The translations under genes were made by a program, and so were the position numbers. This document shows, one piece after another, positions 1 through 64,000 of a stretch of DNA of 64,000 nt (positions within the stretch are counted from its first letter, which is position 1; each line of letters begins with the position of its first letter). The notes below the pieces were generated by a model. That model saw only the letters and a list, made by a program, of their open reading frames with translations, did not search any database and was not told the DNA's origin. Source of the stretch: Actinoplanes sp. NBC_00393. GTDB lineage: Bacteria > Actinomycetota > Actinomycetes > Mycobacteriales > Micromonosporaceae. Where the stretch lies: NCBI RefSeq assembly GCF_036053395.1, contig NZ_CP107942.1, positions 1,144,501 through 1,208,500 on the forward strand, given 5' to 3'.

Positions 1-738
1 CCAGCGCGGGATGAGCAGGACCTCTTCGTGTTCCACGTTCACGCACTCGACCGGCCCGATGCCTTCGGGGAAGTCGAACACCTCGGGCTCGCTGAACGGG
101 GGAGTGGTGAACCAGCCGCGGTCCCGCTCGTAGATCACCGGCGGGTTGAGGCACTCCTCGATGGTGGTCCAGATGTTGAACGACGGCGCGAAGTCGTAGC
201 CGTCGACGGTGAGGTTCGCCCCGTCCCGGATGCCGATTTCGTCGATCTCGTCGAACAGTTCGTCGGCGGCGTAGCGGGCGAAGATGTCGGAGAGTCCCGG
301 CTCGACGCCGATGCCGACGAGCGCCAGCCGGCCCGCCTGCTCCCACTCCTGCGCTTGCTCGAACTGGGCGTCGCCGAGTTTGACGCCGACCTGCTCGTAC
401 GGCCGGTCGGGGTGCGGCCGGGACAGTGACATGGCCATGTCCAGGTAGGTGACCCCGGCGGTCTTCGCGGCGTCGAACAGCGGCATCACGAACCGCGGGT
501 CGGTCGCGTTCAGCAGCGCGTCGCAGGCGTGCTCCCGGAGCAGCGCCGCGACCGCCGCGGTGTCCGAGGCGTCCACCTGCTCGGCGCGGAACCGGCTGTC
601 ACCGGTTGCCGCGACCGCCGCCTGTGCCCGGGCCAGGTCGTAGTCGGCCACCACCATCTCGTCGAAGAACGGCCGCCGCGCCGCGATCCTGGTGATCGCC
701 GTGCCGACACCGCCCGCTCCCACCAGCAGTACTCGCAT
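1..738 (-). CDS. Saccharopine dehydrogenase-family oxidoreductase (partial, C-terminus outside window)
   Basis: Reading the minus strand from an ATG at 738 gives 246 open codons that run off the left edge. The N-terminus MRVLLVGAGGVGTAI is a Rossmann dinucleotide-binding loop (GxGxxG), followed by the ...NATDPRFVMPLFDAAKTAGV stretch typical of the saccharopine dehydrogenase family (NAD(P)-dependent amine/amino-acid oxidoreductases), and later GIGVEPGLSDIFARYAADEL. It is divergent from the TetR gene at 827 with an 88-bp gap, so that regulator probably controls it. The substrate (saccharopine, lysine or another amino acid) cannot be told from this fragment. Confidence 0.85.
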   Translation of the reverse strand, partial: MRVLLVGAGGVGTAITRIAARRPFFDEMVVADYDLARAQAAVAATGDSRFRAEQVDASDTAAVAALLREHACDALLNATDPRFVMPLFDAAKTAGVTYLDMAMSLSRPHPDRPYEQVGVKLGDAQFEQAQEWEQAGRLALVGIGVEPGLSDIFARYAADELFDEIDEIGIRDGANLTVDGYDFAPSFNIWTTIEECLNPPVIYERDRGWFTTPPFSEPEVFDFPEGIGPVECVNVEHEEVLLIPRW

Positions 739-826
739 GGCGTGGAACTCCTCTCGTCGTCCTCGCCTAGATGAAACGCGGACCGGTGTCGTAAGGTCAA
801 CGGCGTTGGCATAAGGAGGAGCACCG

Positions 827-1528
827 ATGCCCAAGGCCGTCGTCCCCGAGGAGAAGCGGCGCCGTCGCCGTCCCACCCGCAGCGGCACGGTCCTGTCCGA
901 GCAGCTGATCGTCGAGGCGGCCCTGCGCCTGCTGCGCGAACACGGCAGCACCGGTCTCACCGCCCGGCGGCTCGGCCTGGCGCTGGACTGCGACCCGAGC
1001 ACGCTGTACCGCTACTTCCGCGGCATGGACGAGATCATCCTGGCGATCGGCGACGCTCTGATCGGCCAAGCCCTGCGCGGGTGGACCCCGAGCGGCGAGT
1101 GGCGGGCCGACCTGCGCGCGCTCGGCCTGCGCATCCATGACGCGTACGTGGCGCACCCGCAAGCCGCCGTCCTCACCACCAGCCGGGTCACCGGCCGGGC
1201 CAACGAGCTGGCCGCCGACGAGGTGGTCCTGACCGTGCTGAATTCCGCCGGCCTCCCACCCGCCGACACCGTCCGCGTCTATCACGCCTTCATCGACCAG
1301 ACGCTCGCCTTCGCCGCTCTCGACGCGGCGTCGGTCGCCCTGCCGAACGCCGCTCTGCGGGCCGAGGAGGTGGTGTGGCAGTCCACCTACGCCCGGTTGC
1401 CCGCCAGCAGCCACCCGCACATCGCCCGGGTGGCACCTTTGCTCGCCGCCGAGATGGTGACCAGCGCCTACCCCGCCGCCCTCGACCTTCTGCTGAACGG
1501 CATAGCCCACAGCTCATCCCGCCAGTAA
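827..1528 (+). CDS. TetR-family transcriptional regulator
   Basis: A 233-residue protein with a basic N-terminal tail (KRRRRRP) and a TetR helix-turn-helix at about residues 25-70, where LTARRLGLALDCDPSTLYRYF is the recognition region. The C-terminal ~150 residues are the variable ligand/dimer domain. The ATG at 827 has a strong Shine-Dalgarno sequence, AAGGAGGA, at 813-820. It is divergent from the saccharopine-dehydrogenase-like gene, its likely target. Its 3' end overlaps the convergent SGNH hydrolase by 15 bp. No clear inverted repeat was seen in the intergenic region. Confidence 0.9.
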   Translation: MPKAVVPEEKRRRRRPTRSGTVLSEQLIVEAALRLLREHGSTGLTARRLGLALDCDPSTLYRYFRGMDEIILAIGDALIGQALRGWTPSGEWRADLRALGLRIHDAYVAHPQAAVLTTSRVTGRANELAADEVVLTVLNSAGLPPADTVRVYHAFIDQTLAFAALDAASVALPNAALRAEEVVWQSTYARLPASSHPHIARVAPLLAAEMVTSAYPAALDLLLNGIAHSSSRQ

Positions 1529-2293
1529 CCACGTAGCCACCAGGTCGGTGACCTGCGCGGCACCCCGGTCGCTCAGATGGATGTGGTCCACCAACAGGGT
1601 CCGCCCACCCGCCTCCGCGACCTCGTCCCAGCTGCGCCGGAACGTGTAGTGCTGCACCGCCGCCCAGAACGCCACCCCGAACGAGAACGCGAAGGGCTCG
1701 GTCTGGCCGGCAAGCAGTGCAGTCATGCGCTCATGCACCGGCAGATAACCCGCGTCGGTCTGCTCCGCCACCTCGCGTACGGCCGCGTTGTACCCCTCCA
1801 GCCGCCGGTTGATCTCAGTGCCCGGATCCTCGCCGAGCGGCGGCAGCGAAGCCAGCGCGATCCGGGCATCGCTCCCGGCGCGGATCCGCTCGACGATCGC
1901 GACCAGGTTCGCCCGGTACTCCGGGACCGGCACCTCGCCCCGCACATCGTTCGTCCCGACCAGCACGGCCACCGCCTCGGGCCGGCAGGCCACCACATCG
2001 GTGTCCAGCCGGCCGAGCAGATCAGCCGAGGTGTTGCCGTTGATCCCGGCGTTGACCAGGTCGTATCCGGCGAGCTCCGGCTTCCGGCGCAGACCGCCGA
2101 CCCAGTCGCCGCCCAGGGTGCCCTGGGTGATGCTGGCCCCGGCGGCAACCACCACGGGCCGCCCGTCCGCCGCCGGACAGGCGTCCGCCGGGTTGCCCGT
2201 CGGAGCCCGGAGGAAGGCGAGGTATCCGGCCGGCGCCGTCGCGCCCAGCAGAGCGGCAACGGCAACCAGCGTCAGTGTCCAGCGACGTTTCAT
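1514..2293 (-). CDS. Secreted or membrane-anchored SGNH/GDSL hydrolase
   Basis: A 259-residue protein with an N-terminal hydrophobic signal/anchor (residues 5-28). SGNH blocks are visible: block I AAGASITQG (nucleophile Ser, but GAS instead of the usual GDS), block II NAGINGNT (oxyanion Gly), block III VGTNDVRG (oxyanion Asn) and block V VDHIHLSDRG (catalytic Asp/His). It is probably an extracellular esterase or lipase of unknown substrate. It is divergent from the TetR gene at 2369, and two palindromes lie between them. The Asp-to-Ala change next to the nucleophile is mildly unusual; the triad itself is complete. Confidence 0.85.
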   Translation of the reverse strand: MKRRWTLTLVAVAALLGATAPAGYLAFLRAPTGNPADACPAADGRPVVVAAGASITQGTLGGDWVGGLRRKPELAGYDLVNAGINGNTSADLLGRLDTDVVACRPEAVAVLVGTNDVRGEVPVPEYRANLVAIVERIRAGSDARIALASLPPLGEDPGTEINRRLEGYNAAVREVAEQTDAGYLPVHERMTALLAGQTEPFAFSFGVAFWAAVQHYTFRRSWDEVAEAGGRTLLVDHIHLSDRGAAQVTDLVATWLLAG

Positions 2294-2304
2294 ATCGGCT
2301 CCTG

Positions 2305-2346
2305 GTTAGTGAGTGCTTACTAACCACTATAGTTAGTGAACACTCA
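2305..2346. promoter_or_regulatory. Two palindromic TetR-type operators
   Basis: The SGNH/TetR intergenic region holds GTTAGTnAGnnCTnACTAAC (2305-2324) and a second, shorter palindrome with the same half-site, TTAGTGAACACTCA (2333-2346). They are 28 bp apart start to start. The position between divergent genes fits autoregulation and control of the hydrolase by the TetR protein. Confidence 0.65.
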
Positions 2347-2368
2347 CCCACACGTCAAGGGAGAAGGC

Positions 2369-2953
2369 TTGAGCACCCGCGACCGCATCATCACCGCCGC
2401 AGCGGACGTCATCCGCAGTCACGGTCTGGCCCGGGCAACCACCAAGGAGATCGCCCGGGCAGCCGGCCTGTCCGAGGCGGCGCTGTACAAGCACTTCCGG
2501 GACAAGACCGACCTGTTCCTGGCGGTGCTCGGCGAACGCGGTCCCACCGCGCTCAGCGCCGTCCTCGCCCGGCTTCCGCAGCGCGCCGGAGCAGACCCGG
2601 TGGAAACCGTGCTGCGCGAGGTGGTGCTGGCCGCGATCGACTTCTACGAGCAGGGCTTCCCCATGGCTGCCTCACTCTTCTCCGAGCCGGCTCTGCTGGC
2701 CGCCCACCGCACCGCACTGCAGGAGCGCGGCGCCGGCCCGCACGCGCCCAGCCGGGCACTGGCCGCCTATCTGTCGAAGGAACAGCGACTCGGCCGCCTG
2801 AACCGGGACTTCGCCCCCGCCGCTGCCGCCGACATGCTGCTCGGTGCTTGCCTTCAGCGGGCCTTCCTCGGCCACTTCGAGCCCAACACCGAAGCGCCCG
2901 AAGCGTTCGCCTCCAACCTCCTGACCACCCTGCTCCGCGGAGTGTCGACATAG
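2369..2953 (+). CDS. TetR-family transcriptional regulator
   Basis: A 194-residue TetR protein. The HTH spans about residues 1-50 (RDRIITAAADVI... TKEIARAAGLSEAALYKHF) and the C-terminal domain resembles those of other TetR_C regulators. A GTG at 2336 would extend the protein by 11 residues but lies inside the second operator palindrome. The TTG at 2369 (protein beginning MSTRDRII) has a good ribosome site, AAGGGAGAAGG, just upstream, so I prefer it. It probably represses itself and the divergent SGNH hydrolase. Confidence 0.85.
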   Translation: MSTRDRIITAAADVIRSHGLARATTKEIARAAGLSEAALYKHFRDKTDLFLAVLGERGPTALSAVLARLPQRAGADPVETVLREVVLAAIDFYEQGFPMAASLFSEPALLAAHRTALQERGAGPHAPSRALAAYLSKEQRLGRLNRDFAPAAAADMLLGACLQRAFLGHFEPNTEAPEAFASNLLTTLLRGVST

Positions 2954-2963
2954 GTCCCGCGGG

Positions 2964-3450
2964 TCACGGGAAGAGATCGAAGTCCGGCGCGGGGGCCAGC
3001 TCGACCAGCTGATCCGCACTCAGCGGCAGATCCGGCCGCCCGATCTTCAACTCGCTCTCGGTGATCACCTCGCCCGGAACCGGCAGCTCAGCCGGGACAC
3101 CGTTCGCGCTGGTGGCGAACGCGACCGTGTCACCCCGGTGGTGTCGTCTCGCCCGGCTGGGCCGGATCGAACACCTGGGCCGGATACGCCTGCAGCGGCG
3201 GCGTACCTGCTACCGGGTGATAGGTGACCCCGGACAGCATCGGCGGCACCGCCTTGGCCAGATAGCAGCTGATCCGCGCCGCCGCATGATCCGGCGGCTC
3301 GGTCGGGATCCGGATCCGATAGCCGTTCTCGCTGACATGGGTGGTCGGCGCGGTGGCCCGGCTGCTCGGCTCGGCCGCCGCAGCCGCGCAGTACGGCGCC
3401 GGGTCGAGAGTCTCCCAGGACGGGCCGCCGGTCGTCGTGTCGCTCCGGCT
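2964..3450 (-). pseudogene. Remnant of a secreted/hypothetical protein downstream of the sigma factor
   Basis: On the minus strand, one frame reads WETLDPAPYCAAAAAEPSS... THVSENGYRIRIPTEPPDH and ends prematurely in a run of four G near 3137. Shifting by one base continues it as GDTVAFATSANGVPAEL... ADQLVELAPAPDFDLFP to a stop at 2964. The text looks like the C-terminal domain of a small secreted protein that often follows SigE-type sigma genes. Its N-terminus is absent and it abuts the truncated sigma gene directly. It looks like a decayed gene with a one-base frameshift, or a sequencing indel in a homopolymer. Confidence 0.55.
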
Positions 3451-3731
3451 CGGGAGCGGGGGAGTCGGGCAGGTCGGCGACGACCCTTTCCCAGCGGTTC
3501 TTCCGCAGGTGACTCAGGAAGGGTGTTGACGAGGACGCGTCGCACGTACGCATCAATCTGTCCGTCTCTGATCTTTGCCCAGCGTGGATAGAGCTTGACG
3601 AAGGTCACCTGGACCAGATCATCCGCGGTGTGCCAGTCTCCGCACAGCGCAAAGGCGAGACGGCGCACGGAACTCACCCGCCCGGCGAAATATGCCGCGA
3701 ATTCGGCGTCCGGCTCAGCCACCCTGCACAC
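3444..3731 (-). pseudogene. Truncated, frameshifted SigE-type ECF sigma factor
   Basis: The first ~64 codons from 3731 encode sigma region 2 of the SigE70 group (EFAAYFAGRVSSVRRLAFAL, DWHTADDLVQVTFVKLYPRW, DAYVRRVLVNT). One extra C at about 3521-3523 then shifts the frame. In the next frame the expected linker follows (FLSHLRKNRWERVVADLPDS) and then homology stops. Region 4, which binds the -35 element and needs about 60 more residues, is missing; the downstream remnant follows at once. The product cannot work as a sigma factor. Confidence 0.7.
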
Positions 3732-3783
3732 CCTCTCGTCCGCTGTCGATGTGTCAACTCATCTGAGACCCCGAAAGGTTCAA

Positions 3784-4821
3784 GTGACCGACCTCACTTT
3801 CAGCACCGGTATGTCGAGCGAGGATCGGGGTACGCGCCGCTCCGTGCGCATGGGGGTTCTGGACATCGGGTCGAATGCGGCCCAGCTACTGGTGATCGAC
3901 AGCTGTGCGGGCTCCCCGCCGCTGCCGGTCTACCGGGAGAAGCGCCTGACCAGGGTCGCCCCGGCGATCCGCGCCGACGGCGCGATCACCGCAGCGGGCG
4001 TGCGACGCCTGGTCGCCGCGGTCTGCGCGACCGTGCGCTCAGCCCGGGAACACCAGGTCGACGAGCTGTTCGCGTACGCCACCGCCGCCGTGCGCGACGC
4101 CACCAACCGTGACCAGATCGTCGCCGCGCTGCGAGCCGAGGCCGGCCTCGAGATCGGCTTCCTGACCGGCGAGGACGAGGGCCGGCTCAGCTACTTCGCA
4201 GCTCACCGATGGTACGGCTGGTCCGCCGGCCCCCTCCTGCTGCTCGACATCGGCGGCGGCTCGATGGAGATCGTCCAGGGCCGCGACGAGGATCCCGCGG
4301 TCTCCCTGTGCCTCCCGCTGGGCGCCCGCCGCCTCACCCACAGCCACCTGCCGGACCACCCGGCTGACGGGAAAGACGTCAAGCGCCTGCGCCGGCACGT
4401 ACGCGACGTACTCACCCCCGCAGTCCGCCGCCTCGACTGGGAGCAACGCCCGCAGAAGGTGGTCGCCACCTCGAAGACGTTCAAGCAGCTGGCCCGGTTC
4501 GCCGGTGAAGCAGGGACTCTGCGCCGCCGTGAACTGCGCTCCTGGATTCCCCGCCTGGCCCGGATGACCCCCGCCCAGCGCGCCGAACTCCCCGGCGTGG
4601 CCCGCAGCCGCGCCCGGCAACTCCTCGCCGGCGCGATCATCGCCGAGACGACCATGGCCGCGCTCGGCGTCGAACGCCTGGAAGTCTGCCCCTGGGGCCT
4701 GCGCGAGGGCGTCCTGCTGCGCCGGATCTCCCCACCGCCCGGCGGTCACGCTCTTCGCGCCGTACGCCTCACCGCACCGCCCGGCGTATCCCGTCTCCAC
4801 GAGCGTCGCCGAGCACGCTGA
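3784..4821 (+). CDS. Ppx/GppA-family exopolyphosphatase
   Basis: A 345-residue ASKHA-fold phosphatase. Phosphate-1 motif MGVLDIGSNAAQLLVID lies near residues 23-39 and phosphate-2 motif LLLDIGGGSMEIV near 160. The core length of ~310 residues matches short actinobacterial Ppx/GppA proteins that cleave polyphosphate or pppGpp. The open frame extends back to 3595, but that part overlaps the sigma-factor region and lacks homology. I chose the GTG at 3784 because GAAAGG sits 5 nt upstream; ATG codons at 3811 and 3850 are alternatives. It overlaps the convergent TetR gene by 53 bp. Confidence 0.85.
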   Translation: MTDLTFSTGMSSEDRGTRRSVRMGVLDIGSNAAQLLVIDSCAGSPPLPVYREKRLTRVAPAIRADGAITAAGVRRLVAAVCATVRSAREHQVDELFAYATAAVRDATNRDQIVAALRAEAGLEIGFLTGEDEGRLSYFAAHRWYGWSAGPLLLLDIGGGSMEIVQGRDEDPAVSLCLPLGARRLTHSHLPDHPADGKDVKRLRRHVRDVLTPAVRRLDWEQRPQKVVATSKTFKQLARFAGEAGTLRRRELRSWIPRLARMTPAQRAELPGVARSRARQLLAGAIIAETTMAALGVERLEVCPWGLREGVLLRRISPPPGGHALRAVRLTAPPGVSRLHERRRAR

Positions 4822-5347
4822 GCGCCGCCCGCACCCGCTCGGCGTCGCCGGTCGCCAGCAGATCGAGCAGCGCACCACGAAGCACCGCCAGCGCGAGCGT
4901 ACGCTGCGCAGCCCCGTCCGCGCTGTCCCGCTCCGCCGCCGGCTGGCATGCCGCCAGCACCCCCAGCCAGTCCTCCACGGTTGCCCGCGCGAACCCGCCC
5001 CACGCCCCGTCCGGCTCGACCAGCGACCGCGCGTAGGCCTCCACCCACAACCGCAGCAGCGGCCGGTGCTCGTCGGCCGCGAGCCAGTCCCAGACCGTCT
5101 CGACCGCCGCGTCCAGCCCGATCGGCGCCGCCCCCACGTCGCCCACCAGCCGCAACTCGTCCGCCCGGGCCCGCGCCAGCAACTCCCGAACCAGGCCTTC
5201 CTTACTGCCGAACAGAAAAATCAGCACCCGCGGACTCGACCCGATCGCCGCCGCGAGCGGCCGCAGCGACAGATCCGCCAGCCCGTGCTCGAGCACGTAA
5301 CCGTACGCCGCCTCCAGCAACTCTTCCCGCCGCTCGCTCACGGGCAT
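4769..5347 (-). CDS. TetR-family transcriptional regulator
   Basis: A 192-residue protein with an N-terminal HTH (RREELLEAAYGYVLEHGLAD ... LAAAIGSSPRVLIFLFGSKE) and a helical C-terminal domain (WDWLAADEHRPLLRLWVEAYARS). It starts at ATG 5347, 13 bp from a perfect palindrome. It is divergent from the GNAT acetyltransferase at 5400, which it very probably represses. Confidence 0.88.
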   Translation of the reverse strand: MPVSERREELLEAAYGYVLEHGLADLSLRPLAAAIGSSPRVLIFLFGSKEGLVRELLARARADELRLVGDVGAAPIGLDAAVETVWDWLAADEHRPLLRLWVEAYARSLVEPDGAWGGFARATVEDWLGVLAACQPAAERDSADGAAQRTLALAVLRGALLDLLATGDAERVRAALSVLGDARGDGIRRAVR

Positions 5348-5359
5348 ACCGTAGCATTG

Positions 5360-5379
5360 ACTGAAACAATCGTTTCAGT
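5360..5379. promoter_or_regulatory. Perfect 8-bp inverted repeat operator
   Basis: ACTGAAAC-AATC-GTTTCAGT lies between the divergent TetR and GNAT genes. It overlaps a possible -35 element (TTGACT, 5357-5362) for the acetyltransferase. Symmetry and position mark it as the TetR binding site. Confidence 0.75.
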
Positions 5380-5399
5380 AGGCGCGAAAGGACATCGCA

Positions 5400-5888
5400 A
5401 TGTCACAACAACTGGTGCGGCGCGCCGACCGGCCCGGCGACCTCGGCTGGACCGTGATGGCGCACGGCGAGATCTACGCCGAACAGTTCGGCTGGAACAC
5501 CGACTTCGAAGCCCTGGTCGCCAAGATCGTCGGCGACTACGCCACCAGCCACGACCCCACCCGCGAGGCCGCCTGGATCGCCGAGGCCAACGGCACCCGA
5601 GCCGGCTCGATCATGCTGGTCGCCACCGACGACCCGGCGGTCGCCAAACTCCGCATCCTGCTGGTCGACCCTGCCGCCCGAGGCCTCGGCCTGGGCGCCC
5701 GCCTGGTCGAAGAATGCCTGGCCTTCGCCCGCGCCGCCGACTACCAGCAGGTCACCCTCTGGACGGTCGCCGAATGCGTCTCCGCCCGCCGCATCTACGA
5801 AGCCGCCGGCTTCACCCTCACCGCCTCGGCGCCCCACGCCGGTTTCGGCCACCCGCTAACAGGCCAAACATGGACAAAAGCCCTATAG
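5400..5888 (+). CDS. GNAT-family N-acetyltransferase
   Basis: A 162-residue GCN5-related acetyltransferase. Acetyl-CoA motif A is LRILLVDPAARGLGLGARLV at about residues 83-102, followed by the motif B region VTLWTVAECVSARRIYEAAGF. The sequence resembles the catalytic half of MarR-GNAT fusion proteins, here encoded alone. The ATG at 5400 has GAAAGGA at 5386-5392. It probably acetylates a small amine or drug under control of the divergent TetR. Confidence 0.85.
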   Translation: MSQQLVRRADRPGDLGWTVMAHGEIYAEQFGWNTDFEALVAKIVGDYATSHDPTREAAWIAEANGTRAGSIMLVATDDPAVAKLRILLVDPAARGLGLGARLVEECLAFARAADYQQVTLWTVAECVSARRIYEAAGFTLTASAPHAGFGHPLTGQTWTKAL

Positions 5889-6130
5889 AGTACGACCTAC
5901 ACCTCCCTCAAACCCAGCTACGCCGTCCCCACCACTCCACGCGATCAAGATGCCCACCCAGGCCCCACCGCGCCCGCCGGGCTTAAGCAGCCCAAAGACC
6001 GCTGCGCGCCCCCCACCGGCCGCGCGCAGCACCAGCAAGCCCGCCCGGCGCCGCCCACCAACGGCCACGAGCGGTTCTCCCACCCCGCCGGCCTTCACGC
6101 GCGCAGCCTCCACCATCGACCCCGAGCCAT

Positions 6131-6242
6131 GATCCGGCCGGCACGCGATCCGGCCGGCACGCGATCCGGCCGGCACGCGATCCGGCCGGCACGCGATCCG
6201 GCCGGCACGCGATCCGGCCGGCACGCAATCCAGCCGGCACAC
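6131..6242. repeat. Seven tandem copies of a 16-bp unit
   Basis: The unit GATCCGGCCGGCACGC repeats seven times with exact 16-bp spacing. Only the last copy differs (AATCCAGCCGGCACAC). The unit contains the palindrome CCGGCCGG, so each copy can pair with any other. Confidence 0.95.
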
Positions 6243-6600
6243 CAGGTCAAGCCGCCGCCCAGCGCCGTCCGGCCCGGTGGGCAAGAAGGCTCGGGCCGTC
6301 AGCCAGCCAAGCCAACTGTCTCCCAGTGCCGCTTCCCAGCCACCGAGGCAGCGCCAGCGGTCAGCCGAACCCGTCGGCCGGGCCGAGTCCGCCGCCTGGG
6401 CCGAGTCCCCCGCTGGGCCGAGTCCGCCGGCCGCGCCGAGCCCGTCGGCTGGGCCAAGCCCTCCGACTGGCCAAGCCCTCCGACTGGGCCAAGCCCTCCG
6501 GTCGCGCCGGGTGGCCGCCAGGCGCGTAGTGGCGCTCGCGCTCGGTGCTCTCGCGCCAGCCGGCCGCCAGGCACGTATCGGCGCCCTCTTGAAAACTCCC

Positions 6601-6780
6601 TGACCGGCGGCTCCCACGCACCGGCCGCCGCTCAGGCGTGGATCTGGGCGCGTGAAGCCTGCCTGACCGGCGGCTCCCACGCACCGGCCGCCGCTCAGGC
6701 GTGGATCTGGGCGCGTGGAACCTGTCTGGTGGGCGGCTCGCGCACACCAGCCGCCAGCCAGACACGCATCCCGCCTCCTC
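6601..6780. repeat. 63-bp direct duplication with a diverged third copy
   Basis: Positions 6601-6663 and 6664-6726 share an identical 54-bp core (starting TGACCGGCGGCTCCCACGC) containing GGCGGC/GCCGCC inverted arms. A degenerate third copy follows from about 6727 to 6780. There is no coding signature. Confidence 0.85.
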
Positions 6781-7068
6781 CATTCGGAATCGCTGTGCCG
6801 GCCGGCTGGCCTGGTGCTGAGCGGCCTGCGTTGATCTTGGACTGGTGGTGGCTATCGGCGCGGTCAGCTGGTCCGCCCGACTGTCGCTAACGGTCGTTTT
6901 GTGAGCGTTGAGGCGGCGGTGGTGGTCAGCCGGGGTGAGTTGGCTGTCGTTGAGCGGCGTGCTGTGGACGGAGCCGTCAGGCGGGAGCGGTACTGGCGGG
7001 CGGTTGGGTGGGGCGGGCGTGCGACGGCTCCCAGGTGGGGCACAGGTAGGGCTGGCAGGGTGGGCTTG

Positions 7069-7737
7069 ATGATCGAGCGTCGCCTTGCCTGGTTCGGCGT
7101 CGCCTGTGTGGTGGCGTGTCTGGGCTTGTTCGCCTGGTTGCACCTCAGTCCGCCGTCCTCGTTGCTGGACTGGCGGACTCGGACGCTGAGCCAGTACGCG
7201 CTGCTGGACAACGGCTGGGCCTTCGACGTGGGGACGCTTCTGCTTGCCGCCGGTTCGGCTGCGGTCCTGGCGGCGTTGCTGCGCGCCCGTGTGTTTCGGC
7301 CGGGATCGGGCGCGGCTGCCGGGCTGGTTCTCTGGGTGGCCGGCCTGGTAGGTGTGGTCGTCTTCGAGAAACACAACTGGTCGGTCGGACCGTCCATGAG
7401 CGGGAACATCCACCGGGCGGCGAGTCTGCTCGCCTTCCTGAGCCTCCCGGTAGCCGCTCTACTGGCCGGCCTCTCCGGCTTGCGTCACGCACCTGCCAGG
7501 GCGCCGGCGCTCGCTGTTCTGCTGGCCGGGGTAGCCGCGCTGCTGTGCTTCGCTCCCATCTTGTGGGCGCTGCTGTCCGAGCCTTGGACGGGGGTGCGCT
7601 GGTGGCGGGCGATCCCGCTGGGCACCGTGGAGCGGCTGCTGGGCTTGGCCGAGGTGGCAACCGTGCTGCTTCTGGCCCGCTGGGCGACGCTGACCCCAGC
7701 CGCCGCGGAGCAGCCGCAGACCACCGCTACCGCTTGA
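7069..7737 (+). CDS. DUF998-type integral membrane protein
   Basis: A 222-residue protein with about six hydrophobic segments (AWFGVACVVACLGLFAWL; VGTLLLAAGSAAVLAALL; AAGLVLWVAGLVGVVVF; AASLLAFLSLPVAALLAGL; LAVLLAGVAALLCFAPILWAL; LLGLAEVATVLLLARW). Layout and motifs (SQYALLDNGWAFDVG, GNIHRAASLLAFLSLPVAA) fit the DUF998 family, whose function is unknown. The frame is open back to 6901, but the first 56 codons lack hydrophobic pattern or homology. The ATG at 7069 fits the first membrane helix. Confidence 0.8.
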   Translation: MIERRLAWFGVACVVACLGLFAWLHLSPPSSLLDWRTRTLSQYALLDNGWAFDVGTLLLAAGSAAVLAALLRARVFRPGSGAAAGLVLWVAGLVGVVVFEKHNWSVGPSMSGNIHRAASLLAFLSLPVAALLAGLSGLRHAPARAPALAVLLAGVAALLCFAPILWALLSEPWTGVRWWRAIPLGTVERLLGLAEVATVLLLARWATLTPAAAEQPQTTATA

Positions 7738-7934
7738 CCCGCTGCGCTCAACGGTGCGCCGACCGGGTTGGGCGCGAAGCATTGACGCCGGGGTGCGCGT
7801 GCGGCGTCGAGGGTTGGAAGCGGAAGCCGGGGTACCGCCGGGCGATGCGCGGGCTGCGTGGTTGGCGCGGAGGCGGCGGCTGGGGGAGCGCTGGTACGGA
7901 GGGAAATCGGGCGGCTGGGTGATCGGTGGGCTCC

Positions 7935-7940
7935 TATAGT
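7935..7940 (+). promoter_or_regulatory. -10 element of a probable leaderless LacI transcript
   Basis: TATAGT lies 7 nt upstream of the LacI start codon at 7948, leaving no room for a Shine-Dalgarno site. The mRNA probably begins at or next to the ATG. Confidence 0.55.
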
Positions 7941-7947
7941 TGGCCGA

Positions 7948-8952
7948 ATGGCGCAGAGGAGGCCGACGCTGGCCGATGTCGCTGCCGAGGCCGGTGTGTC
8001 CAAGGCGGCCGTTTCCCGGGTGATCAACGATGCGCCGGGGGTGTCGGCGCGGACCCGGGAGCGGGTGCGCCGGGTGATCGCGGATCTGGGGTTCCGGCCG
8101 GATCCGGTGGCCCGGGCCCTGGCTGCGGGGCACGGCGAGGTGATCGAGCTGGTCGTGGTGGACGAGGCTTCGATTTTCGGTACGAGTCCGTACTACGGAC
8201 GGGTCACCGCGGGGATTCTGCAGGAGCTTGCCGGAAGCAGTGCGCAGCTGCGGGTTCACGTCGTGGACGAGGCCGGGGCGCCGGGTCTGCTGGGCGGGCT
8301 CGCCGACGCGGTGAGCCTCGGCGTGTTGTTGATCAATGTGGCGCCGGCGGTGGCGGCGGAGTTCGCTGCGCAGTGTGACCGGGTGGTCTCGATGGGGCCG
8401 TCGGCGCCGGGTGTTCCGTTCGTGGGCCTGGAGAACGCGGACGGTGCGTATGCGGCGGTCAAGCATCTGCACCACAGTGGCCGGCGGCGGATCGTGGCGT
8501 TGCACGGGCAGGTGGGGAATCCCTGCGCCGACGAGCGGCGGGAGGGCTATCGGCGGGCGGTGCTCGATCTTGGTCTGCCGGAGATCTCGGCGACCGGCCG
8601 GTTCCGGCGGGAATCAGGGTACGAGCTGACCCGCCGACTGCTGACCGAAGAGCCGGACCTGGATGCGATGTTCGTCGCCTGCGACCTGATGGCGACCGGT
8701 GCGATGCAGGCCCTCGCCGACGCCGGCCGTCACGTGCCCGGCGACGTGGCAGTGGTCGGCTTCGACAACAGCGTGATCGCGGAGTGCTCGACGCCGCCGA
8801 TGTCCTCGGTGCATCAGCCGGTCGAGCAGATGGCTGCCGCGGCCACCCGCGCGATGATGAAACGGCAGCTGACGCCCTACTGGCGATGCGTCTTCCCGGC
8901 CGAGCTGAAGATCCGCCGGAGCTCCGGCCTGGCAACGACAGCACGGGCTTGA
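7948..8952 (+). CDS. LacI-family transcriptional regulator
   Basis: A 334-residue protein. The HTH is at residues 5-30 (PTLADVAAEAGVSKAAVSRVIN) followed by the hinge helix (PDPVARALAAG) and a periplasmic-binding-protein-like sensor domain (DVAVVGFDNSVIAECSTPPMSSVHQP). The start at 7948 places the HTH in the usual position; upstream codons are not LacI-like. The closest candidate operator is the 18-bp palindrome at 9627, in front of the sugar ABC importer, so it probably represses the pectin-oligosaccharide locus until inducer binds. Confidence 0.92.
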   Translation: MAQRRPTLADVAAEAGVSKAAVSRVINDAPGVSARTRERVRRVIADLGFRPDPVARALAAGHGEVIELVVVDEASIFGTSPYYGRVTAGILQELAGSSAQLRVHVVDEAGAPGLLGGLADAVSLGVLLINVAPAVAAEFAAQCDRVVSMGPSAPGVPFVGLENADGAYAAVKHLHHSGRRRIVALHGQVGNPCADERREGYRRAVLDLGLPEISATGRFRRESGYELTRRLLTEEPDLDAMFVACDLMATGAMQALADAGRHVPGDVAVVGFDNSVIAECSTPPMSSVHQPVEQMAAAATRAMMKRQLTPYWRCVFPAELKIRRSSGLATTARA

Positions 8953-9002
8953 AGCAGGAGCGCGTCCTGCAGGCCGTGAGCAGGCCCGGCACGTAACGGG
9001 CG

Positions 9003-9160
9003 TGGTTGGCAGCCGGGACCGGGCGGCAGGGACAAGGGCCGCGGTGGGCAGCGGAGACCGGGCGGCAGGGATGAGGGCCGCGGTGGGCAGCGGAGACCGG
9101 GCGGCAGGGATGAGGCCGCGGTGGGCAGCCGGGACCGGGCGGCAGGGATGAGGGCCGCGG
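9003..9160. repeat. Four tandem ~39-bp repeats
   Basis: The unit GTGGGCAGCGGAGACCGGGC... ending GGGCCGCG recurs four times with small changes and one- to three-base length differences. It sits just downstream of the converging LacI and coiled-coil genes. Confidence 0.8.
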
Positions 9161-9466
9161 TCAGAGGGAGTCGCGCGCCAGGTCGAGGCTTATTTCGTGC
9201 TGGTCGATGGCCCGCTCGCGGGAGTCGAGTTCGCGTTCCCGCGAGTCCAGCAGGGCGGCGCGGCGTTCCAGGTGGTGTTCGCGGGTGTCGGCGTCGTGCC
9301 GGCGGTCGGTGAGTTGCTGTTCGCGGCGGTCCTGGGTGCGGTCCCGCTCGTCCTGCGCCCGGCTTCGGCGATATCGCTCGCCAGCCTCGCGCATCGACGC
9401 GGCCGCGGTGGCGACCTCGGCGTCGATCTCCGACTGTTGCCGGAGTCGTTCCTCGTCAGGAGACAT
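9161..9466 (-). CDS. Small charged coiled-coil protein, unknown function
   Basis: A 101-residue protein almost entirely charged and heptad-like (DSRERELDSRERAIDQHEIS; EERLRQQSEIDAEVATAA), predicted as one long coiled coil with no signal peptide or membrane segment. The ATG at 9466 has GGGAAG 7 nt upstream on the minus strand. No family was recognised. It could be a cytoplasmic scaffold or a stress-associated protein. Confidence 0.6.
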   Translation of the reverse strand: MSPDEERLRQQSEIDAEVATAAASMREAGERYRRSRAQDERDRTQDRREQQLTDRRHDADTREHHLERRAALLDSRERELDSRERAIDQHEISLDLARDSL

Positions 9467-9626
9467 GCGCCTGCTTCCCCCGACCGGGCCCCATGGGAAA
9501 CCTCATTGAATAGTTAAAAAAAGATCGGCGCAGCCAGCGCACCTAGGTGGCGATCTGAGCGCTGAAACGATCCAGAATTTACCGGTCCGAAACCGTTGAC
9601 CCCCAGGGTGTGTCCGGGCACACTGC

Positions 9627-9644
9627 CAGGAAAGCGCTTTCCTG
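9627..9644. promoter_or_regulatory. Perfect 18-bp LacI-type operator
   Basis: CAGGAAAGCGCTTTCCTG is fully palindromic with the central GCGC/AAGCGCTT core typical of LacI-family sites. It lies 94 bp upstream of the first ABC permease start. The leader between it and 9738 carries loose repeats of a GCGAGATCGAAGAAC-like motif (9659-9724). Confidence 0.85.
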
Positions 9645-9737
9645 CGGACCGGAGATCCAGCGAGCGCGAAGAACCAGCGAGATCAAGAACCTGCGAGACC
9701 GCAGAGCTGCGAGATCGAAGAACATGAAGGGAGTCGG

Positions 9738-10664
9738 GTGAGCGCCATCGGCGAGCTTCAACGGCTCAACAGCACCACCGGCGGCCCGCCGCGCAAGAAG
9801 GACAACAAGGCCGCCTTCGTCTTCCTGCTGCCCTGGTTCGCCGGCCTGCTGCTGATCACCGCGGGCCCGGTGGCGGCGTCGTTCGTGCTCGGGTTCACCG
9901 ACTACAACCTGATCCAGCCGCCGGAGTTCTCCGGTGTGGAGAATTTCGAGCGCATGCTCACCGACGAGCGGCTGCACCAGGCGCTCGGCGTGACGTTCAA
10001 GTACGTACTGATCTCGGTCCCTCTGCAGCTGGCGGCCGCGCTCGGTCTGGCGATGCTGCTGGACCGCGGCCTGCGGGGCCTGGCGTTCTATCGCTCGGCC
10101 TTCTATCTGCCGAGCCTGCTCGGCTCGAGTGTCGCGATCGCGGTGCTGTGGCGGCAGATCTTCGGCGCGGACGGCCTGGTCAACCAGGCGCTCGCCCTGG
10201 TCGGGATCGAGGGGCGGGGCTGGATCTCCGATCCGGACACGGCGCTGTCCACACTGATCGTGCTGAACGTGTGGACGTTCGGCGCCCCGATGGTGATCTT
10301 CCTGGCCGGGCTGCGGCAGATCCCGGTCATGTATTACGAGGCGGCGAGTGTGGACGGCGCCGGCCGGTGGACCGTGTTCCGCAAGATCACGATCCCGCTG
10401 CTGTCACCGATCATCTTCTTCAACCTGGTGCTGCAGATCATCCACGCGTTCCAGGCGTTCACCCAGGCGTTCGTGGTCTCCGGCGGCAGCGGCGGCCCGT
10501 CCGACTCGACGTTGTTCTACACGCTCTACCTGTATCAGCGTGGCTTCCACAACTTCGACATGGGCTACGCGTCCGCGCTGGCCTGGCTGCTGCTGATCAT
10601 CATCGCGGCGTTCACCGCGGTCAACTTCTGGGCCGCCAAGCGATGGGTCTTCTACGATGACTGA
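9738..10664 (+). CDS. Sugar ABC transporter permease (MalF/LplB/UgpA type)
   Basis: A 308-residue inner-membrane protein with six transmembrane segments and the ATPase-contacting EAA loop (EAASVDGAGRWTVFRKITIP...) near residue 200. GTG start with AAGGGA at 9727-9732. It overlaps the next permease by 8 bp. It is the first gene of the importer downstream of the LacI operator. No ATPase is encoded here; CUT1 importers of this type usually borrow a shared MsiK-like ATPase, so that is the likely partner. Confidence 0.93.
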   Translation: MSAIGELQRLNSTTGGPPRKKDNKAAFVFLLPWFAGLLLITAGPVAASFVLGFTDYNLIQPPEFSGVENFERMLTDERLHQALGVTFKYVLISVPLQLAAALGLAMLLDRGLRGLAFYRSAFYLPSLLGSSVAIAVLWRQIFGADGLVNQALALVGIEGRGWISDPDTALSTLIVLNVWTFGAPMVIFLAGLRQIPVMYYEAASVDGAGRWTVFRKITIPLLSPIIFFNLVLQIIHAFQAFTQAFVVSGGSGGPSDSTLFYTLYLYQRGFHNFDMGYASALAWLLLIIIAAFTAVNFWAAKRWVFYDD

Positions 10665-11544
10665 CCTGCAAGAGCGGCTCGCGCCGGTGCAGACGGAAAC
10701 GCCGCGACCGAGCCCACGGCCCAGGAACCGGAGCCTGCTCAAGCACGCCGGCCTGATCCTGCTCACCGTGATCATGCTGTATCCGGTGATCTGGATGGTG
10801 GTCAGCTCGCTGCGGCCGGGCAACGAGATCTTCCGCTCACCCGGGCTCGTGCTGTCCGACCTGGAGCTGAACAACTACGGCGAAGGGTGGAACGCCCTCT
10901 CCTCCCCGTTCGGCCACTTCCTGCTGAACTCGGCGATCGTCGTGGTGGGCTGCATCATCGGCAACCTGGTGTCCTGCTCGATGGCGGCGTACGCCTTCGC
11001 CCGGCTCGAGTTCACCGGCAAGAAGCTGTGGTTCGCGATCATGCTCGGCACGATCATGCTGCCGATCCACGTGATCATCGTCCCGCAGTACATCATGTTC
11101 TCGCAGCTCGGCTGGGTGAACACGTTCCTGCCCCTGATCGTGCCGAAGCTGCTGGCCACCGACGCGTTCTTCGTGTTCCTGATGGTCCAGTTCATCCGCG
11201 GCCTGCCCAAGGAGCTGGACGAGGCGGCCCGGATCGACGGCGCCGGGCATCCGCGGATCTTCCTGCAGGTGATCCTGCCGCTGATGCTGCCGGCCCTGGC
11301 CACCACCACGATCTTCACGTTCATCTGGACCTGGAACGACTTCTTCAGCCAGCTGATCTATCTGACCGACCCGGAGATGTACACGGTCCCCGTGGCGCTG
11401 CGCTCCTTCGTGGACGCCACCGTGGCCACCTCCTGGGGCTCCATGTTCGCGATGAGCGTCGTCTCCCTGCTGCCGATCTTCCTCGCCTTCCTGATCGGCC
11501 AGCGCTACCTGATCAAGGGCATCGCCACCACCGGAATCAAGTGA
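10657..11544 (+). CDS. Carbohydrate ABC transporter permease (MalG type)
   Basis: A 295-residue second permease with six membrane segments and the EAA motif DEAARIDGAGHPRIFLQVILP at about 188-208. The start overlaps the preceding gene by 8 bp, indicating translational coupling. It forms the CUT1 heterodimeric channel with the preceding permease. Confidence 0.93.
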   Translation: MTDLQERLAPVQTETPRPSPRPRNRSLLKHAGLILLTVIMLYPVIWMVVSSLRPGNEIFRSPGLVLSDLELNNYGEGWNALSSPFGHFLLNSAIVVVGCIIGNLVSCSMAAYAFARLEFTGKKLWFAIMLGTIMLPIHVIIVPQYIMFSQLGWVNTFLPLIVPKLLATDAFFVFLMVQFIRGLPKELDEAARIDGAGHPRIFLQVILPLMLPALATTTIFTFIWTWNDFFSQLIYLTDPEMYTVPVALRSFVDATVATSWGSMFAMSVVSLLPIFLAFLIGQRYLIKGIATTGIK

Positions 11545-11558
11545 AGGAGCCATCCCCC

Positions 11559-12872
11559 ATGCGCAACCTGACCAGACGCTCCCTGTTGTCGCTCGGTGTC
11601 GGAGCCGGTGCGGCGGCCGCCCTCGCGGCCTGCGGCGGCGGTGGCGGCGGTGATGCCGGAGGCGACATCTCCTCCGACCCCGTGAAGCTGCGTTTCACCT
11701 GGTGGGGCTCGGACGCCCGGCACCAGCGCACGCAGCAGGCGATCGATCTGTTCACCAAGAAGTACCCGAACATCACCATCTCCGGTGAGTTCAAGGAGTG
11801 GAACGGCTACTGGGACAGCCTGGCCACCACGGTCGCCGCCAACGACGCCCCGGACATCATCCAGATGGACGAGCTCTACCTGGCTTCGTACGCCGAACGC
11901 GGCGCCCTGCTCGACCTGAAGTCGGCGGACAAGCACCTCAAGACCGCTGACATCGACGAGGCGGCCCTCAACACCGGCCAGATCGACGGCAAGCAGTACG
12001 CCATCCCCACCGGCCTCGCCGCGTACTCGATCGTCGCGAACACCGACCTCCTCGCCCAGTACAAGATCCCGGTGCCCGACGACGCCACGTGGACCTGGGA
12101 CGATCTGAAGCGCATCGGCACCGAGATCTCCAAGGCCAGCGGCGGCAAGGTCACCGGCGTACAGTCGTGGGGTTTTGACACTGGTGGTGTCAACATCTGG
12201 GCCCGCCAAGCGGGAGCGACCCTGTATGACGACGCCGGCAAGGTCTCCATCCCGCCGGACGTGCTGGCCAACTACTGGCAGTACCTGCTGGATCTGGCCA
12301 AGAACGGCATCGCCCCGGCGCCGTCGGTCACCGTCGAACGGGCCGGCGCGCCGCTGGACCAGTCCGGCACCGCGACCAACACGTCGGCCTTCGGCACCTG
12401 GTGGAACACCCAGCTCACCTCGCTCGCCGCGGCCAGCGGGCAGAAGCTGAAGCTGCTCAAGCTGCCCACCAACGGCCAGCCCGCCGCCGCGACCAGCCCC
12501 TACTACAAGCCGTCGATGTTCTGGTCGGTGTCGGCGCGTTCGAAGCATCCGGCCGAGGCCGCCCTGTTCGTCGACTTCCTGCTCAACACGCAGGAGGCCG
12601 GCGACGTGCTGCTCACCGACCGGGGTGTGCCGTCGAACGCCAAGGTCCGCGCGGCGATCGCCCCGAAGCTGACCGAGACCGACAAGGCCGCCGCCGACTA
12701 CCTGGAATCGATCCAGGTCGGCCCCGCTCCGCGGGTCACGCCCAACGGCGCCAGCAGCGTGGAGACCATCCTGAAGCGCCACACCGAGGAGGTGCTCTTC
12801 GAGCGCCAGGCGCCGCAGCAGGCCGCGGCGAGCTTCATCAAGGAACTCCAGGCCGAGATCGACGCCGCCTGA
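11559..12872 (+). CDS. Extracellular sugar-binding lipoprotein of the ABC importer
   Basis: A 437-residue family-1 solute-binding protein. The N-terminus has twin arginines and a lipobox (RRSLLSLGVGAGAAAALAAC) followed by a Gly-rich linker, so it is a membrane-tethered lipoprotein. Substrate-binding features include LRFTWWGSDARHQRTQQAID and APDIIQMDELYLASY. The ATG at 11559 has AAGGAG at 11544-11549. The frame is open further upstream but that overlaps the permease. Given the adjacent lyase, the ligand is probably a rhamnogalacturonan-derived oligosaccharide. Confidence 0.92.
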   Translation: MRNLTRRSLLSLGVGAGAAAALAACGGGGGGDAGGDISSDPVKLRFTWWGSDARHQRTQQAIDLFTKKYPNITISGEFKEWNGYWDSLATTVAANDAPDIIQMDELYLASYAERGALLDLKSADKHLKTADIDEAALNTGQIDGKQYAIPTGLAAYSIVANTDLLAQYKIPVPDDATWTWDDLKRIGTEISKASGGKVTGVQSWGFDTGGVNIWARQAGATLYDDAGKVSIPPDVLANYWQYLLDLAKNGIAPAPSVTVERAGAPLDQSGTATNTSAFGTWWNTQLTSLAAASGQKLKLLKLPTNGQPAAATSPYYKPSMFWSVSARSKHPAEAALFVDFLLNTQEAGDVLLTDRGVPSNAKVRAAIAPKLTETDKAAADYLESIQVGPAPRVTPNGASSVETILKRHTEEVLFERQAPQQAAASFIKELQAEIDAA

Positions 12873-12892
12873 CATGTACGCCTCGACGCGCT

Positions 12893-12916
12893 GTCCCGTG
12901 TCCCCCAGCACGGGAC
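12893..12916. terminator. Hairpin between binding protein and lyase genes
   Basis: GTCCCGTG and CACGGGAC form a perfect 8-bp stem around an 8-nt loop. No T-run follows, so it may be an mRNA-stabilising or attenuating structure within the operon rather than a full terminator. Confidence 0.5.
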
Positions 12917-12941
12917 GGCGTGCCATCCCCGAAGGAGAGTC

Positions 12942-15140
12942 ATGCGTCTCCGTACCGTGGGCGTTGTCGCCGCCCTGCTGCTAGCCGGACTGTTTGCTCC
13001 CGCCGCCGCCACCGCACGCGGCATCCCGCTCGAACGCCTCGACCGCGGTCTGGTCGCCGCCACCACCAGCGAAGGGGTCTTCCTGAGCTGGCGACTGCTC
13101 GGCAGCGAGGCCACCGGCCACTCGGCAACCGGCCTGACCGGCACCAACTTCCACGTCCACCGCGACGGCCGGCGCATCGCCACCGTCACCGACAGCACCA
13201 ACTACCTCGACAAGGCCGGCGCCGCCACGTCGAAATACCGGGTGACGCCGGTGAAGGGTGGTCCCGCGGCCACCGCCACGCCCTGGGCGACCAGCCACCA
13301 CGACCTGCCGCTGCAGAAACCCGCCGACGGCGTGACCCCGGCGGGGGAGACCTACACCTACGCCGCGAACGACATGAGCGTCGGCGACATGGACGGCGAC
13401 GGCCGCTACGAGTACGTGGTGAAGTGGGACCCGTCGAACTCCAAGGACGTCTCCCAGGTCGGGTGGACGGGCCCGGTCTACATCGACACCTACCGGGCGG
13501 ACGGCACCCTGCTGCACCGCATCGACCTGGGCGTCAACATCCGGGCCGGCGCCCACTACACCCAATTCCTGGTCTACGACTTCGACGGCAACGGCCGCGC
13601 CGAGATGATGCTGAAGACCGCTCCGGGCACGCGGACGATCCGCAACGGCCGGTCGCACTACATCAAGAACGGCTTCCAGAAGGAAGCTGACTACCGGATG
13701 AGTGCCGCCGACTACTACCAGCACGTCGTGGAGATGTTCCTCGGCTGGCACGAGCACCCCGAGGTGGTCGCCGGGCGCTGGCCGGCCACCCTGGAGCAGG
13801 CGTTCGGGATCACCCCGCAGTATCAATACCCGCTGAGCCGCGCGGACGCCGAGGCGCTCACCGATTACTTCATGGATGTGTACGCGCCGTCGCGCAGCAC
13901 CCGCAACAATCTGCGCGCCTTCGAGGGCTTCATCGTCGACGGCCCGGAGTATCTGACGGTCTTCGACGGCGCGACCGGCCGTGAGCTGCAGACCATCGAC
14001 TACAAGCCGGGACGCCACGACGACGGCCTGATGTGGGGCGACTACGCGATGGCCCGGATCGAGCCCGGCAACCGGGTCGACCGGTTCCTGGCCGGCGTCG
14101 CGTACCTGGACGGCAAGCGCCCGTCGGCGGTCTTCGCCCGCGGCTACTACACCCGTTCCACGCTGGTCGCCTACCACTGGGACGGACGCCGGCTGCGTGA
14201 GAACTGGTACGTGGACAGCGGCTGGACCCCGATGACGAACCCGTTCAACGACTCCCCGCACGGCCGCGACGGCACCGACCCGGTGTTCGGCAAGCTGACC
14301 ACGCAAGGTTTCCACTCGCTCAGCGCGGCCGACGTCGACCTGGACGGCAAGCAGGAGATCGTCTACGGCGCAGCGACGATCGACCACGACGGCAGCCTGC
14401 TCTACTCGTCGTTCGCGAACCTCCCCACGGGAGAGACCGCCCGGCTCGGGCACGGCGACGCCATGCACGTCACCGACATCGATCCGGACCGCCCCGGCCA
14501 GGAGATCTTCACCGTGCACGAGGGTGCGACGTCCGCGCCGTACGGCATGGCGATGCGCGACGCGGCCACCGGCGAGGTCCTTTTCGGCACGTACTCCGGG
14601 CGCGACACCGGCCGCGGCATGATCGGGGACGTACTGCCGGAGGTACGCGGCATCGAGGCGTGGGCCAGCATGCCCGGCGGCTCCGCGGCGCTCGGCCTGC
14701 ACAGCGCCAAGGGCGAGATCCTGACCAGCTCGATCCCCGGCACGAACCAGAGCATCCGCTGGGCCGGCGACCTCACCACACAGATCGTCAACGGGGCCGG
14801 TGACGTCACGCCGACCATCGACGACTGGAAGCGCGGGACGCTGCTGACCGCCGAAGGCACCCGCACGAACAACGGCACCAAGGGAAACCCGAGCCTGGTC
14901 GCCGACATCCTCGGCGACTGGCGTGAGGAGCTGCTGGTCCGGACCGCGGACAGCACCGCGATCCGGATCCACCTCAGCACCGAGGTGACGAGCCACAAGC
15001 TCTACACGCTCATGCACGACCCGCAGTACCGGGTCGAGGTGGCACGGCAGCAGACCACGTACAACCAGCCGTCGTACCCGAGCTTCTATCTGGCCTCGGA
15101 CACCGACTGGGCGCGCGTGCCGCTGCCCGGCCGGAAATAG
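12942..15140 (+). CDS. Secreted rhamnogalacturonan lyase, polysaccharide lyase family 11
   Basis: A 732-residue exported enzyme: signal peptide (VVAALLLAGLFAPAAATA), N-terminal beta domain (ERLDRGLVAATTSEGVFLSWRLLG), then the PL11 eight-bladed propeller with Ca-binding-type repeats (DMDGDGRYEYVVKWDPSNSK, DFDGNGRAEMMLKTAPG, DVDLDGKQEIVYGAA) and the C-terminal signature NPSLVADILGDWREELLVRT. PL11 enzymes cleave the rhamnose-galacturonic acid backbone of pectin by beta-elimination. The ATG at 12942 has GGAGAG upstream. The product would feed the adjacent ABC importer. The protein ends without a carbohydrate-binding module. Confidence 0.95.
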   Translation: MRLRTVGVVAALLLAGLFAPAAATARGIPLERLDRGLVAATTSEGVFLSWRLLGSEATGHSATGLTGTNFHVHRDGRRIATVTDSTNYLDKAGAATSKYRVTPVKGGPAATATPWATSHHDLPLQKPADGVTPAGETYTYAANDMSVGDMDGDGRYEYVVKWDPSNSKDVSQVGWTGPVYIDTYRADGTLLHRIDLGVNIRAGAHYTQFLVYDFDGNGRAEMMLKTAPGTRTIRNGRSHYIKNGFQKEADYRMSAADYYQHVVEMFLGWHEHPEVVAGRWPATLEQAFGITPQYQYPLSRADAEALTDYFMDVYAPSRSTRNNLRAFEGFIVDGPEYLTVFDGATGRELQTIDYKPGRHDDGLMWGDYAMARIEPGNRVDRFLAGVAYLDGKRPSAVFARGYYTRSTLVAYHWDGRRLRENWYVDSGWTPMTNPFNDSPHGRDGTDPVFGKLTTQGFHSLSAADVDLDGKQEIVYGAATIDHDGSLLYSSFANLPTGETARLGHGDAMHVTDIDPDRPGQEIFTVHEGATSAPYGMAMRDAATGEVLFGTYSGRDTGRGMIGDVLPEVRGIEAWASMPGGSAALGLHSAKGEILTSSIPGTNQSIRWAGDLTTQIVNGAGDVTPTIDDWKRGTLLTAEGTRTNNGTKGNPSLVADILGDWREELLVRTADSTAIRIHLSTEVTSHKLYTLMHDPQYRVEVARQQTTYNQPSYPSFYLASDTDWARVPLPGRK

Positions 15141-15181
15141 CCGGTCGGCGTATCTCCGGGGCGGGTGATCAAGTTGGGCAG

Positions 15182-16783
15182 GTGGTGTGGAACGAGCTGC
15201 CACCTCATCGCCCGGCCCCGGACCTGCGGGTCGCTGAGCTGCCGCGCCGGGGACTGCTCGCCCTGAGCGCGGCGGCGCTGGCGACCGCGTTCGCCCCGGT
15301 GGGCGCGCTCGCGTCGCACAGTGGCACACGGCTGCGGGCCGATCCGTTCACGCTGGGGGTCGCCTCGGGGGATCCCCTGCCGGACGGCGTCGTGCTGTGG
15401 ACGCGGCTGGCGCCGGAACCCCTGGAACCGGCCGGTGGGCTGTCCTTCGTCAGCCGGCCGGTGCAGTGGCAGCTCGCCGAGGACGCCGGGTTCACCCGGG
15501 TGGTCCGCTCCGGCACGGCTACCGCGCGAGCAGAGTACGGGCATGCGGTGCACGTCGACGTGCGAGGGCTGCGGCCCGGGCGGGTCTATCACTACCGCTT
15601 CCGGTCGGGGCCGCACTACAGCCCGGCGAGGCGGACCCGGACAGCTCCGGCGGTCGGCGGGACACCGGAATCCCTGCGGTTCGCGGTCGCGTCCTGTCAG
15701 GCGTACGCCGATGGTTTCTTCACTGCCTGGCGGCACCTGGCCGCTGAAGATCTCGACCTGGTGTTCTTCCTCGGCGACTACATCTACGAAGCGGCGATCG
15801 ACAGCGCCGGTGGCCGCCGGCGCGACTCCGCGCTGCGCCTGCCGGACACGCTGCAACTCGGCGTCGACACGCTGGACCTATACCGGTTGCGGTACGCGCT
15901 GCAGCGCACCGACCCGGATCTGCGGGCCGCGCACGCCGCGTTCCCGTGGGTAGCGACCTGGGACGACCACGAGGTGCAGGACAACTACGCGGCCGGGGTG
16001 CCGCGCTTCGACATCAGCGCCGACGATTTCCTGGTGCAGCGGGCCAACGCCTACCGCGCGTACTGGGAGAACCAGCCGCTGCGCCGCCCGCAACGCCCGG
16101 ATGGCGCCGGGATGCTGCTGTACCGGCGACTGCGCTTCGGCGACCTGGCCGAGGCGCATGTGCTGGACACCCGGCAGTACCGGTCTGATCAGGCCTGTGG
16201 TGACGGGGTGAAACCGTCGTGCGCGGATCGTTGGAAGCCAAGCCACAGCCTGTTGGGCGCGGCGCAGCGGGAGTGGTTGCTGCGGGGGATGGGCCGGGCC
16301 GGCACGCGCTGGAACATCCTGGCCCAGCAGGTGACCATGGCCGAGATGCGGTCCGATTCCGCGATCGACATGGACAAATGGGACGGATATCCGCGGGATC
16401 GGCAGGCTGTGCTGTCGACGGCGGCCCGCGTGCCCGGCACGGTTGTGCTCACCGGTGACGTCCACATGCATTACGCGGCCGACCTGCGCACCGACTTCGG
16501 CGCCCCGGCGACCCCGGCGGTCGGCGTCGAGCTGACCGGCACCTCGATCTCCAGCGGCGGTGACGGCAGCGACACCACGCCGTTGCTGGACGGGCAGCGC
16601 CGCGACAACCCGCACGTCCGCTTCGCCAACGCGCGGCGCGGCTACATCCGCTGCGAACTGACCCGCACGTCGCTGCGCGCCGACTACCGGGTGGTCCCGT
16701 ACGTCACCCGGCCCGGTGCTCCGATCAGCACGCGGGCTTCGTACGTCTCCGCCCGCGACCGCCCCGGATTGGCCCCCGCCTGA
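15182..16783 (+). CDS. PhoD-like alkaline phosphatase/phosphodiesterase
   Basis: A 533-residue secreted metallophosphatase. The N-terminus carries twin-Arg plus hydrophobic core (LPRRGLLALSAAALATAFA), as in Tat-exported PhoD. An N-terminal PhoD_N domain (FTLGVASGDPLPDGVVLWTR) precedes the metal centre (FAVASCQAYADGF, FFLGDYIYEAA, VATWDDHEVQDNYA, VVLTGDVHMHYAADL). GTG start at 15182, with a second GTG at 15185 possible; neither has a strong ribosome site. It overlaps the next gene by 1 bp, so the two are probably cotranscribed. Confidence 0.9.
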   Translation: MVWNELPPHRPAPDLRVAELPRRGLLALSAAALATAFAPVGALASHSGTRLRADPFTLGVASGDPLPDGVVLWTRLAPEPLEPAGGLSFVSRPVQWQLAEDAGFTRVVRSGTATARAEYGHAVHVDVRGLRPGRVYHYRFRSGPHYSPARRTRTAPAVGGTPESLRFAVASCQAYADGFFTAWRHLAAEDLDLVFFLGDYIYEAAIDSAGGRRRDSALRLPDTLQLGVDTLDLYRLRYALQRTDPDLRAAHAAFPWVATWDDHEVQDNYAAGVPRFDISADDFLVQRANAYRAYWENQPLRRPQRPDGAGMLLYRRLRFGDLAEAHVLDTRQYRSDQACGDGVKPSCADRWKPSHSLLGAAQREWLLRGMGRAGTRWNILAQQVTMAEMRSDSAIDMDKWDGYPRDRQAVLSTAARVPGTVVLTGDVHMHYAADLRTDFGAPATPAVGVELTGTSISSGGDGSDTTPLLDGQRRDNPHVRFANARRGYIRCELTRTSLRADYRVVPYVTRPGAPISTRASYVSARDRPGLAPA

Positions 16784-17628
16784 TGTCCCGCCCCGCCGCA
16801 GCCGCTCTGCTGCTCCCCGTCCTCATCACGGTCGGCTTTGCGGCCGCGCCCGAGGCTCGGCCCGCCGGTGCTGTGGTTGCGCCCGGGGCCCGGCTCGCGG
16901 TCGAACCGTCTGCGATCTCGATTCCCGCCGGTCCGTGCAACGGCGCCGCCGTGACCGTGAAGCTCACCAACCCGGGCCGCGCGGCCCTCTACGCCGAAGC
17001 CCGCCTCGCCCCCGCCGGACCTCTGCACCTGCCCCGCCGGCTGATCTCCACCTGGCTGCCGCCCGGCTACACCCGGACCGTCCCGGTGACCATCAGTGCC
17101 GCCGCCGGAACCGCGCCCGGCACCTACTCGATCCGGGTCACCGACACAGGCCAGCAGCTCAAGATGCCGGTCACGGTCAGTGCGCCGGCACCGCACCCCA
17201 ACCTGGCCCGGTCCGCCTCGAAGGTCACCGCCTCATCGCTGCGCGCCGGCCTGCTGCCCTGCGGCGCCTTCGACGGCGACACCGACCCCACCCACTGGTG
17301 GAACGGCACCGGCTGGGCCGACGGCACCCCTCGGACCTGGCCGGACTGGCTGCGGCTCACCTGGCCGGCTCCGCAGCTGATCAGCCAGGTCGAGGTCGCC
17401 ACCGTCGACTCCAGCGAATACCCGGCACACCGTTTCGGCCTGCGCGACTGGGACATCCAGGTGGCCACGCCCGGCGGGTGGGAGACGGTTGCCGCGGTGC
17501 GCGGCAACACCGCCGCCACCACCCGCAGCACGTTCGCGCCGCGCCGCGCCGCGGAGCTGCGCATCCTCACCCACGCCGCGAACGGCGGCAACGACTGGTC
17601 ACGCATCCTGGAACTCACCGTCCACTGA
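16783..17628 (+). CDS. Secreted F5/8 type C (discoidin-like) domain protein
   Basis: A 281-residue protein with a signal peptide (AAAALLLPVLITVGFAAA), an Ig/NEW3-like domain (residues ~40-130: VKLTNPGRAALYAEARLAPAG, GTAPGTYSIRVTDTG) and a C-terminal F5/8C sugar-binding fold (NLARSASKVTASSL ... DGDTDPTHWWNGTGW ... RFGLRDWDIQVATPGGWETV). Its start shares the A of the PhoD stop codon (TGATG). It may help bind extracellular polysaccharide or phosphorylated glycans near PhoD. No catalytic domain is visible. Confidence 0.75.
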   Translation: MSRPAAAALLLPVLITVGFAAAPEARPAGAVVAPGARLAVEPSAISIPAGPCNGAAVTVKLTNPGRAALYAEARLAPAGPLHLPRRLISTWLPPGYTRTVPVTISAAAGTAPGTYSIRVTDTGQQLKMPVTVSAPAPHPNLARSASKVTASSLRAGLLPCGAFDGDTDPTHWWNGTGWADGTPRTWPDWLRLTWPAPQLISQVEVATVDSSEYPAHRFGLRDWDIQVATPGGWETVAAVRGNTAATTRSTFAPRRAAELRILTHAANGGNDWSRILELTVH

Positions 17629-17682
17629 CGGCGCGCCGGGGACTGCGACACCCGTACCGGGCAGGAGCGTAGGTTTTGATCC

Positions 17683-18165
17683 ATGACCTATCCACCTCCG
17701 CTGTATCACGGGACCGAAGGCGAGATCAGCGCCACCTACCGGCCGGACGGCACTGAGCCGGAGCTTGTCTATCCGAACGGGACGCGCGTGCATTATCTGT
17801 CGTCCGGGGCGTCGACCGGTGGGCTGTTCGGGCTGTACCGGTGGGAGTGCGGACCGGGGGTGACCGGGCCGGATCCGCATTTTCACAACACGCTGACGGA
17901 GTCGTTCTACATCCTCAGCGGCAGCATGAGCATCTATGACGGCAAGCAGTGGGTGGACACCGAGCCGGGCGATTATGTGCATGTGCCGGCCGGTGGGATT
18001 CACGGGTTCAAGAACCGGTCGGGGCAGCCGGCCTCGATGCTGCTGCATTTCTCGCCGGGGGCGCCGCGGGAAGGGTATTTCGAGGGGCTGGTCCGGGTGG
18101 CGGAGATGAGTGAGGAGGAGCGGACCGCCTTCTATCTCGAGCACGACAACCATTGGCTGAAGTGA
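17683..18165 (+). CDS. Cupin-domain protein
   Basis: A 160-residue single-domain cupin. The metal-site motifs are visible: motif 1 GPDPHFHNTLTESFYILSG and motif 2 GDYVHVPAGGIHGFKN. Metal-dependent enzymatic or sugar-binding roles are both possible. A -10-like TAGGTT lies close upstream of the ATG, so the transcript may be leaderless. It converges on the subtilase gene. Confidence 0.85.
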   Translation: MTYPPPLYHGTEGEISATYRPDGTEPELVYPNGTRVHYLSSGASTGGLFGLYRWECGPGVTGPDPHFHNTLTESFYILSGSMSIYDGKQWVDTEPGDYVHVPAGGIHGFKNRSGQPASMLLHFSPGAPREGYFEGLVRVAEMSEEERTAFYLEHDNHWLK

Positions 18166-18187
18166 GAAAGCGGTCCGCTCCGGCGAA

Positions 18188-21100
18188 TCACCTGAGGGCG
18201 TAGGCGCGGATCACGGTCTGGGTGACCGTGTTGCCGTCGGTGTCGGCGGCGGCGGTTCGCAGGGAGACGAAGCCGGCGCCGCGCGGGTGCTGGACGGTGG
18301 CGACGCGCTTGTCGCCAGTGCCGGTGACCGGCGCGGCCCGCCACGTCTTGCCGTCGTCGTACGAGACCTCGACGCGCACCGAACGCACCCGGCCCACGTC
18401 GGCGCCGGGCTGGGGTTCGACGAACACCGGGATCTCGAAGCGCCGGCCGGCCGGGGCGGTGTTGCGGTCGTCCAGGCGCGGGGCGAACCGTACGGTGTGC
18501 AGCGGCAACCGCTGGAACTGCTCACCTTCGACGTGGCCGGAGCGGAAGGTCCACGTCGCGCGGATCTCGGTGGAGAGGGTGTGCGGGGCGCCGCGTGACG
18601 ACGTCGCTTCCAGGCGGTACGTGGCCGGCTCGGGCGGCACCTCGAACTCGGGGCCCTCGCCGATCCTGGTGTCGCCGCGGTACAGCGTCACCTTCTCGGT
18701 CGCCGCGTAGGAGAAGCCGGGGTGCCCGCTGCCGTCGCTGGACAGCGGCGGGTAGGCGATCAGGAAGTCGCCGGTCCGGGTGATCCAGAACGCGTCGTAC
18801 GGCGGCTGGGTCACGGTCGGGCCGAAGACGCCCCGGTTCCAGTCCTGGCGGTAGGTGCGGCCGGCCCGGTACGGCTGCCGGCTCGCGGTCAGGTCACTGA
18901 TCAGTGTCGGTCGGCCGGTGTCGTCGGCCGGTGGCTGCCACTGGGTGAACTGCGCGCCCCACTGGGTCTGCGGGTTGACGTAGTCGGTGCGGCGGAACGG
19001 CAGGTCGAACGGGACCGGCACCAGCCACGCGGCGGTGTCCTCGCGGAACTGCGCGAGGTTCGCCTTGTCGCCCCGCACACCGGTCGCCTCGGCGGCGAAC
19101 GTCGTGTCGAGGGCCGCCAGTTCGGACAGCCGCGGCGATTTGCGCAGCCCGTGGAACATCCGGCCGGGGCTGAAGTAGGCGAGGTCGGTGACGTACGGGC
19201 TGTTGTGGAAGTCCCCGGCGGCGCCCGGCGCGGCGAACGTGCTGTTGACCGAGCCGAGGAACGTCGGGTCGGTGGCGTCCGAGATCGGCCCGCTGTACAC
19301 CTCGTCGAAGTTCGACAGTCCGATGCCGGTGCCGTAGTAGGCGTCGTCGGTGATCCAGTCGGTGTTGAGTGCGGCGAACACGATGCCGGCGTCCCGCTGC
19401 GGTGCGGCCAGCCGGACCGGTGCGGCCCTGCGGGCGTCGACGGTGATCGTGCGGTCTCGGTCGACGACCACGGCGGATTCGGCCATCAGGGTGTTCTGCT
19501 GCTCGGTGTAGACCCAGCCGAACACGCCGTACCTGCCCTTGGGGACGCGGACGACCTGGGTGGCCTGCGGCGCGTCCGCTTCGACGACCTTGAACCGGTC
19601 CAGGCCGATGAACAGGACGGCGTGCTCGAGGCTGGGCGAGCCGTCCCGGTTGATCGTCCGGACGGTGACGTCGTAGCTCTCCACCTCTTTGTCGATGCCG
19701 ATCGGGGTGGAGACGCGTACGCCGCCGGCCGCGGTCGCGGTGAGGTAGCCGCCGAGCGGGCCGTCCGGCTCGTCGCCGCGGGTGTCCGCGGTGACCGTGG
19801 TGCTCGCGGTGCCGCCGGCCGGCACGGTGAGCGTGGCGGCCGCCACGGTGAACGGCCCGCCGGAGACGGCCAGCGTGAGGTCGACCGCCGCGGTGCCGGA
19901 GTTGCGGTAGGTGACGGTACGGCTGACCGGCTGGTCGTCGTCGTGCGGCCACCGCTGTATCCCGAAGCTGATGCTGCCCTCGTCGACGGTGACGGTCTGG
20001 GTGATCTGCCGGGCCACGTCGACCCGTCCGGCGCCCTGGTCGAAGGAGCCGACGCCCTCGGTGGGCTTGGCCGAGGCCATCAGCGTGTTCTTGCGCAGCC
20101 GGGCGGACCAGCCCGGATGCTGCTGGGTGAGGATGGCAGCGGCGCCCGCGACGTGCGGTGCGGCCATCGACGTGCCGGAGAGCGTGGAGTAGCGGGGCAC
20201 CGGCGCCGGTTCGCCGATGATGTCGTGTGCGGCCTTGGCGGCGACGATGCCGACGCCCGGCGCGGTGATGTCCGGTTTCACGGCGCCGTCGCCGAGTCGC
20301 GGGCCACGGCTGGAGAAGTTCGCCAGGCTGTCGTCGCGGTTGACGGCGCCGACCGAGAGCGCCGCGTCGGCGCTGGACGGTGAGCCGATCGAGCCGGGGC
20401 CCTCGAACCCGGAGTTGCCGGCCGAGATCACGAAGAGGGTGTCGTGCTGCTCGGTGAGGTCGTTGACGGCCTGTTCGAGCGGGTCGACCTCCGGGCCGTC
20501 CGGGCCGCCGAGGCTGATGCTGATGATCGGCGCGCGTTCGGCCGCCCAGATCATGCCTTCCAGGACCTGCGAGTCCATGCAGAACTCGGTGCCGCAGACC
20601 TTGCCGATGAGCAGTTTCGCGCCGGGCGCCACACCCTTGTAGCGTCCGCCGGACGCGGCGCCGGTGCCCGCGACGGTGGACGCCACATGGGTGCCGTGCC
20701 CGACCTCGTCGTCGACGCTGCCGGATCCGGTGAAGTCCTGGGTGCCGGCGATCTGCCCGGCGAAGTCGGGGTGGGTCTGGTCGATGCCGCTGTCCAGGAC
20801 GGCCACGGTCACGCCGGTGCCGTCGTATCCGGCCTGCCAGGCGGTGGGCGCGCCGATCTGCGGCACGCTGCGGTCCAGGTTCAGTCTGCGTCGGCCGTCG
20901 AGCCACACCTTCTGGACGCCGCTGCGCAGCGTGCGTGCTCCGGCAGCCTCCGCGGTGAGCGACGACCAGAGGTCGCCGCGGGCGGCGAGGTCGGCGCGGA
21001 CCGCGAGCAGGCCCAGCGCTGACAGATCACGCGAAACCCGCGCTTCCCCCGCGGAAAGAGCGGATCTCGCGCTTAGCGATCCCTTTTCGGGGTACGCGAC

Positions 21101-21445
21101 GAGCAGCGGAATCTCGTCCCCGGCGCCGAGCGCCGCCAGCTCGGTGACGTCGAAGAGCCGTTTGTCGAGGCGATTCTCGCGCAGCAGGGCGAGCGCGTCG
21201 GACGGGATGACGTACCGGTGGTTGTCGATGGTCTGGCTGAGGAAGCGGACCCGCTCGCGGCCCGGCCCCGCGTCGACGGACACATCCTTGCCGTGCAGGG
21301 TCACCCGGTCTCCGGTGATCAAGGTGACCGTCGCGCTCTCAGCGGTAGAGGTCGGAGCAGGTTGCGGTGCAGCTGAGGCGGGGGCGGAGAGCCCGGCGAG
21401 GGCGAGAGTCATGATGGTCAGCAGTACTGGCGATCTCCGATGCAT
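18188..21445 (-). CDS. Large secreted subtilisin-like serine protease (S8)
   Basis: A 1085-residue preproprotein with a signal peptide (residues 1-25), an inhibitory propeptide to about 190, then the S8 domain: Asp218 (VAVLDSGID), His253 (GHGTHVAS), oxyanion Asn344 (SAGNSG) and Ser426 (LSGTSMAAPHVAG). The ~600-residue C-terminal part holds Fn3/beta-sandwich-like segments and no membrane anchor. ATG 21445 follows GGGAGG. It resembles extracellular peptidases of streptomycetes and relatives. It stands alone, transcribed away from the TPR gene's 3' end. Confidence 0.95.
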   Translation of the reverse strand: MHRRSPVLLTIMTLALAGLSAPASAAPQPAPTSTAESATVTLITGDRVTLHGKDVSVDAGPGRERVRFLSQTIDNHRYVIPSDALALLRENRLDKRLFDVTELAALGAGDEIPLLVAYPEKGSLSARSALSAGEARVSRDLSALGLLAVRADLAARGDLWSSLTAEAAGARTLRSGVQKVWLDGRRRLNLDRSVPQIGAPTAWQAGYDGTGVTVAVLDSGIDQTHPDFAGQIAGTQDFTGSGSVDDEVGHGTHVASTVAGTGAASGGRYKGVAPGAKLLIGKVCGTEFCMDSQVLEGMIWAAERAPIISISLGGPDGPEVDPLEQAVNDLTEQHDTLFVISAGNSGFEGPGSIGSPSSADAALSVGAVNRDDSLANFSSRGPRLGDGAVKPDITAPGVGIVAAKAAHDIIGEPAPVPRYSTLSGTSMAAPHVAGAAAILTQQHPGWSARLRKNTLMASAKPTEGVGSFDQGAGRVDVARQITQTVTVDEGSISFGIQRWPHDDDQPVSRTVTYRNSGTAAVDLTLAVSGGPFTVAAATLTVPAGGTASTTVTADTRGDEPDGPLGGYLTATAAGGVRVSTPIGIDKEVESYDVTVRTINRDGSPSLEHAVLFIGLDRFKVVEADAPQATQVVRVPKGRYGVFGWVYTEQQNTLMAESAVVVDRDRTITVDARRAAPVRLAAPQRDAGIVFAALNTDWITDDAYYGTGIGLSNFDEVYSGPISDATDPTFLGSVNSTFAAPGAAGDFHNSPYVTDLAYFSPGRMFHGLRKSPRLSELAALDTTFAAEATGVRGDKANLAQFREDTAAWLVPVPFDLPFRRTDYVNPQTQWGAQFTQWQPPADDTGRPTLISDLTASRQPYRAGRTYRQDWNRGVFGPTVTQPPYDAFWITRTGDFLIAYPPLSSDGSGHPGFSYAATEKVTLYRGDTRIGEGPEFEVPPEPATYRLEATSSRGAPHTLSTEIRATWTFRSGHVEGEQFQRLPLHTVRFAPRLDDRNTAPAGRRFEIPVFVEPQPGADVGRVRSVRVEVSYDDGKTWRAAPVTGTGDKRVATVQHPRGAGFVSLRTAAADTDGNTVTQTVIRAYALR

Positions 21446-21497
21446 GTGATGCCTCCCGTGCCGGGACCACCCCGGCCAGGCATCGACAATCGCAGAT

Positions 21498-24365
21498 TTA
21501 TCGAGTGATCGGAACGCCGCGGGCCGCGGCCTCCACGCGCCGGGAGACCGCTTCCAGCGGGTTCAGGGAGAGCAGGGCGGCGAACGAATCGGGGCCGGGC
21601 TCGGGAATCGTGCAGTCGCCGAGCTCCTGCAACGCCGGCTGTTTCTCCGGCTCGGCCTCGGCGCTGATCTCCGCCGGCAGCAGGTCGCAGGCCGCGGCGG
21701 GGAGCAGGCGCCGGCCGGCCGGCAGAACGCCCTCCTCCCGGATGACGTCGGCGTGCACGATCCGGTAGCCGGCGGGTTCGAGGCCGGTATCGGTGGTGAC
21801 GCGCAGCCCCGGGATCTCGGTTCGCGCACTCAACCGCATCTCGGGGAGGTGCCGCAGGAACAATGGGTGGCTGACGTTCGGGTCCTCGGCGCCGGGGAAC
21901 CACGACAGCGGCAGGAGCAGCAGGAGCTCGGCCGGTTGCGGCGTCTGATCGAATTCGGCCGGCAGCGTCTGTTCGGGCTCCTGGTGCCCGCCCTCCAGCC
22001 AGGTGCGAACCGCGGGCGACACCACGTCGTCCAGGTCGGCGACACCCTGCTCCACGGCCGTCCGGTCGTCGGCGGCCATCGCCATGACCACCCGGCCCAG
22101 CTTCCCGGCCGCCGTCCGGATGTCCGGATCGACGCCGTCACCGTCGGCGGCCCGGAACTCGGCCGCCGGATCCCGGCGCTCCTGCAACCGGGCCCGGACC
22201 GCGTCGAGCGCCTGCAGCGGCCGGGTGCGATCCACCCTGCCGCCGGTGTCCAGCAGGTCGAGGAGCGGACGCTCGATCTTGTCCCAGCTGGCCACCGAGT
22301 CCAGGCTGGTGAACGCGTCGATGTACGAGACCAGCAGCTCCTCCGCCTCCGGCAGGCGGTCCTGGGCCACCCGCACCACGGCCAGGTCGAAGTCGCCCTC
22401 GTGCATGCCGGCCTGGCGCATCTTCCCGGCGTAGAGCTCGACCCGCTCGTGATCGCCGGTGAGCAGGCCGACCCGGGTGGCCGACGACCAGTTGGACCGG
22501 TCGGCGAGCCGGGTCCGCAGCCAGGTGTCCACGTCCTTGGCGGCGGCGATCGCCTCGGGCCGCGAGCCGGCCAGCAGCAGCGCCAGGATGTGGCTGATCT
22601 TCGCCCACGCCGCGTGTGCTTCCGGCGGGTGGCCGGCGAAGATGCCGACGGCGCCGGCCGGCCGGCCCAGGCGCAGCATGAGGTGGGCCTTCATGTTCCA
22701 CTCGAACTCGGTGCGCGGCTCGCTGAGCACGTCGAGGGCCCGCTCGAACTCGCCCACGTTGATCAGCGCCCGGATGTGCTCGGCCACGTTGTCCCTGGTG
22801 GGCGCGATCCGCGCGGCCGCTTCCGAGGCGAGCTCGGCCATCGACCAGAGGCCCAGTTCGTACGCGGCGTCGGCGAGGGAGACCCACATGGACCCGTTCG
22901 CGGGTTGCAGCGCGACCGCCCGGAAAGCGGCGGCCAGCGCTCGCCACTGCTGATCCTTCTCGGACTCGTGGGCGTAGCGGGACAGCCGGGCCCGTACGTA
23001 GCTCTCGTTGAAGTAGCCCCAGGCCAGCAGCCAGTCCGCGTTGGTGAGCCGGGGCCGCTGGGCCTCGACCAGCGCCGGGATGTCCGTGGTGACGGCAAGG
23101 ACCTCGTCCAGGGCGGCCTGGGCCTCCGTCTCGTTCGCCGACCAGGCCAGTTGCAGCAGGCAGCCGCCGAGCAGGCAACGCGCCTCGATGTGGTCGGGGT
23201 CGGCGGCGAGCAGCCGTCGCAGGGCGGCCAGCGCCCGGCCGGTGTGCTGGACGTCGCTCCAGGCGCTCGCGGCGGCCAGCAACTCCCGGTGCTCGGTCCC
23301 GGTGTCGCCGGCCAGATCCGCCAGCCGGTCGTGCGCCTCGGCCTGGACCGCCCGGTTCTGCCCGGTGTCCGCGGCGCTGCGCAGTGACCGCTCGGCGAGT
23401 TCGCGCTGCTCCTCGCCGAGCGCGCGTTCGGCCAGGGCGAGGTGGATCTCGCCGGGGACCGGGTCGAGCATCCGGACGATCTCGCGTTCGGCGTCGTCCA
23501 GCGAGCGGGCGGCGGACACCGCGCTGCGGGCTGCCGACATGCCCATGTCCACGTTGAGGTCGGGTGAGGCGTCCGCGGCCGACATCGCCAGCACGCGGGC
23601 CATCTCGAGCATGGCCGGGGCGGAGCCGGCGCCGATCCGCATCAGGTCGGCGCGCGGCGGGTCGGCGCCGGGCCGCAGGGCCTCGAGCCGGTGCGACAGC
23701 GCCCGGAAGACCGGGCCGGCGCCGGCACCACCGGCCTCCTCGAGCACCCGCCGGGCCTCTTCGGTGCGTCCGGCGTTCAGCGCGAACCGGACGAGCAACA
23801 TCCAGAGGTCCTGGCGGACCTCCATGTCCGGGACGATCCGGTCGCCCACGGGCACCCCCCGGGCGCCGGCCTCCAGCAGTGGCGCGGCCACCTCCCAGTG
23901 CCGCACGGTCAACGCCGCCCACGTCGCGGTGCAGCGCCGGACCAGGATGCCGGTGCCGGCCGGCAGCGAACTCGCTATCCCGGTGAGCCGGGCACAGGCA
24001 TCGAGACGGTACGCGGCGACCGCGCAGAACCAGTCGTCGAGCCAGTCGGCGATCCCGTCGAGCGGACGGTCCGCGCACTCGGCGGTCAGTTCGGCACGCC
24101 GTTCCGGCCAGCCGAGCTCGGTGAAGCGCACCACCCGTTCGCCGTCGCGGATCCGGGCCATCGCGGCGCTCAGGTCGGCGATCGCGCCCTGCAGGTCGGC
24201 CGCCCGCTGCAACAGCACCTGGTGTGCGTGCTGGAACCCGGCGGCCGGCGCGTGGGCGGTGATCTCCGGCAGCGCCGCGCTGAGGCCGAGGTCGATCCGC
24301 CGTTTCTGCCGCAGCCGTCCATCGAGCTGGGCGACGAGCTCATCGGGTTCCGGGATGCCGGTCAT
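21498..24365 (-). CDS. Helical-repeat (TPR-like) protein of the trypsin-CHAT operon
   Basis: A 955-residue protein with no signal peptide. Most of it (residues ~60-780) is degenerate alpha-helical repeat resembling TPR: ALAALRRLLAADPDHIEARCLLGGCLLQLA, MWVSLADAAYELGLWSMAELASEAAARIAPT and FERALDVLSE. The C-terminal ~180 residues (LLLLLPLSWFPGAEDPNVSHPLFLRHLPEMRL...) are a separate domain I do not recognise. It starts 13 bp after the trypsin-CHAT stop, with GAGGGG upstream, so it is the last gene of the operon. It is probably the scaffold or target-recognition partner. No nuclease, NTPase or toxin motif was found. Confidence 0.75.
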   Translation of the reverse strand: MTGIPEPDELVAQLDGRLRQKRRIDLGLSAALPEITAHAPAAGFQHAHQVLLQRAADLQGAIADLSAAMARIRDGERVVRFTELGWPERRAELTAECADRPLDGIADWLDDWFCAVAAYRLDACARLTGIASSLPAGTGILVRRCTATWAALTVRHWEVAAPLLEAGARGVPVGDRIVPDMEVRQDLWMLLVRFALNAGRTEEARRVLEEAGGAGAGPVFRALSHRLEALRPGADPPRADLMRIGAGSAPAMLEMARVLAMSAADASPDLNVDMGMSAARSAVSAARSLDDAEREIVRMLDPVPGEIHLALAERALGEEQRELAERSLRSAADTGQNRAVQAEAHDRLADLAGDTGTEHRELLAAASAWSDVQHTGRALAALRRLLAADPDHIEARCLLGGCLLQLAWSANETEAQAALDEVLAVTTDIPALVEAQRPRLTNADWLLAWGYFNESYVRARLSRYAHESEKDQQWRALAAAFRAVALQPANGSMWVSLADAAYELGLWSMAELASEAAARIAPTRDNVAEHIRALINVGEFERALDVLSEPRTEFEWNMKAHLMLRLGRPAGAVGIFAGHPPEAHAAWAKISHILALLLAGSRPEAIAAAKDVDTWLRTRLADRSNWSSATRVGLLTGDHERVELYAGKMRQAGMHEGDFDLAVVRVAQDRLPEAEELLVSYIDAFTSLDSVASWDKIERPLLDLLDTGGRVDRTRPLQALDAVRARLQERRDPAAEFRAADGDGVDPDIRTAAGKLGRVVMAMAADDRTAVEQGVADLDDVVSPAVRTWLEGGHQEPEQTLPAEFDQTPQPAELLLLLPLSWFPGAEDPNVSHPLFLRHLPEMRLSARTEIPGLRVTTDTGLEPAGYRIVHADVIREEGVLPAGRRLLPAAACDLLPAEISAEAEPEKQPALQELGDCTIPEPGPDSFAALLSLNPLEAVSRRVEAAARGVPITR

Positions 24366-24378
24366 CGGTCGCCGCCCC

Positions 24379-26289
24379 TCATCCGCGTGACGGCCGGGGA
24401 TGCCGGCCGCGGGTCTCGGCGAAGGCGGGGCGTTCGAAGAACCGCGCCCACGGATTGTTGCCGGTGGTGACGGTGAACCAGCCGAACCCGGCGAAGTCGA
24501 TCAGGCTGTCGGTCATCAGCGCCTGCCGGGCCTCCTGCACCGCCTGCTCGACGGTGCGGCCGGCCGCCAGCTGCGGGTAGAAGAACTGGTTGAACCGTTC
24601 GTACTGGTGCGGGTGCAGCGGCCGGGTGCAGACCATGGTGTCGAAGCCGAGCTCGGTGGCCGCGCTGAGCACCGCGGGCCCGATCGGCTGGCAGCCCTTG
24701 CCGAGCATGTCGTACGGCTGGTCGACCGGCGGCAGGCCGAACTCGAGGATCACCAGGGACGGTTGCAGCGCGGCGATGACCTGGAGGAACTCGCGGGCCC
24801 GGTGATACTGGGGCTTCTCCATCCGGCGCCCGGGCGAGCAGGCGATCCAGGCCCGGTCCAGCCCGGAGGTGGAGTCGGACTCGGGCTCCTGATAGCCGAA
24901 GCCCATGTAGTGCACGACGTCGGCCTGGATGCTCGACTGGCGCAGTTTGATCTCGGCAAGCGTGGGATTGGTCAACAGGTCGTAGCGGAACGCCGCGGAA
25001 CCCTCTGCCGTGCGGGCGGCGCCGACCGAGCCGGCGATGCCGTCCTCGATCTCGGCGCTGGACGGCCACGGCATGAGGTTCTGGCTGTGCACGACCGGCG
25101 GCCAGCGGGTGATGTCGTCCGGCTGGACCACGATGGCGAACACGCCGACCTGCTCGTCCGGCGAGTTGCGCCGCAGGGTTCCGCCGCCGCCCCGCGGCAC
25201 GGTGGAGTTGACCCGGACGAACGCGTATCCGTCGGTGGCGGCGAGGAACCGCTCCGGGTCCTTCGGGTCGGTGGCGAACTCCCACGGCAGGTCGGCGAGC
25301 GGGCCGGACGGGTCCACGTGCAACCGGATCAGCACCGGGTCCTCGCTGCGCTCGGCCGGGCGGGGCAGCCGGTCGGCGACCTCGGCGGGGAACATCGCCG
25401 CGGACAGCAGCCGGCCGAGCAGCCGCACCTCGGGTTCGTCGCGGCGCCCGGAGCTGCGCGCCCAGCCGACGAGCACCTCGCTCATGTCGTCGCCGAGGTC
25501 GCGCACGGTGCGGACCGGGCCCAGGTCGTCGGGGCGGATGCCGATCCGCCACTGGCTGCGGTTGCCGTTGAGGTAGATGTCCACCTGCTGGTCGCGGCTC
25601 CACACCAGGCCGAGGCTCTCCCAGTGGGCGCGGCCCAGCAGCTCGCGGCAACGGCGGATGGCCTCCGGCGGCTCGGCGGCGAGTTTGGCCAGCTGGGGAT
25701 AGGCGTCCAGGACGGTGTTCACCGGTATGGCGCCGCCGCCGAGGTCGAAGTCCGGATCTTCCGAGTAGACGCAGACGGCCGACACGGCGCCGGTGCCGGT
25801 GTTGAGCACCGGCCCGCCGGAGAAGCCGGGTTTGATCTGCACTCCGGTCAGCCGGAACAGCTCGAGTGTCCCGGTCCTGGTGTGGTAGCGGGGATGGCCG
25901 TCGGCGGGCACCACCTCGAGCCCGCCGGCCATGTCCTCGTAGAAGTCCTCGCGCGGGAAGCCGGCCAGCCGGTAGGCGCCGATGTCGAGGTCGCGGTGCA
26001 GCAGCACCGCCGGGATCGCCGGGTCGGCGTCCACCTCGACGAGCGCGATGTCGAGGTCGGGGTGCGACTCCGACGGTGGCAGCACCGTCCCGGTCCGCGG
26101 CTCGGCGCCGAACGGCTGCACCGTCACCTCGACGGCCTCTTCGACGACGTGCCGGTTGGTCACCAGCAGGGTGCTGCTGACGAAGAAGGCGGCGCCGGCC
26201 GGCCGGGTCCCGCTCAGCGGGGTGATGCGGGCCGTGCACTCCCGGAGCAGGTCGCTGAGTCCCTTGACGACGTCGTCGGAGAGCTCCAT
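24379..26289 (-). CDS. Trypsin-like protease fused to a degenerate CHAT domain
   Basis: A 636-residue cytoplasmic protein in two parts. Residues 1-200 are a trypsin fold with an intact triad: His47 (VTNRHVV), Asp80 (DLDIALVEV) and Ser157 (KPGFSGGPV). Residues ~315-610 are a CHAT (caspase-like) domain with the usual LPWEF motif (333-337). Its catalytic His would fall at Phe464 (VVHYMGFG) and its Cys at Phe517 (LVILEFGLPP), so the CHAT part looks inactive. A helical linker joins them. It is the middle gene of the operon, 9 bp after the Trypco2 gene. Such trypsin/CHAT proteins with Trypco partners are known from predicted actinobacterial conflict systems. Confidence 0.85.
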   Translation of the reverse strand: MELSDDVVKGLSDLLRECTARITPLSGTRPAGAAFFVSSTLLVTNRHVVEEAVEVTVQPFGAEPRTGTVLPPSESHPDLDIALVEVDADPAIPAVLLHRDLDIGAYRLAGFPREDFYEDMAGGLEVVPADGHPRYHTRTGTLELFRLTGVQIKPGFSGGPVLNTGTGAVSAVCVYSEDPDFDLGGGAIPVNTVLDAYPQLAKLAAEPPEAIRRCRELLGRAHWESLGLVWSRDQQVDIYLNGNRSQWRIGIRPDDLGPVRTVRDLGDDMSEVLVGWARSSGRRDEPEVRLLGRLLSAAMFPAEVADRLPRPAERSEDPVLIRLHVDPSGPLADLPWEFATDPKDPERFLAATDGYAFVRVNSTVPRGGGGTLRRNSPDEQVGVFAIVVQPDDITRWPPVVHSQNLMPWPSSAEIEDGIAGSVGAARTAEGSAAFRYDLLTNPTLAEIKLRQSSIQADVVHYMGFGYQEPESDSTSGLDRAWIACSPGRRMEKPQYHRAREFLQVIAALQPSLVILEFGLPPVDQPYDMLGKGCQPIGPAVLSAATELGFDTMVCTRPLHPHQYERFNQFFYPQLAAGRTVEQAVQEARQALMTDSLIDFAGFGWFTVTTGNNPWARFFERPAFAETRGRHPRPSRG

Positions 26290-26298
26290 GACCCGCCG

Positions 26299-26628
26299 CT
26301 ACTCGCTCGCCGCGGACGCCCGGGACCGGCTCGGCCGGTCGTTCTCCGCGACTGCCAGCTGCTTGCCGGTCCGTCCGTCGACCGGCTCCAGGCTGATCCG
26401 CACCACCTGAGTGGACCGGGAGGCCAGCTTGCCGTCGGCGCCGGCCTCTACGACCCAGAACCGCACCTTGCCGCTCGCCCCGGCCTCGCGCGCTATCTCG
26501 ACCTGGAACTCCAGCTCCACCGGCCCCACGTTGAACTGCAGCTGCTCGCCGGCGCCGCGGATCCGGGCCTCCTGAAGCTCCTCACGCAGCAGCGCGATCG
26601 CCTCGGCCAGTTCGATTCGACCATCCAT
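26299..26628 (-). CDS. Trypco2-domain protein
   Basis: A 109-residue protein: coiled start (IELAEAIALLREELQEARI) followed by a beta-rich core (QFNVGPVELEFQVEIAREAG, KVRFWVVEAG, QVVRISLEPV). This matches the trypsin-co-occurring domain 2 family, which accompanies trypsin-like or CHAT effectors. The ATG at 26628 is the only start giving the family N-terminus. It is first in the operon, 9 bp before the trypsin-CHAT gene. The usual inference is that it is a sensor or adaptor that controls the protease. Confidence 0.82.
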   Translation of the reverse strand: MDGRIELAEAIALLREELQEARIRGAGEQLQFNVGPVELEFQVEIAREAGASGKVRFWVVEAGADGKLASRSTQVVRISLEPVDGRTGKQLAVAENDRPSRSRASAASE

Positions 26629-26657
26629 GGCCTCGATGATCCCGCGCCCGGGATCGC

Positions 26658-28514
26658 CTAGACTGTCCGGTTCCCGACACCCCGCTGCCCGTCGAGACCA
26701 CGGTTCAGGGCGATCGCGGCGTCGATCAGGGCCAGGTGGGTGAAGGCCTGCGGGAAGTTGCCGAGCTGCTCGCCGGTCAGGCCGATCTCCTCGGAGAACA
26801 GGCCCAGGTGGTTGGCGTACGTCAGCATCTTCTCGAAGGTGAGCCGGGCCTTGTCGAGCTCGCCGGCGCCGGCCAGCGCGGTGACGTACTGGAAGGTGCA
26901 GAGCGAGAAGGTGCCCTCGTCGCCGGCCAGGCCGTCCGGTGAGGCGGCCGGGTCGTAGCGGTAGACCAGGCTGTCGGTGACCAGCTCGGACTCCATGGCC
27001 CGCAGCGTCGAGGTCCACATCGGGTCACCCGGGGTGATGAACCCGACCGTGGGCATCCGCAGCAGCGAGGAGTCGAGCACGTCGGTCTCGTAGTGCTGGC
27101 GGAAGGCCTGCCGGGCCGGGCTCCAGCCGCGCTGCATGATCTCGTCGTAGATGGCGTCGCGCTGCTGACGCCAGGTGTCCAGCGGGGCGGGCCGGCCGTA
27201 GTCGTTCGCCATCCGCAGGCCGCGGTCCAGGGCGACCCAGCACATCAGCCGGCCGTAGGTGAAGTTCTGCCGGCCGCCGCGGGTCTCCCAGATGCCCTCG
27301 TCGGGCTGTGACCAGTTGGCGGCCACCCAGTCGAGCAGGTCGCGGATCGCCAGCCAGCCCTGGTGACCGGGGGCCAGGCCGTGCCGGTTGGCGACGTACA
27401 GGCTGTCCAGGGCCTCGCCGTAGATGTCGAGCTGGAGCTGGCCGGCCGCGCCGTTGCCGATCCGGACCGGCGCGGAGCCGCGGTAGCCCTCCCAGTGCGG
27501 CAGGGTCTCCTCGACGAGGTCGCTGGAGCCGTCGACCCGGTACATCAGGCGCAGTGGGCCGCTGCCGTCCTTCTCGGTCTGCTCGTGCACCCGGTCGCGC
27601 AGCCAGCGGGCCAGTCCGGCGGCCTCGTCGGTGAAGCCGAGCGAGAGCAGCGAGTAGACCGAGAACGACGCGTCGCGTACCCAGGTGTAGCGGTAGTCCC
27701 AGTTGCGCTCGCCGCCCAGCTGCTCGGGCAGGGCCGCGGTGGGCGCGGCGACCAGGGCGCCGCTGGGGGCGTACGTCATCAGCTTCAACGTGATCGCCGA
27801 GCGGTGCACCATCTCGCGCCAGCGCCCGTCGTACGTGCATCCGCCGATCCACGACGACCAGAAGGCGACGGTGTCGTCGAACAACCGCAACGCCTCGGCC
27901 ACCCGCACGGCGCGCAGCGTCCCGGCGCCGGTCTCCAGCACCAGGCCGCGTGCCTCGCCGGCGGTGAGCCGCACCTCGCCACGGACGTCGCCGTCGTTGT
28001 CCACCCAGAACCGGCCCTTGCGTTCGTCGTCCGGCTCGCGGATCACCCGGACCGTCAGCGCGTTACGGGCGCCCTCGAAGACCACCCCGTCCTCGGTGAT
28101 GTGGGCCTGGTGCGGCTCGCGGCCGTAGTCGAACCGGGGTGCCAGGTGCACCGCGAAGGTGATCTCACCGCGGACGCAGCGCACCAGACGCACCAGACAG
28201 TGCCGGTCGGACGCGGTGTCACCGGCGGTGACCGGCATGAAGTCGATGATCTCGCCGACCCCGCCGGCGGTCAGGAACCGGGTGACCAGCACCGCGCTGT
28301 CCGGCAGGTAGAGCTGCTTGGTGGTGAACGCCTCGGTGGTGGGCCGGGTGGTCAGGTGACCGCCGCGCTCGGCGTCCAGCAGGGCGCCGAAGACGCTCGG
28401 CGAGTCGAACCGGGGCGCACACCACCAGTCGACGGTGCCGTCCGTGGTGACCAGGGCGGCGGTCTGCAGGTCGCCGATCAGCCCGTGGTCGGCGATGAGC
28501 GGGTAGTCAGCCAT
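26658..28514 (-). CDS. Glycoside hydrolase family 15 protein (trehalase/glucoamylase-like)
   Basis: A 618-residue cytoplasmic enzyme starting [22 protein letters not shown], the standard start of actinobacterial GH15 proteins. An N-terminal beta-sandwich (to ~250) precedes the (alpha/alpha)6 barrel. Catalytic acids are visible: [11 protein letters not shown] (general acid) and [21 protein letters not shown] (general base). Relatives include mycobacterial trehalase and bacterial glucoamylases, so alpha-glucoside hydrolysis is likely. An upstream ATG at 28526 would add four residues; I chose 28514. Confidence 0.92.
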
Positions 28515-28568
28515 GCCGGCCAGCATGCGACCGCCCGGCAGCGCCCGGCATCACTCCGGGCGGATGAG

Positions 28569-29627
28569 TTAGCGGCGCCGCCAGGGCCAGGCCCGCCATG
28601 GCCGGCCGGTCGGTGGGCCGAGCCGCAGCGCGCCGGTGACGATCGCGTGCGGGTCGCGGATGGTGACCGCCGGCAGCAGGCCGCCGGCGGACAGGCCGGC
28701 CTCGACCGCGGGCAGGGCGCCGTCGTCCCCGACCAGCACGACCGGGCCGATGTCGCCGCGGGCCAGGGCGGCGTCGGCGAGGAGCCGTTTGACCGCCTCG
28801 TCGAGGCGGCTGAGGTGGGTGGCGGTCGCCGCGGTCAGGTCCTCGCGGGTCAGCACGACGGCCGGATGCGGTTCGGGCAGCAGCGTGGGCACGACCGGCT
28901 GGACGGCCAGGGCGGTGCGGGCCTGCTGGATCTCGCGGGCGACCCGCCAGTCGTCGAGCGCCGCGGCCGGGTCGGTGCCGGGGGAGGCACGTTCGGCGGC
29001 GAGCCGGATCAGGGCCTCGTCGACGGTGGGGGAGCCGGGGTCGCGTACCGGGGCGGTGGCCAGCTGCCGGTAGCCGTGCGCCGCGTCCACCACGGTGAGT
29101 TCGGGGGTCGCCTCGCCGGTCGTGCAGACCGTGATGAACGGGCCGGCCGGGGCGGCGCCGGCCAGGACCGCGGCGGCCGCGGCCACGGTGACGATCTCCG
29201 GGGTGGGCAGCCCGGCACCGGTGGCGGCCCGGTCCAGGCGCTGGCGGGCCGACGGCCCCCAGCGGCGGGCGGTGACGACGATGAGCTCGGTGACCCGGGC
29301 CCGGGCCTGTGCCGTCGCGGCCTCCGCGACGTGGGCGAGCAGCGCGGCGAGCGCCGCGACCGGGTCGAACCGGGCGTCCGGGGCGGGGGTGCCGGTGTGC
29401 AGCAGCGTCATCGGGTCGGGCCGGTAACCCTCGGCCAGCTCCGCGCTGGCCGCCAGGGCCGGGGTGCCGATGGTCAGCGCCCGGGTGTCGGGGTTCTGGT
29501 AGACGCCGGAGGGCAGCCGGGCCTGGCCGTCGAAGAAGACCGGCCGCAGCGTGCCGGCGGACTCGTACACCGCGGTGGTCCACCAGGCGGCGATGTCGAC
29601 GGCCAGACGAAGATCCGCGGCGGGCAT
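28569..29627 (-). CDS. Hsp70/actin-fold-like protein of unknown function
   Basis: A 352-residue protein with an N-terminal beta-hairpin (LRLAVDIAAWWTTAVYESAG), a middle RVTELIVVTARRWGPSARQRL and a C-terminal GPVVLVGDDGALPAVEAGL, the layout of HSP70-like ATPase domains lacking the substrate domain. Classic Hsp70 phosphate-loop residues are poorly kept, so ATP binding is uncertain. The frame is open back to 29831 (420 codons), but the ATG at 29627 fits the fold start. A weak sibling of this type is common in actinomycetes. Confidence 0.6.
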   Translation of the reverse strand: MPAADLRLAVDIAAWWTTAVYESAGTLRPVFFDGQARLPSGVYQNPDTRALTIGTPALAASAELAEGYRPDPMTLLHTGTPAPDARFDPVAALAALLAHVAEAATAQARARVTELIVVTARRWGPSARQRLDRAATGAGLPTPEIVTVAAAAAVLAGAAPAGPFITVCTTGEATPELTVVDAAHGYRQLATAPVRDPGSPTVDEALIRLAAERASPGTDPAAALDDWRVAREIQQARTALAVQPVVPTLLPEPHPAVVLTREDLTAATATHLSRLDEAVKRLLADAALARGDIGPVVLVGDDGALPAVEAGLSAGGLLPAVTIRDPHAIVTGALRLGPPTGRPWRAWPWRRR

Positions 29628-29797
29628 GTCCGGCAGTGTCCCAAAGGGACGATTGGCGTACGGGGCCGACCGGGATCTTCTTCGCATAGTGACAGATCGA
29701 TCCCTCCCGGTGGTCAGAGAGATCGCCCGGAAGGTAGGGAAAAATCGCCAATGACGGGTCGCGGCGAGCGGGCGCCCGGACCCCTTAGAGTCTGGGC

Positions 29798-30970
29798 GTG
29801 AAGATCTCCAGCCGGGCGCAGGCCATCGCACCGTTCTACGCGATGGAGGTGGCGAAACACGCCGCCATGCTGGAGGCCGACGGTCATCACATCGTCAAGC
29901 TGAACATCGGCGAGCCGGACTTCGGGGCGCCCCCGGTGGTGCGCGCGGCGATGCGGGACGTGATGGACGGGCGCCCGCTGCCGTACACGGCGGCGCTCGG
30001 GCTGCCCGCGCTGCGGCAGGCGATCTCCGGTTTCTACCGCGACGAGCACGGCATCGAGGTGGACCCGGCCCGGGTGGTGGTGACCGCCGGCGCCTCGGCC
30101 GCCCTGGTCCTGGCCGCCGCGGCGCTGGTCGACCCGGGCGACGAGGTGATCATCGCGGACCCCTCCTACCCCTGCAACCGGCAGATCATCGAGAGCTTCG
30201 GCGGGATCGTGCGGCTGGTGCCGACCACCCCGGCGACCCGGTTCCAGCTGGACGAGGCATCGGTACGCGCACACTGGTCGAAACAGACCGGCGGAGTCAT
30301 GGTCGCCACCCCGTCCAACCCGACCGGCACCTCGGTCCCCGCCGGTGAGCTCGCCGCGATCTGCCGGCTGGCCCGGGTGCACGGCGCCTGGAGCATCGTC
30401 GACGAGATCTACCTGGACCTGAGCGACCGCGACTGCGAGGGCCGGTTGCCGCGGACCGCGCTGGCCGTCGACCCGGACGTCGTGGTCATCAACAGCTTCT
30501 CCAAGTACTTCGGGCTGACCGGCTGGCGGCTCGGCTGGTGCGTGCTGCCGGAGGTGCTGGTGCCGGCGGTGGAGCGGCTGGCGCAGAACTACTACATCTG
30601 CGCCTCGGCTCCGGCGCAGGAGGCCGCGCTGGCCTGTTTCACCCCGGAGGCGCGGGCGGTCTGTGAGGAGCGCCGCGCCGAGTTCGGGGCCCGCCGCGCC
30701 CTGGTCCTGGACGGGCTGGCCCGGATCGGTCTGCCGGTCCCGGTTCCGCCGGACGGCGCCTTCTACTGCTACTTCGACGTCAGCGGCACCGGGCTCAGCT
30801 CGTGGCAGTTCTGCGAGCGGGCGCTGCAGGAGGCACACGTCGCGCTCACCCCGGGACGCGATTTCGGTACGCACACCGCGGACACCCACGTGCGGCTGTC
30901 GTACACCGCGTCCCAGTCCGACCTGCGTAAGGGGCTCGCCCGGCTGCACCGGTTCGTCGCCGGCCTGTAG
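29798..30970 (+). CDS. PLP-dependent aminotransferase, class I/II
   Basis: A 390-residue fold-type I enzyme. The PLP Lys236 lies in NSFSKYFGLTGWRLGW, with VVTAGASAALVLAAAAL near 94, PSNPTGTSVPAGEL near 172 and the phosphate/substrate Arg near the C-terminus (THVRLSYTASQSDL). It is closest in text to aspartate aminotransferase-like enzymes; the donor is not determinable here. GTG start with a -10-like TTAGAGT a few nt upstream suggests a leaderless mRNA. Confidence 0.9.
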   Translation: MKISSRAQAIAPFYAMEVAKHAAMLEADGHHIVKLNIGEPDFGAPPVVRAAMRDVMDGRPLPYTAALGLPALRQAISGFYRDEHGIEVDPARVVVTAGASAALVLAAAALVDPGDEVIIADPSYPCNRQIIESFGGIVRLVPTTPATRFQLDEASVRAHWSKQTGGVMVATPSNPTGTSVPAGELAAICRLARVHGAWSIVDEIYLDLSDRDCEGRLPRTALAVDPDVVVINSFSKYFGLTGWRLGWCVLPEVLVPAVERLAQNYYICASAPAQEAALACFTPEARAVCEERRAEFGARRALVLDGLARIGLPVPVPPDGAFYCYFDVSGTGLSSWQFCERALQEAHVALTPGRDFGTHTADTHVRLSYTASQSDLRKGLARLHRFVAGL

Positions 30971-31294
30971 TCAGCAGCGCGGCCCGGACCGCGCGGTCAG
31001 CACCTCGAAGACCCCGGTGACCTGGAGGGTGCGCCGGGTGATCCCGTTCGGGTTGGTCACCTGGAACGTGCTGCCGTGCTGGTGCGCCTCGCGCCGGGCC
31101 CGGATCAGCGCGTGCACCCCGGTGGAGTCGCAGAACTCCAGGTGCGTGACGTCGATGACCAGCCCGGCCGGCCGGGACTCGGCCAGCGCGCGGTGCACGT
31201 GCTGGTCGAGCAGATGGGCGGTGGCCAGGTCGAGGTCGCCGGTGAGGGCGAGGGTGGCCGCACCGTTGCCGGTGGTGTGCCTGACGATGTTCAT
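30971..31294 (-). CDS. STAS-domain anti-anti-sigma factor
   Basis: A 107-residue single STAS domain. The phosphorylatable Ser is in FCDSTGVHALIRA (motif D-S-T-G), with the N-terminal strand TLALTGDLDLATA. STAS proteins of this type bind and release an anti-sigma kinase depending on Ser phosphorylation. It overlaps the upstream HATPase gene by 4 bp (ATGA), so the two form a partner-switch pair. The sigma factor they control is not encoded next door. Confidence 0.88.
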   Translation of the reverse strand: MNIVRHTTGNGAATLALTGDLDLATAHLLDQHVHRALAESRPAGLVIDVTHLEFCDSTGVHALIRARREAHQHGSTFQVTNPNGITRRTLQVTGVFEVLTARSGPRC

Positions 31295-31719
31295 GCCGGC
31301 TCCGCCGATCGTGCGCTGACGGTGTCCGCGTGCCCACCGCTGGGACAGGGGAGAAGCTGGGCCCGAACCCGTTTGCCGTCGTGGTGCGGCTGGGCGTACC
31401 ACCGGACCGTGAGGGAGTCGATCAGCACCAGCCCGAGGCCGCCGGTCTCGTCGGGCGGGCGGGGGCGGGGCAGGACCGGGGAGCCGTCGGAGACCGAGAC
31501 GACGACGTCGCGGCCGTGCGCCTCCAGGTCCAGGGCGATGCTGCCGCCGCCGTGCCGGACCGCGTTGGTGACCAGTTCGCTGACCACGGCGCAGGCGTCG
31601 GCGGTCCAGTCCGGTTCGTGCAGTCCCCAGGAGCGCAGCACCGCGGTGACCGCGCGGCGCGACCACCCGGGCGCTTGGTTGTCCAGGGGCAGGTCGAAGT
31701 GGGCCGTCAGTGTGCTCAT
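31291..31719 (-). CDS. Anti-sigma serine kinase (HATPase_c)
   Basis: A 142-residue GHKL ATPase of the RsbW/SpoIIAB type: N box VVSELVTNAVRHGGG (Glu/Asn for Mg-ATP), G1 DGSPVLPRPRPPDETGGLGLVLIDSLTVRW with the usual G-L-G-L turn. Its stop overlaps the STAS start by 4 bp. It probably phosphorylates the STAS partner and binds a sigma factor. Confidence 0.9.
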   Translation of the reverse strand: MSTLTAHFDLPLDNQAPGWSRRAVTAVLRSWGLHEPDWTADACAVVSELVTNAVRHGGGSIALDLEAHGRDVVVSVSDGSPVLPRPRPPDETGGLGLVLIDSLTVRWYAQPHHDGKRVRAQLLPCPSGGHADTVSARSAEPA

Positions 31720-31771
31720 CCGGCCCGCAGGTTACGGCCGTACGGCGTACCCGGGTAGCACAACCTGTCCG

Positions 31772-32821
31772 TCACCCGCCCTGGAGCACCCCGAAGTCAC
31801 CGTCCGCCTCGTTGCGCAGCATCCGCAGCGCCGAGCCGGACATCTGGGCGCCCTGAGCGAACATCTGCACCTGCCCGATCGCCAGTTCGATGCCGTCCTG
31901 GATCAACCCGATCAGATCGGCGCCGACCTCCCAGACCGCCTCGGCGAACTGCTTCAGGTTGCGCACCATCATCAGCGACTTGATCATTTTCATGACGCGT
32001 TCGAGCGCGACCTGGACCATCCAGATGATGCTCTTGACGGTGTGCTCGTACATGTCGGCCAGGTACTCGCAGATCTGCTCCATGGCGTCGGCCTGCTGGG
32101 CGGCGGCGTCCAGGGCGGTCATCCAGCGGGCCCGGATGTGGTGGTCGAAGGCGCGGGAGGCGCCGAGCGCGTCCAGCGGCGAGGAGTCCCAGTGGTCGGA
32201 GAGCACGTCCATGCCGGCGCTGACGTCCACGGCGACGGCCCGCCAGGCCTCCTCGACCTCGTTCCAGGCGGCGCCGATGCGGCGCAGCGCACCCCAGTCG
32301 CCGAGCAGCACCGGGCCCAGTTCGGCCATCACGTCGTACCCGGTGAATTTCTTGATGGCGCTGATGGCCAGCTCGAAGCCGCCGCCGATGGCCTCGGTGA
32401 CCTCGCCGATCTCCGGCGTGAAGACCGGTGCGTCGAGGTAGAGCAGGGCGCCGCCGGACGTGGTCGGGCCGGCCGACGCGACATCGCGCCCCACCCACGT
32501 ACGCGGCATGTGCCCCTCGCCGATCCGGATCCAGATCTGCTCGGCATTGCCGTAATCGGTCTCGTCGTAGGCGTCCGCGGAGCGGCGCAGGTTGTCCGCG
32601 GTGCGCCGCAGGGCCTGCTGGAAGGCGCCGATGAGGTCGACCATCCCCTGAGCCACCTCGGTGAGGCTCGGCTGGATCTTGTCCAGCACGCCGTTGAGCC
32701 CGGTCATGTCGAAGCAGTGCTGCCGCACGTAGCCGGCCAGCTGCTCCAGCGCCAGGTCGGCGTTGTTCTCCAGCCGGGTGGCGTACCCCCGCAGATATTC
32801 GGTCTCGACCTTGATCGTCAT
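31772..32821 (-). CDS. WXG100/EspC-like type VII secretion target protein
   Basis: A 349-residue helical protein with no signal peptide. Residues 1-95 resemble the EspC-type ESX target domain (KVETEYLRGYATRLENNADLALEQLAG, IGAFQQALRRTADNLRRSADAYDETD). A second helical hairpin (residues ~185-270) carries a WxS turn (SDHWDSSPLDALGASRAFDHHI). The two halves look like tandem WXG-like modules. Start ATG 32821 overlaps the upstream gene by 4 bp. It is likely exported by an ESX machine encoded elsewhere; no toxin domain is visible at its C-terminus. Confidence 0.7.
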   Translation of the reverse strand: MTIKVETEYLRGYATRLENNADLALEQLAGYVRQHCFDMTGLNGVLDKIQPSLTEVAQGMVDLIGAFQQALRRTADNLRRSADAYDETDYGNAEQIWIRIGEGHMPRTWVGRDVASAGPTTSGGALLYLDAPVFTPEIGEVTEAIGGGFELAISAIKKFTGYDVMAELGPVLLGDWGALRRIGAAWNEVEEAWRAVAVDVSAGMDVLSDHWDSSPLDALGASRAFDHHIRARWMTALDAAAQQADAMEQICEYLADMYEHTVKSIIWMVQVALERVMKMIKSLMMVRNLKQFAEAVWEVGADLIGLIQDGIELAIGQVQMFAQGAQMSGSALRMLRNEADGDFGVLQGG

Positions 32822-33195
32822 CGCCCGGCCCTCCGGACGGCCGCGTCGTAGGCCTCGTCGAACGGCGTGCCGTGCCGTGCCGACCAGCAGGCGTCCTCGA
32901 CGATCCGCATCCGCCGGTCCAGCCAGGCCGCCACCGCCCGGCAGTCCGGGTCGGCGATGTCCGGGTCCATGAGCTGCGACCACTCCAGCTCGCCGCGGTC
33001 GAGGCGGGCGAGCACGTCGCGGTACTGCGGCGGCGCGTCGTCGGGCGGCTCGTCCCGGTCGGTGGGCGGCTCCGGAATGCGGGTGAGCCGCGCGTCGGCG
33101 AGGTCGCGCCACTCGTCGGTGGTGCGCCGGGCGCGGTACGCCGCGTCCTCCAGATACCGGCGCAGATCTGCGGTGTTCGATCCCCCGTGGTCCAT
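32818..33195 (-). CDS. Hypothetical protein cotranscribed with the WXG-like gene
   Basis: A 125-residue, highly charged protein (RRTTDEWRDLADARLTRIPEPPTDRDEPP; DCRAVAAWLDRRMRIVEDACWSARHG). There is no signal peptide or membrane segment and no family was recognised. Its 3' end overlaps the WXG-like gene by 4 bp, so it is probably a chaperone or regulator for that protein. Confidence 0.65.
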   Translation of the reverse strand: MDHGGSNTADLRRYLEDAAYRARRTTDEWRDLADARLTRIPEPPTDRDEPPDDAPPQYRDVLARLDRGELEWSQLMDPDIADPDCRAVAAWLDRRMRIVEDACWSARHGTPFDEAYDAAVRRAGR

Positions 33196-33352
33196 GTCCG
33201 CAGCATCGCAGGCTGGTCACCGCCGCGACGAGCCCCGCGTTCGCCGTTGCCCGCCATCCAGAAATTCCCGGCGACCGTCGAACCGGCACGGCTACCGCCT
33301 GGTAACAGACCTGGGTAGCCTGGCGGTTACCGACGGGTCAAGGGAGTGGACC

Positions 33353-35239
33353 ATGACCGCGACGCAGCGCAGCGATGTCTCCGAGAAGCAGGCCCGGCAG
33401 ACCGCCGAGGCCGCCCGGGAGTCCGAGTGGCGTAAGCCCAGCTTCGGCAAGGAACTGTTCCTGGGCCGGTTCCGGCTCGATCTGCTCGATCCAGCCCCGC
33501 CCGGTGACGCCGGCGCCGAGGAGTTCCTCGACAAGCTCGGGGCGTATGTGCGTACCGAGGTGGACGGGCCGCAGATCGAGCGCGACGCCCGCATCCCCGA
33601 CGAGGTGTTCCACGGCCTGGCCCGGCTCGGCGCCTTCGGCATGAAGATCGACAAGGAGTATGGCGGGCTCGGCCTGTCCAACCTGCACTACTGCAAGGCG
33701 CTGACGCTGATCGGCTCGGTGAACGCCGCCACCGCTGCGCTGCTGTCCGCACACCAGTCGATCGGGGTGCCGCAGCCGCTCAAGATGTTCGGCACCGAGG
33801 CGCAGAAGAAGGCGTTCCTGCCCCGGCTGGCGGCCGGCGAGGTCTCCGCGTTCCTGCTCACCGAGCCGGACGTCGGCTCCGACCCGGCCCGCCTCGGCAC
33901 GGTCGCCGAGCCGGTCGAGGGCGGCTTCAAGCTCAACGGGGTGAAGCTGTGGGCCACCAACGGCACCCTGGCCACCCTGCTCGTGGTGATGGCGCGGGTG
34001 CCCGACAAGGGGATCACCGCGTTCGTCGTCGAGGGTGACTCCGAGGGGATCACCGTGGAGCGGCGCAACGCGTTCCTCGGCCTGCGCGGCCTGGAGAACA
34101 GCGTGACCCGCTTCCACGACGTGTTCGTGCCGGAGGCGAACGTGATCGGCGGCCTCGGCAAGGGCCTGCGGATCGCGCTGACCACGCTGAACACCGGCCG
34201 GCTGTCGCTGCCCGCGATGTGTGTCGGCGCCGGCAAACGGTCGCTGGCGATCGCCCGCGAGTGGGCGGGGGAGCGGGTGCAGTGGGGCCGGCCGGTCGGC
34301 GAGCACGAGGCGGTGGCCAAGAAGATCGCGTTCATCGCCGCCGGGACGTACGCGATGGAGTCCATGCTGGATCTGTGCTGCCTGATCGCCGACGATCACC
34401 GCAACGACATCCGGATCGAGGCGGCGCTGGTCAAACTGTTCGCCAGCGAGACGGCGTACCGGATCGCCGACGAGCTGATCCAGATCCGCGGCGGGCGCGG
34501 CTACGAGACCGACGACTCGCTGCGGGCCCGCGGCGAGCGCCCGGCCGAGGCCGAGCAGATCCTGCGCGACCTGCGGATCAACCGGATCTTCGAGGGTTCC
34601 ACCGAGATCATGCACCTGCTGATCGCCCGGGAGGCGGTCGACGCGCACCTGTCGGTGGCGGGCGACATCATCGACCCGGACGTCGGGCTGGGCGGCAAGG
34701 CCCGCGCCGGCGCGCGGGCCGGCGCGTTCTACGCACGCTGGCTGCCGACGCTCGCGGTGGGCAAGGGCCAGAACCCTTCGGGGTACGCGGAATTCGGTCC
34801 TCTCGCCGCCCATCTGCGGTACGTCGAACGAGCCTCCCGCAAACTGGCCCGGTCCACCTTCTACGCGATGTCGCGCTGGCAGGGAAAGCTGGAGCGCAAG
34901 CAGGGCTTCCTGGGCCGGATCGTGGACATCGGCGCCGAGCTGTTCGCGATGTCCGCGGTGTGCGTGCGCGCCGCCCGGGAGAAGCGGCCGGAGGGCACCC
35001 AGCTGGCCGACCTGTTCTGCCGCCAGGCCCGGCTGCGCGCCGAGGCGCTGTTCGCCGCGCTCTGGGACAACACCGACGCCCTGGACGTGAAGGCGGCCCG
35101 TGGTGTGCTCGGCGGCAAGTACGCCTTCCTGGAGGAGGGCGTGATCTCCCCGCCGGACGACGCGGCGTGGGTGGCGGCCTGGCAGCCGGGGCCGGCCACG
35201 GTCGAGGACGTGCGCCGCCGGATCCCGCCACCGGTGTAG
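33353..35239 (+). CDS. Acyl-CoA dehydrogenase with C-terminal extension
   Basis: A 628-residue flavoenzyme: ACAD N-domain (LGAFGMKIDKEYGGLGLSNL), FAD-binding middle (FLLTEPDVGSDPARLGTVA) and C-domain (IQIRGGRGYETDDSL, RINRIFEGSTEIM). It is longer than the ~380-residue short-chain enzymes, resembling long-chain FadE proteins with an extra C-terminal helical domain (to ~600). The frame is open upstream to 32867, but the ATG at 33353 has AAGGGA at 33340-33345 and matches family starts. A beta-oxidation role is probable; acyl chain length is unknown. Confidence 0.93.
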   Translation: MTATQRSDVSEKQARQTAEAARESEWRKPSFGKELFLGRFRLDLLDPAPPGDAGAEEFLDKLGAYVRTEVDGPQIERDARIPDEVFHGLARLGAFGMKIDKEYGGLGLSNLHYCKALTLIGSVNAATAALLSAHQSIGVPQPLKMFGTEAQKKAFLPRLAAGEVSAFLLTEPDVGSDPARLGTVAEPVEGGFKLNGVKLWATNGTLATLLVVMARVPDKGITAFVVEGDSEGITVERRNAFLGLRGLENSVTRFHDVFVPEANVIGGLGKGLRIALTTLNTGRLSLPAMCVGAGKRSLAIAREWAGERVQWGRPVGEHEAVAKKIAFIAAGTYAMESMLDLCCLIADDHRNDIRIEAALVKLFASETAYRIADELIQIRGGRGYETDDSLRARGERPAEAEQILRDLRINRIFEGSTEIMHLLIAREAVDAHLSVAGDIIDPDVGLGGKARAGARAGAFYARWLPTLAVGKGQNPSGYAEFGPLAAHLRYVERASRKLARSTFYAMSRWQGKLERKQGFLGRIVDIGAELFAMSAVCVRAAREKRPEGTQLADLFCRQARLRAEALFAALWDNTDALDVKAARGVLGGKYAFLEEGVISPPDDAAWVAAWQPGPATVEDVRRRIPPPV

Positions 35240-35300
35240 GTCGTGTGAGGGTTTCGTGCAGGCCCGGCCGGCTGGGCGACGGAGCTGGTTGGATCCGGGC

Positions 35301-36062
35301 ATGGCGAAGCTCCTCTACACCCTGTACGCCCGCCGCCTGCGCCGGCAGCTGGCGGGCGTGACCCTGCCCCGGCACGTCGCGATGGTGATGGACGGCAATC
35401 GCCGCTGGGCCCGGCAGATGGGTTTCGAGGACCCGCGGATCGGCCACCGCTACGGCGCCGAACACCTCGACGAGGTGCTCCGCTGGTGCGCCGAGTACGG
35501 CATCCGGCACGTCACCGTCTTCCTGGCCTCGGTGGACAACGTGACCAAGCGTGACTCCGGCGAGGTCGGCAACCTGATGCGGATGATCGAGGAGGTGGTC
35601 GCCGAGCGGCTGCAGCGGCCGGGCAGCCTCTGGCAGGTGCACCTGGCCGGCCGGCTCGACGTGCTGCCCGAGTCGACGCGCCACGCGCTCAAACTGGCCG
35701 GGGAGCGGACCCGCGGCGACTTCCACCTGACCATCGCCATCGGCTACGACGGCCGCGACGAACTGGTCAACGCGTTCCGCTCGCTGCTGGAGGCCGAGGG
35801 GCGGGCCGGGCACAGCGTCGACGACATCGCCGAGCGGCTGACCGCCGAGCAGATCGCCGCGCACCTGTGGACCAGCGGCCAGCCCGACCCGGACCTGGTG
35901 ATCCGCACCAGCGGCGAGCGCCGGATGTCCGGTTTCCTGCTGTGGCAGGCCGCCTACTCGGAACTGCACTTCAGCGACGTCTACTGGCCCGGTTTCCGCA
36001 AGGTCGACTTCCTGCGGGCACTGCGCTCGTACGCCGCCCGGCACCGCCGTTTCGGCGCCTGA
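35301..36062 (+). CDS. uppS: cis-Prenyltransferase (polyprenyl diphosphate synthase)
   Basis: A 253-residue UppS-family enzyme. The signature MVMDGNRRWARQMG (catalytic Asp, isoprenyl-binding) is near residue 30, followed by GAEHLDEVLRWCAEYGIRHVTVFL and the C-terminal RTSGERRMSGFLLWQAAYSEL, equal to the RTSGExRLSNFLLWQ motif. It condenses isoprene units for undecaprenyl or decaprenyl phosphate, or makes a shorter Z-product as in Rv1086-type enzymes. ATG 35301 is internal to a longer open frame. Confidence 0.92.
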   Translation: MAKLLYTLYARRLRRQLAGVTLPRHVAMVMDGNRRWARQMGFEDPRIGHRYGAEHLDEVLRWCAEYGIRHVTVFLASVDNVTKRDSGEVGNLMRMIEEVVAERLQRPGSLWQVHLAGRLDVLPESTRHALKLAGERTRGDFHLTIAIGYDGRDELVNAFRSLLEAEGRAGHSVDDIAERLTAEQIAAHLWTSGQPDPDLVIRTSGERRMSGFLLWQAAYSELHFSDVYWPGFRKVDFLRALRSYAARHRRFGA

Positions 36063-36090
36063 GGCGCTCCCGCTCTGGCAGGGTGGTTGC

Positions 36091-36333
36091 GTGACCACCA
36101 CCCGGCCGGCGCCCACCCGGGCCGATCTCGACGCGTGGTTCACCGCGCTCATCGTCGGGGTCCGCACGCGCGACGAAGCGGACAAGTGGGCCTCCCAGTG
36201 GTTCGACGTCGCCGTCGAGGACGAGCACGTCCGGTGGGCCCTCGACCGGTTGCACGGCCTGGACCGGCACGACGACGACCAGGTCCGCCGGTGGCGCACC
36301 GAGTACCGGGAACGCTGCGGCATGCCGGGATGA
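36091..36333 (+). CDS. Small hypothetical protein
   Basis: An 80-residue acidic protein (ADLDAWFTALIVGVRTRDEADKWASQWFDVAVEDEHVRW). It has no signal, membrane segment or known domain. GTG start, 28 bp after the prenyltransferase gene on the same strand. Codon pattern is consistent with coding DNA. Confidence 0.55.
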   Translation: MTTTRPAPTRADLDAWFTALIVGVRTRDEADKWASQWFDVAVEDEHVRWALDRLHGLDRHDDDQVRRWRTEYRERCGMPG

Positions 36334-36375
36334 GGGTCGGCGGTGCTTGATCGGGTCGCGTAGGCTCCACAGCCG

Positions 36376-37356
36376 TTGAGAAAGCTATGGGGGACCGTCG
36401 CCGCGGTCGTCGCCGCCGTCACGGTCGGTGCGGTCGCCGCCCCCACGCCCGCACACGCCATCGCACACGGTGACAGCGTCCCCGACGGCCGGTACACATT
36501 CGCCGTCAAGATCACCGAGTTGGGCATTCCCACCGCGGACGGCGGCACCCGGGACAGCTCCTGCTCCGGCGGGCTGATCTCCCCGCACTGGGTGCTCACC
36601 GCCGCACACTGCTTCCGCGATCTGAGCGGCAAACGGGTGTCGCGCACGGTCGCCGAGCGGACCATCGCCACGGTCGGCCGGGCCGACCTGACCGGCAAGG
36701 CCGGTTTCACCGCGAACGTGGTCCAGGTGCGCCAGCACGGCAAGGCGGACGTGGCACTGGCCCGGATCGACAAGGCGATCACCGGCATCACCCCGCTGCG
36801 GCTGAGCCGCAGCAAGCCGGCCGACGGGCAGCGGGCCCGGCTGGTCGGTTATGGCTTCACCAGGAAGGGCGCCGAGCGTACGCCCGATCGCCTGCGAACC
36901 GGCCGGTTCGAGGTGACGTCGGTCGACACCACCGAGATGGGCCTGTCCGGGATCGCGCCGCGGGCGGACACCAGCCCGTGCGAGCGGGACTCCGGCGGTC
37001 CCTACTTCACCGAGCCCAAGAACGGCCCGGCCGTCGTGATCGGTGTGGTCAGCCGCGGCCCGGACTGCCCGCACACCGGCCCGGACATCGCCACCCGGGT
37101 CGACGCCCTGGCCCCGTGGATCCTCTCGGTCATCAAGAAGGACCTGGCGGCGCCGCCGTCACCCCCGGCACCGGCCGCGTCCCGGCCGCCGTCGCGCGTC
37201 CCGGACCCGGTGGCGGCCGCCCCGCAGGAGCCGGCCGGCCGGACCCTGCCGCCGGTCGCGCTGCTGACCGTTCCGGTAGCCGTCGGAAGCGTCGTGCTCT
37301 TGCTGGCGGCGCTGCGGCGCGGCCGCCGTTACCGGGGTCACCGCCGGCGCGGCTGA
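36376..37356 (+). CDS. Secreted trypsin-like serine protease with C-terminal membrane anchor
   Basis: A 326-residue S1 peptidase. Signal peptide (VAAVVAAVTVGAVAAPTPAHA), then the triad His78 (VLTAAHCF), Asp125 (ADVALARI), Ser206 (CERDSGGPY) with disulfide-type cysteines. After a Pro/Ala-rich linker (SPPAPAASRPPSRVPDP) a hydrophobic segment (VALLTVPVAVGSVVLLLAAL) and basic tail anchor it in the membrane. TTG start; TAGGCT lies about 10 bp upstream, so the transcript may be nearly leaderless. Confidence 0.85.
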   Translation: MRKLWGTVAAVVAAVTVGAVAAPTPAHAIAHGDSVPDGRYTFAVKITELGIPTADGGTRDSSCSGGLISPHWVLTAAHCFRDLSGKRVSRTVAERTIATVGRADLTGKAGFTANVVQVRQHGKADVALARIDKAITGITPLRLSRSKPADGQRARLVGYGFTRKGAERTPDRLRTGRFEVTSVDTTEMGLSGIAPRADTSPCERDSGGPYFTEPKNGPAVVIGVVSRGPDCPHTGPDIATRVDALAPWILSVIKKDLAAPPSPPAPAASRPPSRVPDPVAAAPQEPAGRTLPPVALLTVPVAVGSVVLLLAALRRGRRYRGHRRRG

Positions 37357-37409
37357 ATTAATCCGCTACGGATGAGGCCCCGGGTCCGGCCGGGCGCTGC
37401 ACTGATGAC

Positions 37410-37844
37410 ATGTTCGATGACAACGGATCCTTTCTGTTGGCCATGCTGGAGTTCTTCATCTTCGTGGCGTGGCTGTTCTGCCTGTTCTGGATCTTCGGCG
37501 ACCTGTTCCGCAGCCGGGATCTCGGTGGCCTCGGCAAGACGCTGTGGTCGCTCTTCCTCATCTTCCTGCCGGCCATCGGCGCCCTCGTCTATCTGATCGC
37601 CCGGGGCAACGGCATGTCCGAACGTGCCCTGGCCCAGCACGCCGAGCTGCAGAAGCAGCAGGAGGCCTACATCCGGTCGGTGGCCGCCGACTCCGGCGTG
37701 GCGCCGGCGCCACGCAGCCCCGCCGACGAGATCGCCCAGGCGAAGCAGCTGCTCGACGCGGGCACGATCAGCGCCGCCGAGTTCGAGCACCTGAAGTCCC
37801 GCGCCCTCGGCACGACCACCTCCCCCGCACCGGTCGCGGGATAA
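37410..37844 (+). CDS. PLDc_N/SHOCT small membrane protein
   Basis: A 144-residue protein with two membrane helices (FFIFVAWLFCLFWIFGDLF and TLWSLFLIFLPAIGALVYLIARG) typical of PLDc_N domains, followed by a coiled linker and a C-terminal SHOCT motif (DEIAQAKQLLDAGTISAAEFEHLKSRAL). Function is unknown; SHOCT domains often mediate oligomerisation. ATG 37410 has no clear Shine-Dalgarno site. Confidence 0.82.
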   Translation: MFDDNGSFLLAMLEFFIFVAWLFCLFWIFGDLFRSRDLGGLGKTLWSLFLIFLPAIGALVYLIARGNGMSERALAQHAELQKQQEAYIRSVAADSGVAPAPRSPADEIAQAKQLLDAGTISAAEFEHLKSRALGTTTSPAPVAG

Positions 37845-37942
37845 GTCAATGTCAATGATCCGACGCTGCTGACGCGGAATCCGGACCACCCTTGCCCCGG
37901 CCGGCACCGACCATGAAGTGTTCGCCGGGGGAGGGGTTTGTC

Positions 37943-38890
37943 GTGGTGGATTTCGATCGGGAGCTCGCGGAGTCGAGCGCGAAGCGGCTGCGGGACTGCC
38001 GGCAGGGTCTGAACGGTGGCGGCAGCGTGGTGCGCGGGTGGGAGCCGTCGCATCAGGAGATGGCCGCCCTGCTGCAGACGCCGCCGGAGGACATCGCCGG
38101 GGTGGTCGCCCGGCTCAAGCAGCTGCAGCTGATCTTCGACAGCCTGCCGCCGAGCCCGGGCAACAACCGGGTGGCCGCGTTCAACTCGCTGTACACGACC
38201 ATCACCGAGCAGGTCGCCGAGCACCTGCGCGGCCCGGACGTCACCGACGCCCGCTGGCTCGAGGTGCTCGACGTCGAGTTCGCCCGGCTGTATTTCACGG
38301 CGCTCGGATCCTGGGGCGGACTGAGCCCGGACACCCCGGACGCGTGGGAGGTGCTGTTCCGCCGGGCCCACGACGGCGAGGTGACCGCCCTGGAAGCGGC
38401 CGTGCTCGGCGTCAACGCGCACATCAACCACGACCTGGCGCTGGCCCTGGTCGCCACCTGGAAGCGGCTCGGCTATCCCGGCGACGGCCCGCAGCACCCC
38501 GACTACCTGGTCGTCAACAAGATCTTCTACAAGCACATCCCGCCGCTGCGCCGCCGGTTCGCCACCGCCTGGCAGATGGAGATCGACCGCTGCGTGGGCG
38601 AGCTCGACGACTGGAGCCAGCGGGTGCTGGTCCGGACCACCCGGGCCCTGGCGTGGGAGCAGGCCGAGCGGCTCTGGGACCTGCGCGAGGACGAGGACGA
38701 CCTGGCCCGCGCCTGCACGGTGATGGACCGGGTGGCGGCGATGGCCGGGGAGACGCTGCTGACCGGCGTCGGCATCGTCAAGGTGCTGTGGCTGACCGCG
38801 ACCGCCATGGCGAAATCGCTCTGGCGTAGGACGCTGGTCAGCGTGGGGGCGAGCCGGCCACGCCCGAGGCCGGCCCAGATCTCGGACTGA
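37943..38890 (+). CDS. DUF5995 family protein
   Basis: A 315-residue cytoplasmic protein with DUF5995 signatures: LKQLQLIFDSLPPSPGNNRVAAFNSLYTTITEQVAEHL, LEVLDVEFARLYFTAL and LEAAVLGVNAHINHDLALALV. The NAHINHD motif suggests a metal or acid active site. GTG 37943 has GGGGAGGGG upstream; the frame is open to 37892. The C-terminal 53 bp overlap the remnant of an ion channel on the other strand. Confidence 0.75.
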   Translation: MVDFDRELAESSAKRLRDCRQGLNGGGSVVRGWEPSHQEMAALLQTPPEDIAGVVARLKQLQLIFDSLPPSPGNNRVAAFNSLYTTITEQVAEHLRGPDVTDARWLEVLDVEFARLYFTALGSWGGLSPDTPDAWEVLFRRAHDGEVTALEAAVLGVNAHINHDLALALVATWKRLGYPGDGPQHPDYLVVNKIFYKHIPPLRRRFATAWQMEIDRCVGELDDWSQRVLVRTTRALAWEQAERLWDLREDEDDLARACTVMDRVAAMAGETLLTGVGIVKVLWLTATAMAKSLWRRTLVSVGASRPRPRPAQISD

Positions 38891-39349
38891 TCAGCCGGGC
38901 GCCGTCGTCGCGGTCCAGTCGCAGGTCCTGCTCCAGCTCGGCGATCAGGGCGCGCAGGTCGTCGAGCCGCTGACTGATCATGATCCGGTCGATCTCGTCC
39001 GGGATGCCGTCGTGGTCCTCGTCGGTCGCCAGACGCTCGGTCATCTCCAGTCGGCGCGCCTCCTCCATCGAGTTGACGATGACCGCGATCAGGATGTTGA
39101 GCAGCAGGTTCACCGTGATCAGGACGTAGCTCACGTAGTAGACCAGTGCGCAGGCCGGGGGAGAAGCGGACGAGGCGCAGCACCCGGGCGATCCGGATCA
39201 CGCGCAGCGCCGGCGAGTCGCCGTGCAGGCCGGGGAAAGAACGCCAGGGCGATCACGGTGACGATGACGATCTCGAAGGGCCGGGACTCGGTGATCGCGG
39301 CACAGGTCCGGGCCGTACGCGACAGCCGGTCCTGCGGCGGGTTCACCAT
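38838..39349 (-). pseudogene. Voltage-gated ion channel remnant with two internal deletions
   Basis: The minus strand holds three pieces of a NavBac-type channel in successive frames. Around 39349-39245 is the S1 start (TESRPFEIVIVTVIALAF); around 39240-39160 is the S4 arginine helix (ALRVIRIARVLRLVRFSPG); from about 39140 to 38838 is S6 plus the C-terminal coil (SYVLITVNLLLNILIAVIVN, EEARRLEMTERLATDEDHDG). S2-S3, the S4-S5 linker, S5 and the pore are missing. Both junctions lie at copies of the same 11-bp sequence GCAGGCCGGGG. Confidence 0.75.
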
Positions 39350-39484
39350 GCGGCCAGCCTACGGAGTCCTCCCCGGTGCGGTGCCGGGTGATCCCTGAGC
39401 GGGGCTCCGGGTGCCGCCCGGAGCTTTCCCCGGCATGCCGTCCCAGCTCTGGAAACGTACCCCGTCGGCCGGTCAGCCTCAGGC

Positions 39485-40990
39485 GTGCGCAAATTTCTGT
39501 TCCGTGGGTTGCTGGTCCTTGTCGTGCTGACCGTGGTCGGCGCGGGTGTGGGCGCCTGGGTGCTGCTGCGGCCGCCGATCGACACGGTCGGCGACGTCGC
39601 CTTCGACCGTGCGCTGGCCGTCCCGCCGCTCGCCGAGTCCAGGCTGGACCAGGACGGCCGGCGGGTCTTCGACCTGCGGGCCCGGGCCGGACAGGCCGAC
39701 CTCGGGCAGGGCGGGGCGACCGAGACGTGGGGCTACAACGGTGACCACCTCGGGCCGACCCTGCGGGCCAAGCGTGGCGAGCAGGTGGTCGTCAACATCA
39801 CCAACGAACTCGGCGAGGACACCACGGTGCACTGGCACGGCATGCATCTGCCGGCGAAGATGGACGGCGGCCCGCACCAGCCGATCCGGCCCGGTACGAC
39901 CTTCGCCCCGCACTGGAAGGTCGACCAGCCCGCCGCCACCCTGTGGTACCACCCGCACCCGCACGAGCGGACCGAGAAGCAGGTGTACCGCGGCCTGGCC
40001 GGGATGTTCCTCATCGACGACCCGGCCACCGACGTGGCGTCGCTGCCGCACGAGTACGGCGTCGACGACGTGCCGGTGATGGTGCAGGACAAGGCGTTCG
40101 ACGACGACGGGCAGCTCTCCGAGAACGGCCGGTTCGGCAGCGAGATCGGCATCCTCGGCGACTCGGTGCTGGTCAACGGGACGCCGGGGCCGTACCTCGA
40201 CGTCACCACCTCGCTGGTGCGGCTGCGGCTGCTGAACGCGGCGACCGCCCGGTTCTTCAATTTCCAGCTCTCCGACGGGCGGCCGTTCACGCTGATCGGC
40301 AGCGACGGCGGGCTGCTGGACCGGCCGCACCAGGTGCAGCGGGTGCCACTGTCGCCCGGTGAACGGGCCGAGGTGCTGGTGGCGATGCGGCCCGGCGAGC
40401 GGGTGGTGTTGCGCAGCGGGCCACAGGCACCGGACGGTGACTTCGCGACCCGGCGCTTCCAGGGTGGGGGCGACAAGTTCGACGTACTGGAGTTGCGTGC
40501 GGCGGCGACGCTGAAGCCCAGCCCGGCCGTGCCGGCGAAGCTGGTGGACATCCCGCGCCTCAACCCGTCGACGGCTGCCGACGCCCGGGAGATGACGTTC
40601 AGCACCCGTGACATCAACGGGCGCAAGATGGACCACCGCCGGGTCGACGCCGTGGTCACCAAGGACACCACCGAGGTGTGGACGGTCGTCAACGGGCACG
40701 GCACCCCGCACAGCTTCCACATCCACGACGTGCAGTTCCAGGTGCTCAGGCGGACCGACGGGCAGCCGGTGCCGCCGCTGCTGAGCGGCTGGAAGGACAC
40801 CGTCCACCTGCCGGCGCACGAGGGCTACACGGTGATCATGCGGTTCTCCGGGTTCGCGGACCCGGCGACGCCGTACATGTTCCACTGCCACGTCCTGCGG
40901 CACGAGGACGAGGGCATGATGGGCCAGTTCGTGGTCGTCGAACCCGGCGGGCAGCCGCAGCTCGCCGCGCATCACGACCACGGTGGCTGA
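39485..40990 (+). CDS. Multicopper oxidase (CueO/bilirubin-oxidase type)
   Basis: A 501-residue membrane-anchored cupredoxin oxidase (hydrophobic residues 6-28, FRGLLVLVVLTVVGAGVGAW). All copper motifs are present: VHWHGMH, WYHPHPHE, PHSFHIHDVQF and FHCHVLRHEDEGMMG. The mononuclear site and trinuclear cluster appear intact, so laccase- or CueO-like phenol or copper oxidation is expected. GTG start. It overlaps the following small gene by 8 bp. Confidence 0.92.
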   Translation: MRKFLFRGLLVLVVLTVVGAGVGAWVLLRPPIDTVGDVAFDRALAVPPLAESRLDQDGRRVFDLRARAGQADLGQGGATETWGYNGDHLGPTLRAKRGEQVVVNITNELGEDTTVHWHGMHLPAKMDGGPHQPIRPGTTFAPHWKVDQPAATLWYHPHPHERTEKQVYRGLAGMFLIDDPATDVASLPHEYGVDDVPVMVQDKAFDDDGQLSENGRFGSEIGILGDSVLVNGTPGPYLDVTTSLVRLRLLNAATARFFNFQLSDGRPFTLIGSDGGLLDRPHQVQRVPLSPGERAEVLVAMRPGERVVLRSGPQAPDGDFATRRFQGGGDKFDVLELRAAATLKPSPAVPAKLVDIPRLNPSTAADAREMTFSTRDINGRKMDHRRVDAVVTKDTTEVWTVVNGHGTPHSFHIHDVQFQVLRRTDGQPVPPLLSGWKDTVHLPAHEGYTVIMRFSGFADPATPYMFHCHVLRHEDEGMMGQFVVVEPGGQPQLAAHHDHGG

Positions 40991-41222
40991 GGCCGCGCAC
41001 AATGCGGTCGTGGAGGCATTGAAGGACATCGCAGCATGGGCGGTGGTCGTCGTGGTCGGCGGCATCGGCCTGGTCGCCGCCGTCGACGACGGCCGGGACC
41101 CGGTCACCGGCACCCCGGTGAGCCGCGACGACTACGCGCGGGTCGCGCCCGGCGCCTACGTCCGGCTTTACCTGACCCCGCGCGGCCGTCAGGTCAAACG
41201 GCTCGACGTGCTGGAGAAATGA
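40983..41222 (+). CDS. Small membrane protein downstream of the oxidase
   Basis: A 79-residue protein with one hydrophobic helix (AAWAVVVVVGGIGLVAAV) and a polar tail (YARVAPGAYVRLYLTPRGRQVKRLDVLEK). GTG 40983 overlaps the oxidase end by 8 bp; GTG 41010 is an alternative start. Its stop at 41222 overlaps the 3' end of the convergent XRE-cupin gene. No family was recognised. Confidence 0.5.
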   Translation: MAEAAHNAVVEALKDIAAWAVVVVVGGIGLVAAVDDGRDPVTGTPVSRDDYARVAPGAYVRLYLTPRGRQVKRLDVLEK

Positions 41223-41755
41223 AGGATCTCGGCGGGCATCTCGGTGGCCGGGCCGAACCAGTGCGGCTCGCCGGTGTCGAACTCCGCGATGTCGCCCGGC
41301 TTCAACAGACGCTCGCTGTCGCCCAGCAGCAGCCGCACCTGCCCGGCCAGCACGTAGAACCAGATGTGACCGGGATGGGCGACCAGCTCCGGTGATCCGG
41401 GGCCGGCGCCGAGGATCTGCTTGAACACCTGTACCCGGCCCGGATAGGTGGTCAGCGGGATGACGACGCTGCTGTTACCGGTCCGGGCGTGACTGCGGTG
41501 CGGCGTCAGATGGGCACGCGGATCGCCGGTCGGCGGGGCGCCGATCAGATTGTCCAGGGCCATCCGGTACGCGCGGGCCAGCGGAATCAGCAGATCCAGG
41601 GTGGGACGGCGCTTGCCCGCCTCGAGCCGGGACAGGGTGCTCACCGACAGACCGGTGGGGCCGGCCAGATCCTCCAGCGTCAGGCCCCGGTCCTGGCGGA
41701 TCCGGCGCAGACGCGGGCCGATGCCGTCGAGCAGCTGCGCCAGTTCGAGGTCCAC
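41189..41755 (-). CDS. XRE-type HTH regulator with C-terminal cupin
   Basis: A 188-residue regulator. The HTH is at residues ~10-65 (LRRIRQDRGLTLEDLAGPTGLSVSTLSRLEAGKRRP), then a small beta-barrel cupin (PELVAHPGHIWFYVLAGQVRLLLG, LKPGDIAEFDTGEPHWFGPA) that senses a small molecule. The frame extends to a TTG at 41779 that lies in an inverted repeat, so I chose GTG 41755. It is divergent from the MFS exporter, probably as its repressor. Confidence 0.85.
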   Translation of the reverse strand: MDLELAQLLDGIGPRLRRIRQDRGLTLEDLAGPTGLSVSTLSRLEAGKRRPTLDLLIPLARAYRMALDNLIGAPPTGDPRAHLTPHRSHARTGNSSVVIPLTTYPGRVQVFKQILGAGPGSPELVAHPGHIWFYVLAGQVRLLLGDSERLLKPGDIAEFDTGEPHWFGPATEMPAEILHFSSTSSRLT

Positions 41756-41764
41756 GCCAGCAGT

Positions 41765-41779
41765 TTGCGGTCTTCGCAA
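41765..41779. promoter_or_regulatory. Inverted repeat between XRE-cupin and MFS genes
   Basis: TTGCGGTCTTCGCAA: 5-bp arms TTGCG/CGCAA around a 5-nt centre. It sits upstream of both divergent genes and overlaps the rejected TTG start of the regulator. Confidence 0.5.
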
Positions 41780-41821
41780 GTTTCCTGGGAAGCCGGGGGT
41801 GGGCGCGGTGACGATCCCGGC

Positions 41822-43198
41822 ATGAAACTACTCGCCATCTGTGCCACCAGCATCTTCCTGGTCGGGCTCGACACGACGATCGTCAACGTGGCGCTGCCGT
41901 CGATCGGGCGCGACCTGCGGCTCGGCACCGCGGACCTGCAGTGGACGGTCGACGCGTACACCCTCGTTCTTGCTGCCCTGCTGATCACCTCGGGTGCGCT
42001 GGCGGACCGCCTCGGCCGGCGCCGGATCTTCCGGCTCGGCCTGGTGGTGTTCGGTGCCGGGTCGGTGGCTTGCGCACTGGCGCCGACGATGGGTGTCCTG
42101 GTCGCGGCCCGGGCCGTGCAGGGCGTCGGCGGCTCGATGCTGAGCCCGGTGGCGCTCGCCATCGTGGTCAGCGTGATCACCGATCCGCGGGAGCGGGCCA
42201 GGGCGATCGGGGTGTGGGCCGCGGTGTTCGGGCTGAGCATGGCGGCCGGGCCGATCCTCGGCGGGTTGCTGATCGCCGGGCTCGGCTGGCGGTGGGTGTT
42301 CTGGGCCAACCTGCCGGTCATCGCGATCGTGCTGGTCCTGACCGCGCGGCACGTGCCGGAGTCCAGGGCGCCGAAGGCCCGGCGGCTGGATCCGCTCGGC
42401 CAGATCCTGCTGATCGTGCTGGTCGGAGCCAGCGTGGCGGCGTTGATCGAAGGGCCGCGCCTGGGCTGGGGTTCGCCGGTTCTGCTGGCCGGCTACCTGG
42501 TGATCGTGGCTGCTGGGGTCGCGTTCGCCCGGGTGGAGACGCGGCAGGCGGAGCCGTTGATCGATCTGCGGCTGTTCCGCCGGCCGCCGTTCGCTGCGGC
42601 GGCGGGCGGGGCGGTGGCGGTGTTCGCCGCGCTCAACGTGACGTTGCTGGTGGGCACCCTGTACCTGCAGCAGGTCCGCGGCCTGAGCCCGGTGGCGGCG
42701 GGTCTGGTCACGCTGCCGATGGCGATCGCGGCGACGGTCTGCGCGCCGCTCGCCGGGCACCTCGTCGGGCGGGTTGGTCCTCGGCTGCCGCTGCGGATCG
42801 CCGGTGTGGGGCTTGCGGTCGGTGGGCTGTTGCTGATCGGGCTCGATGACCGGACCCCGATGCCGTTGCTGCTGGCTGCCTACCTGTTCGCCGGGATCGG
42901 TGTCGGCTTCGCCAATGCGCCGATCACCAATACGGCGGTCAGCGGCCTGCCTCCGGAACGCGCCGGTGTGGCCGGTGGCATCACCTCGACGGCCCGCCAG
43001 TTCGGTGCGGCGCTGGGCATCGCCCTGGCCGGCGTCCTGGTCACTCTCCCCGCCGACACCGGGCACTCGGGTGGCGCGGCGACCCGGCCGGGCTGGGTAC
43101 TGGTCGCGATCTGCGGTGTCGCGGTTCTGCTCGCCGCGCAGGTTTCCCCTACGAGCAGTCCAAGGCGCCACCGGCCCACAACAGCCCTCGCTCGGTGA
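41822..43198 (+). CDS. MFS drug exporter (DHA2/EmrB-QacA type)
   Basis: A 458-residue transporter with about 14 membrane segments. Motif A (GALADRLGRRRIFRLG), the N-terminal D1 motif (FLVGLDTTIVNVALPSIGRDL) and motif C (AAVFGLSMAAGPILGGLL) are present, as in H+-driven DHA2 exporters. ATG 41822; the frame is open further upstream but that overlaps the divergent regulator. Last 50 bp overlap the ThuA-like gene. Substrate is unknown. Confidence 0.88.
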   Translation: MKLLAICATSIFLVGLDTTIVNVALPSIGRDLRLGTADLQWTVDAYTLVLAALLITSGALADRLGRRRIFRLGLVVFGAGSVACALAPTMGVLVAARAVQGVGGSMLSPVALAIVVSVITDPRERARAIGVWAAVFGLSMAAGPILGGLLIAGLGWRWVFWANLPVIAIVLVLTARHVPESRAPKARRLDPLGQILLIVLVGASVAALIEGPRLGWGSPVLLAGYLVIVAAGVAFARVETRQAEPLIDLRLFRRPPFAAAAGGAVAVFAALNVTLLVGTLYLQQVRGLSPVAAGLVTLPMAIAATVCAPLAGHLVGRVGPRLPLRIAGVGLAVGGLLLIGLDDRTPMPLLLAAYLFAGIGVGFANAPITNTAVSGLPPERAGVAGGITSTARQFGAALGIALAGVLVTLPADTGHSGGAATRPGWVLVAICGVAVLLAAQVSPTSSPRRHRPTTALAR

Positions 43199-43805
43199 GA
43201 GCAGCCACCTCGGGCACCGCCAGATCCGCCGGCGCGTGCCCGAGCGTGGACACGAACACCCGTCCCCGCCCGAACCGCCGCAACCACACCACCGGCATCA
43301 CCGCCCCCGCAGTCTCCGGCGCCCCGTGCTTCCCCTCGAACGTGGTCGTGGCCAGCACCTCCAGCGTCGGATCCACGTGACAGAAATACTGCTCCGTGTG
43401 CAGCCGGAACGACCCGATCCCCCGCACCACCGGATGCTCAGCCACGATCTCCACGTCGTAGTCCACGAACCCACCCGGATGACACACGAACCGCCCACCC
43501 ACCATGAACTGGTACCGCGGCGACTCATACGCGGTCGCCACGATCCCGCCGTGCCACCCCGCGAACCCGGCGCCCGCCGCCACCCGCTCCACCAGGTTCT
43601 GTTCCTGCTGCTCGGTGAGCTGCCCACCGGTCCAGCACTGCACGATGAGGCCGGCCCGCTCCAGCAGATCCCGGTCGTCGTAGGCACCAAGGCTCTCCGC
43701 GACCTCCACCTCGCACCCCCGAGCCCGCAGCCGCTCGATGAACATCTCGGTGCAGGCTCGCGGCTCATGCCCGGCCCAACCCCCACGAACCACCAGAACA
43801 CGCAT
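43149..43805 (-). CDS. ThuA-like glutamine-amidotransferase-fold protein
   Basis: A 218-residue protein with VLVVRGGWAGHEPRACTEMF, GLIVQCWTGGQLTEQQEQNLV, GFAGWHGGIVATAYESPRYQFMVGGRF and GRGRVFVSTLGHAPADL, the ThuA pattern (trehalose-utilisation related; often acting on sugars, sometimes fused to oxidoreductases). ATG 43805 follows a TATGGT -10-like element at 7 nt, so the mRNA may be leaderless. The frame reads on upstream without ThuA homology. Confidence 0.82.
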   Translation of the reverse strand: MRVLVVRGGWAGHEPRACTEMFIERLRARGCEVEVAESLGAYDDRDLLERAGLIVQCWTGGQLTEQQEQNLVERVAAGAGFAGWHGGIVATAYESPRYQFMVGGRFVCHPGGFVDYDVEIVAEHPVVRGIGSFRLHTEQYFCHVDPTLEVLATTTFEGKHGAPETAGAVMPVVWLRRFGRGRVFVSTLGHAPADLAVPEVAALTERGLLWAGGALDCS

Positions 43806-44051
43806 GCCCAAGACCATAAAACCCTCGGGGTACGCGCGACGGCCCGGCCGACCAGCCGAAGAAACGTGCTGTTTCCCGGCGGCCGCGCTGGGGCCGGGAG
43901 TGGGCAGATGATCGCGCTGCACTCGCGGGACGGTCCAAAATGTCGTCAACGGCGTCGCGCGTACCCCGGAAAAGCGTGACCGAACCGCTGACCTGGATTG
44001 ATCATCGCCGTAGGCTCTCCTGCACAACCGTCGAGAGCTCGTGGAGATCCG

Positions 44052-44825
44052 ATGAGCATTCTGCAGGCCCTGCTGTCCGGAGTGAGCGGTGGCACGATCG
44101 AGGTCGTCGATCTGACCGCGCCGCTGTCGAGCGGCACGCCGATCCTTCAGTTGCCGCCGCCGTTCGCGAACACGATCCCGTTCCGGCTCGAGGAGATCAG
44201 CCGGTACGACGATCGGGGGCCGGCCTGGTACTGGAACGACATCCACACCGGCGAGCACACCGGCACGCACTTCGACGCGCCGGTGCACTGGGTGACCGGG
44301 CGCGACGGTGACGACGTGTCGCAGGTGCCGCCGCAGCGGCTGATCGCGCCGGCCGTGGTCATCGACGTGGCGGATCGGGTGGCCGAGAACCCGGACTTCC
44401 TGCTGGAGATCGAGCACGTGCGCGAGTGGGAGGCGACCAACGGGCCGCTTCCGGCGGGTGGCTGGCTGCTGCTGCGTACCGGCTGGGACGCGCGTTCCGG
44501 TGACCAGGACGCATTCCTCAACGCGAACGAGACCGGCCCGCACACGCCCGGCGTCTCGGTGGAGGCGGCGAAGTGGCTGGCCACCGAGTCGCCGATCATC
44601 GGCATCGGGGTGGAGACCGTCGGCACCGATGCGGGGGCCGCGCATTCGTTCGACCCGCCGTTCCCGTGTCACTCGTATTTGTTGGGCGCCGACAAGTACG
44701 GCCTGACCCAGCTGCGCAACCTGGACCGCCTGCCGCCGACCGGCGCGGTCGTGATCGCGCCGCCGCTGCCGATCGTCGGCGGCTCCGGCAGTCCGGTGCG
44801 CGTGCTCGCCCTCGTCGAACGATGA
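44052..44825 (+). CDS. Putative cyclase-family metal hydrolase (KynB-like)
   Basis: A 257-residue cyclase-family protein with the metal motif HTGTHFDAPVHW (HxGTHxDxPxH) near residue 80, plus VEVVDLTAPLSSGTPILQLPPPF and the C-terminal PFPCHSYLLGADKYGLTQL. The family includes kynurenine formamidase and isatin hydrolase, so an amide or lactam substrate is plausible. ATG 44052 has GTGGAG 10 nt upstream. Its stop overlaps the next start (ATGA), coupling it to the ThDP enzyme. Confidence 0.85.
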   Translation: MSILQALLSGVSGGTIEVVDLTAPLSSGTPILQLPPPFANTIPFRLEEISRYDDRGPAWYWNDIHTGEHTGTHFDAPVHWVTGRDGDDVSQVPPQRLIAPAVVIDVADRVAENPDFLLEIEHVREWEATNGPLPAGGWLLLRTGWDARSGDQDAFLNANETGPHTPGVSVEAAKWLATESPIIGIGVETVGTDAGAAHSFDPPFPCHSYLLGADKYGLTQLRNLDRLPPTGAVVIAPPLPIVGGSGSPVRVLALVER

Positions 44826-46453
44826 ACGTCGCCGAACTGGTCGGATCCACCCTCGCCGACCTCGGCGCCGACCACGTGTTCGGGGTGGTCGGCAGCGGCA
44901 ACTTCCACGTGACGAACGCGCTGGTGGCGCGCGGGGTGCGGTTCGTCGCCACCCGGCACGAGGGCGGTGCGGCGACCGCGGCGGACGCGTATGCGCGGGT
45001 CAGCGGTGGGGTCGGGCTGGTCTCGGTGCATCAGGGCTGCGGGCTGACCAACGCGATGACCGGGATCGCGGAGGCGGCGAAGAGCCGTACCCCGCTGATC
45101 GTCCTCGCTGCCGAACCGGCCGCTTCCGCGCTGCGCTCGAACTTCCGCGTCGACCAGGACGCCCTGGCGGTGGCGGTCGGCGCGGTCAGCCACCGGGTCC
45201 ATGGCCCGGCCACGGCGGTGGCGGACACCGTGCGGGCGTGGCGGGTGGCGGTGGGGGAGCGGCGTACGGTCGTCCTGAACCTCCCCCTCGACGTGCAGGC
45301 CGCAGCCGCGTCCCCGGCCCCGTTGCCGGCGGCACCAGTCGTCGAACCGCCACGAGCCGCCGACGAGGCCGTGGCGGCGCTGGTCGGCCTGCTCGACGGC
45401 GCTGCCCGGCCGGTCTTCATCGCCGGCCGCGGTGCCCTGGGCGCCCGGCCCGAACTCGAAGAACTGGCCGACGCCTGCGGCGCACTGCTGGCCACCTCGG
45501 CCGCGGCGAAAGGCCTGTTCGCCGGCAACGACTGGAACCTGGACGTCTCGGGCGGTTTCGCCACCCCCCTCGCGGCCGAACTCATCGCCGCCGCGGACGT
45601 CGTCGTCGCGTGGGGCGCCTCGCTGAACATGTGGACCAGCCGCCACGGCGCCCTGATCAGCGCCGATGCCGCGGTCGCCCAGGTCGACCTCGACCCGGCG
45701 GCGCTCGGCGGCCACCACCGGATCGATCTCGGGGTGGTCGGCGATGTCGCCCTCAGCGCGCGCTCCGTGCGTGCCGCGCTGACGCGCGCCGGCAGCGGAT
45801 ACCGGACGTCGGAGGTCCGCCGCCGGCTGAGCATCGAGGGACGTTGGCGAGATGTCGGGTACGCCGATGACGGCGACGATCTGCACATCGACCCCCGGAC
45901 GGCGAGCATCGTGCTCGACGACCTGCTGCCGGCCGAGCGGGTGGTCGCTGTCGACTCCGGGAACTTCATGGGTTATCCGTCGATGTTCCTGTCGGTGCCG
46001 GATCATCGGGGCTTCTGCTTCACGCAGGCTTTCCAGTCGGTCGGGCTGGGCCTGGCCAGCGCACTGGGCGCGGCGCTGGCTCAGCCGGACCGCTTGCCGG
46101 TCGCGGCCTGCGGGGACGGCGGCTTCCTGATGGGCATCGCCGAACTGGACACCATCCGCCGGCTCGGCCTGGGCATGTTGGTCCTGGTTTACAACGATTC
46201 CGCGTACGGGGCGGAGGTCCACCATTTCGGCCCCGCCGGTCATCCACTGGCCACCGTCGAGTTCCCGGAGACCGACCTGGCAGCAATCGGCCGAGGCCAC
46301 GGTTGCGAGGGCGTGACGGTCCGCGCACCGGCCGACCTGGCCGCGGTGAGTGTCTGGCTGGCCGGCCCGCGCGAGGTCCCGCTGGTCGTAGACCTGAAGG
46401 TCGCCGCCGGCCGCCCGTCGTGGTGGTTGGAGGAGGCTTTCCGCGGCCACTGA
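44822..46453 (+). CDS. Thiamine-diphosphate-dependent enzyme (decarboxylase/lyase)
   Basis: A 543-residue three-domain ThDP enzyme: PYR domain with the catalytic Glu (VATRHEGGAATAADAYARVSG), a central Rossmann-like domain (VAWGASLNMWTSRHGALI) and the PP domain with the metal motif ACGDGGFLMGIAEL...VYNDSAYG. The family covers acetolactate synthase, benzoylformate decarboxylase and indolepyruvate decarboxylase. Its ATG overlaps the cyclase stop by 4 bp, so the pair probably acts in one degradation pathway for a small acid. Confidence 0.85.
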   Translation: MNVAELVGSTLADLGADHVFGVVGSGNFHVTNALVARGVRFVATRHEGGAATAADAYARVSGGVGLVSVHQGCGLTNAMTGIAEAAKSRTPLIVLAAEPAASALRSNFRVDQDALAVAVGAVSHRVHGPATAVADTVRAWRVAVGERRTVVLNLPLDVQAAAASPAPLPAAPVVEPPRAADEAVAALVGLLDGAARPVFIAGRGALGARPELEELADACGALLATSAAAKGLFAGNDWNLDVSGGFATPLAAELIAAADVVVAWGASLNMWTSRHGALISADAAVAQVDLDPAALGGHHRIDLGVVGDVALSARSVRAALTRAGSGYRTSEVRRRLSIEGRWRDVGYADDGDDLHIDPRTASIVLDDLLPAERVVAVDSGNFMGYPSMFLSVPDHRGFCFTQAFQSVGLGLASALGAALAQPDRLPVAACGDGGFLMGIAELDTIRRLGLGMLVLVYNDSAYGAEVHHFGPAGHPLATVEFPETDLAAIGRGHGCEGVTVRAPADLAAVSVWLAGPREVPLVVDLKVAAGRPSWWLEEAFRGH

Positions 46454-46738
46454 ACGCACTCCCTCGCCCGCCGGCCGTCTGGCCGTCCCACCCGCCGGCC
46501 GCCTGGCCGTCCCACCCGCCGGCCTGGCAGTCCGCGTCGGCTGGCCTCTATGCCGCCGTCCCTTTTGCCCGCTTCATTAATTGCCACCCCTTTCTCACGC
46601 CCGCCTGCCGTTGCCTCCTGCTCACAGACTGCGGCGTCGCGCGAATCCTGCGCTCCCTGCCCCCTTTGACTCCCGGTCTCCTTGGCCGGCCCCACCTTGC
46701 TCAGCGGTGTCTCCCAATGCAGCGCAGCCGGGACTGGC
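46454..46738. other. Convergent intergenic DNA
   Basis: No coding potential was convincing. It starts with short direct repeats built on CTGGCCGTCCCACCCGCCGG (46482-46526), which can form hairpins, then ordinary AT-richer sequence around 46560-46580. No promoter or operator was picked out. Confidence 0.45.
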
Positions 46739-47926
46739 TCAGGCGGGGTTGCGGTGCAGGCGGTGCAGCGCGAGGGCTACCTGCAGGCGGAGCCGGCCCT
46801 GGGGCTCCCGGATGTCCCAGCCCAGCAGTCGGCCGGTGTGCGAGAGCCGTTCCTGCAGCGTGGAATGGTGAACCCGGAGGGCGGCCGCCGCTGCCCGCAG
46901 GCTGACCGCCTCCGCGACCGCGTCGAGCGTGGCCAGCGCCCAGGGGGCGGCTGCCGCTACCCGGTCGAGCGCGCGCACGTCCGGGACCGGCTCGGTGCCG
47001 GGCCGCACGGTCGCCGCCAGCAGGATCAGGCCACCCAGCTGATCAGCGTGCACCACCCGCGGGCCGGGATCCTGCTCAGTCCCGTCAGCGGTGAACCGCA
47101 GCGCGGCCCGCGCCGCGACGTAGGAGGCCGGCAGCTCGGCAACCGTCCCAGCCGGCCCGATCCCCGCCCGTTCACCGGCCAGGACGGCCGAGCCATCGGC
47201 AGCGAACCGGGATGTCGCTGTCGAACCGGCGTGGGAAGGCTGGGCCTCGGCAACCGGACCGGTCCGGGTCGTGGGTGGGCCGGCGTGCGGTTTGGCGGCT
47301 GGATCGGTCCGGGTCGTGGGTGGGCCGGCGTGCGGACGCCCGGATTCGGCGGCCAGGCTTGTTCGGGCGGCGGGGTCGGTGTCGCTGTCGGGGAGCAGTA
47401 AGGCGGTGCCGTCGGCTAGGGCGACTGCGCGTACCCGATCGGTGGATTTGAAGCCCAGGGATGCTGCGGCGGCGAGGCGCTGCTGTTCGGGCGCTGCGGC
47501 GTCGAGCGTTAGCTCGACCGCCGCCGGATCGCCGGGCGGTGGCTGGCGCCGGGTGCGGTCCAGGACTGTGCGGGCGGTGCCGGCGGCTCGTTCGAGGACC
47601 ATCGCGTCGACCGGGCCGGGTGGTCCGGGGCGTTCCAGCCAGAGCACGGCCCCGTTGCCGGCCTCGGTGAACATCCACGACGGGTCCGGCGGTCCGCCTG
47701 CCTGGTCGGCGCCGGCCGTGTCGATGCCGTCGGGCTGCACCCGCAGGTGGATGCGGCGCCCGTCGTCGGTCAACCGCGCCGGGCAGCCGGCCAGCACCGC
47801 CGCGCCCCGCACGATCGCCTGCAGGCCGGCGCGGCCTTCGGTGAGCCGGTCGAAGTACGCGATGACCCGCAACGCCGCCCCGGCATCGGGGTCGAGCGCG
47901 GCAAGGCGGACGGCCAGGTCCTTCAC
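46739..47926 (-). CDS. PucR-type transcriptional regulator
   Basis: A 395-residue regulator: N-terminal sensor region (VRLAALDPDAGAALRVIAYFDRL, LQAIVRGAAVLAGCPARL) and C-terminal PucR HTH (LDAVAEAVSLRAAAAALRVHHSTLQERLSHTGRLLGWD). The frame runs back to 48043; GTG 47926 fits usual family starts and ATG 47962 is an alternative. Its middle carries an exact 45-bp in-frame duplication (copies from 47261 and 47306). It converges toward the ThDP gene with 285 bp between. Confidence 0.8.
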   Translation of the reverse strand: MKDLAVRLAALDPDAGAALRVIAYFDRLTEGRAGLQAIVRGAAVLAGCPARLTDDGRRIHLRVQPDGIDTAGADQAGGPPDPSWMFTEAGNGAVLWLERPGPPGPVDAMVLERAAGTARTVLDRTRRQPPPGDPAAVELTLDAAAPEQQRLAAAASLGFKSTDRVRAVALADGTALLLPDSDTDPAARTSLAAESGRPHAGPPTTRTDPAAKPHAGPPTTRTGPVAEAQPSHAGSTATSRFAADGSAVLAGERAGIGPAGTVAELPASYVAARAALRFTADGTEQDPGPRVVHADQLGGLILLAATVRPGTEPVPDVRALDRVAAAAPWALATLDAVAEAVSLRAAAAALRVHHSTLQERLSHTGRLLGWDIREPQGRLRLQVALALHRLHRNPA

Positions 47927-48148
47927 CGGATCATCGTCCCTCCCCGCCCGGCCCGCGACCATCCCATGACCGGCCCGGCTGTTCCCCGGCTCGGATGGCA
48001 GGGGCGACGGCCTACCTGAGCCGGCCGGACTCGCGGTGATCACTCGGCCGAGGCGCGCAATGACTGCTCAACGTCGGCGAGTGCCCCGGCTGTCCCGGAG
48101 TGCTGCTTCAAGGGCCGGCCAACAACCCTGATCGTCAGCCGAGCACCC

Positions 48149-48264
48149 CCGGCTGGGCGTGAGGGCTGTTTCGAGGGCAGGAAACAGCCCTCAGCGCCAG
48201 CTGGATTTCTCCGGCTGGCGTGAGGGCTGTTTCGAGAGCCGGGAAGCAGCCCTCACGCCCAGCC
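48149..48264. repeat. Two tandem hairpin elements (dispersed family)
   Basis: Two ~56-bp elements start CCGGCTGG and end in the partner arm (CAGCTGG or CCAGCCGA). In copy one, GGGCTGTTTC pairs with GAAACAGCCC (48164-48171 and 48181-48190 region); copy two pairs GTGAGGGCTGTTTC with GGAAGCAGCCCTCAC. They lie at the 3' end of the HSL esterase, so they may serve as terminators or mRNA stabilisers. A diverged third copy precedes them at about 48085-48141. Confidence 0.8.
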
Positions 48265-48270
48265 GAGTGA

Positions 48271-49266
48271 CTACGCGCCGAGGAGGCGGCGTAGCCAGCG
48301 GACGCGGGCGGCGCGGGCCTCCTGGGAGATGGCGGCCTGCGGCGCCATCATGTCGAAGCCGTGGAAGCCGCCGGGCCAGACGTGCAGTTCGGCCTGGCCG
48401 CCGGCCTGCCAGATGCGGCTCGCGTAGGTCACGTCCTCGTCGCGGAACGTCTCGGCCGAGCCGACGTCGATGAAGGCCGGCGGCAGGCCGGAGAGGTCGG
48501 TGGCTCGGGCGGGAGCAGCGTACGGGGAGACGTCCTCGCGGTCCGTGCCGAGCAGGGCGGTCCAGCCAGTGTCGTTCGCGGTGCGGTCCCAGACGCCGCG
48601 GCCGGCCATCTGGATCGCGGACGGGGTGTCGTTGCGGTCGTCGATCATCGGGCAGAGCAGCATCTGGCCGGCGAGTTCGGGGCCGCCGCGGTCGCGGGCC
48701 AGCAGGGCCAACGCGGCAGCGAGGCCGCCACCCGCGCTGGCGCCGGCCACGATCAGGCGTTGTGGGTCGATGCCTAGTTCGGCGGCGTGTTCGGCGGTCC
48801 AGAGCAGGCCCGCGTAGCAGTCCTCGACCGGTGCGGGGTGGGGGTGTTCGGGGGCGAGCCGGTACTCGACGGAGACGATCACCGCCGGCACCTCGGTGGC
48901 CCAGTCCTGCAAGGCGTCGACGCCGGTCCGGTTGTTGCCGATCACCATGCCGCCGCCGTGCGTGTGGTAGATCCCCGGCAGCGCGGAGTTCGCGCCTGCC
49001 GGGGTGAGGATCAGCAGCTCGACGTCCGGGTCGCCGGCCGGTCCGGGCACCAGGCGCCGGGTGACGGTGAAGCTGCCGTCGCGTGCCAGGTCCTCGTCGC
49101 TGAGGTCGGCCATCAGCGAACCGGCGCGCATCGGCTGGATCATCTCGGCGGTCAGCGCGGCCGGCAACTGCTCGCCGATCACATCGAGCGCGGCTGCCAG
49201 CTCCAGGTCGAACGGCGGGGGCGGGCCTACGGTGCTGGTGGCGTCCGGCGGCAGGATGGTCGTCAC
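48271..49266 (-). CDS. HSL-type alpha/beta-hydrolase (esterase)
   Basis: A 331-residue esterase of the hormone-sensitive lipase group: HTHGGGMVIG (oxyanion), nucleophile Ser in VAGASAGGGLAAAL, acid Asp in AETFRDEDV and His in WPGGFHGFDMM. No signal peptide, so cytoplasmic. GTG 49266 has GGGAGG upstream at a good distance; ATG 49320 would add 18 residues. It lies downstream of the tandem-repeat array. Confidence 0.9.
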   Translation of the reverse strand: MTTILPPDATSTVGPPPPFDLELAAALDVIGEQLPAALTAEMIQPMRAGSLMADLSDEDLARDGSFTVTRRLVPGPAGDPDVELLILTPAGANSALPGIYHTHGGGMVIGNNRTGVDALQDWATEVPAVIVSVEYRLAPEHPHPAPVEDCYAGLLWTAEHAAELGIDPQRLIVAGASAGGGLAAALALLARDRGGPELAGQMLLCPMIDDRNDTPSAIQMAGRGVWDRTANDTGWTALLGTDREDVSPYAAPARATDLSGLPPAFIDVGSAETFRDEDVTYASRIWQAGGQAELHVWPGGFHGFDMMAPQAAISQEARAARVRWLRRLLGA

Positions 49267-49439
49267 TGATGGCCTCCCAGATTTCGAGCGAATGGCGGCC
49301 GTGTGACCGCTGTCACTCATTCTGGCGAAAGCGTTCCCGCAGGCAGCCCGCCAGGCGGCGGATCCTCCCCGCCATCTGGCGGGCTACGTGCAGGCCACCG
49401 CCGCCCAGCCCAAAGGCCGACCTTCCGCCGCGCGTAGAA

Positions 49440-49740
49440 GCAGCACTGACCGTCAGCCAGTGTGCCGAGCTGACGGCGAGCGTCGTTTCCCGCGCGGTGA
49501 TGCAGCACTGCCGGTCAGCCGAGGAAGCCAGCTGACGGTCAGTGTCGTTTCCCGCGCGGTGATGCAGCACTGCCGGTCAGCCGAGGAAGCCAGCTGACGG
49601 TCAGTGTCGTTTCCCGCGCGGTGATGCAGCACTGCCGGTCAGCCGAGAAGGCCAGCTGACGGTCAGTGTCGTCTCCCGGGCGAAAAGGCAGCACTGGCCG
49701 TCAGCTGAGGTTGTCGGGCTGACGGCCAGTGCTGTTTCAG
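49440..49740. repeat. Tandem array of about five 62-bp repeats
   Basis: GCAGCACTG recurs at 49440, 49502, 49564, 49626 and 49688, exactly 62 bp apart. Three central copies are nearly identical (CTGACGGTCAGTGTCGTTTC ... CACTGCCGGTCAG). Each copy can fold into a stem-loop. There are no unique spacers, so it is not CRISPR. Confidence 0.92.
49689..49734 (-). terminator. Perfect 17-bp stem-loop at the 3' end of aztD
   Basis: CAGCACTGGCCGTCAGC and GCTGACGGCCAGTGCTG pair over 17 bp with a 12-nt loop. On the minus strand it is followed by CCTTTT, giving an intrinsic-type terminator for the aztD transcript that ends at 49787. Confidence 0.7.
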
Positions 49741-49786
49741 GGGGATCGTCGACCGAAGTGGGCGGCCGGCAACGCCGAGGGAGGGA

Positions 49787-50968
49787 TCAGTGGGCTGAGA
49801 GGGTTCCGCTGATCTCGTTGGGGACGGCGTCGAGGGTGACCGAGCCGGTGACCTTGCCGGTGGCGAGGTTGACCTGGTGCACCTTCTTGGTGGCCGGTTC
49901 GGTCACGTAGGCCTGAGAATCCCGGACGAACAGCGCCGGCCGCGGCTCCTGCCAGTCCATCGGCTCCTTCCAGGCGCCGACGACCGGCCACGACGACGTG
50001 ATCTTGCCGGCGGCTACGTCGATGACGTGGAGTTTGCCGTCGGTTCCGAGGATCAGGCCTTCGCCCTGGGGGCCGCGCGCCAGCGACCGGAAGCTGTAGC
50101 TGACTCCGGTCGGCATCGGCACCACCTTGAGTGACTGCGCCGCCGTGTCGATCAGGGAGAACTGCGTGGGGAACTCGCGCTCCGCGTCCGGGTCGACCTT
50201 GTAGTCGCCGAGCAGGACCGGCGACGCGTCGGTGCCGGCCTGGGTGCCGACGGCGCTGTACGCGGCGGCGCCCTTGACCTTCACGAAGGCGCCGTTCTTG
50301 AACAGCAGGACCCCGTCCTTGCAGCCCAGCCCGACGACTTCACCCTGCGCGACGGCCTCGCCGTGCACGCCGGGGCATTCCGTGCTGCGGGCGATCTCCT
50401 TGCCGTCCTTGTCGAGAGCGATCGCGCCCGGCCGGGACTCCTCGGTGCCGAGGGTGACGATCATGGTGCCGTCGGCGAGCTCGACGGCGACGCCGTGGTG
50501 AGGCTGCTCGGTCTTGTACTGGCGGCCCTGCGGCTTTCCGGCGGCGAGGTCGGCCGGGTTGAAGCTGTTCACCTCGCCGGTGCCGTCGGTGAACAGGATG
50601 GTCCGGTCGCCGTGCAGAACCACGTGGCCCGGCTTGGCGCCCGGGTAACTCACGTCGGTCATCTTGCCGGCGGCGGTGTCGAGCATCTGGAAGCCGGCTT
50701 CGGTGGAGACGACGACGGTGCGGTCGTCGCCGGCCGGGTTGACCCGGTTGAAGCCGGGCAGCGTGACGTTGTGGGCGACCTTCATGGCGGATCCGTCGAG
50801 GACGTAGATCCCGCCCTCGTAGGTGATCGCCACGGGAGAAGCGGTGGCGGCTGCGGAGGCCGGAGCAGCGGCCGGAGCCTCGGCCTCGGTGGAGGACCCG
50901 CAGGCGGTGAGGGCCAGTGCGGCGGTGGCAAGTCCGGCGGCGAGGCCGCGGATTCGGTGTCGGTTCAA
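49787..50968 (-). CDS. aztD: AztD-like zinc metallochaperone lipoprotein
   Basis: A 393-residue lipoprotein: signal and lipobox (LAAGLATAALALTAC) then a beta-propeller (GIYVLDGSAMKVAHN, AGFQMLDTAAGKMTDV). The AztD-type motifs QPHHGVAVELADG and TECPGVHGEAVAQGEVVGLGCKDGVLLF supply probable Zn ligands. The TTG start at 50968 has GGGGAGG 5 nt upstream. It has its own Zur-like box upstream and a terminator downstream, so it is a monocistronic unit. AztD-type proteins hand zinc to the AztC binding protein outside the membrane. Confidence 0.82.
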   Translation of the reverse strand: MNRHRIRGLAAGLATAALALTACGSSTEAEAPAAAPASAAATASPVAITYEGGIYVLDGSAMKVAHNVTLPGFNRVNPAGDDRTVVVSTEAGFQMLDTAAGKMTDVSYPGAKPGHVVLHGDRTILFTDGTGEVNSFNPADLAAGKPQGRQYKTEQPHHGVAVELADGTMIVTLGTEESRPGAIALDKDGKEIARSTECPGVHGEAVAQGEVVGLGCKDGVLLFKNGAFVKVKGAAAYSAVGTQAGTDASPVLLGDYKVDPDAEREFPTQFSLIDTAAQSLKVVPMPTGVSYSFRSLARGPQGEGLILGTDGKLHVIDVAAGKITSSWPVVGAWKEPMDWQEPRPALFVRDSQAYVTEPATKKVHQVNLATGKVTGSVTLDAVPNEISGTLSAH

Positions 50969-50985
50969 AACAACCTCCCCAGGTT

Positions 50986-51008
50986 GGTAACGACAATCAT
51001 TTTCATTA
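50986..51008 (-). promoter_or_regulatory. Zur-like box upstream of aztD
   Basis: Read on the minus strand it is TAATGAAAATGATTGTCGTT followed by ACC, close to the actinobacterial Zur consensus (TGAAAATGATTTTCA). It sits just upstream of the aztD ribosome site (CCTCCCC on the plus strand at 50974-50980), where binding would block transcription. Confidence 0.75.
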
Positions 51009-51284
51009 AGACCGTACAAGAGCGGCCGGTCGGCGGTCCAGCGGGGGGTCAGGCGATACAAGTGACCGCGGGGAAGAGGCTGCAGGAGGGCAGAGGTCGG
51101 GCGCCGTAGGAGGCCGCGGGAAAGGGGCATGAGGGCGGAGGTCGCGCGCCGTAGGAGGCCGCGGGAAAGAGGCTGCAGGAGGGCGGAGGTCGGGCGCTGC
51201 AGGAGGGTGGAAGCGGGCGGTGCAAGCGGGCGCGGTCCGAAAGGCAGGACCGGGAGCTGCAACAAAGCGCGCCAAGAGGCCAGG
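51009..51284. other. Repeat-bearing gap between aztD promoter and aztC end
   Basis: No gene is seen. From about 51069 to 51215 a ~45-bp GC-rich unit containing GCGCCGTAGGAGGCCGCGGG recurs two to three times with variation. It spans the aztC 3' end region. Confidence 0.5.
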
Positions 51285-52181
51285 TCAGCCGGCCAGGCCC
51301 CCGATGATCGCGTCGGCGTTGAAGCGCATCATCGCCAGGTAACTAGGAGCCTCACCGTCCGCGGCGCTCAGTGACTCGGAATAGAGGCCGATCACGCGTA
51401 CCCGAAGGTCTGCCTCTGCGGCGAGGACCTCCGCAAGCCGCGCCGGCTGCGCCGTGTCCGCGAAGATCGCGGGCACCTGATGCTTCCTGATCGCGGTGAC
51501 CAGCGATGCCAGGTCTGAAGCGCTCGGCGAGGCGAGCGTGGTCCCGCTCGGGATGATCGTGCCGATCACCCGCAGCCGATAACGCTCCGCCAGGTAGCCG
51601 AAGACATGATGGTTGGTCACCAGGACCCGGCGTTCCGCCGGGATGGCAGCGAACCGGCTTTCCAGGTCAGCGTCCAGTTCGGCAACAGAAGTGGCGTACG
51701 CCTGAGCCCGCGCCCGCACAACCCCGGCATCCACCCCGTCGACATGTGCAGTGATCTCCTCGGCGAGCAGCCGCACCGCGTCGGCGACCCGCGCCGGATC
51801 GGTCCAGAAGTGCGGGTCGGGAAGCCCAGCCGCATCCCCGTCCCGGTACTCCATCGGCTCCACCGCCGCACCCACCTCGACAGTGCGCACACCGGCTTCC
51901 CCGGCCGCCGCCACGTGCTGCAGCACGTTCTCCTCAAGGCCGAGCCCGTTGTAGACGACCAGGTCAGCGCTCTGCATAGCGTGCGCCTCCCGGGCCGAGA
52001 TGCCGAACGAGTGCGGGTCCGCCTCCGCTTTCATCAGCACACTGACCCGGGCTTCGTCGCCGGCGATCTCGGTGACGATGTCGCCGAGGATGTTGGTGGT
52101 CACCACGATCTCCGCACGGTCCGGCGAGGTGCAGGCCGCCCCGCTGAGCAGGAGGGCGACGACGATCAGCAGTCTTCTCAC
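51285..52181 (-). CDS. aztC: Zinc ABC transporter substrate-binding lipoprotein
   Basis: A 298-residue cluster 9 (ZnuA/TroA-type) binding protein. Lipobox LLLSGAAC; metal ligands are expected from DPHSFGI, LPDPHFWTD, VTNHHVFGYL and a C-terminal Asp (IFADTAQPARLAEVL). The GTG at 52181 overlaps the preceding gene by 4 bp. No His-rich loop is seen, fitting AztC, which relies on AztD for loading. Confidence 0.87.
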   Translation of the reverse strand: MRRLLIVVALLLSGAACTSPDRAEIVVTTNILGDIVTEIAGDEARVSVLMKAEADPHSFGISAREAHAMQSADLVVYNGLGLEENVLQHVAAAGEAGVRTVEVGAAVEPMEYRDGDAAGLPDPHFWTDPARVADAVRLLAEEITAHVDGVDAGVVRARAQAYATSVAELDADLESRFAAIPAERRVLVTNHHVFGYLAERYRLRVIGTIIPSGTTLASPSASDLASLVTAIRKHQVPAIFADTAQPARLAEVLAAEADLRVRVIGLYSESLSAADGEAPSYLAMMRFNADAIIGGLAG

Positions 52182-53329
52182 CGTCCGACCTCCACCATCA
52201 GGTCGGGCTGGTCGCTGGTGCGCAGCGTGCGGGCGGTCCGCAACCCGTCCCGATAGTCGATCTCGTGAATCACACGGGCGGCGGGCGAGGCCAGATAGGC
52301 GCGGTTGATGTCCAGCGTCAGACTCGACGCCTTCAGAGGAGCCGCCGCGATTTGCTTGCCGGTCGCCAGGTCATGGCTGGTCAGCGTGCCGGCACGGTCG
52401 AGGGCGAGCACCGTGCTGCCATCCGCGGGGGAGGCGGCTGCCACCAGGTCGCGTCCGCCGGCGGGCAGGTGCTGCAGGGTGGCCTTGGCGGCGTTCACCG
52501 ACCAAATCCCGGTGGGGTCGGCGAGCGCGGCCTCGTTGCTGCGGGGACGATGCCCGAACCCGTTCGACGGCACCGGGCTGCGTGGGGACTTCAGGACCTT
52601 CGCCGTGAGCTGGTTCTGGTCGTGCTTCACGCGTACCAAATGATCTTTGCAGGCAATGACCGCGCCGCCTCGCAGGACCACCGCGCCACGCGGCGCCTCG
52701 CAAGGCGCCTGAAGGGCGCCACTCTCGCTGCCGTCCGCACGCAGCGCGGCGATGCGATTCTCACCCACAGTGACAAGAAGAAGATCGGCATAGGGTACGG
52801 CCAAAGCGCTCGAACCCCCCGATGCGAACCGGGCCGTCTCGACCACCTGACCGGCTTCGAGCTCCCGCCGGTCGAGGACCCGGATCTGTCCGTCGGCGGT
52901 CCCAATCGTGGTGTGCGCGCCGAATCCGGTGACCGTCGAAATCGGCGCGTCAAAGGTCAGCGCACCCAGACTGCGAGCCGGCGCACGGTAGTAATGAACG
53001 TGATCGGTGTGGTCCACCGTCCACACCCCGGCGTCGACGATCTCGAGCCGCCGATCACCGTCGGTCACATAGAGGAAGCGGCCGTCCTCGGTGAGTTTTT
53101 GGGCTCCGATCGACAGGCTGACCTGCTTCTCTGTCTCGCTGGCCAGGTCAATGAGGCGCACCTGCCGGGCGCCGCGCGCCGCGTACGCAATGGCTGATTG
53201 TGCTTCCGGCAGTTCCTCTGCCCCCTCGACGTAACCGTGCGGCTGCTCCGGTTCCTCGGTCGTGCCGCAGGCCGACAGGGCCAGGGCGAGGCTGACGGCC
53301 GCCGCGGTCAGGCGGGTTCTTCTCTTCAC
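52178..53329 (-). CDS. Second AztD-like lipoprotein
   Basis: A 383-residue lipoprotein (lipobox LALALSAC) with the same propeller style. It carries VWTVDHTDHVHYYRAPARSLGAL, a His/Asp-rich motif typical of AztD proteins, but the second motif (APCEAPRGAVVLRGGAVIACKDHLVRV) has lost the HHG and HGE residues of the aztD gene at 49787. The GTG at 53329 overlaps the aztB stop and its own stop overlaps aztC (ATGA). So it is cotranscribed with the importer and may be a divergent zinc chaperone or regulator. Confidence 0.75.
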   Translation of the reverse strand: MKRRTRLTAAAVSLALALSACGTTEEPEQPHGYVEGAEELPEAQSAIAYAARGARQVRLIDLASETEKQVSLSIGAQKLTEDGRFLYVTDGDRRLEIVDAGVWTVDHTDHVHYYRAPARSLGALTFDAPISTVTGFGAHTTIGTADGQIRVLDRRELEAGQVVETARFASGGSSALAVPYADLLLVTVGENRIAALRADGSESGALQAPCEAPRGAVVLRGGAVIACKDHLVRVKHDQNQLTAKVLKSPRSPVPSNGFGHRPRSNEAALADPTGIWSVNAAKATLQHLPAGGRDLVAAASPADGSTVLALDRAGTLTSHDLATGKQIAAAPLKASSLTLDINRAYLASPAARVIHEIDYRDGLRTARTLRTSDQPDLMVEVGR

Positions 53330-54150
53330 AGGGTTCCTTTCATGATCCGGCGTGCGCCGAGCAGGGCGAAGAAGAGGAGTACGGCGACCGCGGCGATGGT
53401 GGCGCCGGCGGCGGTCGCCGCGTACCAGGAGATCCAGAGGCCGAGAACGGTGGCGGCCGCGCCGATCAGGAACGCCACACCCATCACTGCGGGTAGTCGC
53501 CGGGCGACGAGCATCGCCGCCGCGGTCGGGGCGATGAGCATGCCGAAGGCGAGCAGGGTGCCGACGACGCTGAACGCGACCGCCATGGTGATGGTGAGCA
53601 GGCCGAGCATCACGGCGTTGGCGAGACCGGGGCGCAGGCCGAGCGTCTTCGCCTTGCGCGGGTCGAAGGTGAGCGCCAGGAACGGCCGGTACCAGAGGGC
53701 GGAGACGACCGCGACCAGCGCGAGGGCGGCGCCGAGCAGCAGCAGGTCGGACCGGCCGATGGCCAGGACGTCGCCGAACAGGAACGCGGTCAGGTCGGTG
53801 GCGAACGACCGGGAGTGCGAGACGACGATGACGCCGATCGAGAGCATCCCGACGAAGAGCAGCCCGATGCTGGTGTCCCGGCCGAACTCGCGGCTGTGGC
53901 GCAGCGCGCCGACTCCGACCGCCATGGCGAACGCGCTGACGGCGGCGCCGACGACGAGGTTGCCGCCGAGGATCGAGGCGATCGCGACGCCGGGCAGCAT
54001 GCCGTGGCTCATCGCCTCGCCGAGGAAGGTCATCCCGCGGGTGATCACCCACGCGCCGACCAGGGCGCAGATGGCGGCCAGCAGCACGCCGCCGATCAGT
54101 GCGCGGACGACGAAGGTGACGGTGAAGGGTTCGAGCAGCACCCGGGTCAC
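53326..54150 (-). CDS. aztB: Zinc ABC transporter permease
   Basis: A 274-residue ABC-3 family permease with 7-8 membrane helices (FVVRALIGGVLLAAICALVG; GEAMSHGMLPGVAIASILGG; FSVVGTLLAFGMLIAPTAAAM). GTG 54150 is 8 bp from the Zur-like box. First gene of a three-gene operon (aztB, AztD-like lipoprotein, aztC). It is divergent from the ATPase. Confidence 0.87.
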   Translation of the reverse strand: MTRVLLEPFTVTFVVRALIGGVLLAAICALVGAWVITRGMTFLGEAMSHGMLPGVAIASILGGNLVVGAAVSAFAMAVGVGALRHSREFGRDTSIGLLFVGMLSIGVIVVSHSRSFATDLTAFLFGDVLAIGRSDLLLLGAALALVAVVSALWYRPFLALTFDPRKAKTLGLRPGLANAVMLGLLTITMAVAFSVVGTLLAFGMLIAPTAAAMLVARRLPAVMGVAFLIGAAATVLGLWISWYAATAAGATIAAVAVLLFFALLGARRIMKGTL

Positions 54151-54157
54151 CCTACCG

Positions 54158-54180
54158 GTAATGAAAACGGTTATCGTTAC
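54158..54180. promoter_or_regulatory. Zur-like palindrome between aztB and aztA
   Basis: GTAATGAAAACGGTTATCGT followed by TAC forms the inverted repeat GTAAYGAWAAC-G-GTTWTCRTTAC. It closely resembles the aztD box. It lies 4 bp before the aztA ATG and 8 bp before the aztB start, so one Zur dimer would shut both transcripts, both apparently nearly leaderless. Confidence 0.85.
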
Positions 54181-54183
54181 GGG

Positions 54184-54777
54184 ATGCTGATGGCGGAGAA
54201 TCTGGGCTTCCGGTATGCGGGCGTGCCCGTCCTGCACGGGGTGAACCTGCGCGTCGGCGCGGCGAGCATGGTGGCGGTGACCGGCGCGAACGGCTGCGGC
54301 AAGAGCACCCTGCTGCACCTGCTGGCGGGTGTCGAGGCGCCGGCCTCCGGGAGCGTGCGGCGCTCAGTGGGCAGTCGGCTGGCGCTGTTGCCGCAGCGTA
54401 CCGGCGACATCGACGCGCTGCCGCTCACCGTTCTGGAGTGCGTGCAGATCGGACGGTTCCGCCCGCGCCGGCTGCTGCGCCGCCCCGACCGGGTCGCGGT
54501 GACCGAGATCATGGAGCGGCTGGACATCGCACACCTGGCCCGCCGGCGGCTCCGCGAGCTCTCCGGCGGGCAGCGACAGCGGACGCTGATCGCGCAGGCC
54601 CTGGTCCAGGACGCCGACATCTACGTCCTGGACGAGCCGACCGCCGCCCTCGACACCGACAGCCGGCAGCGGGTGCACGCGCTGCTCACCGAGCGGGTCG
54701 CGGGTGGCGCCGCGATGGTGGTGGCCAGCCACGACGCCGAGGAGGCGGCGCTCGCCGGCGAGACCCTGGTGCTGTGA
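54184..54777 (+). CDS. aztA: Zinc ABC transporter ATPase
   Basis: A 197-residue short ATPase: Walker A TGANGCGKST (residues ~38), signature LSGGQRQRTLIAQAL, Walker B DIYVLDEPTAALD and H-loop ASHDAEE. The ATG at 54184 follows the Zur-like box by 3 bp. It pairs with AztB and AztC for zinc import. Confidence 0.88.
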   Translation: MLMAENLGFRYAGVPVLHGVNLRVGAASMVAVTGANGCGKSTLLHLLAGVEAPASGSVRRSVGSRLALLPQRTGDIDALPLTVLECVQIGRFRPRRLLRRPDRVAVTEIMERLDIAHLARRRLRELSGGQRQRTLIAQALVQDADIYVLDEPTAALDTDSRQRVHALLTERVAGGAAMVVASHDAEEAALAGETLVL

Positions 54778-54786
54778 GGTCAGGCG

Positions 54787-54903
54787 TGGGCGTACCTCCT
54801 CCGCGACGGTGTGCAACCGGGTGCCGGCCGGCGCCCGCTCCAAGCCGAGCCGGACCAGCCGCGCCGCGTCCGAGCGGTGCGCGGCGGCCCAGGTGACCCC
54901 TCC
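54787..54903 (-). pseudogene. SDR/epimerase fragment
   Basis: Minus-strand text TWAAAHRSDAARLVRLGLERAPAGTRLHTVAEEV matches the conserved middle-to-late part of NAD-dependent epimerase-type SDR proteins (HRSDAARLVRLALE..PAG..LHAVAEE). It has no start, no Rossmann domain and no C-terminus, and it touches the aztA stop on one side and a palindrome on the other. It is the leftover of a deleted gene. Confidence 0.6.
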
Positions 54904-54907
54904 CTTT

Positions 54908-54926
54908 GATGTCAGTCACTGACATC
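54908..54926. promoter_or_regulatory. Perfect 9-bp inverted repeat operator
   Basis: GATGTCAGT-C-ACTGACATC. It lies between the SDR fragment and the HTH-less TetR gene, as a TetR site between divergent SDR and regulator genes would. The DNA-binding half of that regulator is now missing. Confidence 0.7.
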
Positions 54927-54948
54927 GCCATGATGGGATCATGGCGAG

Positions 54949-55320
54949 ATGGTGTTCCTCGACGGACTGGAGAAGGCGCAGGCGACGGCGGCGATGCCGC
55001 TCGTGACGGCGGCCCTGGAGAACGCGGCCGACATCTTCGATGCGGAGCGGCGCGCGTGGTCGCGGGCCCGTCAGCAGGTCATCACCGCGCACGAGGCCCT
55101 GCAGGAACGCGAACTGCTCAAGATGTCCTCGCTGGCCGCTGCGCTGATCCGCGCCCTGACTGGGCGGGGGATCGAGGCGACCACCGCCGCGCTCGCCGCC
55201 GAGAGCGGGGTCACCGTGTTCCGGACCGCGTTCGCGGCGTGGATCGCGGACGGCGAGGATCGTTCCTTCGGCGAGATCCAGCATCAGATGCTCGACAAAC
55301 TTCGGGAGACCGTACGGTGA
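54949..55320 (+). pseudogene. TetR regulator lacking its DNA-binding domain
   Basis: A 123-residue product (MVFLDGLEKAQATAAMPLVTAAL... HEALQERELLKMSSLAAALIRAL ... GVTVFRTAFAAWIADG) matching the C-terminal ligand domain of TetR proteins. A stop codon lies five codons upstream of the ATG and no HTH exists in any frame before it. It overlaps the downstream fusion gene by 4 bp, so it may still be translated with it. It is probably a degenerate gene; a DNA-binding-free sensor is less likely. Confidence 0.6.
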
Positions 55321-56822
55321 CGCGCTTCGTCCTCTTCCCCGGCCGCCATCACCTGCTCACGCAGTTCCAGGCCGACTACCTCAGCGGGCTCGGCGCCGAG
55401 ACGATCGTGTGGGCGGTGACCTCGGCGAACCACGAGAACACCAAGCGCAACCCGGTGCCGTACCACCGGCGGGAGGCGGCGATCGAGCGGTTCAGCCTGC
55501 TCAGCGGCCTGCGCTCGGTGGTCGTGCCGATCTTCGACGCGGCGCCGACCGACGCGTTCGCCGACGTGACGCTCAAAAGCATCGCGGTCGCCACCGGGCT
55601 GGAACTCACCCCGGCGGACACCGTGGTCGCCTGCTCCACGCCCGAGGTGGCGAAACTGTACGAGCGGCTCGGCTTCGACATCGCGCCGGTGGAGGCGGAT
55701 CCGCAGTTGCGTACCGCGCCGGAACGGCCGTGGGACGTGCTGCTGCGCCTGGCCGCCGGCGACGAGTCCTGGCGCAAGCTGGCCCACCCGGCCACCCTCG
55801 ACGTCTACGAGCGGTACCGGCTCGCCGACACCGTCCGCACCGTGGTCAACGACCCGCTGGTCGGCGCTGAGGGCGGGCTCACCGCAACCCGCGACTACCG
55901 GACGTATGTCGAGGCTTTCGCCGACGCCGCCGAGCGCAAGTGGACCGCCGTCCGCCAGCACGTGCGGCCCGGCCGGATCGTCGACATCGGCTGCGGCGCC
56001 GGTTCGCTGCTGGAACTCGCCGACCGCGAGCCCGGCCTGCACGAGAGCGACCTGATCGGCGTCGAGGTGGCCCGCCACCTGTACTCCGAGTGCGTCCACA
56101 AGAAGGCGCAGGGCGTCTTCCGCAACGCCAACGTGTACTTCTACCAGCGCAACGTCCTCGGCGGCGCGATCTTCGCGGACCGCTCGGTGGACACCACGCT
56201 CACCTTCGCGCTGACCCACGAGATCTGGTCCTACGGCCGGCAGCGCGAGTCACTGCTGCAGTTCGCCCGGCGCATCTTCGAGCACACCGCGCCCGGCGGC
56301 GTCTGGATCAACAGCGACGTGTGCGGCCCCGACGACCGCCGCCGCCCGGTCACCCTGCGGCTGACCACCGCCGACGGCGAGAACCCCGCGCAACCGCGGC
56401 GTGATCTCACCGGTCTCTCTTCCGAGCAGATCAAGGCGTACGTCCAAAGCCTCTCCACCCGCGCCCGGCTCGACCAGTTCGCGGCCGATTTCGCGTTCCC
56501 CTTCGACTACGAGGCGCTCGACGAGGACACCGTCCGCATCGAGCTCGGCGCGGCGATGGACTACCTCACCCGCAAGGACTACGTCGACAACTGGCTGTCC
56601 GAGACGCAGGAGCAGTTCTGCGGCCTGTCCTTCGCCGAGTGGTCCGCCCTGCTCACCGAGGTCGGTTTCGAACTGGACCCCGCCTCGACCCCGATCCGCA
56701 ACGACTGGATCATCGACAACCGCATCGCCCCCGTCGCCGCCCTGACCGACCTCGACGGCCACCCCCTCGACTGGCCCACCACCCACCTGCTCGCCGTAGC
56801 CCGCCGCCCCCGCAACAGCTGA
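55317..56822 (+). CDS. Nucleotidylyltransferase-like/SAM methyltransferase fusion
   Basis: A 501-residue cytoplasmic protein. Residues ~1-170 look like an NMN-adenylyltransferase fold: FVLFPGRHHLLTQFQADYL where HxGH is expected, SANHENTKRNPVPYHRREAAIERF, TVVACSTPEVAKLYERLGFDI and a distal LLRLAAGDESWRKLAHPAT. The HxGH/ISSTxxR signature is degraded, so nucleotidyl transfer is doubtful. Residues ~215-490 are a Rossmann methyltransferase (GRIVDIGCGAGSLLELAD). The GTG at 55317 overlaps the previous stop (GTGA). The substrate is unknown; a nucleotide-linked metabolite is the natural guess. Confidence 0.75.
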   Translation: MTRFVLFPGRHHLLTQFQADYLSGLGAETIVWAVTSANHENTKRNPVPYHRREAAIERFSLLSGLRSVVVPIFDAAPTDAFADVTLKSIAVATGLELTPADTVVACSTPEVAKLYERLGFDIAPVEADPQLRTAPERPWDVLLRLAAGDESWRKLAHPATLDVYERYRLADTVRTVVNDPLVGAEGGLTATRDYRTYVEAFADAAERKWTAVRQHVRPGRIVDIGCGAGSLLELADREPGLHESDLIGVEVARHLYSECVHKKAQGVFRNANVYFYQRNVLGGAIFADRSVDTTLTFALTHEIWSYGRQRESLLQFARRIFEHTAPGGVWINSDVCGPDDRRRPVTLRLTTADGENPAQPRRDLTGLSSEQIKAYVQSLSTRARLDQFAADFAFPFDYEALDEDTVRIELGAAMDYLTRKDYVDNWLSETQEQFCGLSFAEWSALLTEVGFELDPASTPIRNDWIIDNRIAPVAALTDLDGHPLDWPTTHLLAVARRPRNS

Positions 56823-56882
56823 ACCGCCGGACCCTGATCCGGATGGCGCCGGTCTCTGTGCAGCCCGGCCTGCAGACCCGAT

Positions 56883-57568
56883 CCGGCTGGCGCTCAGGGT
56901 CGTTTCCCGCCTGCGGAAGCAGCCGTGAAAGCCAGCCGGATGAACCCCGACTCCTGGAACGCCGGCTCTTCCGCCCGCGGGGCTCCGAGGGGTTGGCGCC
57001 GCCGGGGTGTTGCCCCTCCGGAATGAGCGCGCGCAGAGAGTTGACCTTCGGCCCGGAGACGTCGCTGCTGGGCGGCTCAGGCCTCGATTCAGGCTCTGTT
57101 GATCACTCGGCTGTGCGGTGGTGCCGTCCCAACGCCCCCGGCAGACCGCACCGGCCCGCCGGCGACAGGTCGGGGGTAGGCGTTAGCCATAAGGCACAGC
57201 CGAGCCGGTGTTTTCAGGCTTGTTGATCACCCGGCTGGGAGTTGCGCAGCCTTCCGGCGGGTTGAGGCAGCCACAACTCCCAGCCGCTCCCATGGAGCCG
57301 ACCTTTGTAGATCCCTCAGCTGGGAGTTACGACGGTGAGGATGATCCACAACACCTGCCACCAAGGGCACACCGCCTGCGATCACCCGGCTGGCTTTCAC
57401 GGCTGCTTCGCCCGGCCGGAAGCAACCGTGAGCGCCAGCTGGACAACTCGGGCTGGCTTGTGGGGCTGTTTGCGGGGGCGGGAAACGACCGTGAGCGTCA
57501 GCCGGACGACTCGGGCTGGCTTGTGGGGCTGTTTGCGCAGGCGGGAAACGACCGTGAGCGCCAGCTGG
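56883..57568. repeat. Cluster of hairpin elements of the dispersed family
   Basis: At least five elements: 56883-56939 (CCGGCTGGCG...GCCAGCCGG), a perfect 13-bp stem at 57232-57244/57274-57286 (CGGCTGGGAGTTG with CAACTCCCAGCCG), then 57386-57442, 57449-57505 and 57512-57568. The last two are nearly the same, 63 bp apart. They fill 830 bp between the converging methyltransferase and lipoprotein genes. Confidence 0.85.
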
Positions 57569-57647
57569 ATCGGGTCTGGCCGGCCGGCGGGCCGAGGTGT
57601 ACCGGGACCGGCGCCCTCCGGCGGGCAGACCTCGGGCCGAAGCTGGT

Positions 57648-58247
57648 CTAGCGTTCCGCGCAGGTCCAGGACACCGTTCCGCTGATGGCGTTGCCGGGCA
57701 GGCCGCCTTCGGCGGTGGTCGCCAAGTTCGTGAACGTCCATGAGCCGCCGCCCTTGCCGTCGGTGGTGGCGTCACTGGTGGTGCTGTCCGGCCAGGTGCC
57801 GTAGATGGAGCTGTCGATCGCGATGCTCGGGCGCGAGCCAGGCGCGACGAGTTGGTCCTTCGGGTATGTGCCGGGACCGGCGTAGTCGGCGATCCACATC
57901 TCCAGGGTGATCGCGTGGTCGCCGATCGGGCCGTCGAGCAAGCCCGGCGCTAGATAGCGCTTCTCTGCGGTGCCCTTTGCGTATTCCGCGCAGGTCTTCA
58001 GGAAGTGTGAGCCGCCGGAAGGGGCGAGCGCGGTCGTCGCGCCCTTGAAGGTGACGGCGCCGGTGATGTCGAACCTGATGGTGATCTTGGGGCCGAGGGT
58101 GGCTTCCACCTCGGCGGAGATCTCGCTGCCGGGCGGGCCGGTGTCCAGGACCGGGCCGGGACCGGCCTCGGCCGTCCCGCACGCGGTGAGGGTCGCGAAC
58201 GCGATGGTGGCCATCAGGGCCGAGGCGGTCCGTCGAGCGCTGAGCAT
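57648..58247 (-). CDS. Secreted lipoprotein, unknown function
   Basis: A 199-residue lipoprotein (lipobox TLTAC) with a beta-rich mature part (AEVEATLGPKITIRFDITGAVTFKGA; GGGSWTFTNLATTAEGGLPG; GNAISGTVSWTCAER) and two cysteines that could pair. No family was recognised. Divergent from the FUSC fragment at 58259, with their start regions only 11 bp apart. Confidence 0.75.
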   Translation of the reverse strand: MLSARRTASALMATIAFATLTACGTAEAGPGPVLDTGPPGSEISAEVEATLGPKITIRFDITGAVTFKGATTALAPSGGSHFLKTCAEYAKGTAEKRYLAPGLLDGPIGDHAITLEMWIADYAGPGTYPKDQLVAPGSRPSIAIDSSIYGTWPDSTTSDATTDGKGGGSWTFTNLATTAEGGLPGNAISGTVSWTCAER

Positions 58248-58258
58248 GGTGTCACTCC

Positions 58259-58783
58259 TTGTCTGACCTGTGCGGACAGCTTCGGAGACGCCGCCAAAAA
58301 GCGCCAAAGACCGGCGGGGGCCGCGCTGATCGGCGCGGTGCCGCACGGTACGGGCTGGGCGTGCTGATCGCCGGCGGCGCATTGGCCGGTCTGGGGATCG
58401 GGCAGCCGTACTGGGCGACCGTGGCGGCCGTCGCGCCGCTGAGCGTGACGGGCGTCCGGGCGCAGCTGGTGCGGGCGGGTCACCGGGTCGGCGGCACCCT
58501 CGCGGGACTCGTCGTAGCGGCACTGGTAACGGCGCAGGGCTTCCGCCCGTACCCCTCGATCTTGATCTTGGTGGTCCTGCAAGTCGGCACCGAACTGGTG
58601 ATCGGAAGGAACTATGGCCTCGCGATGGTAGTGATCACGCCGATGGCGCTGCTGATGAGTCAGGTCGCGGCGCCGCCGGAGGTGAGCGCGCTGCTCTGGG
58701 GCCGGAGGATCGAGACCGTGATCGGCGCCGCGGTGGCCGGTCTGACGATCGTGGCCGGGCGGCGCGTTTCCCACCATGGGTGA
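58259..58783 (+). pseudogene. Truncated FUSC-family membrane protein
   Basis: A 174-residue frame (TTG start) whose text matches the C-terminal membrane half of FUSC (fusaric-acid-resistance-like) proteins: RYGLGVLIAGGALAGLGIGQPYWATVAAVAPLSVTGVRA, GTLAGLVVAALVTAQGFRP and LLWGRRIETVIGAAVAGL. The N-terminal helices are absent and the TTG is close to the lipoprotein start. Probably a deletion remnant; an expressed half-protein is possible. Confidence 0.6.
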
Positions 58784-58816
58784 ACAGCACCGAACCGCCG
58801 TCTGGCGCTGCTTTGC

Positions 58817-58828
58817 GTTAGCGCTCAC
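58817..58828. promoter_or_regulatory. LacI-family-type operator upstream of the epimerase operon
   Basis: GTTAGCGCTCAC is palindromic except for one base pair (AGCGCT core, as in many actinobacterial sugar operators). It lies 245 bp before the epimerase ATG; the regulator is not in this window. Confidence 0.6.
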
Positions 58829-59072
58829 ATCTCACTTGGGAGCGTTCCTCCGAGCGACCGGTGGCGGGGACCGGATCATCCGAGCCGCCGCCGACGATCA
58901 GCTGATTGACGCTGGTCCATGCGCGTGCCTACGGTCCGCTCACAGCACTCGTTATCCGGGCCGATTCCGACCACGGAGTCGACCGGCCCCGCAATCTCCG
59001 GGGCCAGCAAACCCGAGATCCGTCCGCCACGCCGGCGGAGGCGTGGCGTTCGCCTATGGGACGAGGCGCACC

Positions 59073-60209
59073 ATGAGAACACTGATACGCGCGGGCACCG
59101 TCCTGCTCATGTTGATCACCGTCGGAGTGCTGGGCGCTCCGACGTCGCAGGCCGGGGGCAGGCCCACCATCACGAGAGAGGCGTTCGGCAGCGTCGGCGG
59201 CCAGAGCGTCGAGCGGTACACGCTCACCAACGGCCGGCTGCGGGTCCGGATCCTGACCTACGGCGGCATCCTGCAGACCATCGAGACGCCCGACCGCAAG
59301 GGCCGGCTCGCCAATGTGACGCTCGGCTTCGCCGACCTCGCCGGCTACCTGGACAGCAACAACGCGCCCTATTTCGGGGCCGTCATCGGCCGGTACGGGA
59401 ACCGGATCGCGAACGGCCGGTTCACGCTCGACGGGACCACCTACCAGCTGGCCACCAACAACGCGCCCAACCACCTGCACGGCGGCAACGTCGGCTTCGA
59501 CAAGCGCGTCTGGGCCGCCACCCCGGTCGTCACAGCCGATTCGGTCGCGCTGCGCCTGGCCTACACCAGCCCGAACGGCGAGGAAGGCTACCCGGGCACC
59601 CTGCGTACCACGGTCACCTACACGGTCACCGGCAGGCAGGAGATCCGGATGGACTACCACGCCACCACGGACCGGGCGACCATCGTCAACCTGACGAACC
59701 ACGCCTACTGGAACCTCGGCGGCGAGGGCACCGGCACCATCGACGACCACCGGCTGCAGATCAACGCGCGCCGGTACACGCCGGTCGACGCCACGCTGAT
59801 CCCGACCGGCGCGATCGACGCGGTGGCCGGCACGCCGATGGACTTCACCCGGGCCACCCCGATCGGCGCCCGCAACCGCAGCGACTTCCAGCAGATCGTG
59901 TACGGCCGCGGCTACGACCACAACTGGGTGCTCGACTCACGCGTCGCCGCCCGGGCCACCGATCCGGACAGCGGCCGCACCCTGACGGTCCGCACCACCG
60001 AACCAGGCCTGCAGTTCTACGGCGGCAACTTCCTCGACGGCACCCTTTACGGCACCAGCGGCCGGGCCTACCGGCAGGGGGACGGCTTCGCGCTGGAGAC
60101 CCAGCACTTCCCGGACTCCCCGAACCACCCGAACTTCCCGTCGACCGTGCTGCGGCCGGGGGAGACCTACCAGTCCACGACGTACTACCAGTTCGGCGTC
60201 AGCCGCTGA
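59073..60209 (+). CDS. Secreted aldose 1-epimerase (galactose mutarotase)
   Basis: A 378-residue exported mutarotase: signal peptide (RAGTVLLMLITVGVLGAPTSQA), then GRYGNRIANGRFTLDG, NNAPNHLHGGNVGFDKRVW (catalytic His), LTNHAYWNLGGEG (second His) and PGLQFYGGNF (catalytic Glu region). ATG 59073; upstream open frame has no signal. It heads the operon with the sugar ABC genes, so the sugar it inverts is probably the one imported. Confidence 0.9.
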   Translation: MRTLIRAGTVLLMLITVGVLGAPTSQAGGRPTITREAFGSVGGQSVERYTLTNGRLRVRILTYGGILQTIETPDRKGRLANVTLGFADLAGYLDSNNAPYFGAVIGRYGNRIANGRFTLDGTTYQLATNNAPNHLHGGNVGFDKRVWAATPVVTADSVALRLAYTSPNGEEGYPGTLRTTVTYTVTGRQEIRMDYHATTDRATIVNLTNHAYWNLGGEGTGTIDDHRLQINARRYTPVDATLIPTGAIDAVAGTPMDFTRATPIGARNRSDFQQIVYGRGYDHNWVLDSRVAARATDPDSGRTLTVRTTEPGLQFYGGNFLDGTLYGTSGRAYRQGDGFALETQHFPDSPNHPNFPSTVLRPGETYQSTTYYQFGVSR

Positions 60210-60221
60210 TTTGAGGTGTTC

Positions 60222-61352
60222 ATGTCCAAGATTCACCCCAGGGTCGAGGAGGCTGTCTCCACGCTGGACCTCAACCCGGTGACGCGGCGCCGACTGCTCT
60301 CCGGAACCGGCCTGGCCAGCGCGGCGCTGGCCGCGGGCGCCCTGTTGAGCGCCTGCTCCCAGCAGGAGGACAGCCCGACCGAGGGGGCCGGCAACTTCCC
60401 GTCCACCCCGAAATGGAAGTTCACCTTCGTCAACCACGTGACCACCAACCCGTTCTTCACCCCGACCCAGTACGGGATGGAGGACGCCGCCACCCTGCTC
60501 GGCATCGAGAAGCCGCAGTGGACCGGGTCGCAGAACTCGATCGTCGCTGAGATGGTCAACGCGACCAACACCGCGGTCAGCGCCAAGGTCGACGGGATCG
60601 CGATCGCGGTGGTCGACAAGGACGCGTTCAACGGCCCGGTCAACCAGGCACTGGACGCCGGCATCCCGGTGGTGTCGTACAACGCCGACGGGGCACGGGG
60701 AGACCCGGGCACGAACCGTCTGGCCTACATCGGGCAGGGTCTCTACGAGTCGGGGTACGCGCTGGGCCAGCGCGCACTCGAGCAGGTCGAGTCCGGTGAG
60801 GTCGTCGGGTTCATCGCCACCCCGGGCGCGCTCAACATCCAGCCGCGCATCGACGGCGCGCAGCAGGCGTTCAAGGACTCCGGCAAGGCGATCACCTTCA
60901 CCGCGGTCGCCACGAACGCCGACGTCACCCGCGGTCTGTCGATCATCGACGCGTACGCGCAGGGCCACCAGAACCTGGCCGGCATGCTCGCCGTCGACGC
61001 CGGCTCCACCTCGTCGGTGGGGCAGACCGTGAAGAAGTACGACATGCGGGCCAAGAGCCTGAAGGTGGCCGGTGGCTTCGACCTGATCCCGGAGACGCTG
61101 ACCGGCATCCAGGAGGGCAGCCTCGACTACACCATCGACCAGCAGCCGTACCTGCAGGGATTCCTGCCGGTGCTCGCCCTCTACATGTACAAACTGTCCG
61201 GCGGCCTGATAGCGCCCAGCGAGACGAACACCGGGCTGCTCTTCGTGACGAAGGACAACGTCGCCCCGTATCAGAGCACGAAGACCCGGTACCAGGGCTC
61301 GGCGACCGACCAGGTCCTCGTACCCCGCGAGGGTCCGATTCCCCATGGCTGA
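60222..61352 (+). CDS. Sugar ABC transporter binding lipoprotein (RbsB type)
   Basis: A 376-residue lipoprotein (twin Arg, TRRRLLSGTGLASAALAAGA and lipobox LLSAC) with a peripla_BP_4-type fold: KFTFVNHVTTNPFFTPTQYG, VDGIAIAVVDKDAFNGPVNQALDAGIPVVSYNADG, IDQQPYLQGFLPVLALYMY. ATG 60222 has GAGGTG upstream; a GTG at 60216 is a minor alternative. It lies 12 bp after the epimerase. Confidence 0.9.
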   Translation: MSKIHPRVEEAVSTLDLNPVTRRRLLSGTGLASAALAAGALLSACSQQEDSPTEGAGNFPSTPKWKFTFVNHVTTNPFFTPTQYGMEDAATLLGIEKPQWTGSQNSIVAEMVNATNTAVSAKVDGIAIAVVDKDAFNGPVNQALDAGIPVVSYNADGARGDPGTNRLAYIGQGLYESGYALGQRALEQVESGEVVGFIATPGALNIQPRIDGAQQAFKDSGKAITFTAVATNADVTRGLSIIDAYAQGHQNLAGMLAVDAGSTSSVGQTVKKYDMRAKSLKVAGGFDLIPETLTGIQEGSLDYTIDQQPYLQGFLPVLALYMYKLSGGLIAPSETNTGLLFVTKDNVAPYQSTKTRYQGSATDQVLVPREGPIPHG

Positions 61353-62373
61353 CCCGGCTGTGGCCGAGGTGAGGGCCGGCCGGCGCAGGCCGGCCCTCAC
61401 CGTGGGCCGTCGTGTCCTGGACGGTTTCCTGCGCCGCCGCGAGGCCAGCGTGCTGCTCGTCGCGCTCGGTCTGATGATCTACTTCCGGTGGGCCAGCCCG
61501 GTCTTCCTCACCCGCAACAATCTGGTGAACATCGCGCAGGCCACCGCACCGGTCGCGATCGTCGCGGTCGGCATCGTGCTGCTGCTGGTCAGCGGCGAGA
61601 TCGACCTGTCGGTCGGGATCGTGGCCGCGCTCGCGCCGTTCCTGCTGCACTTCGCGGTCGACTTCTACGACCAGCCGGTGCTGGTCGGGCTGCTCGCCGC
61701 GCTGCTGATCTCGGCCGGCATCGGCCTGTTCAACGGGTTGATCGTGACCAAGCTGCGAGTGCCGTCGTTCGTCACCACCCTGGGCACGTTCTTCGCGGTC
61801 CAGGGCATCCTGCTGATCACCTCGAAGGCGTACCCGGTGCCGATTCCGGAACCGGCCAAGGGCACCTGGCAGACCTGGCTCGGCGCCGGCCCGTGGGCGA
61901 GCATCAGCTGGGCGATCGTCATCGTGGCGATCTTCCACGTGGTCCTCACCCGCACCCGCTGGGGTCTGCACACGATCTCCGTCGGCGGCAACCCGATCGG
62001 TGCGACCGAGGCCGGCATCCGGGCCTCGCGCATCAAGATCGGAAACTTCATCATGACCAGTACGCTCGGCGGCTTCGTCGGCATCATGGAGGCCTTCCGG
62101 ATCAACACCATCGACCCCAACATCGGCGGGGGTACGACCCTCACCTTCTACGCCATCTCGGCGGCGGTCATCGGCGGCACCGCCCTGGCCGGCGGTTCCG
62201 GCACCATCGTCGGCGCGTTCCTCGGCGCCCTGGTCCTCGCCGAACTGCAGAACGGCTTCAACCTGATCGGCTACAGCGCCAACACCATCTACCTGATCCT
62301 CGGGCTGGCCATCCTCGTCTCGATGATCGCCAACCAGTACCTGTCACGACTACGCCGAGCCGGGAGGACGTGA
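61345..62373 (+). CDS. ABC sugar permease (RbsC/BPD_transp_2 type)
   Basis: A 342-residue permease with 8-10 helices (IVAVGIVLLLVSGEIDLSVGIVAAL; FNGLIVTKLRVPSFVTTLGT; FYAISAAVIGGTALAGGSG). The ribose/galactose importer motif GEIDLSVG is intact. It overlaps the binding-protein gene by 8 bp and the ATPase gene by 1 bp. Confidence 0.92.
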   Translation: MADPAVAEVRAGRRRPALTVGRRVLDGFLRRREASVLLVALGLMIYFRWASPVFLTRNNLVNIAQATAPVAIVAVGIVLLLVSGEIDLSVGIVAALAPFLLHFAVDFYDQPVLVGLLAALLISAGIGLFNGLIVTKLRVPSFVTTLGTFFAVQGILLITSKAYPVPIPEPAKGTWQTWLGAGPWASISWAIVIVAIFHVVLTRTRWGLHTISVGGNPIGATEAGIRASRIKIGNFIMTSTLGGFVGIMEAFRINTIDPNIGGGTTLTFYAISAAVIGGTALAGGSGTIVGAFLGALVLAELQNGFNLIGYSANTIYLILGLAILVSMIANQYLSRLRRAGRT

Positions 62374-63131
62374 TGGCCGACGACGCGCTGCGCGTGGTCA
62401 ACGTGGCGAAACGGTTCGGCGCCCTCACCGCGCTGCGCGACGTCAACCTGCACGTGGCGAAGGGCGAGGTGCTCGGCCTGATCGGCGACAACGGCGCCGG
62501 CAAGTCCACGTTGATGAAGATCATCTGCGGCTTCCACCGCCCCGACGCCGGCCGCATCCTCGTCGACGGCACGGAGGTGACGCTGCGCAGCGTGGACCAT
62601 GCCCGCTCGCTCGGCATCGACACCGTCTACCAGGACCTGGCGCTGGTCAACGAGCTGTCGGTCTATCACAACATGTTCCTCAACCGGGAGCTGGTGCGCT
62701 GGCCGCTGCTCAACAACCGCGCCATGCGCCGCCGCGCGGAAGAGCACCTGAAGGACATGGGCGTGAACCTGCCCGACGTCACGGTCGAGGTGGCGAAGCT
62801 GTCCGGCGGCCAGCGCCAGGCGATCGCGGTGGCCCGCTCGGTCTACTCAGACGCCCGCATCCTGCTGCTCGACGAGCCGTTGGCAGCGATGGGCGCCAAG
62901 GAGGGCACCCTGATCCTGGACCTGATCCGAGACCTGAAACAGCGCGGCGAAGTCTCGATCATCATCATCGCCCACAACTACGCCCAGGTCCTCGACGTCT
63001 GCGACCGCGTCAACCTGCTCCGGCACGGCGAGATCACCTTCGACAAGCGAGCCACCGAAACCTCCTTGGAGGAGCTGACCGAACTGGTCGTAGCCGAATA
63101 CCGGGCCTCCCGGCGCCGCCCCGGCCGCTAG
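62373..63131 (+). CDS. Single-domain ABC sugar ATPase
   Basis: A 252-residue ATPase: Walker A GDNGAGKST, signature KLSGGQRQAIAVARSV, Walker B ILLLDEPLAAMGAKE and H-loop IIIAHN. RbsA-type importers normally carry two ATPase domains in one chain; this one has only one (FrcA-like), so it should homodimerise. The start uses the A of the permease stop codon (TGATG). Confidence 0.9.
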   Translation: MADDALRVVNVAKRFGALTALRDVNLHVAKGEVLGLIGDNGAGKSTLMKIICGFHRPDAGRILVDGTEVTLRSVDHARSLGIDTVYQDLALVNELSVYHNMFLNRELVRWPLLNNRAMRRRAEEHLKDMGVNLPDVTVEVAKLSGGQRQAIAVARSVYSDARILLLDEPLAAMGAKEGTLILDLIRDLKQRGEVSIIIIAHNYAQVLDVCDRVNLLRHGEITFDKRATETSLEELTELVVAEYRASRRRPGR

Positions 63132-63862
63132 AGACCCTTCGGAATGGAGGTCTGGAGGCCGGTTCACCGCAACGGAGCGTGATGCGAGGCTCCAGCCGCA
63201 CGGCAGAGCCGTCACCACGGCTGCGCCGCTCCCGTCAGGTGCTGTGCCGGGCCCGGTCATGTGGTCCACATCCAGCGCTACGCAGCACGGCGCCGCGCCG
63301 TCATCCGGCCGGCAACTGCGCACCCTTCCCCAAGTCGAGGCAACACCGCTTTCCCAGGCCGGCCGCGGATCCACCCGCTGGGACCCGGCCGTGGGGCCAC
63401 CCGCTGGCGACCGACCCAGCCGTGGGGCCACCCGCTGGAACCCGGCCGCTGGACCACCCGGCGGGAGTGTCACGGCTACTCCGGCGATCCATAGGTTCCC
63501 GAAATGCCGGCACATCCGTAGTGGGTGTAGGCACACCCGCTGCGGGTGTGGCCGTTTGCACGGAGGTCTCCCGGGAGGCGGTACCCGCCGCGCGTGATGA
63601 TCTACCCGCCCGTGCGAGTCCGGCGGAATCCCGACCTGTGCGAGGGGCGACCAGGGCCGGGTCGAGGCGGCCTCCGGCCGGCGGCCGGAGCAGACAGGCG
63701 GCCGTGAGACCCCGACATCGACGATCTTTAATTGGCTGCTCGCCGTCCGTCCGCCCACGCTGCACCCCACCCAGCCGGTGCTCGGCCGGTGATTGCCGGA
63801 GAATGTAAGGGCTCGTCGAAGAACAAGCCGTTGCTTGGCGGATTTCGATGCGTTGATCTGTT
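63132..63862. other. Non-coding, repeat-rich region before the IS
   Basis: No convincing gene is present. It contains four imperfect copies of GGCCGTGGGGCCACCCGCTG-like units (63361-63464, spaced 27-30 bp), and a perfect 8-bp hairpin ACACCCGC-T-GCGGGTGT (63533-63549). The last ~60 bp (GGGCTCGTCGAAGAACAAGC near 63814) probably include the left end of the IS. Confidence 0.5.
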
Positions 63863-64000
63863 ATGGCGGTATCGGAGGAGGAACGGGGCAGGCTGGCAGC
63901 GAAGTTTGAGGTGATCTTGCCGCATCTGGACGAGCGGCAACGCCGGTTGCTGCTGGGTGCTGAGGCTCGGGTGCTGGGGCATGGCGGGATCCGGGCGGTA
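63863..64000 (+). CDS. ISAzo13-like transposase (N-terminal 46 codons; cut by window edge)
   Basis: ATG 63863 reads MAVSEEERGRLAAKFEVILP then HLDERQRRLLLGAEARVLGH and GGIRAV to the window end without a stop. The LDERQRRLLLGAEARxLGHGGIRAV text is the typical start of ISAzo13-family transposases. The catalytic domain and right end lie outside the window. Confidence 0.8.
   Translation, partial: MAVSEEERGRLAAKFEVILPHLDERQRRLLLGAEARVLGHGGIRAV

What the first reader, a model, noticed from the sequence alone, without database searches (positions are those of the whole stretch)
21498..26628. Trypco2 - trypsin/CHAT - TPR-like operon, a candidate protease-based conflict system
Three adjacent minus-strand genes with 9- and 13-bp gaps encode a Trypco2 protein, a trypsin-CHAT fusion and a 955-residue helical-repeat protein. 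Trypco2 and CHAT/trypsin proteins are reported in predicted actinobacterial counter-invader systems. The large third protein looks like a sensor scaffold and lacks obvious homologous domains in its last 180 residues. Order and spacing suggest one complex in which Trypco2 and the repeat protein control the protease.
Basis: partly seen in the sequence, partly recalled or inferred. Interest (0 to 1): 0.8.

Follow-up and report, generated by a model that had tools for sequence, protein, structure and literature searches.

The report
Three-gene protease cassette with dead caspase
Three neighbouring genes of a soil actinobacterium travel together as a rare, self-contained cassette whose working part looks like a trypsin-type protein cutter controlled by a caspase-like domain that has lost its own cutting residues and by a large repeat protein, probably a cell-protection switch that has not been tested.

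Summary
The three genes exist as described: Trypco2 (26299-26628), a trypsin-CHAT fusion (24379-26289) and a 955-residue TPR protein (21498-24365). Profiles and predicted folds confirm the domains, with one correction: the CHAT domain is a pseudo-protease. In 28 aligned sequences (window's included) its catalytic His and Cys are replaced in every row that covers them (27 and 26), while the trypsin triad is kept in every covering row. In 200 family genomes the fusion and the full-length TPR protein occur in the same three. One near relative has the flanking genes adjacent, without the trio. VMAP-C was not found in three of four trio genomes searched, and Pfam finds no NTPase in the three proteins. 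Best reading: a stand-alone, NTPase-free variant of the predicted Trypco-trypsin conflict systems, in which TPR protein and pseudo-CHAT gate the trypsin. Complex, trigger, substrate and defence role are not shown. New variant of a known, largely predicted kind.

The parts
26299..26628 (-). Trypco2 protein, 109 aa (PF19631 at residues 5-82)
   Evidence: Pfam E 1e-27, cut-off passed; the only Trypco2 match at E 0.001 in the 11.4-Mb genome
24379..26289 (-). trypsin - pseudo-CHAT fusion, 636 aa
   Evidence: Pfam; AlphaFold2 mean pLDDT 84.9; alignment of 24 rows, itself included
25681..26289 (-). trypsin/HtrA-like protease domain, residues 1-203, triad H47 (26149-26151), D80 (26050-26052), S157 (25819-25821)
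24436..25404 (-). pseudo-CHAT domain, residues 296-618; the position of the catalytic His is F464 (24898-24900), that of the Cys about G518 (24736-24738, by hand alignment)
21498..24365 (-). 955-aa TPR solenoid protein with its own C-terminal domain
22173..23438 (-). TPR superhelix core, residues 310-731
   Evidence: best row 5dse_A, 353 aligned, rmsd 5.0
21936..21986 (-). flexible linker, residues 794-810 (pLDDT under 50)
21501..21932 (-). C-terminal domain of the TPR protein, residues 812-955, motif LPxSWF...DPxxxHPLF
   Evidence: aligned in 5 loci; in 100 relatives its profile found the TPR proteins of G000 and G003 and one weak match with four stops

Best explanation
A stand-alone three-component regulated-protease cassette of the Trypco-trypsin conflict-system kind. 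The one predicted catalytic part is the N-terminal HtrA-like trypsin domain. The CHAT domain behind it keeps the caspase/separase-like fold but not the His-Cys dyad, and most likely serves as a docking and allosteric platform. The long TPR protein, encoded next door at every locus seen, most likely binds that platform (TPR and CHAT are parts of one protein in Craspase TPR-CHAT and in the trypsin-CHAT-STAND-TPR protein found here) and acts as sensor, brake, or both. Trypco2 or Trypco1 is an interchangeable small regulator. On a trigger, probably an invader- or stress-derived molecule bound by the TPR superhelix or its C-terminal domain, the trypsin is released and cleaves a cell protein, a phage protein, or the TPR protein itself at its flexible linker. 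Shown here: gene order, conservation, retained trypsin triad, lost CHAT dyad, predicted folds, presence/absence of the cassette. Inferred: physical complex, direction of control, trigger, substrate, defence role.
For: By my gene starts the genes overlap elsewhere (L032 protease/TPR 17 bp; L049 4 and 8 bp). In samples of 200 family genomes the pseudo-CHAT part matches 3 (G000, G003, G211) and the full-length TPR protein the same 3; four more genomes gave only short TPR matches, E 3e-6 to 8e-4. Identities of protease and TPR run in parallel over 7 pairs (Pearson 0.93 on 21 non-independent comparisons, Spearman 0.61). P. bogorensis (G003), same genus as the window, has a trio farther from the window's (34%/24%) than Nocardioides has (56%/40.5%), so the unit seems to move or sort as a block. 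A near relative (G015, L139) has the two flanking genes adjacent, 78 bp in place of 5.2 kb. Triad kept: H 26 of 26, D 27 of 27, S 27 of 27 covering rows of 28; CHAT His lost 27 of 27 (F 22, V 3, T 2), no Cys in 26 of 26. L064 joins trypsin, CHAT, AAA_16/STAND and TPR in one chain beside Trypco2, with the CHAT dyad intact; L066 is alike. Kaur 2020 names Trypco1/2 as mutually exclusive neighbours of trypsin in VMAP systems.
Against: No functional data. No defence island seen in the window. No effector or substrate gene in the cassette. No trio homologue on plasmids (one cyanobacterial serine protease, 30% over a third of the query; none for the TPR protein) nor of the TPR protein in viral contigs. 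The cassette is rare, so statistics rest on few loci. Only one relative shows the empty site; in the other genus genomes where both flanking genes matched, they lie on different contigs or far apart. The 29-bp gap to the upstream GH15 gene allows a shared transcript with a metabolic gene. G+C and GC3 do not mark it as recently foreign. The alignment behind the CHAT fold claim passes the Pfam cut-off in the window protein but in only 1 of 5 relatives scanned.
Confidence: 0.5

Rival explanations
1. A regulated HtrA-like quality-control or developmental protease: the TPR protein is a substrate adaptor that brings damaged or developmental proteins to the trypsin; no role against invaders.
For: Protease domain closest to DegS/HtrA folds and MarP/HtrA profiles; TPR solenoids are common adaptors (recalled); the identified neighbours look metabolic.
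Against: Sporadic presence (3 of 200 family genomes), empty site in a near relative, and the Trypco1/Trypco2 exchange described for conflict systems do not fit a housekeeping role.
Confidence: 0.22
2. The TPR protein is the zymogen-like effector: on triggering, the trypsin cuts the flexible linker (about residues 791-812) and frees the C-terminal SWF/HPLF domain, which is the output.
For: C-terminal domain is separate, conserved and behind a linker with pLDDT under 50; its motif block is the best conserved of the six blocks compared in the TPR protein; protease-activated proenzymes are known in Hachiman and AVAST (PMC12799240, abstract and opening read).
Against: The domain has no assigned function; it was not searched by fold on its own; the linker is not conserved in sequence.
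Confidence: 0.15
3. The cassette is an accessory of the adjacent GH15/subtilase genes, co-transcribed with them for carbohydrate or protein turnover.
For: Co-oriented, 29 bp after GH15 and 52 bp before the S8 peptidase gene.
Against: A comparison of called neighbour genes within 8 kb of the five trios found matches only between L031 and L049 and between L033 and L049, none to the window's neighbours (gene calls incomplete).
Confidence: 0.05

Closest known systems
VMAP MoxR-vWA ternary systems with trypsin and Trypco1/2 (Kaur et al. 2020, PMC7159879, passages read)
   Same: Trypsin N-terminal in a larger protein, Trypco1 or Trypco2 as the interchangeable neighbour gene
   Different: No VMAP-C match anywhere in G000, G211 or G787, while the same search finds it twice in G003; a pseudo-CHAT stands behind the trypsin; third gene is a TPR protein; MoxR and vWA are not among the immediate neighbours
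NTPase-free predicted systems of the same paper: NucA-trypsin and EACC1-caspase (PMC7159879, passages read)
   Same: A peptidase as core component without an NTPase in the core
   Different: Those carry a NucA nuclease, or a membrane EACC1 protein with a caspase; neither has the trypsin - pseudo-CHAT plus TPR pair in the passages seen
Trypco2 + single-chain trypsin-CHAT-STAND-TPR proteins
   Same: Same module order trypsin, CHAT, then TPR, Trypco2 upstream
   Different: One polypeptide with an AAA_16/NB-ARC-like NTPase and an intact CHAT dyad; here two polypeptides, no NTPase, dyad lost
Thiohalocapsa DGR 2 locus (PMC10907252, passages read)
   Same: Trypco2 beside a CHAT-bearing protein
   Different: CHAT there is joined to TIR and a diversified sensor in a retroelement locus; no trypsin-pseudo-CHAT fusion or TPR gene in the passages seen
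Craspase TPR-CHAT / Csx29 (PMC9729208, passages read)
   Same: TPR solenoid working with a CHAT domain; RNA binding between linker and TPR switches the CHAT conformation
   Different: CHAT active (H585/C627), RNA-guided, no trypsin; here CHAT dead, TPR in a separate protein
SAVED-CHAT (PDB 8tl0)
   Different: No SAVED match here by Pfam; dyad lost
Nuclease-protease pairs of Hachiman/AVAST (PMC12799240, abstract and opening read) and CARD-NLR LypABC (PMC13236601, passages read)
   Same: Trypsin-like protease as switch of an immune system; in LypABC with a TPR-bearing NLR
   Different: Those have ATPase or helicase sensors and nuclease effectors; the trio has neither by Pfam

Membership tests
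Trypco2 (PF19631) | Pfam profile over its curated cut-off | tested here: met
   96.6 bits against 24.2, E 1e-27
Trypco2 (PF19631) | Neighbour gene encodes a trypsin-like peptidase | tested here: met
   9 bp away; a trypsin match also lies within 1.5 kb at 22 of the 30 Trypco2 loci laid, window included (home-made profile, E 0.001)
Trypsin-like (S1) protease | His-Asp-Ser triad | tested here: met
   H47/D80/S157, kept in all covering rows; activity itself not tested
Active CHAT / caspase-like peptidase | His-Cys dyad | tested here: not met
   0 of 27 rows with the His, 0 of 26 with the Cys
CHAT fold | Profile and fold similarity | tested here: met
VMAP ternary system | VMAP-C domain protein | tested here: not met
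   0 matches in G000, G211, G787; 2 in G003, so the search works
VMAP ternary system | Adjacent MoxR ATPase and vWA genes | tested here: not met
   Immediate neighbours are GH15, an Hsp70-like gene and a subtilase; the rest of the window was scanned, but only 25 of 69 matched families were displayed
STAND/Avs/CARD-NLR systems | NTPase domain in one component | tested here: not met
   No NTPase family in the three proteins at E 0.1
Craspase TPR-CHAT | TPR and active CHAT in one polypeptide | tested here: not met
   Separate genes, dyad lost; gRAMP itself was not searched for
Anti-phage defence system | Protection against phage | not testable with these tools
   Needs phage challenge

The most novel reading that the evidence does not exclude
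A bacterial pseudo-caspase that serves as dedicated allosteric controller of a trypsin: an NTPase-free, self-contained sensor (TPR plus SWF domain) - pseudo-CHAT - trypsin switch, derived from a single-chain trypsin-CHAT-STAND-TPR ancestor by splitting, loss of the NTPase and death of the CHAT active site, spreading as a three-gene cassette.
Probability: 0.3. Interest if true: 0.72.

Novelty: new variant of a known kind. Interest (0 to 1): 0.55.

Why it matters
The immune proteases described in the papers seen here are mostly switched by an NTPase, a helicase or an RNA-guided sensor, although predicted NTPase-free systems exist (NucA-trypsin, EACC1; PMC7159879 passages). A compact cassette in which a dead caspase-like domain sits between a TPR sensor and a live trypsin would be a bacterial counterpart of the pseudo-caspase regulators of animal cell death (recalled, for example cFLIP), and it offers a minimal three-gene system in which to find out what Trypco1 and Trypco2 do; no tested function for them appeared in the papers seen.

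Tried and rejected
Defence-island idea: PADLOC on the 44 other window proteins (16 families, best mad3 2.5e-29, subtilase 6.6e-31, IetS 1.2e-13, HTH_VI 5.4e-12, mad8, capH, AriA, LmuA 6.7e-8, AbiLi, Avs1b 3.4e-7 and others). Tracing on 30 reads, 29 of the 44 plus a longer reading of the Hsp70-like gene: mad3, mad8, AriA, AbiLi, ATPase-Toprim and HEC-02A fall on one protein (62373-63131), subtilase and IetS on the adjacent S8 peptidase, LmuA and Avs1b on 36376-37356, mad2 on 55317-56822; I read these as shared folds. HTH_VI, capH, RmrA and the second protein that matched mad3, mad8 and AriA were not traced; 15 proteins were not scanned singly.

Mobile carriage: plasmids and, for the TPR protein only, viral contigs gave no trio homologue; the phage collection and the fusion protein in viral contigs were not searched. 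A fourth shared gene: called neighbour proteins within 8 kb of the five trios (13, 16, 16, 17 and 15 genes) compared by blastp gave nothing shared with the window; the gene calls behind it are incomplete. Membership in VMAP systems: rejected. The own-genome VMAP-C search alone was not conclusive because nothing rang in its controls. A protein search for the TPR protein with a 10-row profile found only the same 6 proteins. P0031 (E 1.7e-5, 1110 aa) was the one of 25 proteins left out of alignment A2.

Gene calling: one search failed, the caller missed the trios of L031 and L033 and gave nothing for several other loci, and the third version still missed those two trios; I read their ORFs directly. 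My caller also cut the start of the L066 protein: the trypsin match lies in the same open frame upstream, in L018. MAFFT placed a gap at the CHAT Cys site when L064/L066 were added, so the exact position G518 is by hand; that no Cys lies in that stretch does not depend on it. Sensitivity limits: protein searches scored about 8000 candidates, genome searches few candidates per genome (2-4; 9), and one search used a single peptide pattern, so rarity is approximate. Searches are taken to have drawn the same 200 genomes because size, quality and genus counts agree; this was not checked one by one. Papers: searches listed no description of this trio or of a trypsin-pseudo-CHAT pair that I recognised from titles, abstracts and passages; supplementary tables could not be read, so prior listing there is possible.
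Full report
OBSERVATION. The three minus-strand genes are present exactly as described. Pfam identifies Trypco2 (E 1e-27), Trypsin_2 plus CHAT (7.8e-13 and 5.2e-9) and TPR repeats (1.2e-6). NCBIfam (below its cut-offs) and the PDB place the protease domain near HtrA/MarP-type proteases. The window lies at 1.14-1.21 Mb of an 11.4-Mb single-contig genome; this is the genome's only Trypco2 match and its only close relative of the fusion protein: the other 14 matches score 58.8 bits or less against 866.6, and I take them for other trypsin-like proteins.

THE TRIO IS A UNIT. One named-genome scan gave three loci and a family scan a fourth. At all five loci, the window included, a Trypco gene, the fusion gene and the TPR gene follow each other in this order and strand. 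The Trypco gene is Trypco2 in the window and Nocardioides pinisoli, Trypco1 in Streptomyces sp. NRRL B-1347, Paractinoplanes bogorensis and unnamed G211. This is the exchange that Kaur et al. reported for trypsin-bearing VMAP systems (PMC7159879, passages). Of 200 family genomes, the pseudo-CHAT part matched three and the full-length TPR protein the same three; four further genomes gave only short, weak TPR matches, E 3e-6 to 8e-4. Of 394 genomes of the class, two carry the TPR protein, the own genome and G787; by contig position G787 is the Nocardioides genome of L031, as G003 is that of P. bogorensis. Of 396 of the phylum only the own genome has the fusion protein at E 1e-30.

CASSETTE BEHAVIOUR. 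In the relative G015 the flanking GH15 and S8 genes (89% and 79% identical proteins) lie next to each other; 78 bp stand where the window has 21498-26701, a stretch that includes the diverged last 44 bp of GH15. This is one relative; in the other genus genomes where both genes matched they are not neighbours. Whether it is gain in the window's lineage or loss in G015 is not decided. Protease and TPR identities rise and fall together over seven pairs (comparisons not independent, P values not meaningful), and the P. bogorensis trio, from the window's own genus, is more distant than that of Nocardioides. Base composition is ordinary for the genome. No further gene was found shared with the window around the other four loci (incomplete gene calls); three weak match rows link L049 with L031 and L033. 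If there is an effector, it is one of the three proteins or lies elsewhere.

RELATION TO KNOWN SYSTEMS. Of 150 genomes searched, own included, 45 have a Trypco2 match, 44 over the cut-off; 22 of the 30 loci laid have a trypsin match within 1.5 kb (profile built from this family, so a lower bound). Among these loci are L064, a trypsin-CHAT-AAA_16/NB-ARC-like-TPR single chain with intact CHAT dyad, and the similar L066, whose trypsin part my gene call cut off but which lies in the same frame, and L068, a trypsin-VMAP-M8-VMAP-C protein. L076 and L077 have Trypco2 beside a CHAT protein without a trypsin match; a Trypco2 beside a CHAT protein is also reported for a Thiohalocapsa retroelement locus (PMC10907252, passages). 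The trio thus looks like a split, NTPase-free edition of the same kit. VMAP-C was not found in three of the four trio genomes searched, and was found in the fourth, so the trio does not depend on a VMAP system there. In Craspase a TPR-CHAT protein changes its CHAT conformation when RNA binds between its linker and TPR parts (PMC9729208, passages); this is the best precedent for a TPR-to-CHAT signal. Kaur et al. [quoted passage not shown] nor are NTPase-free cores (NucA-trypsin, EACC1).

VERDICT. Real, conserved and predicted to be a regulated protease switch. The defence role rests on family association, sporadic distribution and presence/absence, not on data. I put the whole best explanation at 0.5 and the existence of a working three-protein unit higher.

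Noticed in passing
window 36376-37356 (+): A second trypsin-like protein 10 kb away, matching PADLOC LmuA (E 6.7e-8) and the N-terminus of Avs1b (3.4e-7); no link to the trio seen.
   Followed up: partly
L076:419-2171 and L077:9232-11630: Trypco2 genes directly beside CHAT-protein genes with a Cys motif (FINAC) and no trypsin match: Trypco2 may partner caspase-like proteases as well as trypsin.
   Followed up: partly
L064:9755-15082: Trypco2 followed by a 1662-aa trypsin-CHAT-STAND-TPR single-chain protein with intact CHAT dyad: two predicted proteases in one NLR-like protein.
   Followed up: partly
L068:9862-12644: In the genome that also carries a Trypco1 trio (P. bogorensis, G003), a Trypco2 with a trypsin-VMAP-M8-VMAP-C protein: both kinds in one genome.
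   Followed up: partly
window 26658-29831: The GH15 glucoamylase-like gene is preceded by an Hsp70-like gene (PF00012 at E 1.9e-10, partial), same strand, 42 bp away.
   Followed up: no
P0005 (Flindersiella endophytica) and P0006: TPR-protein relatives at 27% identity whose contigs could not be fetched here; whether they sit beside a pseudo-CHAT gene would test the unit.
   Followed up: no
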